Positions 1 through 36,851 of a stretch of 36,851 nt of DNA are shown here, one piece after another. Within the stretch, counting starts at the first letter, position 1; the number at the start of each line of letters is the position of its first letter. This DNA comes from an uncultured Lachnospiraceae bacterium. GTDB taxonomy: Bacteria; Bacillota; Clostridia; Lachnospirales; Lachnospiraceae. The notes beneath the pieces were generated by a model. It did not search any database, was not told the DNA's origin, and saw only the letters and a program-made list of their open reading frames with translations. Position numbers and translations under genes: made by a program. The stretch lies in NCBI GenBank assembly GCA_947170415.1, contig CAMVTN010000008.1, positions 1-36,851 on the forward strand. Direction: 5' to 3'.

Positions 1-1071
1 AAGTGTCGAATCATCGATTATGCACCTGTTATCCATGGTCTTCATTACATCTTTTATACCCAAAGTGCCGTATATCAGTGTTTGTGAAAGATCGATTATC
101 GCATTATCCGAAAAAGTAAGTACACAAGGTCTCAACATATCAGCTTCATTTTCGGTGATGACAAGACCCTTTTCACCATTCGTAAGCTCTATCGTCGCAC
201 CCGGAACGAGTATGTTTATACTGTGCACCAATCCATTCGTCGCATTTGCATCATAAAATTCCGGATGATTAATTATTTCCCTAATAGCGCTGATTTCCGA
301 ACTGGGCTCCCTGTAATCGTTCATTGCTGTCATCATGTCAAATGTATCTGCGATCATAAGGATCTTTGCAGCATTAACGATCTTTGCGCCCTTATCTACA
401 TTTCCCTTCCTGATATCATTAAGGGAACGGAAACTTTGCTGACATATCCTTTTTATGGACGGCGAAGAAGAGAAAGCCTCATCAAATAGCTTGAAACCGG
501 CAGATTCATATTTTGATATCTTGTCATCTTCATCTTTCGCACCCTTGCCCTGCAGTTCCGGCGGTATGTCGAGTTTTCCAATATCATGAACAAGCGCTGC
601 AGTTATCAGATCATTCTGTTCCGCGATCTTTATATTCATCTGATGTCCTATCATGGCGCTTAAGATCGCCACATTAAGGGCATGCTTATACCACGTATCC
701 TCTGCACTTCTTAGTGACTGGACAAAATTTATCTTGTGATCGAGGCGTCCGTAGTTTTTCATTATCTGACTTACAAGCCCCGGTAAAGCCTCCGGCTTTT
801 TTCCATCTTTGATCGCCTTCCATTCATCCTTTATCACAAAGGTTGACATCATCTGAAAGCGTTCAAATTCAAGATCTTCATCAGATATCGGAGGAACCGG
901 CTCCGCAGGTTCCAAAATATACAAACCTATGATTCCGAAATTACGCACACTTTCTATACCCTGATGCGTCAATTTTGAATTTCTGTCATACAAAAGTACG
1001 CCTTTTTTATCATAAATCGGCTTAGCAAGGCGCATACCTGTTTTGAGTTTTTCCTGCTTCACAAAGATCAT
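1..1071 (-). CDS. HD-GYP-like protein, degenerate (truncated by window edge)
   Basis: Open minus-strand frame from ATG at 1071 running off the left edge (absent from the ORF track because no stop is in the window). Translation begins MIFVKQEKLKTGMRLAKPIYDKKGVLLYDRN and contains LITAALVHDIGKLDIPPELQG (HD motif) and ADTFDMMTAMNDYREP. Confidence 0.8.
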   Translation of the reverse strand, partial: MIFVKQEKLKTGMRLAKPIYDKKGVLLYDRNSKLTHQGIESVRNFGIIGLYILEPAEPVPPISDEDLEFERFQMMSTFVIKDEWKAIKDGKKPEALPGLVSQIMKNYGRLDHKINFVQSLRSAEDTWYKHALNVAILSAMIGHQMNIKIAEQNDLITAALVHDIGKLDIPPELQGKGAKDEDDKISKYESAGFKLFDEAFSSSPSIKRICQQSFRSLNDIRKGNVDKGAKIVNAAKILMIADTFDMMTAMNDYREPSSEISAIREIINHPEFYDANATNGLVHSINILVPGATIELTNGEKGLVITENEADMLRPCVLTFSDNAIIDLSQTLIYGTLGIKDVMKTMDNRCIIDDSTL

Positions 1072-1128
1072 AGTTTCTATACCCCTTCTTTCCCCCAAAA
1101 ACATGACCTAAGATTCGACAATATCGTA

Positions 1129-4100
1129 TTACTTCAGCAACTCTTTAAACTGTTCCGCAGGTACAGGTTTTGAATAATAGTATCCCTGCGCAATATCACA
1201 TTTCGCTTCTTTTAGGAATTCCACCTGTTCCTTTGTCTCTACACCCTCTGCAACCACTACCATTCCCAGTTGCTTTGACATAGTGATCGCATTTTCTATG
1301 ATTATCCTGCCGCGCTTAGTTGCCATTATCTCGTCAACAAAATACCTGTCGATCTTTATCACATCCACAGGTGCTTCTCTAAGCATATTTAGAGAAGAAT
1401 ATCCCGAACCAAAGTCATCCATTTCTATTACAAAACCAAGTTCCTTTAGCTCACCCATGGTCTTGTAAAGCTGATTTACGTCTTCCGTAAAAAGTGTCTC
1501 CGTTATCTCCAGATGAAGCAGACGGTTATCGATCTCATATTTCTTCGTGAGCCCCGTGAGCTTATCTAGAAGATCTGTATGATTTACATGAAATCTTGAG
1601 ACATTAACGGAAATCGGTATCTCATAACCTTCTTTTGACAATTCCGAAATATACTTTGCCGTACATTCCCACATGTACTCATCAAGTTTCTTTATAAACC
1701 CGTTGCTTTCAAAGTACGGCAAAAATTCTCCCGGCATCCTGAGTCCGCTGATCGGATGCTGCCAACGTACCAGAGCTTCCGCACTGCATATTTTCCCTGT
1801 AGAGAGCTCCACCTTTGGCTGCAGGAACATGACAAACTCATGCTCTGTAAGCGCTCTCTGCATCTCGCTCTCCATCTGAGCGACCTTCCTCTGATGCAGA
1901 CGTATACTGTCATCGTATACTGAAACATTGGACAATTTATTGCCCTTAACTTCTCTCTTTGCTATCCTTGCCCTGTCGCACATAAGGCGTATCGGTATCT
2001 CCCTGTCATCCACCTTATATATTCCAAAGCACAGAGTCGAACCGCAGCGTTTCGCCTCTTCAAACTGAAAACTTTCACTAAGCTCTGTCACATACTTCAG
2101 GATATCATTATCCTCAGCGTACTCCACAAGCACAGAGAACATATCCGCTTCATAACGGCTGGCTATCCCATCCTTGGGAAGAGATGCCTGTATTAATCTT
2201 CCGGCATATTCGAGACATCTGTTTCCAGTCTCCACCCCAAAGCGGTCATTAATGATCCTAAAGTGTTCTATATCCATGGCAATTATGGCAAAATTACGAT
2301 CTGGATACATTTTCAGACGATTACTGACATTACGATAAAAGGCTTCCGCATTAAAAAGCCTCGTTAATTCATCATAGTCTGCTCTAAATTCCAGCTCTTT
2401 CTTTACTTCCATTTCAGAGTTAACATCCTGCAAAATACCCGTAACTCGTGAAAGCTGGTTATTTAGGCCATTGAGAGTCTGCACAGTGATCCTGAACCAT
2501 CTGGATATTCCAAATTTATTTAAGAGCCTCACTACCACTTCATGCGTATCCGGTTCACGTTTCACACTCTTTAAGAATTTTCTGAAGCTGTCTAAGTCCT
2601 CCTGTACCGGCTTTAATCCGGAGAGCATTGACCACTCGTTTTCTTTCATCTCCGGAGTGACCGTAAACATATTCTCAAAAGTCGTGCAGATATAATAGTC
2701 CCTTTTCAGCACATCATATTCAAAAACATAGATGCCTGTCAGCTCATTTACATGCTCATATCTCTCATTATCCCTCGCAAGCTCGCTCATAAATGTGCTG
2801 TTGTCGAGCATTGCCCTGTAACGGGACTCCAGGAGCTGATTTCTGTCCAGATCTTTTTTCAGTTCATTAATATCCGTCGCCATAAGGAATATTTTTTCTA
2901 TACCGCCCTCATTTCGACTGTCTATACTTACCGTAGTGCTGATACTGTACCAGTGCCAGCTCCCATCCTGATGGATAAAACGGATATGCTTACGCATACG
3001 TCTTTTATCTTTTCTAACCGCTTCTCTTAAGTATCCGGGATCAGTTACATACAAAAATTCCCCACGATCCCTGTAATGAACTACATGATCCAAAAAATAT
3101 TTCCTAAGCCCGAGATAGTCCGTGAGCTGCTCTGACATAACAGCCATCACATTTTTTTCCTGTAAACGGACACAGGAACTCTCTGTCAGATCGATCTCCC
3201 ACACCAGATCCGCTGTCTCGCTTAAGGCTATATCAAAATTCTTTCGGCTTCTTATGAGCTCTATTCTTTCTTTTTCAGGATCGACCCTCTGAAGTACTAC
3301 GAGCCAGACGCCATTCTTTTCTCCGGAAACATGATAGATCCTTGCTTTTTTTGCTCTTCCTGTATCTCCGAACCACACTTCCGCGAATCTATTCTGTAAA
3401 CTATCCGGATCATCTCCCGAGATCCACGAATCATCCTCTTCTCCGGGCACTTCCAATCGGATATCTTCAAGAAGCTCCGGTTCCATATTCTTCATGAAGG
3501 AATTCATATACACGATCCGGCCGTTAATGTCCATTGCATAAGCTTCTGTAGGCAGAGCATCCAGTATGCTCCTGATACGCTCCACATGCGTCATCTCCTG
3601 CGGCTCTGATATAAGATTATCCTGCTCTCTGATCTCCGAATCATATACTGCATAAGAATTTGCTTTACTTTCGATCGAATGTAAAAGCGCCTTCTCCGCT
3701 TTCTCAAGCATCATTTCAAATCCCGGTTTTGCCCCTGCAGGTTCAACCGCGATTCCTATATTTATAACAGAGTCATCTGCAACCCTGTAGTTTATCCATA
3801 GATTTCCGACTGCGCGGATAAGATAAGATGCTTTGTCATAAACAATTTCCCTGTCCTTTATATTCCGCATGCATACGACAAATCTATTTTCATCTGCGCG
3901 TCCGATCACATCATACGAGCGAAGTGACCGCCTAAAGATCCGGGCAATCTCGAGAACTGCCCTGTCCACCTGCTCTTTACCATTTCGATTAAGTAATGTG
4001 CAGTAATCTGTCAGTTCCACATACATCAGGTTATAGATCGCCGATTCTGTACTGTCAGAATAAGCTTCTTGTATCTTCGTTTCAGCATTTAGAGCACTGT

Positions 4101-4473
4101 CAAGTCCGGTGAGAATGTCCACTTTTTCCGAAATCTTACCTACATCCTCATCAGACAACTTTGTGTAGGTTCCGTATAAAAGCGCAGGGCGGTTGTTTTC
4201 GTCAAGGATAGTCTTTCCGATGACGCTGTACCAGCAGAATTTTCCCTCAAAGTCCATACACCTGAAGAACTCCTGCGTATCATTTGTATTATAAAAAATG
4301 GGATGAAAAAACATGATGGCCCGCTTTAGATCATCGGGGCAGATTTTCCCCGCGAGCTCCAGAGATTCACTGAAATCCATTATCCGTACCTGACACGGAA
4401 TGAATTTCACAACATTTCTCGAAAAATTCATGACATCAGACTGGATGTCATACTCAAATACGATCGCCTCCAT
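1129..4473 (-). CDS. Multi-PAS protein with two degenerate GGDEF domains and a C-terminal EAL phosphodiesterase domain
   Basis: 1114 aa ORF. EAL signatures SAEALVRWQHP, EITETLF, MDDFGSGYSSL, IKIDRYFVD, VVAEGVET; GGDEF positions read RADEN and RYEAD. Confidence 0.93.
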   Translation of the reverse strand: MEAIVFEYDIQSDVMNFSRNVVKFIPCQVRIMDFSESLELAGKICPDDLKRAIMFFHPIFYNTNDTQEFFRCMDFEGKFCWYSVIGKTILDENNRPALLYGTYTKLSDEDVGKISEKVDILTGLDSALNAETKIQEAYSDSTESAIYNLMYVELTDYCTLLNRNGKEQVDRAVLEIARIFRRSLRSYDVIGRADENRFVVCMRNIKDREIVYDKASYLIRAVGNLWINYRVADDSVINIGIAVEPAGAKPGFEMMLEKAEKALLHSIESKANSYAVYDSEIREQDNLISEPQEMTHVERIRSILDALPTEAYAMDINGRIVYMNSFMKNMEPELLEDIRLEVPGEEDDSWISGDDPDSLQNRFAEVWFGDTGRAKKARIYHVSGEKNGVWLVVLQRVDPEKERIELIRSRKNFDIALSETADLVWEIDLTESSCVRLQEKNVMAVMSEQLTDYLGLRKYFLDHVVHYRDRGEFLYVTDPGYLREAVRKDKRRMRKHIRFIHQDGSWHWYSISTTVSIDSRNEGGIEKIFLMATDINELKKDLDRNQLLESRYRAMLDNSTFMSELARDNERYEHVNELTGIYVFEYDVLKRDYYICTTFENMFTVTPEMKENEWSMLSGLKPVQEDLDSFRKFLKSVKREPDTHEVVVRLLNKFGISRWFRITVQTLNGLNNQLSRVTGILQDVNSEMEVKKELEFRADYDELTRLFNAEAFYRNVSNRLKMYPDRNFAIIAMDIEHFRIINDRFGVETGNRCLEYAGRLIQASLPKDGIASRYEADMFSVLVEYAEDNDILKYVTELSESFQFEEAKRCGSTLCFGIYKVDDREIPIRLMCDRARIAKREVKGNKLSNVSVYDDSIRLHQRKVAQMESEMQRALTEHEFVMFLQPKVELSTGKICSAEALVRWQHPISGLRMPGEFLPYFESNGFIKKLDEYMWECTAKYISELSKEGYEIPISVNVSRFHVNHTDLLDKLTGLTKKYEIDNRLLHLEITETLFTEDVNQLYKTMGELKELGFVIEMDDFGSGYSSLNMLREAPVDVIKIDRYFVDEIMATKRGRIIIENAITMSKQLGMVVVAEGVETKEQVEFLKEAKCDIAQGYYYSKPVPAEQFKELLK

Positions 4474-4540
4474 GTACTCCCCCTCACAAACGAAATTAGA
4501 TGCCCCTACCCCAAAAGACGTCTGTACACAGTTTGACTAT

Positions 4541-4569
4541 ATTCTAGCAATTTACATTTTTTTTAACAA
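4541..4569 (-). promoter_or_regulatory. Candidate sigma-70-type promoter for the EAL gene
   Basis: Minus strand TTGTTA - 17 nt - TAGAAT upstream of the 4473 start. Confidence 0.5.
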
Positions 4570-4621
4570 TAGATTGACAATTTGTTCTGTAAAATGTACA
4601 CCTTCGTGTTGCAGAAACACC

Positions 4622-5755
4622 TTATTCCAAATATTCGCTCATAAGGATATTGGAAACTTCCAGACCTTCGTCTGTATACGAATACCGTTCCCCTTTATGG
4701 ATCAAATATCCGTCCCTTTCCTGCTTTTCAAGTATTTTTCCAAAAATGTCCGTAATATCCTGTCCGAAATATCTGTAAAAATCAATCGCCGAAACCCCTT
4801 CACAGGTTCTGAGTCCGAGGAACATAAACTCTTCCATTGCATCCCTGACAGAGAGAACAAAATCATCTTCACGTGTTTTTCCGGGATGTTCCATATAAGA
4901 CGCATAAGATCTTATATTTGTAAATCTGTGATCACCGATAAGAGATGCCGCTCCGGGACCAAAACCTCTGTAATCACCCCTGTTCCAATAAACAAGATTA
5001 TGTCTGCACTCATATCCGTCTCTTGCATAATTGGATATCTCATATCTTTTGTAACCTCGCTCAGATAACAGATCACGTACCATTCTGTCTGTCTCGGTTA
5101 CAGACTCCTCTGACGGCAGATCAAGCTCGCCCTTTTCATACTTTGAATAAAACAGGGTTCCGGGCTCAACGATAAGCGAATATACCGAAATATGCTCCGG
5201 CTTAAGAGCCAATATGCCTTCAAGCGAAGACCTGAATTTTTCAGCAGACTGACCCGGAATAGACGACATGAGATCTACGCTTACATTCTTAAATCCCGCT
5301 TCTCTGACTTCATGATAAGTCTTCTTAAAATCCTCCACCGTATGAATACGGCCAAGTAGCCGCAGTTCCTCATCATTAAGAGACTGACAGCCTATACTGA
5401 GCCTGTTTATACCACATTCCCTGTAGATTCTGAGCGCATCCTTCTTCATCGTTCCGGGATTCATTTCCATCGACATCTCTGCATTCTCTGCAAAAGTATA
5501 TTTCTTTCTCAGGGAATCCATGATCTCTGCAATCAAATGAGGCGGAACCCTCGAAGGTGTTCCGCCGCCAATATAAACAGTCTGCACTTCATACTGCAGT
5601 CCACTCTCCTCCGCTTCCTCGATCTCTCTAAGGACAGCGGTGAGATAATGTTCCATTTCTTCTTCCGTCCCTGCTAAAGACAAGAAATCACAATAACTGC
5701 ATTTTTTTACACAAAATGGAATGTGAACATATATCGATAATGGAGACTTTTTCAT
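4622..5755 (-). CDS. hemW: Radical SAM heme chaperone HemW (coproporphyrinogen III oxidase-like)
   Basis: IYVHIPFCVKKCSYCDF CxxxCxxC motif, TVYIGGGTPS, NRLSIGCQS; directly downstream of lepA, a common Firmicute arrangement. Confidence 0.93.
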   Translation of the reverse strand: MKKSPLSIYVHIPFCVKKCSYCDFLSLAGTEEEMEHYLTAVLREIEEAEESGLQYEVQTVYIGGGTPSRVPPHLIAEIMDSLRKKYTFAENAEMSMEMNPGTMKKDALRIYRECGINRLSIGCQSLNDEELRLLGRIHTVEDFKKTYHEVREAGFKNVSVDLMSSIPGQSAEKFRSSLEGILALKPEHISVYSLIVEPGTLFYSKYEKGELDLPSEESVTETDRMVRDLLSERGYKRYEISNYARDGYECRHNLVYWNRGDYRGFGPGAASLIGDHRFTNIRSYASYMEHPGKTREDDFVLSVRDAMEEFMFLGLRTCEGVSAIDFYRYFGQDITDIFGKILEKQERDGYLIHKGERYSYTDEGLEVSNILMSEYLE

Positions 5756-5762
5756 ATTATCC

Positions 5763-7571
5763 TCAATTATCAGAATCCAGCTTAAGTACGCTTAAGAATG
5801 CTTCCTTCGGTACTTCTACTGTTCCGATAGAACGCATCTTTTTCTTTCCTTCTTTCTGCTTCTCAAGCAGCTTCTTCTTTCTGGAAATATCACCACCGTA
5901 ACACTTTGCAAGTACGTCCTTACGAACCGCACGAACTGTCTCTCGGGCAATTACTTTTCCACTGACAGCTGCCTGAATAGGGATTTCAAAAAGATGTCTC
6001 GGTATCTCGTCCTTGAGCTTCTCGCACATCTTTCTGCCTCTCTCATAGGCACTATCTTTAAATACTATGAAAGAAAGAGCATCCACGTATTCTTTATTTA
6101 TCAGGATATCCAGCTTAACGAGTTCCGAAGTTCTATATTCCTTCATCTCGTAATCAAAGGAAGCATAGCCTCTTGAACGGCTCTTTAATGCATCAAAGAA
6201 GTCATAGATGATCTCATTAAGCGGCAGATCATACTTAAGGAGTACACGTGTAGTCTCGATATAATCCATTCCTGTCTGGATACCACGTCGTTCCTGGCAA
6301 AGACCGATAATAGCACCGAGGTACTCCGTATTTACCATGATCTCGGCAGATACTATAGGTTCTTCCATATGCTCGATTTCAGAAGGATCAGGAAGGTTTG
6401 CCGGATTAGTAAGATCCATCTCTGTTCCGTCAGTCTTAAACACTTTATATACTACGCCCGGAGCAGTAGTTACCAGATCAAGATCATACTCTCTCTCAAG
6501 TCTCTCCTGGATGATATCCAGATGTAAGAGTCCCAGGAAACCGCATCGGAAACCAAAACCAAGCGCTGCCGAGGTCTCCGGCTCAAAAGTCAGCGAAGCA
6601 TCGTTAAGCTGCAGCTTCTCAAGTGCATCACGAAGATCCGGATAACGGGCAGAATCAGCAGGATAGATTCCGCAGTAAACCATGGAATTAACCTTTCTGT
6701 ATCCGGGAAGTGCCTCTTCACAAGGGGTTACGGCACTTGTTACAGTATCACCCACTCGTGTTTCCTTAAGATCCTTTATCGAAGCTGTGAAATATCCAAC
6801 CATTCCGGCTTCCAGACTGTCACAAGGTATAAATCTGCCTGCTCCAAAATAGCCAACTTCAACTACTTCATTTTCACTTCCTGTAGCCATGAAGCGTACT
6901 TTGTCGCCCTTCTTAATAGAGCCATCCATGATACGCATGAATACGATCACTCCACGATACGGATCATAAAGTGAGTCAAAGATAAGTGCCTTAAGAGGCT
7001 TATTCACATCTCCCGAGGGTGCAGGTATCTTATGCACGATCTCCTCAAGAACTTCCTCGATACCGATACCGTTCTTTGCGGAGATACGCGGAGCATCCAT
7101 TGCTTCGATACCGATCACATCCTCAATCTCCTGAGCAACTCTCTCAGGCTCAGCACTCGGCAGATCGATCTTGTTTATAACAGGAAAAACATCCAGATCG
7201 TGATCCAGTGCGAGATAAACGTTTGCCAGTGTCTGCGCCTCGATTCCCTGAGCTGCATCTACAATGAGGATCGCTCCATCACAGGCTGCAAGTGCTCTTG
7301 ACACTTCATAATTGAAATCCACATGACCGGGAGTATCGATCAGATTAAAGATATACTCTTCACCGTTTTTTGCCTGATATACCGTACGGACAGCCTGAGA
7401 CTTGATCGTTATACCACGTTCCCTCTCGAGCTCCATGTTATCCAGGACCTGCTCCTGCATCTCACGCTCTGTAAGGAGTCCTGTTTTCTCAATGATCCGG
7501 TCAGCCAGCGTAGACTTTCCATGGTCAATATGTGCGATGATACAAAAATTTCTGATGTGATCCTGCTGCAT
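5763..7571 (-). CDS. lepA: Elongation factor 4 (LepA GTPase)
   Basis: 602 aa; [40 protein letters not shown], LepA C-terminal region. Confidence 0.98.
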
Positions 7572-7608
7572 CCTTTGCTCCTATATACCTATGATGTAAA
7601 GTGCCTGT

Positions 7609-7851
7609 CTATTCCGGAAATTCTACCATTACATACCATCCGCCGCCATCACCTACGCGGACAGACTTTACCGTACCATGAAGTTCTTTCAGTGCCTCCT
7701 GCTTTCTGAAATTACCTGACATGGCTATTGCCGGAATAATTGTATAATAAACTACGAGTCCTCCCTGGAGTTCCGATCTTTCAACCTCAACCTCCACTCC
7801 GGGCTTGATATGCTCGTACTCGATTTCCATCTTAAATTCCATTTCTCTCAT
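7609..7851 (-). CDS. Small hypothetical protein
   Basis: 80 aa ORF between rpsT and lepA, co-oriented; no family recognised. Confidence 0.6.
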   Translation of the reverse strand: MREMEFKMEIEYEHIKPGVEVEVERSELQGGLVVYYTIIPAIAMSGNFRKQEALKELHGTVKSVRVGDGGGWYVMVEFPE

Positions 7852-7876
7852 GGATTTTTCGCCTCTTTAATTACGA

Positions 7877-7918
7877 AAAAAGCTCCAACGGTATAGAGGG
7901 ATACCGCCGAAGCTTTTG
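7877..7918 (-). terminator. Intrinsic terminator of rpsT
   Basis: Minus strand AAGCTTCGGCGGTAT-ccctct-ATACCGTTGGAGCTTTTTT. Confidence 0.75.
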
Positions 7919-7943
7919 TTTACACATGCATTCTAAAAATGAC

Positions 7944-8207
7944 TTATGCCATCTTGTTTACTGCCTTTGTAAGACGGGAAACCTTTCTGGAAGCTGTACA
8001 CTTGTGATAAACTCCCTTGGAACCAGCCTTCTCAATAGCAGAGATTGCATTCTTAAGTGCTGCATCAGCAGCTGCTTTATCGTTAGAGTCGATAGCTGCG
8101 TATACCTTCTTTACAGCGGTCTTTACGCCAGACTTCTCAGCCTTGTTAAGCTCTGCTCTCTTTGCGCTAGTAAGAACTCTTTTCTTTGCAGATTTGATGT
8201 TTGCCAA
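7944..8207 (-). CDS. rpsT: 30S ribosomal protein S20 (TTG start)
   Basis: MANIKSAKKRVLTSAKRAELNKA...; start codon TTG preceded by GGATAGGAGGTAATCGAG. Confidence 0.96.
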   Translation of the reverse strand: MANIKSAKKRVLTSAKRAELNKAEKSGVKTAVKKVYAAIDSNDKAAADAALKNAISAIEKAGSKGVYHKCTASRKVSRLTKAVNKMA

Positions 8208-8298
8208 CTCGATTACCTCCTATCCTCGAAATTTTAATTTATTCACGTTGCTTTTTCCGAGGCCTGACACTTGGCACAGGGTTTATGCATACTTGAAA

Positions 8299-8327
8299 AA
8301 TATAATTTAAAAATCCGAATCTGTCAA
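8299..8327 (-). promoter_or_regulatory. Promoter of rpsT
   Basis: Minus strand TTGACA - 17 nt - TATATT, about 90 bp upstream of rpsT. Confidence 0.75.
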
Positions 8328-8349
8328 TACTTATCTTTTTACTTTTTTC

Positions 8350-8506
8350 GATAACACGAATTGCTTCGCTGCTATTGCAGCTCCCGCAATTCTAAAACAC
8401 TCGCATTCCGCGTAATTACGCTACATGCTCGTGTTTTTGCGGGTTCCAAATAAAAAATCCTTTTTGTGCAAGCACAATCGGATTTTTTACTTTGAACCCT
8501 GTTATC
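8350..8506 (-). repeat. Structured 157-bp repeat element, copy 1
   Basis: Minus-strand GATAACAGGGTTCAAAGTAAAAAATCCG...GCAATTCGTGTTATC; near-identical architecture to plus-strand 31944-32100; starts 1 nt after the mgtE stop codon. Confidence 0.9.
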
Positions 8507-8507
8507 A

Positions 8508-9851
8508 TCACATAACTATATGCAGCATATGGATCGCGAACTGGAAATAGATCGTGAGTGTTACTGCATCGATTATTGTTGTGAGCATCGGTGATGCCAT
8601 TACCGCGGGATCAAAGCCCAGTTTTCTCGCGCACATGGGAAGCGCGCATCCTACAAGGTTTGCGGATATCACAGCACCGATCATTGTAAGACATACTACA
8701 GCAGCTACTGTAGCGGAAATCTTATCAACTATCTGAAGCTTTATGAAATTAGCCAAAGCCAAAGTCAGACCACAGATAAGCGCTGTAATAAATTCCTTAC
8801 CAAGAACTTTTCCAAGATCCCTAAACTCGATCTCTCTAAGAGAAAGTGCACGTATAACAGTCGTAGAAGCCTGTGAACCGCAGTTTCCTCCTGTATCCAT
8901 GAGCATAGGTATGTATGCCGTAAGAACAAGATATGATCCAAGAGCTGCCTCATAACTCGTAATGATCTTTCCTGTAAATGTGGCAGATACCATGAGGAGT
9001 AAGAGCCATCCTATCCTCTTCTTAAAGAGCTTTGGCGGAGTCATCTTATCATAGGGCTCATCCGTAGGGATGATAGCAGCCATCTTCTGGATATCCTCTG
9101 TTGCCTCTTCCTGAATGATATCCACAACGTCATCGACTGTGATGATACCTACGAGACGCTTCTCCGAATCAACTACCGGAATAGAAACAAAGTCATATTT
9201 ACTGATCACACGAGCAACATCTTCCTGGTCAGTAAGGGTATCAACAGAGATGACATTTTCTTCCATGATATCTCTGATAAGCGTCTCCGGCTTGCTTAGG
9301 ATAAGTGCACGAAGTGCCACGATACCAATAAGCTTTCTCTGATTATCAAGGACATAACAGGTATTGATGGTCTCTCTGTCAATACCCGTTCGACGGATCT
9401 TATCAAGTGCATCCGCAACAGTAAGATCCTCTCTCAGATCCACAAATTCCACAGTCATTACAGATCCTGCGGAATCCTCCGGAAACTTAAGGAGATGATT
9501 TATATCCCTTCTTGTTTCCGCATTAGCATTAGATAAAAGTTTTTTTACAACGGACGCCGGCATTTCTTCCATCAGATCCGCAGCATCATCAGCCATCAGG
9601 TTGTTAATAATGTTCGTAGCCTCGGCATCGGTCAGGGATGTAATGATCTCCTGCTCTACATCTGTAGACAGGTACGCAAAAACATCCGCAGCCATATCCT
9701 TTGGCAGCAGCCTGAATACACGCAGCTGATTTTCTCTTGAAAGCTCTTCAAGAAGTGCCGCTATATCCGCCTCATTAAGATCCTGAAGGCGAACTCTGAG
9801 TTCGTTGTATCTCTTCTCATCAATTAATACCTGAGCCTCTTCTGGTCTCAT
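8508..9851 (-). CDS. mgtE: Magnesium transporter MgtE
   Basis: 447 aa: MgtE N domain, CBS pair (VISVDTLTDQEDVARVISKYDFVSIPVVD), C-terminal TM region with MDTGGNCGSQASTTVIRAL. Confidence 0.96.
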   Translation of the reverse strand: MRPEEAQVLIDEKRYNELRVRLQDLNEADIAALLEELSRENQLRVFRLLPKDMAADVFAYLSTDVEQEIITSLTDAEATNIINNLMADDAADLMEEMPASVVKKLLSNANAETRRDINHLLKFPEDSAGSVMTVEFVDLREDLTVADALDKIRRTGIDRETINTCYVLDNQRKLIGIVALRALILSKPETLIRDIMEENVISVDTLTDQEDVARVISKYDFVSIPVVDSEKRLVGIITVDDVVDIIQEEATEDIQKMAAIIPTDEPYDKMTPPKLFKKRIGWLLLLMVSATFTGKIITSYEAALGSYLVLTAYIPMLMDTGGNCGSQASTTVIRALSLREIEFRDLGKVLGKEFITALICGLTLALANFIKLQIVDKISATVAAVVCLTMIGAVISANLVGCALPMCARKLGFDPAVMASPMLTTIIDAVTLTIYFQFAIHMLHIVM

Positions 9852-9858
9852 AACGAAT

Positions 9859-9943
9859 CCCTCCCTCTCCGCCTGCAGAATGGGGAGGCATACGAAAGAG
9901 ACGGAAGTTCACTTCCGGTATTCCAAAATCGCTCTGCAGGCGG
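9859..9943 (-). promoter_or_regulatory. Structured mgtE 5' leader with possible Shine-Dalgarno-sequestering alternative
   Basis: 11-bp perfect stem 9869-9879/9933-9943, inner hairpin 9902-9908/9911-9917, and a competing 6-bp pairing of 9883-9888 with the SD region 9860-9865. Confidence 0.55.
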
Positions 9944-10066
9944 TATTACTATTCATTTTTTTAGTTTTGTTTTCAAGTGTCCACGATCGTTCAGGAACAT
10001 CTGACATGAATAACCACCTGCCTTTCCGAATGATAATGTTAATCCTAACTTCCAAAAAATGCAATC

Positions 10067-10096
10067 ATATGATGACTTTTAACCCTGTCATCATAT
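10067..10096 (-). terminator. Perfect inverted repeat at the end of the cinA-like gene
   Basis: ATATGATGAC-10 nt-GTCATCATAT, overlapping the TGA stop at 10091-10093; no strong U tract. Confidence 0.5.
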
Positions 10097-10858
10097 TTTA
10101 CTAAATGTTACTTCCGAGAAATATTGCAGGAGACAAAGCCTGAGAAGTGACAATGCCTCAGTTACAGCCTGCTCGCGGATAGACTGACGGTCGCCGTCGA
10201 AATCAAATTCTTTTACAACAGTCTTTTTATGAACGCAGCATGCGATAAATACCAGTCCTACCGGCTCTGTTCCGGAACCATCGTCAGGACCTGCATAGCC
10301 TGTGATCGCTATACTGCAATCAGCCTTTGCAGCCGCACATGCACCCTTAGCCATTTCCTTTGCCGTTGCTTCGCTTACGGCAGTATATTTCTCAAGTGTA
10401 CGTCTGTGAACGCCGAGATACTTTCTCTTCGCCCTGTCAGAATAGGTGATAAAGCCCTCTTTCAATATGTCCGATGTACCCGGAACATTTACAAGACGAC
10501 CTGTAAATAAACCTCCCGTACAACTCTCTGCTGTCGTGATCGTAAAATGATTTTCACGAAGGAGACGAACAACGGAGTTTTCGAGATTTTCATTCTCATC
10601 CGTTGTATATATCATCTCCCCGAGACGGGATTTAATTTCTTTAACTACAGGTTTCAGTACTTTTTTGGCGCTCTTTTCCTCTGTTGCCTCTGCCGTGAGC
10701 TTCAGATGAACTTCACCATTTTTTTCGCTGATCTCAGCCGAAGGGTTTCCCGACTGTATCAGATCCGAAATAGTATCACTTATCTTCTCCGGATCAATTC
10801 CGACGAGCTTCATTAATGCTTCTGCGCTTTTTTCTTCCAGGTTTTTCTCATCAGCCAT
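10091..10858 (-). CDS. CinA C-terminal domain protein (nicotinamide-nucleotide amidase-like) lacking the MoCF domain
   Basis: TTAESCTGGLFTGRLVNVPGTSDILKEGFITYSDRAKRKYLGV and SIAITGYAGPDDGSGTEPVGLVFIA are PncC/CinA-C signatures. Confidence 0.88.
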   Translation of the reverse strand: MADEKNLEEKSAEALMKLVGIDPEKISDTISDLIQSGNPSAEISEKNGEVHLKLTAEATEEKSAKKVLKPVVKEIKSRLGEMIYTTDENENLENSVVRLLRENHFTITTAESCTGGLFTGRLVNVPGTSDILKEGFITYSDRAKRKYLGVHRRTLEKYTAVSEATAKEMAKGACAAAKADCSIAITGYAGPDDGSGTEPVGLVFIACCVHKKTVVKEFDFDGDRQSIREQAVTEALSLLRLCLLQYFSEVTFSKI

Positions 10859-10924
10859 TTTATTGCTCCTTATAAAGTCTTAACCGCGCACTGATCTCGA
10901 ATTGTGACCTTAAACAACAGACGA

Positions 10925-11467
10925 TCAGTCTGTATCCTTCATTACATCCTTGTTCTGAACCAGATATACTCCGAGGGAAATGATCGTAAGGATAACAGCG
11001 ATCCACTTAAATGCTTCAGTGATCATCTGCACTGCGCCAATCTTTATATCCGCAACCACCAGACAGATCATTACCATCTGAGCAGCTGTCTTAAATTTTC
11101 CCCAGTAATTTGCAGCAATGACCTTACCCTGTTCCACTGCAACCAGACGAAATCCGCTTATTACAAAGTCTCTTGCGACTATGACTATTACCATCCATGC
11201 CGGGATCTTTCCCATAGCTGTAAGACAGATAAGCGCAGAACACACAAGCATCTTATCTGCCAGCGGATCCATGAATTTTCCGAAATTTGTGACAAGATTA
11301 TATTTACGGGCGATCTTTCCATCAAGCATGTCCGTAAGGCTGGCGATGATAAAGATGGCCAGTGCGATCCAATTGGACATTTCTCCTGCGCAGTTCGTCA
11401 TTAACACTGCAATAAAGAATGGGATCAGTATTACCCGGAACACTGTCAGTTTATTTGGCAAATTCAT
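10925..11467 (-). CDS. pgsA: CDP-diacylglycerol--glycerol-3-phosphate 3-phosphatidyltransferase
   Basis: MNLPNKLTVFRVILIPFF; SLTDMLDGKIARKYNLVTNFGKFMDPLADK CDP-alcohol phosphotransferase motif. Confidence 0.95.
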   Translation of the reverse strand: MNLPNKLTVFRVILIPFFIAVLMTNCAGEMSNWIALAIFIIASLTDMLDGKIARKYNLVTNFGKFMDPLADKMLVCSALICLTAMGKIPAWMVIVIVARDFVISGFRLVAVEQGKVIAANYWGKFKTAAQMVMICLVVADIKIGAVQMITEAFKWIAVILTIISLGVYLVQNKDVMKDTD

Positions 11468-11483
11468 TTTTCAATTTCCTCCC

Positions 11484-12821
11484 TTAATCTGATATCGGTT
11501 CTCCGATAAGATCATATTCATTTGATCCTGTGATCTCAACCTTTATGAAATCACCGGTCATAAGCTCTCCACGGATATTTTCATCTCTTACAAATACATA
11601 TCCGTCAACACCCGGGCAGTCTCTGTAGCTTCTGCCTATATATACATGGTCTTCCGGTATCCTGCCTTCAATGATTATATCCATCGTTTTTCCGATCTCA
11701 TTTTCAGCATTTTCAAATGCGATACCCTGCTGAAGCTCCATTATCTCATTTCTTCGGCGTTCCTTGACATCTTCCTCAACCTGATCCGCAAATTTCTCCG
11801 CAGGTGTTCCCTCTTCAGGCGAATATGTAAAGTCTCCAAGCCTGTCAAAGCGCATTTCTTCGACGAATTTCAAAAGTTCTTTATGATCTTCTTCTGTTTC
11901 GCCTGGGAAGCCTGAAATCAGAGTAGTTCTAAGTGCAATATCCGGAATCTCCTCACGAAGAGTTTTGATAATGCGTACAAGATCATCGTGTGAAGTCCTG
12001 CGTCCCATAGACTTAAGCACATGATCAGACGCATGCTGGATCGGAAGATCGAGATAATGACAGATCTTCGGCTCCTCCTTCATGACCTGTATAAGTTCGG
12101 GAGTTATCTCCTCCGGATAGCAGTAAAGGATACGGATCCATCTGAATCCCTCAATCTCGCACAAACGATGGAGGAGTTCCGGAAGCATCTTTTTACCGTA
12201 AATATCTACTCCGTAAAGAGTTGTTTCCTGTGCAACAAGGATAAGTTCTTTAACTCCCTTGTCAGCCAGTTCTCTCGCATCCTTCAAAAGACTCTCCATA
12301 GGTACGCTTCTGAAAGAACCACGCACATACGGAATGATACAGTAAGTGCAGCGCTTGTTGCAGCCTTCTGCTATTTTCAGATACTCGTAATCGCCCTCTG
12401 TTGTTATGCTGCGCTCAGCCTCGGGATTAGCGAGACGATCTATGTCCTCACGAATGTCGATCTTTTTACCCTTGAGAACTTCATCTACTGCTTCTGTGAT
12501 CTTATCAAAAGCTGTTGTACCGACGATGGCATCCACCTCAGGTATTTCCTCATGGATCTCATCTGCATAACGCTGTGCCAGACATCCCGCAACTACGATG
12601 CACTTAAGTTTGCCTTCTTTTTTCAGCTCAGAAACCTCAAGTATGGCATCGATACTTTCCTGCTTGGCATCCTTCACAAAGCAGCACGAATTAATGACTG
12701 CCACATCTGCGTCATTCTCATCATCTGTAAACTCATATCCTCTGTCGCGAAGGAGCGCGATCATCTTTTCAGAGTCAACCAGATTCTTATCACAGCCAAG
12801 TGAAATAAAAAATATTTTCAA
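11484..12821 (-). CDS. rimO: Ribosomal protein S12 methylthiotransferase RimO
   Basis: MKIFFISLGCDKNLVDSEKM, EGCNKRCTYCIIPYVRGSFRS, C-terminal TRAM domain. Confidence 0.96.
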   Translation of the reverse strand: MKIFFISLGCDKNLVDSEKMIALLRDRGYEFTDDENDADVAVINSCCFVKDAKQESIDAILEVSELKKEGKLKCIVVAGCLAQRYADEIHEEIPEVDAIVGTTAFDKITEAVDEVLKGKKIDIREDIDRLANPEAERSITTEGDYEYLKIAEGCNKRCTYCIIPYVRGSFRSVPMESLLKDARELADKGVKELILVAQETTLYGVDIYGKKMLPELLHRLCEIEGFRWIRILYCYPEEITPELIQVMKEEPKICHYLDLPIQHASDHVLKSMGRRTSHDDLVRIIKTLREEIPDIALRTTLISGFPGETEEDHKELLKFVEEMRFDRLGDFTYSPEEGTPAEKFADQVEEDVKERRRNEIMELQQGIAFENAENEIGKTMDIIIEGRIPEDHVYIGRSYRDCPGVDGYVFVRDENIRGELMTGDFIKVEITGSNEYDLIGEPISD

Positions 12822-12914
12822 ATCTTACCTCTTTCTATCCGCGCACATCATATATGATACACGCAGTACTTTTAACTTATAAGAATACCGGCGTCTTTTC
12901 TCACAAGTTAAAAA

Positions 12915-12942
12915 AGGAGAAACAGTACAATACTGCTTCTCC
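12915..12942 (-). terminator. Intrinsic terminator downstream of rpoZ
   Basis: Minus strand GGAGAAGCAGT-attgt-ACTGTTTCTCCTTTTTT. Confidence 0.8.
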
Positions 12943-12988
12943 CTTTAAGCCCTGATATCATCGGGGAAAAGTTTCTCTCCAAAGACGA

Positions 12989-13234
12989 TCAGTCCTCTTC
13001 GTCCTCATCTTTGCTGGCAATTTTGAGTTTTCCCTGATACAGCTCATCAATTGCAACAGAAAGGGGTTTTCTAGCCTTAGGATCTACCATAGGCGCACTT
13101 CCGCCGATAAGCTGACGAGCTCTCTTAGCTGTAGCCAGCACGATGGAATAACGGCTGTTTACGATAGGAGCCTCTCCTTCCTGAACTTCTGAATTAACAA
13201 CTTCCATCAGATCACCATAGGATGGATGTAACAT
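12989..13234 (-). CDS. rpoZ: DNA-directed RNA polymerase omega subunit
   Basis: MLHPSYGDLMEVVNSEVQEGEAPIVNSRYSIVLATAKRARQL; directly downstream of gmk. Confidence 0.93.
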   Translation of the reverse strand: MLHPSYGDLMEVVNSEVQEGEAPIVNSRYSIVLATAKRARQLIGGSAPMVDPKARKPLSVAIDELYQGKLKIASKDEDEED

Positions 13235-13281
13235 AGATGCCTCTCTTTCTTAACACCAGTAAACTGCTAAATGTACGTTTA

Positions 13282-13902
13282 TCAGATCTCTCTGAGTCCC
13301 GCACGAACCTCATTTATGAAATCAGCCTGTCTGGACGGCGTATAACGTGACGCCTCGATCATTCCATTAAGCCGTTTCGTACAATCTTCAACCACATCGT
13401 TCACAACGATGAAATCATAGTTTTCTATACCCTCTGATTCCTGGATCGCACGCTTCATACGCATATCGATCACCTCAGGGGTCTCTGTTCCGCGTCCTAC
13501 AAGACGGCGCTTAAGCTCCGCTGCACTCGGAGGCATGATGAATACCAATAAAGCTTCGGGGAATTTCTTTTTTATCTGCATGGCTCCCTGAATCTCTATC
13601 TCAAGGATAACATTTTTTCCTTCCTGAAGCTGCTTTTCTACAAAAGCCTTTGGTGTACCGTAATAATTACCTACATACTCTGCATGCTCTATCAATTCAT
13701 CATTCTTTATCATTTCTTCAAATTCCTCGCGGGACTTAAAGAAATAATTTACTCCGTCTACTTCACCCGGTCTGGGATTTCTGGAAGTAGCTGATACGGA
13801 AAGTGCATAATTATCATATTCTGATACGAGCTGCTTCATGATAGTTCCCTTGCCTGCTCCGGCAAATCCGGAAACTACCACCAGAATACCTTTCTGAACC
13901 AC
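13282..13902 (-). CDS. gmk: Guanylate kinase
   Basis: VVSGFAGAGKGTIMKQL, SATSRNPRPGEVDGVNYFF, ILEIEIQGAMQIKKKFP. Confidence 0.96.
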   Translation of the reverse strand: MVQKGILVVVSGFAGAGKGTIMKQLVSEYDNYALSVSATSRNPRPGEVDGVNYFFKSREEFEEMIKNDELIEHAEYVGNYYGTPKAFVEKQLQEGKNVILEIEIQGAMQIKKKFPEALLVFIMPPSAAELKRRLVGRGTETPEVIDMRMKRAIQESEGIENYDFIVVNDVVEDCTKRLNGMIEASRYTPSRQADFINEVRAGLREI

Positions 13903-13916
13903 TTTTACTCCTTTTG

Positions 13917-14168
13917 TTACTTTTCCTCTGCTTTTTCCCTGAATCGCTCAAGCAGCGTATCAGGTGTCAGTGCAGAAAAAACAAGCTGACCATTTTCCAA
14001 TATTATACAAGCCTTGATCTTTCGTCCATGTGTCGCGTCAATGGCAGTCCCGCTTTTCTTTGCGTTTTGCATGAGACGCTTTGCAGGCGCAGAATCAGGC
14101 ATTATGATTGCTGTGATCTTTTCAGCATTTACGATATTTCCAAAACCAATATTAAATAGTTTACTCAA
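13917..14168 (-). CDS. remA: RemA/DUF370 family regulator
   Basis: LFNIGFGNIVNAEKITAIIMPDSAPAKRLMQNAKKSGTAIDATHGRKIKACIILENG; conserved yicC-remA-gmk-rpoZ order. Confidence 0.9.
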   Translation of the reverse strand: MSKLFNIGFGNIVNAEKITAIIMPDSAPAKRLMQNAKKSGTAIDATHGRKIKACIILENGQLVFSALTPDTLLERFREKAEEK

Positions 14169-15039
14169 TATTCTGTATCTGCTCTCTGACCTTTTCGATC
14201 CCGGTCTTTAAATCAATAGCTGCATCGCTGACCGCCAGATCATTTGCCTTGCTAAGAGTTGTATTCGCCTCACGGTTCATCTCCTGAGCAATAAAATCAA
14301 GGCGGCGGCCTATCGTTCCACCATCGGTAATAGCTTTTCTCATACTGTCGATATGGCTCTTAAGGCGAACGATTTCTTCATCGACACATATTCTGTCGGC
14401 AAATATCGTCACTTCCTGAACCAGACGTGCCTCATCGACCTGTGCATCTCCGAGAAGATCCTCAACCTTTTCTCTGAGCTTGCGCCTGTATTCCTCGACA
14501 ACTTCAGGAGATCTCTGCTCTACAAAAGCAACCTGCTCTTTCATCTCATCAAGCTTTGCGATGAGATCCCTGCTGAGATTTTCTCCCTCGGCCTTTCTGG
14601 TTCGTACAACCTGCTCACATGCCTTGCGGACACACTTCTGGAGCTCTCTCCAGATAGCATCCTCATCGATTTCCGCAGACTCAGCGGTAAATACATCAGG
14701 ATAACGTGACAGTCCCGAGATCCTTACGTCATTTTCCATGCCAAATTCTTCAGCCATCTGCTGAAGATAACGGTAATAATCATGCGCGACTGCGCTATTA
14801 TAGCGGATAGTCTCAGTATTGCCGTCCATGCTTTCAAATGAAATGAAGACGTCAACCTTACCTCTCTCCATATATTCTTTAAGGAGAGTACGGATGGCAC
14901 CCTCAAAGGGAGCCAACACTTTTGGCATCTTTATGCCTACTTCAAGATAACGGTGGTTAACGGTCTTGATCTCAACAGAATACCGTCTTCCTTCGCCCTC
15001 TGTCTCGGCTCTGCCGAAACCGGTCATGCTTTTAATCAA
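14161..15039 (-). CDS. YicC family protein (endoribonuclease-like), probable TTG start
   Basis: Conserved start (L/M)IKSMTGFGRAE encoded from TTG at 15039 with AAAGGA upstream; the longer ORF to 15111 would read through the leuA terminator hairpin. Confidence 0.9.
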   Translation of the reverse strand: MIKSMTGFGRAETEGEGRRYSVEIKTVNHRYLEVGIKMPKVLAPFEGAIRTLLKEYMERGKVDVFISFESMDGNTETIRYNSAVAHDYYRYLQQMAEEFGMENDVRISGLSRYPDVFTAESAEIDEDAIWRELQKCVRKACEQVVRTRKAEGENLSRDLIAKLDEMKEQVAFVEQRSPEVVEEYRRKLREKVEDLLGDAQVDEARLVQEVTIFADRICVDEEIVRLKSHIDSMRKAITDGGTIGRRLDFIAQEMNREANTTLSKANDLAVSDAAIDLKTGIEKVREQIQNIE

Positions 15040-15087
15040 TTCTAAGAATCCTTTCTTCCCCTCAGGATACTTGAAAATAACTGAACA

Positions 15088-15120
15088 GAACAGGCCATGG
15101 TTCCCTACCATAGCCTGTTC
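15088..15120 (-). terminator. Intrinsic terminator downstream of leuA
   Basis: Minus strand GAACAGGCTATGGT-aggga-ACCATGGCCTGTTC, 14-bp arms. Confidence 0.65.
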
Positions 15121-15169
15121 TTCTACATAGTTATTCTAATTATAAACAATACCTGCCTCGCCTGCAAGT

Positions 15170-17161
15170 TTATCTTTTTGAGTTGCGATACTGAACCGGT
15201 GTCATCTCATATTTCTTCTTGAACTGACGATTGAAATGCTCAACGCTCGGATAGCCCACATTCTCTGCAACCTTCTCAACCTTCATATTTCCGTTTCTGA
15301 GAAGTGTGCAGGCCTTTTTAAGTCGTATCTTCTGCACATTTTCACTGAAGGTTGCACCGCTCTTTTCCTTAATATATTTAGAAAGATACGGCTTTGACAG
15401 GAAAAATTCTCTGGAAAGATCGTCAAGTGTCACCGACAGATAATTTTCCTGGATATAGTTTACGATCTCTGTGATACGCTGATCCTTATCATTTCGATTG
15501 TCACGGATCGCCTCGAGCTGATTTACTGCTACTATAAGCGCATTGATGGATGAAGTGATGATATCCTCATCAATTCCTACGCCCCAGTAGTGCTTTCCGT
15601 TAGCAGTGATACCAACATATGTGCACGCCTTACTGGATGAACCGTGACTCAGCGCATGCTCCTCATAAGTAGTGAGCTCATAACTTATGTCAAAATAAGA
15701 CTTGATCGCATTGCTTACCGCATCCAGACGACCATTTCCGTTTGCAGCCACGATAACATCTTTTCCGTTTCTGGAGATCGTAGCTTTTACAAGGATACCG
15801 TCGATCTGCTCAAAGTGACATTCTTTAATAGTAAATACACCATCATTGTGGACATATTTATCTTCAAAAATATGATATACACGCTCCGGCGAAAGCTCCG
15901 AGTGCTCTCTGTCCGAAATGCCCTTGACCGTGTATCCCACATCTTCCTGCATGGTCTTCGGTATCTGGAGGCCATAGTTCTGCTTAAGGATAAAGCTTAC
16001 GCCGCCCTTTCCGGACTGTGAATTGATACGGATGACATCTCCGTCATACTCACGACCGAGATCTTTTGGATCAACCGGCAGATACGGTACGCTCCACGGA
16101 CGGTCCATATGTGACTTTCTCCATGCAAATCCCTTTGCGATAGCATCCTGATGAGAACCTGAGAAAGCTGTGAACACAAGCTGTCCGGCATACGGCTGTC
16201 TTGCCGGGATCTCCATTCTGGTAAGTTTCTCATATATGCTTCCGATCTCATTAATATGTGAGAAATCGAGCTTTGAATCAACACCGTGAGTAAACATATT
16301 CATGGCAAGTGTTACGATATCAACATTACCTGTTCTCTCACCATTTCCGAAAAGTGTTCCCTCTATTCTGTCAGCACCTGCAAGCATTCCAAGCTCTGCA
16401 TCAGATATACCGCATCCTCTGTCGTTATGAGGATGAAGTGAAAGTGTCACTGCATTTCTGTATTTCAGACTGTTGCTTATATATTCTACCTGTGTGGCAA
16501 ATACATGCGGCATGGCATTTTCAACGGTTGTCGGTATATTGATGATAACCTTATTTTCTTCTTTCGGCTGCCATACGTCGAGAACCGCGTTACATACATC
16601 TACTGCATACTCAACCTCTGTTCCCGGAAAACTCTCCGGAGAATACTCAAAGGAAAAATTACCCTTTGTCTCATCAGCAAGTTTCTTTAAAAGTTTTGCT
16701 CCATCAATAGCGATCTGCTTGATATCCTCTTTATTCTTCTTGAACACCTGCTCTCTCTGAGCGACCGAAGTTGAGTTATAAAGATGAATGATAGCTCTGG
16801 GAGCACCTTCTACCGCTTCAAAGGTCTTACGGATGATATGATCTCTCGCCTGAGTCAGAACCTGAAGTGTTACATCATCCGGAACCATCTTTTTCTCAAT
16901 AAGAGTTCTTGCGAACTTATACTCAGTTTCCGATGCAGCAGGGAAACCAATTTCTATCTCCTTAAATCCGATGTCAACAAGCATACGGAAGAAATCTAGT
17001 TTCTCTTCAAGACTCATCGGTTCGATAAGTGCCTGATTTCCGTCTCTAAGATCTACGCTGCACCAGATAGGAGCCTTCTCTATATGATCCTTCTTTACCC
17101 AATTGTAAGTAGGATTTTTCGGCATAAAATATTGAATGGCATACTTGTTTTCATCATACAT
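15170..17161 (-). CDS. leuA: 2-isopropylmalate synthase fused to a C-terminal AraC-type HTH domain
   Basis: 663 aa. LeuA motifs WCSVDLRDGNQAL, SLHPHNDRGCGISDAELG, GTLFGNGERTGNVD, regulatory domain ANGNGRLDAVSNAI; final ~105 aa (about 15173-15490) is an AraC/XylS double HTH (VTLDDLSREFFLSKPYLSKYIKEKSGATFSENVQKIRLKKACTLLRNGNMKVEKVAENVGYPSVEHFNRQFKKKYEMTPVQYR). Confidence 0.95.
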   Translation of the reverse strand: MYDENKYAIQYFMPKNPTYNWVKKDHIEKAPIWCSVDLRDGNQALIEPMSLEEKLDFFRMLVDIGFKEIEIGFPAASETEYKFARTLIEKKMVPDDVTLQVLTQARDHIIRKTFEAVEGAPRAIIHLYNSTSVAQREQVFKKNKEDIKQIAIDGAKLLKKLADETKGNFSFEYSPESFPGTEVEYAVDVCNAVLDVWQPKEENKVIINIPTTVENAMPHVFATQVEYISNSLKYRNAVTLSLHPHNDRGCGISDAELGMLAGADRIEGTLFGNGERTGNVDIVTLAMNMFTHGVDSKLDFSHINEIGSIYEKLTRMEIPARQPYAGQLVFTAFSGSHQDAIAKGFAWRKSHMDRPWSVPYLPVDPKDLGREYDGDVIRINSQSGKGGVSFILKQNYGLQIPKTMQEDVGYTVKGISDREHSELSPERVYHIFEDKYVHNDGVFTIKECHFEQIDGILVKATISRNGKDVIVAANGNGRLDAVSNAIKSYFDISYELTTYEEHALSHGSSSKACTYVGITANGKHYWGVGIDEDIITSSINALIVAVNQLEAIRDNRNDKDQRITEIVNYIQENYLSVTLDDLSREFFLSKPYLSKYIKEKSGATFSENVQKIRLKKACTLLRNGNMKVEKVAENVGYPSVEHFNRQFKKKYEMTPVQYRNSKR

Positions 17162-17386
17162 AACTGCTTCGACCTCCTTAGAAGCAAAACCGTCAACTTT
17201 TTTGATGTATGTTATGTTATCACTTTAACCGCATAAAGTGTAGGGACAATTTTAATATGTTGTGTTGATCTTTCTTAATGCAAATATGTCTGCAATGTTT
17301 TTTATCGACAGTATCTAAGCCATTTTTTACCCATGATTCATTTTTTTGAACATGAAAATTTAAATCAATAATTTATGACAAAAGTA

Positions 17387-17435
17387 ACAAAAAAGTCGCA
17401 AAAAGGCTTTCCTCTTCAAAATGAAAAGGAAAGCC
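17387..17435 (-). terminator. Intrinsic terminator of proB
   Basis: Minus strand GGCTTTCCT...AGGAAAGCC followed by TTTTTGCGACTTTTTTG. Confidence 0.8.
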
Positions 17436-17449
17436 CTTAAAACTTTAAT

Positions 17450-18247
17450 TTATCTATTTCCCTTAAAAAGAGTTCCGACCTTTTTTCCCTCAACTATATC
17501 ATAGAGCGATTCAGGTCTTTCTCCATTAGTCACGATAACACTGATTCCCTGACCGGTAGCAAGATCTGCTGCCTGGATCTTTGTCCGCATGCCGCCGGTG
17601 CCTCTCCTGGAACCTGCGCCGCCTGCAAGTTCATACAGACTGTCATCTATCTTTTCTATCCTGTCGATCAGCTTTGCATCCTTGTAAAGACGAGGATCCT
17701 TATCAAAGAATCCGTCAATATCAGAAAAAATAACAAGTATGTCAGCCTGACAAAGAACGGAAACTACTGCCGACAGCATATCATTATCACCAAATAACCT
17801 GTCTGCAGACTCGATCTCAGTATAGCTTACCGAATCGTTTTCATTAACTATAGGAATGATCCCCTGCTCTAAAAGAGCATTAAATGTATTGGTAAGATTT
17901 TCCTTCTTTTCTTCCTGTCTGATATCCTCAGCATTCAGAAGTATCTGTGCGACCGTCTTATCATAATAACCAAAGAACTTATCATAGAGAAACATATTCT
18001 CGCACTGTCCGACCGCTGCCGCCGCCTGTTTCATCCTCATGGTAGTCGGTCGCTCCGGAAGTCTCATTTTATTTGTGCCGACCGCGATCGCTCCAGAGGA
18101 TACCAGAACAACTTCATTTCCCATATTCTGTATATCCGAAAGGACCAGCGCCAGCTTTTCCATCCTGCGCAGATTACTGTGTCCAAGCTCATTTGTAAGC
18201 GTGGACGTACCAACCTTTACCACAATACGTCTTCTCTTAAGTCCCAT
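17450..18247 (-). CDS. proB: Glutamate 5-kinase, short form without PUA domain
   Basis: RRIVVKVGTSTLTNELGHSN, VSSGAIAVGTNKM, PIVNENDSVSYTEIE, GGMRTKIQAADLATGQGI. Confidence 0.94.
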   Translation of the reverse strand: MGLKRRRIVVKVGTSTLTNELGHSNLRRMEKLALVLSDIQNMGNEVVLVSSGAIAVGTNKMRLPERPTTMRMKQAAAAVGQCENMFLYDKFFGYYDKTVAQILLNAEDIRQEEKKENLTNTFNALLEQGIIPIVNENDSVSYTEIESADRLFGDNDMLSAVVSVLCQADILVIFSDIDGFFDKDPRLYKDAKLIDRIEKIDDSLYELAGGAGSRRGTGGMRTKIQAADLATGQGISVIVTNGERPESLYDIVEGKKVGTLFKGNR

Positions 18248-18265
18248 CGTCCTATCATGCCTCCT

Positions 18266-18286
18266 GTATAATCAGACTGATTATAC
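18266..18286. promoter_or_regulatory. Perfect 10-1-10 dyad directly upstream of the proB Shine-Dalgarno
   Basis: GTATAATCAG-A-CTGATTATAC. Confidence 0.6.
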
Positions 18287-18326
18287 CATAGAGCGCAGCA
18301 CCGCAGAATGATATTATTTACTGACC

Positions 18327-19097
18327 TTACTGAAGTTTTTTCATCTTACGGACTTCAAAGAAGTCTTTTATCTGCGCCAGCAGTTCATCTCTGGTCATAG
18401 ATTTTAGCAGATACCCGTCAGGTTTCAGTCCCACAACCTTAAGTACGCTCTCCCTGTCACCTTTTCCGGTGAGGAACATGACCGGTATTGAACTGGTGGA
18501 TGCATCATCACGTATCATCTGCAGAACCTGTGGTCCGCTTGTCACAGGCATCTCATAATCCAAAAGTATCAGATCCGGCCTGTTATTAGCCAGATACGTA
18601 ATGGCACGCATTCCCGAATTTGCCATAGTTACCTTATACGGACCTGTCAGCCATTCTTTCATGAGTTTGAGGAACATAACATCATCATCTACGATCATGA
18701 TAGACTTTTTCTCCGATTCTTCAGAGTTTACTTCTATCACCGCATTGAGTTTGTCTAATAGATCCCGCACATTAAGAGGCCGTAAAAATCGGCTGGTGAC
18801 TATCTGAGGCGTAGCTTTCCTGTCAAAATCAAAAAATTCATCATTGCTTCCTATGATGAACAGGAGCTTACCTTTTTCCAGCACCACTTCTTTTAGATAA
18901 TCCAATGTATCCTGAATTTCTTCAATATAATCTCCCAGATAGAAAACGATCATATCGGCAAGTTCGATCTTTCCCGAAAGATCCTCAACATCCGGCAGCG
19001 CAGGAACCACTTCATATCCCCCTTCCTCCAGATTGGAGGTAATAGCTCCCACCATGAAGGTAGAACCCTTACTGATAAGGATTATCTTCTTCTCCAT
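18327..19097 (-). CDS. Tandem receiver protein: degenerate N-terminal REC plus canonical C-terminal REC, no output domain
   Basis: KSIMIVDDDVMFLKLMKEWL...DLILLDYEMPVTSGPQVL...VMFLTGKGD; N-terminal half has REC-like fold order but lacks the acceptor Asp (MIVFYLGDY). ATG at 19097 has GGAAGGAG upstream; the longer ORF begins at 19115. Confidence 0.85.
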   Translation of the reverse strand: MEKKIILISKGSTFMVGAITSNLEEGGYEVVPALPDVEDLSGKIELADMIVFYLGDYIEEIQDTLDYLKEVVLEKGKLLFIIGSNDEFFDFDRKATPQIVTSRFLRPLNVRDLLDKLNAVIEVNSEESEKKSIMIVDDDVMFLKLMKEWLTGPYKVTMANSGMRAITYLANNRPDLILLDYEMPVTSGPQVLQMIRDDASTSSIPVMFLTGKGDRESVLKVVGLKPDGYLLKSMTRDELLAQIKDFFEVRKMKKLQ

Positions 19098-19114
19098 TGC
19101 CTGCTCCTTCCCCA

Positions 19115-22100
19115 TTATCCATTCAATAGATCTTCTACCGCATCCCAGTCAAATTCAGACACTTTTTTTCTGAGTATGATGATCTTTTGTTGTTCTTTAT
19201 CAGGTATACGATATTTCATAATTGACTGTATCAAAAAATCAATACTGTCATAATCCAGTGCTTCCACACATTCCTTTATGGATCCGTATGCTTCATCAAG
19301 CGCCGACTGTGGAATTTCCTCTTTTGACGGATCGTTCATTTCCGCTTTCCACTCTTCTGTATCATCATGAATAAACGGAGCCAATATATCCAGATACTTT
19401 TCGTATTCATTTAGAAGCACCGGTGTCTTTTCTCCGATCTCCGCGTCATCTATAGCCCCTTCAACACTGGCATTTTCCAGTTCTTCCGCCATTTTCGACA
19501 GTTCCGATGCTCCTATCATCCTTGCAGAACTTTTTAACGAATGAACCTTTATATTATAATTATGAAAATCTTCCCTCTCATAAAATAATCGGATATTTTT
19601 TATATTTTCTGATATGTTATCTGCAAAAAGTTGTAACGCTTTCATAAAATCTTCTGCAGACCCTGTATTACGTATACCCGTTCTGTGATCAATCCCATTA
19701 AGTTCAGTAACCCACGGCTCAAGTTTCTCAATCTCATCAATATCCTGCGACTCATCAATCTGTATTATTTCAACCTTTTCAGGTGGAAGCAGTCCGATCA
19801 TCGCCCTTTCTAACCGGGCACTGTCTATGGGCTTCGTCATATAGTCCACAAAACCTGCACTTATATAATTTTCTCTCGCACCGGAAATTGCATTTGCCGT
19901 GAGAGCGACCACAGGTGTTTCCTGATTAGGATGCTCATGATCTTTCCGGATAAGTGACAGAGTTTCCATGCCATCAAGTTCCGGCATCCTGTGATCCAGG
20001 AAGATTATGTCATACCTTTTCTCCTTGATCATCATCAGGCACTGTTTACCACTTGTTGCAGTATCGATCTTAACTCCTGTCTTCTTAAGAAGTCCACGTA
20101 CAACCGTAAGGTTCATTTCCGTATCATCAACAACCAGTATCTCTGCCTTAGGAGCTCTGAAACTCTCCTGATAGCGCGGCTGATCATTTAATGTCCTGTC
20201 AAAACTAAGCGAAATGTCACCAACTGCTTCCCAACTATTAATCTGCTGAGGAACTGAAAAATGAAAGTTCGAACCCTCTCCATAAACACTTTCCAATTCC
20301 AGCTTACTGTCCATGAGTCCCAGCAATTTCTGAGTAATACTCATTCCGAGGCCGGTTCCCTCTATTGTACGGTTCTTTTCTTCCTCTATTCTCTCAAACG
20401 GAGCAAAGAGCTTCTGCACATCTTCCTCTTTTATGCCGGCTCCCGTATCCTTAACAGAGATCTTCAGGTCAATACTTTCCTCACTCTTTTTTTCATATCT
20501 TATAGAAAGTGTTATGCTTCCTTTTTCCGTATACTTTACAGCATTTGTAAGTATGTTTAACACAACCTGCTTAATCCGTATCTCATCTCCGCGAAGAAGA
20601 TGCGGCATTTCATGATCTACATCCACTATCAGATCCAGTTTCTTCGCATCAACCCTGCTCCGGATCATATTTACGAGATCGTTGACCACAGAACTCAGCT
20701 CATAATCAACCGGGATTATCTCCATTTTTCCAGCCTCTATCTTTGAGAAATCCAGAATATCATTTATGAGACCGAGCAGTGTTTTTCCTGCACTTTGTAT
20801 ATTTTTTGCGTATCTGAGTATAGTCTGATCCTCAGACTCACGAAGGATCATTTCATCCATTCCAAGTACTGCATTTATCGGAGTTCTGATCTCATGAGAA
20901 ATATTGGATAAAAAGCTGGTCTTTGCATCATTCGCTGCCTTTGCGATCTTTAACTCATTTTCAAGCAAAACCTGCTTTTCCTTATCCGCGATATAAGTCA
21001 GAAGTTCCGACGCAGTCTTATCTACCGCATGGTACAGTGACTCCACTTCATCACCGGTCTTTACTTCCAATGCATGTATCTTTGCCAGACTTTCTCTCCG
21101 TTCTTCATCACTGTTATACGCCAGCTGATCCATGGCAGATGCTACACCAAGGATCGGATGGACGATCTTACGCTGTGCATACGCATCTATGATAATGACC
21201 AGTACCATCTCAACCATAAGAAGAGAAAAGATCATCTGCAGATAAAACGAAAACTGATTTTTCAGAGTATTTAATACTCTGTGCGCCTCTTCCTCATCTC
21301 CTTCTTCATCATTCATTGCTCTCGACTGATCTATAAGTGTCTGTTTTAATTCATTGATCCTTTTACGTGCCTCGGGAGACAATCCATCCGACAATCTCTG
21401 CAAAGCCTCGATCTTTGCCATTATTTCTTCTTCAGTTTCTTTTAATGGTTTGTAAGAATCATCCAAATCCGAACCTGGATTCAGATATGCACTTCTCCAC
21501 TCATCATCCGTCAGATTACCGACTCTTCTGCTTCCACCCGTTTTCCAAAAATCCAACTGTAGAGAGATCGTTCCGTTCAATGTATTTACTATGAGGATAT
21601 TAACGAATACTACGGATGCGATCATCATCGTCGTTGCAGTAACAAGAATTATCGTTGTTATCCTGCGCCGGAGCGATCCATGTGCACTGTCAAATATGTT
21701 CTTTTCTACGTGCTTTCTGAGATTTTTATCCTTTATATAGTGCTGACTGTTTCCAAAGAAGAGCAGGATCCGGTCCGGTGCATATCTATAAAAAAGAAGT
21801 ATCAGAACAACAGCAAGAAGAACTCCTGGGATAATTCGTCCGAAAGATCTGACCATCCCTGCAAAAACAGCAGTCACGTCCTTGTTCCCTACATACGATT
21901 CCACGGAATAGACTATAAACATAAATAATTCTTCTACGCTGGTGATGAGAATGATATATCCGATAACTCCACGAACAGTCCTAAACCACCCTTTAGCAGA
22001 AAAAATCGATGCTAGCATACAGATAAGCAGCAGAAAAACGCCTTTTCCGACTCCCGCCCCTGTAGTGATGGCGAGAATGAAATAAGACAATAAGGTTACA

Positions 22101-22288
22101 GCCGCCCCCTGAAAACCACCGCAGATAGATGATACCAGAAGTGTACCTGTAAACTGCACGCTTAACAGGCCGTCATTCTGAAACATAAAAACCAGATTCA
22201 GAATAAGACCGGCAGTACAGATAACACTCATCCAAAAGGCTCTGTCCGTATCATATTTTAACCAATCCAGGATCCTCGTCTTTTTCAT
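19115..22288 (-). CDS. Membrane-bound hybrid histidine kinase (TM-HAMP-like-HisKA-HATPase-REC-HPt)
   Basis: FLSNISHEIRTPINAVLGMDEMIL, GTGLGMSITQKLL, ILVVDDTEMNLTVVRGLL...DIIFLDHRMPELDGMETL, HSLKSSARMIGASELS. Confidence 0.95.
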   Translation of the reverse strand: MKKTRILDWLKYDTDRAFWMSVICTAGLILNLVFMFQNDGLLSVQFTGTLLVSSICGGFQGAAVTLLSYFILAITTGAGVGKGVFLLLICMLASIFSAKGWFRTVRGVIGYIILITSVEELFMFIVYSVESYVGNKDVTAVFAGMVRSFGRIIPGVLLAVVLILLFYRYAPDRILLFFGNSQHYIKDKNLRKHVEKNIFDSAHGSLRRRITTIILVTATTMMIASVVFVNILIVNTLNGTISLQLDFWKTGGSRRVGNLTDDEWRSAYLNPGSDLDDSYKPLKETEEEIMAKIEALQRLSDGLSPEARKRINELKQTLIDQSRAMNDEEGDEEEAHRVLNTLKNQFSFYLQMIFSLLMVEMVLVIIIDAYAQRKIVHPILGVASAMDQLAYNSDEERRESLAKIHALEVKTGDEVESLYHAVDKTASELLTYIADKEKQVLLENELKIAKAANDAKTSFLSNISHEIRTPINAVLGMDEMILRESEDQTILRYAKNIQSAGKTLLGLINDILDFSKIEAGKMEIIPVDYELSSVVNDLVNMIRSRVDAKKLDLIVDVDHEMPHLLRGDEIRIKQVVLNILTNAVKYTEKGSITLSIRYEKKSEESIDLKISVKDTGAGIKEEDVQKLFAPFERIEEEKNRTIEGTGLGMSITQKLLGLMDSKLELESVYGEGSNFHFSVPQQINSWEAVGDISLSFDRTLNDQPRYQESFRAPKAEILVVDDTEMNLTVVRGLLKKTGVKIDTATSGKQCLMMIKEKRYDIIFLDHRMPELDGMETLSLIRKDHEHPNQETPVVALTANAISGARENYISAGFVDYMTKPIDSARLERAMIGLLPPEKVEIIQIDESQDIDEIEKLEPWVTELNGIDHRTGIRNTGSAEDFMKALQLFADNISENIKNIRLFYEREDFHNYNIKVHSLKSSARMIGASELSKMAEELENASVEGAIDDAEIGEKTPVLLNEYEKYLDILAPFIHDDTEEWKAEMNDPSKEEIPQSALDEAYGSIKECVEALDYDSIDFLIQSIMKYRIPDKEQQKIIILRKKVSEFDWDAVEDLLNG

Positions 22289-22361
22289 TATTTAAATAAC
22301 TCCTCTTATCGTTCATGAAAAGAATCCGTTTAGGTTTTTTATCGGCATTTCTTCATACATA

Positions 22362-22408
22362 AAAAAGAGATACCGCTAAACGTTCTCACGCTTTACGATA
22401 TCTCTTTA
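22362..22408 (-). terminator. Intrinsic terminator of the lipoprotein gene
   Basis: Minus strand GAGATATCG...GCGGTATCTCTTTTTT. Confidence 0.7.
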
Positions 22409-22414
22409 TCGCTC

Positions 22415-23569
22415 TCACTCTTTTACAAATCCAGATTCGTTATAGATGTATTTGTACTCATTTTTTACGTTTTTATCCTTTTCATTAACCGATATTAAAA
22501 TATCCTTCTCTCCATCAGCATTTAAATCGACATATTTTCTATCTATAATCACCTCATCACACGGGTATTCTTCTGCTTCTGTTGAATCAATCGGATATTC
22601 TATATCTAAAAATTTTAAATCATTCTTTGACACAAAAAAATAATCTTTATAATGAACATAGCCGTCTTTTTCTTTATTACTTTTTTTAACCGATATTCGA
22701 TAACACTTTTGTTTCTCATCCATCCAGCCGGACGATTCCAAATCCAAGCCGTCTTCAATTTTTACAATATCATTCATCAATATATTTAAATCTTTATCAT
22801 CCACATATTGAAATGTTCTTAAATCATCTCTACTATCAAATATTTTTACAAATCCCCCACTTATGTATTTGTACTTATAATTTTGATATTTAAAACTCCC
22901 CTCTATGCATTGAGATTCCTTGTCAATCCGGGGATTTGGTATTGATTCAAAAAACTTATTGTATCTAAATTCACCGTCATTATAAATATATGCACAATAA
23001 TACTTTGTTCCTGCCGCTCCCTGTTGACCTAAAAAAATCACTATATCCTTATTCCCGTCAAAAGTTACATCTTCGTATTTAGCCTCAAAATCACACATTC
23101 CAAAAACATATCTATCCGAATCAAACGAATTTTTCTTTGACGGATATTCCACCTTTAATTTCTTAATTTTCCCATCTTTCCTTACAAAAAAATAATCTTT
23201 CAAATGCAGATACTCATCCTCAATCTCTTTATCTCTCCTGATACCTACCCTATAGCACTCCTTGGAATCATCAATCCAATCCGAGAAATCAACATCATAC
23301 TTCTCACCTTTATCCAATGTCCTATTGATTTCCGTATCAAGTACATTATCCCCTGTTTCGGAAACAAAATTTTTTTCATCACATTCTGTTTCTTTTAATT
23401 CTTCATTTTCACAATTTAAATTTATCGCGTTAGCTGAAATCTCTACTACCTCCGTTGAATCTTTAACTGATTGAATTATTCCACATCCTGCGAAAAGTAT
23501 AATATACATAGTTAACATTAATGCAAATATCAATTTTCCTGTCTTTGGCATCGCATCCCTCTTCTTCAT
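22415..23569 (-). CDS. Lipoprotein with two copies of an FG-GAP-like Asp-rich domain
   Basis: Lipobox-like LFAGC near the N-terminus; two homologous halves (SDWIDDSKECYRVGIRRDKEIEDEYLHLKDYFFVRKDGK / SGWMDEKQKCYRISVKKSNKEKDGYVHYKDYFFVSKND), each ending in a DGxKD-type motif (VTFDGNKDIVI / VDLNADGEKDILI). Confidence 0.75.
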   Translation of the reverse strand: MKKRDAMPKTGKLIFALMLTMYIILFAGCGIIQSVKDSTEVVEISANAINLNCENEELKETECDEKNFVSETGDNVLDTEINRTLDKGEKYDVDFSDWIDDSKECYRVGIRRDKEIEDEYLHLKDYFFVRKDGKIKKLKVEYPSKKNSFDSDRYVFGMCDFEAKYEDVTFDGNKDIVIFLGQQGAAGTKYYCAYIYNDGEFRYNKFFESIPNPRIDKESQCIEGSFKYQNYKYKYISGGFVKIFDSRDDLRTFQYVDDKDLNILMNDIVKIEDGLDLESSGWMDEKQKCYRISVKKSNKEKDGYVHYKDYFFVSKNDLKFLDIEYPIDSTEAEEYPCDEVIIDRKYVDLNADGEKDILISVNEKDKNVKNEYKYIYNESGFVKE

Positions 23570-23636
23570 GAAAATATATGTACTTTTTCCAACTCCTCAT
23601 TTATCCTCACATAATAATCCGCTCGTTCTTTAAAAA

Positions 23637-23665
23637 ATACAGGCTCCAAACCAATCGGTTGAGAG
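23637..23665 (-). terminator. Terminator of the Rpn-like gene
   Basis: Minus strand CGGGCTC-tcAACCgattGGTTtg-GAGCCTG followed by TATTTTTT. Confidence 0.65.
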
Positions 23666-23696
23666 CCCGTAAAAAAACCATTAATTAAATAAATTC

Positions 23697-24485
23697 TCAC
23701 TTACAATTTGCTTTTTCCTTCACGGCAGAAATCTCCTCAAGCGTGACATCCATATACTTACATATTTTAGATTCTGGAAGATTATCTTTCAGCATCTCAA
23801 GGATATGACGTTCTTTATCTTTGGAAATAGCTTCCTGGTTGTATTTTTCCATCAATTCACACATAGAATTTAATCCTCCTTCCGTTTCTTTAAGTTTCTT
23901 AACTTCACTAGAAAATTTAGGAAACTTGGGATTGTTAACCTCTTTTTTTACAAAACAAGACATAAGATCTGCTATGTCTGTCCCGTCATCGACAGCCGTA
24001 TTAACGAATATCTCTTTAAGGCCATCATCAATAACGTCATTTGTCTCTCTGATCACTTTGTCTACATGATAGATTGTCTTTCCTTTAGCAAGGAAATCAA
24101 ACTCTGATATATAGACGATGCATACGTTAGCAACTTCTTCGAACTTATCGCCCGGATCTGACTCCTTTACGGTAATGCTTGATGCATTGAATCTGGCTCT
24201 ACGCAGATGATCATCATTGTTAGCACGCTGCACCTCGATATTGCATTTACTGCCATCGCCTAGCGTACACAGTGCGTCTAGTCTTACCGAGCGACCGTAG
24301 ATATTTCGTCCACTGCTTTGGACAATCACATCTTCAACAACTAATTCGTTATCCTCTAATATTGTACGCAGTATTTCCTCACATACTTCCTTATTTGAAG
24401 CAAGCAATTCAAAGAAAACATCGTCAATAGGACGAAAATCTCGAACTTTAGCTCTTTTTTCTTCTAAAGTCAATTTGTTACTCAT
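23697..24485 (-). CDS. Rpn family / PD-(D/E)XK nuclease-transposase-like protein
   Basis: FRPIDDVFFELLASNKEVCEEILRTILED...GRSVRLDALCTLGDGSKCNIEVQRANNDDHLRRARFNAS. Confidence 0.88.
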   Translation of the reverse strand: MSNKLTLEEKRAKVRDFRPIDDVFFELLASNKEVCEEILRTILEDNELVVEDVIVQSSGRNIYGRSVRLDALCTLGDGSKCNIEVQRANNDDHLRRARFNASSITVKESDPGDKFEEVANVCIVYISEFDFLAKGKTIYHVDKVIRETNDVIDDGLKEIFVNTAVDDGTDIADLMSCFVKKEVNNPKFPKFSSEVKKLKETEGGLNSMCELMEKYNQEAISKDKERHILEMLKDNLPESKICKYMDVTLEEISAVKEKANCK

Positions 24486-24622
24486 ATTGATTCCTTTCTC
24501 TGCCTTCTAATTCATGTGTTGCATCTATACAAACAGGGAAAGGATAGCCTCACCCTGATTAATTTCTCTCACAGGGCGAAATACCCATATATTTTCTATG
24601 ATAATCAAATTCTATACATTAA

Positions 24623-25026
24623 CCTGAATAATTCACGTTCTTTCGGATTATCCGCATAGTTACTGCCTTGAGAACGCATATTAATTTCACCCAGCAGGTG
24701 AAAATATTGAGGGTATTTTAAAAGTCTCAATTCTGTTAAAATTTAGGTGTCGAATCCAAACATTTAACAAAAAGAGACTTTATATGCATAGTTTAGATTA
24801 TAAAACCCTCGAAAGCAATAAGCGATTTAAAATTAATTTTGGTGACAGTGATAATCTGATGCAGGTCATGTATCAGATCATTGCTGCTTATAATGAGGAT
24901 AACTGCGCTGATGAGCTCTCAAAAGAACCATTATTCACCGCCATCTTAGAGAAGGAACGCCTTGTTCAAAAAAATGATTATTAATTTGATTATTTGCAGT
25001 GGTCGGGTTGTCATGAATAATTCAGG
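24623..25026 (+). mobile_element. Decayed/internally deleted IS1380-like element
   Basis: Imperfect terminal inverted repeat CCTGAATAATTCACG / CATGAATAATTCAGG, flanked on both sides by TTAA, enclosing a 66-aa ORF resembling an IS1380 transposase N-terminus. Confidence 0.6.
24784..24984 (+). pseudogene. Truncated IS1380-family transposase N-terminal fragment
   Basis: MQVMYQIIAAYNEDNCADELSKEPLFTAILEKERLVQ resembles the IS1380 N-terminal pattern (..AGYEDxNDADELRxDPLF..); ends abruptly at 66 aa. Confidence 0.6.
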
Positions 25027-25072
25027 TTAATTTGATTATTTGCACTGGTCAGGTTGTCATGAATAATTCAGG
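24981..25072. repeat. Tandem duplication of a 46-bp unit (2 copies)
   Basis: 24981-25026 and 25027-25072, TTAATTTGATTATTTGCASTGGTCRGGTTGTCATGAATAATTCAGG, two differences. Confidence 0.9.
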
Positions 25073-25217
25073 GTCAATATTTACCCACCCCACATTTCTT
25101 AAAATTTGCGGTAGTTCCATTCTTAAAAATCCCAAGACTTCCTTAAAAAATCTGCGTGCAACATAATATGTGCATAGCGAGCTTTACTCTTATGGGAATT
25201 TCCTATAAGCATAAAAA

Positions 25218-25253
25218 CGGTTTCATGTAATGCTTACACATTACACGAAACCG
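25218..25253 (-). terminator. Intrinsic terminator of the transporter/dehydrogenase operon
   Basis: Minus strand CGGTTTCGTGTAATG-tgtaag-CATTACATGAAACCGTTTTTATGC. Confidence 0.8.
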
Positions 25254-25288
25254 CCAATTAGGAGTTTAATTATGGATTTGATTTCTTC

Positions 25289-26338
25289 TTACTTAACTTT
25301 CAGCATCACTTTCAGTGCATCAGTCTTGTTGGTAAGTGCCTCTTGGTATGCTTCATTAATATCAGCAAAATCATACTCATGTGTTACAAGAGGCTTTACG
25401 TCGATAGCACCCTTTGCAACAGCTGCGATTGCTTTCGGATAGATATTTCTGTAACGGAATACAGAAGTGATGGTTACTTCCTTATCCATAATTTGTGCGA
25501 AGTTATAAGCAATCTCAGGTTTTACGGAGAGACCTACGAGACAAATCGTACCACCTCTCTTAACGAGGAACGGTGTCTGCTTTATCGTTACTTCACTTCC
25601 TGCTGTCTCAAATACCTTCTCAGCTCCTGCTCCGTCAGTTGCTTTCTTAACCTCTTCAAAAACATCCTGCTCACCGCTGTTGATCACCACATCTGCGCCC
25701 ATCTTCTTTGCAAGTTCCAGCTTTGCAGGGATTAAATCAGCTACTATTATCTTACCTGCACCGTGTGCCTTGCAGGAAAGAAGTGTTGTCATACCGATAG
25801 TACCTGCCCCAAGGATCACAACGCTTTCGCCCACACCTACACTTGCCTGATTTGCCGCATGGAAGCCAACTGAAAGCGGCTCTATCAAAGCACCTTCCTT
25901 TGTAGTAACATTTTCAGGGAGCTTAAAGCAGTAATCTGCCGGAAACTCTATAAATTCTTCATTGCATCCGGGAACAGGCGGCGTAGCCAAAAATTGTACA
26001 TCCGGGCATAAATTATATTTACCCTCTTTGCAGAATTCACAGGTTCCATCCACAACCCCAGGCTCAAGACACACCTTGTCGCCAACCTTTACGTTTGTAA
26101 CACCTTCTCCTACTTCTACTACTGTTCCTGCCGCTTCATGGCCGAGCATGTAGTCCTGGGACAAATCCACTTCATAAGCGCCAACACGTCCACTGTGGTA
26201 GTAATGAACATCCGAGCCGCAGATACCAACGTATTCAAGAGAAACTACCACTTTTCCCTTTCCAGCTGTCGGCTTCTGCATTTCCTTTATGATCATATTG
26301 TCAAGTCCGCGCATAAAAGCGCCTTTCATTGTTCCCAT
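25289..26338 (-). CDS. Zinc-type polyol dehydrogenase (sorbitol/xylitol dehydrogenase-like)
   Basis: YVGICGSDVHYYHSGRVG, GHEAAGTVVEVGEGV, VVILGAGTIGMTTLLSCKAHGA. Start placed at MGTMKGAF (ATG 26338, AGGAGGGT upstream), not the ORF-track start 26398. Confidence 0.9.
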   Translation of the reverse strand: MGTMKGAFMRGLDNMIIKEMQKPTAGKGKVVVSLEYVGICGSDVHYYHSGRVGAYEVDLSQDYMLGHEAAGTVVEVGEGVTNVKVGDKVCLEPGVVDGTCEFCKEGKYNLCPDVQFLATPPVPGCNEEFIEFPADYCFKLPENVTTKEGALIEPLSVGFHAANQASVGVGESVVILGAGTIGMTTLLSCKAHGAGKIIVADLIPAKLELAKKMGADVVINSGEQDVFEEVKKATDGAGAEKVFETAGSEVTIKQTPFLVKRGGTICLVGLSVKPEIAYNFAQIMDKEVTITSVFRYRNIYPKAIAAVAKGAIDVKPLVTHEYDFADINEAYQEALTNKTDALKVMLKVK

Positions 26339-26362
26339 AGTACCCTCCTGTATCTTATATGC

Positions 26363-26384
26363 AACGGCAGTTCCCGCTGCCGTT
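26363..26384 (-). other. Intercistronic hairpin between binding-protein and dehydrogenase genes
   Basis: AACGGCAG-6 nt-CTGCCGTT, no U tract. Confidence 0.6.
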
Positions 26385-26406
26385 GCCGCTTTGTACAATT
26401 TTTAAT

Positions 26407-27528
26407 TTATTTTGCAAGTGAACCGTCTGCCGAAATTTCTCCATTATCTACATAAATCTTGATATAGTCTTCAACGTTATCAGCATTGATCTCCGGTGCA
26501 TCAACAAAGTCATTTACATCTGTAACTGCCATCTCACCGTTTACAACCTTTTCTGCATATTCCATATTCTTCTTTGCAAGCTCAGATGCATCCTGAAGTG
26601 CTGTACATGTAAGGAGACCTTCTTTAATAAGGAGACATCCCTGTGCAGTTCCGTCGACGCCGTATGCCAGGAAGTTTGATTTTCCGTCAACTACGTAATC
26701 TGTATTGTCTCTGATCGCTTCGATCGCACCTGCTGCCATGTTGTCATTCATGGAAATGATAGCGTCGATATGAGTTCCGGACTGAATCCATGCTTCCATA
26801 AGTGTCAGAGCTTCGTCGGAATTCCAGTTTGCATAATCCTCATAAAGGATATTTACGTCAGATCTCTTACTGAAGAAGTGAGTATCCCATGCCTCACGAC
26901 GTTTCTCTGCGTGATAATTTCCGGACGGACCGCGGAAAACTACTACATTTGCATTTTCAGGAATTTCCTTAACAGCTCTGTCCGCACCTACAGCCGCCTG
27001 AGCTTCCGGATCAGCATCTACAGTACCTGTTCCTGCAAGTACGGAGAGATCATCTCCACCGTCAAGGTCATTCTGATGTGTTGTAGGATTTGTTGTAATA
27101 ACCGGGATTCCTGCTTCTGTAAGTTTCTGAACATAGGGAGCCTGAGCTGCATTGTTATTTGACTGAACGATCACAAGATCATATCCCTTAGTGATTGCGT
27201 CCTCCAAAAGTCCATTTTCTGTATTATCATCAGCATCACCTGATACACATGTAAGCTCAATATCATCATAATTGCCCGCAGCTTTCTGCATCTCATTTGT
27301 GAGCCATGCAGCAAACGTGTCAGCTGAAGCTCTTGCAACAAAGCAAACCTGTTTTTTCTCACCGGCGGTCTCTGTCTTTTCTGCCGCCTGACTTCCTGTG
27401 CTCTGCTCCGTCTGTGCTGCTGAACCTGCTGCCTCTGCCGGCGTCGCAGAACCACTGTTACCTCCGCATGCTGTGAGCATAGCTGCCATTGCCAGTGAAA
27501 GAACTACACTTACGACTTTCCTTTTCAT
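26407..27528 (-). CDS. Sugar ABC transporter substrate-binding lipoprotein (RbsB-like)
   Basis: MKRKVVSVVLSLAMAAMLTACGGNSGS lipoprotein signal; periplasmic-binding fold motifs (CVSGDADDNTENGLLEDAITKGYDLVIVQSNN). Confidence 0.93.
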   Translation of the reverse strand: MKRKVVSVVLSLAMAAMLTACGGNSGSATPAEAAGSAAQTEQSTGSQAAEKTETAGEKKQVCFVARASADTFAAWLTNEMQKAAGNYDDIELTCVSGDADDNTENGLLEDAITKGYDLVIVQSNNNAAQAPYVQKLTEAGIPVITTNPTTHQNDLDGGDDLSVLAGTGTVDADPEAQAAVGADRAVKEIPENANVVVFRGPSGNYHAEKRREAWDTHFFSKRSDVNILYEDYANWNSDEALTLMEAWIQSGTHIDAIISMNDNMAAGAIEAIRDNTDYVVDGKSNFLAYGVDGTAQGCLLIKEGLLTCTALQDASELAKKNMEYAEKVVNGEMAVTDVNDFVDAPEINADNVEDYIKIYVDNGEISADGSLAK

Positions 27529-27609
27529 TTAATTTCCTCCTATACACACTTCCCATATTGTTGTGTTTAAATGCCACACCTCTTTCCTTCCCCATGCGGC
27601 ATCATATTG

Positions 27610-27634
27610 ATAAACATGCCCTTCGCATGTTTAT
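27610..27634 (-). other. Intercistronic hairpin between permease and binding-protein genes
   Basis: ATAAACATGC-5 nt-GCATGTTTAT, perfect 10-bp arms. Confidence 0.65.
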
Positions 27635-27639
27635 TTACT

Positions 27640-28644
27640 TTATGCAGCAGCATTCCCGTTTACCTTTGATTTCTTGTCTTCCGAAACCATAATGGTTTTA
27701 TGTGACTGTTTCGACTTACTCACTACATCAAACGCAACCGCGAGAACAATAATCACACCTTCGATTATTTCCTGGATGTAAGCATTTATTCCAAGAAGAT
27801 TCATGACATTCTCAAGGAAACCAATGATAAAAGCACCTGCGATAGTTCCCGGTATCGTTCCGATACCGCCTGTCATTGATGTACCGCCAACGATCGCCGC
27901 CGTAAGACCTGTCATCTCATATCCGACTGCTCCATTCGGAAGACCCGCATTATTTCTCGCCATAAAGATCACTCCTGCAAGTCCTGCAAGAATTCCATTT
28001 ATGATAAACGCCTTGTAAATACTCTTCTTAGTGTTGATCCCACTTGCTTCTGCAGCTCTCCTGTTACCTCCGATCGCATATATTCCGCGTCCAAATCGTG
28101 TATTACTCATCACATACCAGACCCCTGCCGTAAGCAGCAGAACTATCAGTACCGGAACCGGAAGGAAAGATCCGATCATTCCCTGACCTATCTTTACAAA
28201 TCCACCAAGCTGCAGGATATTCTGTCCACCTGTATAGTAAAGAGCGATACCTCTGGCTATCTGCTGCATACCAAGTGTTGCGATAAACGCCGGAACATTA
28301 AAATTTGCAACAAAAACAGCGTTAAAGAGGTTACACATGATGCTGACTGCAACTGCAACTATCACTGCAAGTATGAGTGACTGCGTCCCCTTATACATTG
28401 TCGCTGCAAGGCATCCCGAAAGCGCCAAAACCGATCCCACCGATAGATCAATGAAACCTCCGACTATCAGGATCATTTCTCCATATGCTATGAGAAGTCC
28501 TACACAAAGCTGCCTCGTAACATTGATCATGTTGCTGCTTTTCAGGAAATACGGACTTATGAGACTGCAAGCAATAAACAAAACCAAAAGAACCAGATAT
28601 ATCGCATATTTCTGCAATCCCCCGTTTAATCTGACACTCTTCAT
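27640..28644 (-). CDS. Sugar ABC transporter permease (RbsC-like)
   Basis: GEMILIVGGFIDLSVGSVLALSG, GRGIYAIGGNRRAAEASGI, IVGGTSMTGGIGTIPGTIAGAFIIG. Confidence 0.95.
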   Translation of the reverse strand: MKSVRLNGGLQKYAIYLVLLVLFIACSLISPYFLKSSNMINVTRQLCVGLLIAYGEMILIVGGFIDLSVGSVLALSGCLAATMYKGTQSLILAVIVAVAVSIMCNLFNAVFVANFNVPAFIATLGMQQIARGIALYYTGGQNILQLGGFVKIGQGMIGSFLPVPVLIVLLLTAGVWYVMSNTRFGRGIYAIGGNRRAAEASGINTKKSIYKAFIINGILAGLAGVIFMARNNAGLPNGAVGYEMTGLTAAIVGGTSMTGGIGTIPGTIAGAFIIGFLENVMNLLGINAYIQEIIEGVIIVLAVAFDVVSKSKQSHKTIMVSEDKKSKVNGNAAA

Positions 28645-30161
28645 GATACGAACTCCTCCTGCTGATTATTATTTTCTTTCATTGCATATCTCATGATCGT
28701 CTCCTGATGGAAGCTCTCTTTATCAATACATCCTGTAATGTACCCCTGACTCATCACATATATCCTGTCGCACATACCGATAAGTTCCGGCATTTCTGAT
28801 GAAACCATGATGATCGTCTTACCCTGCTTTACGATATCCGTCATCAGCTTATAAATTTCAAACTTAGCACCTACATCAATACCACGCGTAGGCTCATCAA
28901 GTATCATGACTTTAGGCTCACACAAAAGCCATCTCGCAAGCAGAACTTTCTGCTGGTTTCCTCCTGAAAGAGATGCGATCGGTGTATCAAGCGTGGGAGT
29001 CTTTACATTCATCTGCTTAAAGACCTTTGAAACATCATCCATTTCTTTTCCCTTATGCGTATATCCACCAAATATAAATCTCTCAAGATTTCCAAGACTG
29101 GCATTTTCCTTAACACTTCTGACCGGTATAATACCGTCCTCCCGCCTGCTCTCGGCAAGCATTACAAGTCCGTTCTTTATTGCATCTTCGGGGCTCTTTA
29201 TCTCTACTTCCTTCCCATCGATAATCACTGTACCCGTATCGTGATGATCGAGCCCGAATATTGCTCTCATAGTCTCTGTCCTGCCTGCACCTACAAGTCC
29301 TGCAAAACCGACTATTTCTCCTTTTCTTGCTTCAAAATTAATCTTTGCGAACATATTTTTTTCATTAAAGTTTTTTACTTCAAAGATCTTTTCTCCAAGC
29401 GGAATATTCTCCTTTGGATAGACATTATCCATTTTCCGTCCAACCATTCTGGAAATAACTGTATCAAGATCTATGTCCTTTGCCCGGTCTGATGAAACTA
29501 CCGTTCCGTCTCTAAGTACAGTAATATCATCCGCGATCTTAAACACTTCATCCATCTTGTGGGAAATATATATGATAGCTACTCCCTGCTTTTTAAGTTC
29601 TTCTATCTTCTTAAATAAAGAAGCGACTTCTCTCTCCGTGATCGATGACGTCGGTTCATCCATGATGATCACTTCTGCGTTATTGCTGACAGCTTTCACT
29701 ATCTCTAACATCTGTATATCTGAAACCGTGAGGGTCTTAAGCTTTTGTTTTGGACCATACGGCAGTTTCTCATCCTTTATAAACCTCACTGCTTCACTGT
29801 GAACCTTTTTCCAGTCGACTGCTCCAAATCTGTTTACCGGCAGCTTTCCAAGAAACAGATTTTCTTCTACTGTAAGTTCCGGAACATAATTCAATTCCTG
29901 CGGTATCATCGCTATACCATATTGAGAAGCTTCGATAGGATTACGAATAGTTACCGGCTTCTCATCTATATAGATCTGTCCTGCATCCGGTTTATACTGA
30001 CCGTTTATGATCTTCATCAACGTAGATTTTCCTGCACCATTCTCCCCGCAAAGAGCATGCACAGTCCCTTTTCTCACAGAAAACCTGATTCGATCCAGAG
30101 CCTTTACTCCCGGAAAGGATTTTTCTATCCCTTCTACACGCAGTTTAATATCTTCTGCCAT
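28641..30161 (-). CDS. Sugar ABC transporter ATPase (RbsA/XylG-like, two NBDs)
   Basis: GENGAGKSTLMKIINGQYKPD, two NBD units, LSGGNQQKVLLARWLLCEPKVMILDEPTRGIDVGAK; ATGA overlap with the permease. Confidence 0.96.
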   Translation of the reverse strand: MAEDIKLRVEGIEKSFPGVKALDRIRFSVRKGTVHALCGENGAGKSTLMKIINGQYKPDAGQIYIDEKPVTIRNPIEASQYGIAMIPQELNYVPELTVEENLFLGKLPVNRFGAVDWKKVHSEAVRFIKDEKLPYGPKQKLKTLTVSDIQMLEIVKAVSNNAEVIIMDEPTSSITEREVASLFKKIEELKKQGVAIIYISHKMDEVFKIADDITVLRDGTVVSSDRAKDIDLDTVISRMVGRKMDNVYPKENIPLGEKIFEVKNFNEKNMFAKINFEARKGEIVGFAGLVGAGRTETMRAIFGLDHHDTGTVIIDGKEVEIKSPEDAIKNGLVMLAESRREDGIIPVRSVKENASLGNLERFIFGGYTHKGKEMDDVSKVFKQMNVKTPTLDTPIASLSGGNQQKVLLARWLLCEPKVMILDEPTRGIDVGAKFEIYKLMTDIVKQGKTIIMVSSEMPELIGMCDRIYVMSQGYITGCIDKESFHQETIMRYAMKENNNQQEEFVS

Positions 30162-30229
30162 CTTTAGCCCCCCACTTATTAAACTTGTTTTTAATTTTCT
30201 TTTTTAATTAACTTTAATAACTTGAGCAC

Positions 30230-30258
30230 ATTCTATCCCTTATTCATTTTGATGTCAA
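30230..30258 (-). promoter_or_regulatory. Promoter of the sugar transporter operon
   Basis: Minus strand TTGACA - 17 nt - TAGAAT. Confidence 0.75.
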
Positions 30259-30305
30259 TAATCGACAGAAAATTTATTTAAGTTGGTTGTTTTAAACAAA
30301 AAACA

Positions 30306-30345
30306 GCCTTGATTTTCTACCTGCACCCAAGTAAAAAATCAAGGC
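30306..30345 (-). terminator. Intrinsic terminator of the ROK gene
   Basis: Minus strand GCCTTGATTTTTTACTT...AAAATCAAGGCTGTTTTTTG. Confidence 0.8.
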
Positions 30346-30364
30346 ATTCCTTTCAAAACTTCAT

Positions 30365-31504
30365 TTATATGTTTTCAATATACTTTCCTATAAAGTTCAG
30401 CGCAGCTCCTACAGCTGACGCTTCCCGCTTAATAATACACGGTTTTACAAAATCTGTTTTTTCATCATACGGATTTAATTTCTTTATACGTTTTTTCAGC
30501 TCAATCATGTAATTTTCCATCATTCCGCCAACATAGCCGCCGAGAACAATATCACAATCGTATATCATCCTTATATTAACAACAACGATTGCCAGATAAT
30601 CCAAATATTCAGAAAAAATCTTTGTTAGCGCTTCATCTCCATTTTCAACGCGTCTAAAAAATTCTGTCAAATTGCCCTCTGTCTGATCCGCAAGAACTCT
30701 GGCATTACAATACGCGTTTACACACCCTCTCTGACCGCAGTAGCATTTCTTTCCTTTTACCGGAACTATCTTTGCATGACCTATTTCCGCACTTCTGCAA
30801 TCATCTCCCAAAATTATCTTTCCGTTATACAGACTGGCTCCACCTACAGAATTGCTAAGCATCAGATAAAAGAGATTTCTGCCGGAATAAGCATCATCCT
30901 GACTGTTTCTAAAATACATTTCCGCATATCCTGCAGAATTTGCGTCATTAAACACCCGGATATCATACTGAGACAGCTCCTGAAACCGCTCACAGACATT
31001 TTCCGGAACCTCGACAATCTTACTGTATACAACACGATTTGTTTCATAATCAACAATGCACGGCAGTGATAATCCAACGCCCAGAATCCTGTCTGATGAT
31101 ATGTTATTATCTATAAGAAGCTTTCTTCCCTTAGCCAATATGTCTTTATAGCACTTCGGATCATCTGTAAAATTAAACTGTTCACGATTGATGATACCAA
31201 CTATCTCACCGGAAAGGTCAAGCACAGCGATCGTCAGATGATTCTGTGTGATATCGATTCCCATTGCGTATTTCGCCTCAGATACACACTGATATTCACG
31301 CGCCATCCGCCCGCCTGTTGTCTGTCTTTCTTCAAGAACACGTACTGCACCTTCTTCGATCAAACTATTCAGATGCTGAGTAACAGTAGGGATACTCATT
31401 CCCGCTAAAACAGATATCTTCTGTATCGGCATCTTCCCCTGCCGTAAGAGCAGCATATATACTTCATGTCTGTTTGCCTTTCTAAGTTCTGCTCTGTCTG
31501 CCAT
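30365..31504 (-). CDS. ROK family transcriptional regulator
   Basis: N-terminal winged HTH (HEVYMLLLRQGKMPIQKISVLAGMSIPTVTQHLNSL), ROK domain with GHAKIVPVKGKKCYCGQRGCVNAYC zinc motif. Start set at MADRAELRKAN with GAGGAG upstream. Confidence 0.93.
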   Translation of the reverse strand: MADRAELRKANRHEVYMLLLRQGKMPIQKISVLAGMSIPTVTQHLNSLIEEGAVRVLEERQTTGGRMAREYQCVSEAKYAMGIDITQNHLTIAVLDLSGEIVGIINREQFNFTDDPKCYKDILAKGRKLLIDNNISSDRILGVGLSLPCIVDYETNRVVYSKIVEVPENVCERFQELSQYDIRVFNDANSAGYAEMYFRNSQDDAYSGRNLFYLMLSNSVGGASLYNGKIILGDDCRSAEIGHAKIVPVKGKKCYCGQRGCVNAYCNARVLADQTEGNLTEFFRRVENGDEALTKIFSEYLDYLAIVVVNIRMIYDCDIVLGGYVGGMMENYMIELKKRIKKLNPYDEKTDFVKPCIIKREASAVGAALNFIGKYIENI

Positions 31505-31875
31505 AATAATCTCCTCTATAAGCACAAGTTTAAATCTTTAAAGCTAGTATAGCATAATATCACTGTTTTTAAAGTATCTTTAATAAGTTTTCTTAAAAAG
31601 TATGTTTTTTAATTTTATCAGCAACTTTCAGAAGGCTTACATGCAAATATTTCCTGCCCACGGTCAATTTGTAAACATTTAACAACACATTGTTTATATT
31701 GGCAAGTTGAAAAATTCTCGATAAATAGATAATTTTGACTATAGCAATTTTAAAGTTTCTTAAATATGTTGTGCAATATTTTTAATATTTTGCGTATTTT
31801 TAATTTATTATATTGCACTTTGCCTAATTGTATGATAAAGTGAACACAGTTGAATGAATTGCCACCTGAGACGAG

Positions 31876-31936
31876 AGAACATGGCGACCCGAAGCAGTTT
31901 TTCTAAACTGCCCTAAGTGTATTGCTATGTTCTTTT
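31876..31936 (+). promoter_or_regulatory. Candidate structured leader / antitermination target upstream of glpP
   Basis: AGAACATGGC (31876-31885) pairs with GCTATGTTCT (31924-31933), enclosing hairpin GCAGTTT-TTCT-AAACTGC (31894-31911), followed by U-rich TTTTATTAT. Confidence 0.5.
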
Positions 31937-31943
31937 ATTATGC

Positions 31944-32100
31944 GATGACAAGGGGCAAAAGTAAAAAATCCGCTTGTGCCTGCACATGAAGGATTTTTTA
32001 TTTGGGCCCCGCAAAACACGAGCATGCAGCGTAATTACGCGAAATGCGAGTGTTTTAGAATTGCGTGAGCTTCGTAAGAAGCGTAGCAATTCGTGTCATC
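31944..32100 (+). repeat. Structured 157-bp repeat element, copy 2
   Basis: GATGACAAGGGGCAAAAGTAAAAAATCCG...GCAATTCGTGTCATC; equals copy 1 (8350-8506 minus) with compensatory differences. Confidence 0.9.
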
Positions 32101-32147
32101 TTCAAGGCAAGGGACAAAATCAAAAAATTGTACATTAGGAGTCGCGC

Positions 32148-34260
<2,113 letters not shown>

Positions 34261-34300
34261 TTTAATTAGGACAAAAATTGAATAATTAGGGAGGGTACTT

Positions 34301-35029
34301 ATGGATATGAAAATATTTTTAGCTGAGCTTATCGGTACTGCAATGCTTGTAATGCTCGGTGATGGTGTTTGCTGTAATATCTCACTTAATAAGTCCGGAA
34401 TGAAGGGCGGAAATACCGTTCATATCGGTATCGGCTGGGGACTTGCAGTTCTGCTTCCTGCTTTCTGCTTTGGTGCAGCATCAGGAGCACACTTCAATCC
34501 CTCTGTAACAATAGCACTCGCTGTAAACGGAAGTGTTTCATGGAGTCTCGTTCCATGCTACATCATTGCACAGCTTCTCGGAGGTTTCATCGGTGCAGCG
34601 ATCCTGATCGTTATGTACAATGATCAGCTCAAAGCTACCCCCGAAGCAGCTGTAAAGCGCGGATGTTTCTGCACAGGGCCGTCCTCTCGAAATACCGTAC
34701 TTAACTTCCTTTCCGAGTGCATCTGCGGATTCTTCCTGATGTTCACTATCCTCGGTATCGGTCAGGTTGTTGACTGCTCAGACGTAGGCGGAAAGTTCCT
34801 GGTATTCGCTCTCATCATGTCCATCGGTCTTTCATTTGGAGGACTTACGGGATACGCAATGAACGCTGCCAGAGATACAGCACCTCGTCTTGCATACGCT
34901 CTCCTTTGCCCGGGCGAAAGAGATGCCGACTGGGGTTACGCATGGATCCCCGCTCTCGCTCCTATCGTTGGAACAGTCCTCGCAGCACTTCTCTACGGCG
35001 GACTCATTTCAGCAGGTGTATTCCACTGA
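34301..35029 (+). CDS. glpF: Glycerol uptake facilitator (MIP/aquaporin family)
   Basis: ELIGTAMLVMLGDGV, GAASGAHFNPSVTIALAV (NPS variant), TGYAMNAARDTAPRL (NAARD). Confidence 0.95.
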   Translation: MDMKIFLAELIGTAMLVMLGDGVCCNISLNKSGMKGGNTVHIGIGWGLAVLLPAFCFGAASGAHFNPSVTIALAVNGSVSWSLVPCYIIAQLLGGFIGAAILIVMYNDQLKATPEAAVKRGCFCTGPSSRNTVLNFLSECICGFFLMFTILGIGQVVDCSDVGGKFLVFALIMSIGLSFGGLTGYAMNAARDTAPRLAYALLCPGERDADWGYAWIPALAPIVGTVLAALLYGGLISAGVFH

Positions 35030-35040
35030 TCAGGCTATTC

Positions 35041-35072
35041 CATTATGCGGAAGCGGGAAATTCCGCATAATG
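35041..35072 (+). other. Perfect 12-bp inverted repeat downstream of glpF
   Basis: CATTATGCGGAA-8 nt-TTCCGCATAATG; no U tract. Confidence 0.6.
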
Positions 35073-35211
35073 CTTAGCAAATATAAAATGCACAATTATC
35101 TTTTAATCACCGGGTATTTCTAAACATACAAAAAAATTTACTTTACACATTTACAAACAGGGTATAGGGTTTTATATTTAAATTAACTAAATAAGATAAT
35201 GATGCAGAGAA

Positions 35212-35265
35212 GGAGTCATCGATCAACACGCGGGAAGCGTGTCTGATTGGTGACTCCTTTTTTAG
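35212..35265 (+). terminator. Strong intrinsic terminator between glpF and the downstream FAD oxidoreductase gene
   Basis: GGAGTCA...ACACGC-gggaa-GCGTGT...TGACTCC followed by TTTTTT. Confidence 0.8.
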
Positions 35266-35446
35266 TATAGTACCTGACTATACATTTTCGTTTTTTAGAA
35301 TTAACGCTTCCCTTATGAAACTCGGATAAATATTTCCCTAAGCATCCGATAAAAGTAATAGAACGCAAAAGAGAGATATTTATCCGAACTTCATCATCTT
35401 TAAAGATCATCCAAAAACACAAGGTAAGAGAAAGGAGCCACAACAA

Positions 35447-36851
35447 ATGACATATGATGTGATCATCATCGGAGCAGGCGTCAGCGGAGCAGCTTCCGCA
35501 AGAGAACTCTCCAGATATAAACTGAACGTCTGCGTACTGGAAAAAGCCGAGGACGTTTGCGCCGGCACAAGTAAAGCAAACAGCGCCATAATCCACGCAG
35601 GTTTCGATGCCCCCGAAGGATCTCTGATGGCAAAACTCAACGTAGAAGGCAACGAAATGATGGACGAGCTCGCAAAAGACCTCGATATCCCTTTCAAGAG
35701 AAACGGTTCGCTCGTTGTCTGCATCCATAAAGAAGAACTTGATGGTCTTAAAGACCTTTATAACAGAGGTGTTGCAAACGGAGTAAAAGATTTGAAGATC
35801 TTATCACGTGAAGAAGTCCTGGAACTTGAGCCAAACCTTTCAGATAACGTTGAAGGCGCACTCTACGCTCCAACCGGCGGTATCGTGTGTCCTTTCATCC
35901 TTAATATCGCCATGGCAGAAAATGCCAATGTAAACGGCGTAGATTTCAGATTCAATACAGAAGTCGAAGCACTCAAGCGTGAAGATGACGGACTCTGGCA
36001 CATCCGCACAAACAACGGTGAATACACCGCCAAATACGTCGTAAACGCTGCAGGTGTCCACGCTGATACTTTCCACAACATGGTTTCCGCTGATAAGATC
36101 CATATCACTCCGAGACGCGGTGATTACTGCCTCCTCGATAAAGAAATGGGTTCACACGTAACCCACACCATCTTCCCGCAGCCCACAAAGCTCGGTAAAG
36201 GAGTCCTGGTATCTCCCACAGTTCACGGAAACCTTATCGTAGGACCTACAGCCATCGATATCGAAGATAAAGAAGCCACAGCTACCACTCAGGAAGGAAT
36301 AGATGACCTTATTTCAAAGGCATCTCTTCATGTAAAGGATCTGCCGGTAGCTCGAAAAGTCATCACAAGCTTTGCAGGTCTCCGCGCTCACGAAGATCAC
36401 CACGAATTTATCATTAAGGAACTTCCCGATGCACCTCATTTTATCGACTGCGCAGGAATAGAGTCTCCGGGGCTCACTTCCAGTCCGGCTATCGGAGAGA
36501 TGGTCGCAGGTATTATCGCAGACATAGAAAAACCCGAAAAGAAGGAAAACTGGAACGGCAAGAGAAAAGGCATCGTCGATCCAAAGACCATGACTTTAGA
36601 AGAAAGAAACGAACTCATAAAGAAGAACCCGGCATATGGCAATATCATTTGCCGCTGCGAATCCATTTCAGAGGGAGAAATATTAGATGCCATTCATCGT
36701 CCTCTCGGCGCACGTTCACTTGACGGCGTAAAGAGACGTACACGTGCAGGAATGGGCAGATGCCAGGCAGGTTTCTGCAGTCCACGTGTAATGGAGATCA
36801 TAAACAGAGAACTTGGTATCCCTATGGAAAAGATCACAAAGAGCGGCGGAA
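35447..36851 (+). CDS. NAD(P)/FAD-dependent oxidoreductase, GlpA-like with C-terminal BFD-type [2Fe-2S] region (truncated by window edge)
   Basis: Plus-strand frame open to window end: MTYDVIIIGAGVSGAASARELSRYKLNVCVLEKAEDVCAGTSKANSAIIHAGFD; later CRCESISEGEILDAIHRPLGARSLDGVKRRTRAGMGRCQAGFC. Absent from the ORF track because no stop is in the window. Confidence 0.92.
   Translation, partial: MTYDVIIIGAGVSGAASARELSRYKLNVCVLEKAEDVCAGTSKANSAIIHAGFDAPEGSLMAKLNVEGNEMMDELAKDLDIPFKRNGSLVVCIHKEELDGLKDLYNRGVANGVKDLKILSREEVLELEPNLSDNVEGALYAPTGGIVCPFILNIAMAENANVNGVDFRFNTEVEALKREDDGLWHIRTNNGEYTAKYVVNAAGVHADTFHNMVSADKIHITPRRGDYCLLDKEMGSHVTHTIFPQPTKLGKGVLVSPTVHGNLIVGPTAIDIEDKEATATTQEGIDDLISKASLHVKDLPVARKVITSFAGLRAHEDHHEFIIKELPDAPHFIDCAGIESPGLTSSPAIGEMVAGIIADIEKPEKKENWNGKRKGIVDPKTMTLEERNELIKKNPAYGNIICRCESISEGEILDAIHRPLGARSLDGVKRRTRAGMGRCQAGFCSPRVMEIINRELGIPMEKITKSGG

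Follow-up and report, generated by a model that had tools for sequence, protein, structure and literature searches.

The element upstream of glpP in a Lachnospiraceae genome is a copy of RF01699, the body of a MITE with two populations of copies

The element that precedes glpP in the window (the whole stretch of 36,851 nucleotides analysed here) belongs to a known RNA family, Rfam RF01699 "Clostridiales-1", and this clade carries RF01699 as the inner portion of a ~190-bp non-autonomous MITE. Copies of this MITE form two populations, one of them carrying both terminal repeats and the other devoid of the 3′ terminal inverted repeat (TIR). The family has been described before; its nature as a MITE with two populations is apparently new. 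At roughly two chances in three, we consider that this MITE seeds structured 5′ leaders, some of which are retained and act in cis on the mRNA.

Identity and fold of the element

In the initial annotation, the two copies of the element present in the window were not recognised as any known riboswitch or named repeat. This no longer holds, as both match RF01699 over model positions 1-166 (E 4e-25 for copy 2, before glpP, and E 1e-29 for copy 1) and score above its curated gathering cut-off of 48 bits (Table 1). The ends of copy 2 (159 bp) were set by the Rfam model, and complementarity between the two copies is 83-86% in two blocks. The predicted RNA fold of copy 2 has an energy of -74.6 kcal/mol, far beyond chance when compared with its shuffles (-39.6 +/- 3.4), and this MFE fold reproduces the four-stem consensus structure of RF01699. 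All the stems named in the initial annotation are present (the closing stem GATGACA/TGTCATC, P2, P3 with its GA/GA internal loop, and P4) and, as claimed there, the differences between the two window copies in the closing stem, the base of P2 and the inner stem of P4 are paired changes.

RF01699 appears in Weinberg et al. (2010; PMC2864571) as a table entry, scored as probably RNA, not cis-regulatory, and found in Clostridiales and human gut; the main text of that work does not call it transposable, and a literature search on RF01699 found no later work. Both window copies resemble the published family in their full-length match, their arms and their Clostridia host, while the features described below (terminal repeats, duplicated targets and empty sites) lie partly outside the Rfam model.

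Table 1. Positions of the two RF01699 copies, their parts and neighbouring features in the window
Feature	Positions	Strand	Evidence
Empty site just upstream of lepA; the orthologous position in NK4A144 holds a full 190-bp element with 7-bp duplication TAAGTAT	7575..7595	-	
RF01699 copy 1; starts at the stop codon of mgtE, on the strand of mgtE and lepA	8349..8507	-	cmscan 130 bits
Separate stem-loop 5′ of RF01699 copy 2, probable GlpP-type leader	31873..31936	+	fold z -4.3; 16/16 congeners
RF01699 Clostridiales-1 copy 2, full length (model 1-166)	31943..32101	+	cmscan 112.9 bits, E 4.1e-25; fold z -10.4
P1 5′ strand, also MITE 5′ terminal-repeat region (GATGACAAGGGGCAAAAG)	31944..31950	+	fold; comparison with intact elements
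P2 arm; loop CCTG in copy 2, family consensus G(CTTG)C	31952..32010	+	
P3 arm with GA/GA internal loop, cap GCGTAATTACGC	32013..32056	+	
P4 arm	32058..32092	+	
P1 3′ strand	32094..32100	+	
Probable decayed 3′ hairpin/terminal repeat (CAAGGCAAGGGACAAAATC..., intact form GTAAGGGGCAAAATTTACTTTTGACCCTTACATC)	32101..32136	+	judged by eye
glpP (G3P_antiterm, PF04309, E 1e-62), followed by glpK and glpF	32148..32726	+	

Architecture and mobility of the MITE

Full copies start with GATGNCAGGGTCAAAAG and end with CTTTTGACCCNNACATC. When copies are read with their flanks, RF01699 is followed by ~34 bp ending in CTTTTGACCCTTACATC, which is the inverted repeat of the element's own 5′ end, GATGTCAGGGTCAAAAG; the terminal inverted repeats are ~16 bp long, and in the element's own genome the terminal repeat occurs 79 times, against a single occurrence of the reversed control. 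Perfect direct repeats of 7 or 8 bp are found on both sides of 30 of the 49 full-length elements, compared with a match at >=5 bp in 1.7% of flank pairs shuffled at random, and in a wider set of copies with both ends, 76 of 99 are flanked by exact target duplications of >=6 bp. Additionally, for four filled sites the matching empty site was identified in a related strain. For instance, gtattgatat[190 bp]ttgatataatc corresponds to GTATTGATATAATC, and gacaggtattgatat[190 bp]ttgatataatcggg in the own genome corresponds to GACAGGTATTGATATAATCGGG in NK4A144. It is because of these terminal repeats, target duplications and filled/empty pairs that RF01699 is identified as the body of a MITE. The duplicated target is AT-rich, with the consensus WTWWTAT; this resembles a -10 box, but there is no -35 enrichment at 16-18 nt and promoter targeting was discarded.

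The same architecture is present in other genera with other terminal-repeat variants, and there are forms of 36, 69, ~190, 344 and 399 bp, all of them short, with duplications, and without coding capacity or transposase. The 36-bp form consists of the terminal repeats only (L044:1481-1516) and the 69-bp form retains only P2 (L337:3345-3413), each with perfect 7-bp duplications, and they are possibly among the smallest mobile units. Deletion forms that keep both ends were also observed (L018, L019). The forms of 344-399 bp contain a second MITE, with GTTACTGTTCA/TGAACAGTAAC ends, nested in RF01699. This second structured MITE was seen in L190:377-721, where it has its own 8-bp duplication, ACGGATTG, and in L012:1502-1900, L129, L151 and L153, and it has no convincing Rfam match.

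No autonomous transposon with shared terminal repeats was found in the selected genomes, in which two transposase families (PF01797 and PF01609) and pairs of TIRs were checked. The own genome has no Y1/RAYT transposase (PF01797), and the DDE_Tnp_1 (PF01609) transposases of relatives do not share the terminal repeats, with one genome (G362) having none though terminal repeats abound in it. TIR pairs 0.8-3 kb apart (G394 C17, L118) proved to be separate short elements around ordinary genes, and the TIR beside a transposase in G032 belongs to a neighbouring short element. A run of terminal repeats on a single strand of G362, seen among the matches listed, was discarded, as more reverse matches were counted than listed.

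Among bacterial MITEs, Correia/NEMIS, ERIC, RUP and YPAL have been reviewed by Delihas (PMC2229807), and NEMIS and ERIC have been reported to act on co-transcribed mRNAs, the latter in an orientation-dependent manner (PMC2229807). The RF01699 MITE is similar to the reviewed elements in being non-coding and shorter than 200 bp and in having TIRs, target duplications and long paired transcripts (PMC2229807). By contrast, it lacks the 5′-TA-3′ termini of Correia, ERIC and RUP, as its ends are GATG...CATC, and it differs from the reviewed MITEs in its 7-8 bp duplications, its presence in many genera of one order, and its multi-arm junction with conserved loops, theirs being one long hairpin. YPAL also lacks TA termini and its mobility was likewise observed by comparison of filled and empty sites, although its inverted repeats lie inside the element and its duplications range from 3 to 26 bp (PMC2229807).

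The element is not confined to the two window copies, and many more are found in its genome and in relatives. In the own genome (2.3 Mb, 76% complete), RF01699 has 31 matches, 18 of them above the cut-off. Order-wide, 119 of 392 genomes have a match, and a single genus can span copy numbers from 0 to at least 38. In a pattern scan of named species genomes, matches were found only in rumen-type Lachnospiraceae (NK4A144, MC2017, KH1P17, KH1T2), while viral contigs had no match to the RF01699 core and 15 chance-like TIR matches without the element. Tandem arrays of two to four copies occur in some leaders (L233, L234, with 159-nt spacing, L201, L073 and L284). In two genera (G032 and G416), a nearly identical element with nearly identical flanks stands before related Pfam-less genes (L319 and L282), which suggests horizontal transfer or strong conservation.

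Two populations of copies

Young copies are neutral: they mutate freely and decay without compensation. In a recent subfamily of 63 near-identical copies, 24 of which are identical, the 110 paired sites have accumulated 30 distinct changes and the 47 unpaired sites 11. No change at a paired site has a compensating partner, and A-C arises as frequently as G-U (6 vs 5). Copies with both terminal repeats are inserted either way, with the upstream gene in sense in 40 of 91 cases, the downstream gene in 56 of 89, and 29 '++' vs 24 '--' arrangements.

Copies without the 3′ TIR, by contrast, are nearly always in sense with the downstream gene (68 of 78), with 47 '++' and 4 '--' among the best-scoring copies; counted per genome, 42 lean sense and 4 antisense. 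The difference between the two classes is significant for both the '++'/'--' arrangements (Fisher p 1.6e-5) and the downstream gene (p 3.6e-4), in a census that used the best-scoring copies and genes predicted as open reading frames. These copies have no target duplications and show near-perfect pairing. The Pfam families downstream of them are diverse, but genes of core translation, transcription or ATP-synthase type follow 12 of 40, vs 1 of 30 copies with TIRs (p 0.005, which is post hoc, as the category was chosen after inspection). Their products include PheS, IleS, LysS, RplK, RpoB, an S1 protein, MetK, ATP synthase beta, V-ATPase D, SHMT, RimP and peptidyl-tRNA hydrolase. It had been anticipated that co-orientation with genes would indicate an RNA, and random orientation a mobile palindromic element. 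Both outcomes are observed, as copies with TIRs are mobile and randomly oriented and copies without the 3′ TIR are strongly co-oriented with the downstream gene.

RNA or DNA structure

The covariation called for by the initial annotation is overwhelming: in 111 distinct sequences, 54 of 55 pairs have changed on both sides, and the covariation score is 0.546, vs 0.163 in shuffled and less than 0.085 in slid controls. Conservation across the family extends to the tandem or internal-loop purines and to the G(CTTG)C loop. Such constraint might nevertheless come from a purely selfish DNA element with no RNA function, its palindromic arms being kept for DNA hairpins or cruciforms in transposition or replication, or by recombination between copies, and its sense bias being due to purging of antisense copies. 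Indeed, the orientation bias could reflect the loss of harmful antisense insertions and not use, and the neutral decay of new copies fits a selfish element as well.

The pairs themselves speak on both sides. All four Watson-Crick types are found at many of them, and G-U accounts for 2.2-2.6% of the standard pairs of RF01699, compared with 4.4-9.7% in TPP riboswitches (same order, same pipeline); both observations favour DNA, and the scarcity of G-U is odd for an RNA under selection, so that the DNA-hairpin explanation stays plausible. However, G-U exceeds A-C (89 vs 35 genome-by-pair cells, mostly at three pairs), a mild sense-strand polarity that speaks against a DNA-only element. The loops are similarly divided, as that of P4 is usually C(GNA)G, a motif that is very stable in DNA minihairpins, while that of P2 (GCTTGC in 131 of 163) is G(CTTG)C, a classic RNA tetraloop.

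Between orthologous leader copies of different species there are 12-17 double changes but 0-1 one-sided changes, and in one pair (L251/L277) the 5′ flank is identical. For these reasons, replacement of elements by recombination between copies may be the source of the differences between orthologues, which would suit a selfish element, although very strict selection on pairing may also explain double changes without intermediates. On the other hand, mobility does not require the multi-arm body, given that the 36-bp form with only TIRs and the 69-bp form with only P2 have moved too, leaving exact duplications, and the P1 stems of immobile copies are copy-specific yet complementary. Taking these observations together, we regard a purely selfish DNA element as a serious but rather unlikely explanation.

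Possible role of the retained copies

The MITE is moved by a transposase making AT-rich 7-8 bp target duplications, and its fresh copies settle in intergenic DNA in both orientations, where they accumulate changes freely. In the reading that we prefer, in which the MITE seeds cis-acting leaders, copies without the 3′ TIR would be insertions that became part of the 5′ leader of a gene and were retained. As leaders, they may provide a rigid multi-arm RNA that acts in cis on the 5′ stability, the processing or the ribosome-site shielding of the mRNA, with no metabolite sensing. For the old population, such a role in cis is the guess with the best support. A broader proposal would be that the MITE carries a ready-made multi-arm RNA domain with which it repeatedly supplies core genes as their 5′ leader, with sense insertions kept, terminal repeats lost and the structure constrained, and with the transposon as the dispersal vehicle across the order; this is a tentative idea that we think somewhat doubtful.

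An independent gene for a trans-acting small RNA, in agreement with the Rfam type of RF01699 (Gene; sRNA) and with its score as non-cis-regulatory in the table of Weinberg et al. (PMC2864571), is improbable given the tens of copies per genome, their patchy presence within a genus (0 to at least 38), the many identical mobile copies, the co-orientation with genes, and the lack of a -35 signal at fixed spacing upstream of the copies.

The glp locus

The copy before glpP is in sense, 46 nt 5′ of the gene, with no intact 3′ TIR within 50 bp and no target duplication, and would be a member of the retained class. A separate stem-loop lies upstream of it (GAGAGAACATGGCGA...GCTATGTTCTTTT), ending in a T run and preceded by a GAGACGAGAG box; it has no Rfam match, is conserved ahead of glpP in each of the 16 congeners whose upstream sequence could be read, and is probably a GlpP-dependent terminator/antiterminator leader. 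The RF01699 core, by contrast, is absent before glpP in all 16 congeners examined. The two closest relatives (G013 and G030, GlpP 97% identical) share both flanks and lack the core, which argues against the initial description of the element as a glpP leader. Since these close relatives do without it, any effect of the glpP copy must be dispensable, and the copy is an old insertion that does not serve as the operon's regulatory leader. A ~20-nt remnant resembling the 5′ terminal repeat (CAACAACAGGGGCAAAAGC) is found in both relatives, and their site was therefore rejected as a pristine empty site, loss by deletion being just as probable as absence. A riboswitch or dedicated leader for glycerol genes, to which the sense position before glpP and the complex fold might point, is extremely improbable in view of the absence of the core in these congeners and of the lack of a common pathway among the genes downstream of the copies. 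Elsewhere in the window, positions 24981-25072 hold two head-to-tail 46-bp direct repeats that are 96% identical.

Implications

These results supply a mechanism of spread for an unexplained Rfam family in rumen and gut Lachnospiraceae genomes, and they are a warning that a transposable element can be behind the covariation of a multi-copy 'sRNA' family. Recent neutral insertions and old sense-oriented leaders within the same genomes constitute a natural experiment, and the bacterial domestication of MITE RNA as leaders of rpoB, rplK, metK, ATP-synthase and tRNA-synthetase operons becomes testable.
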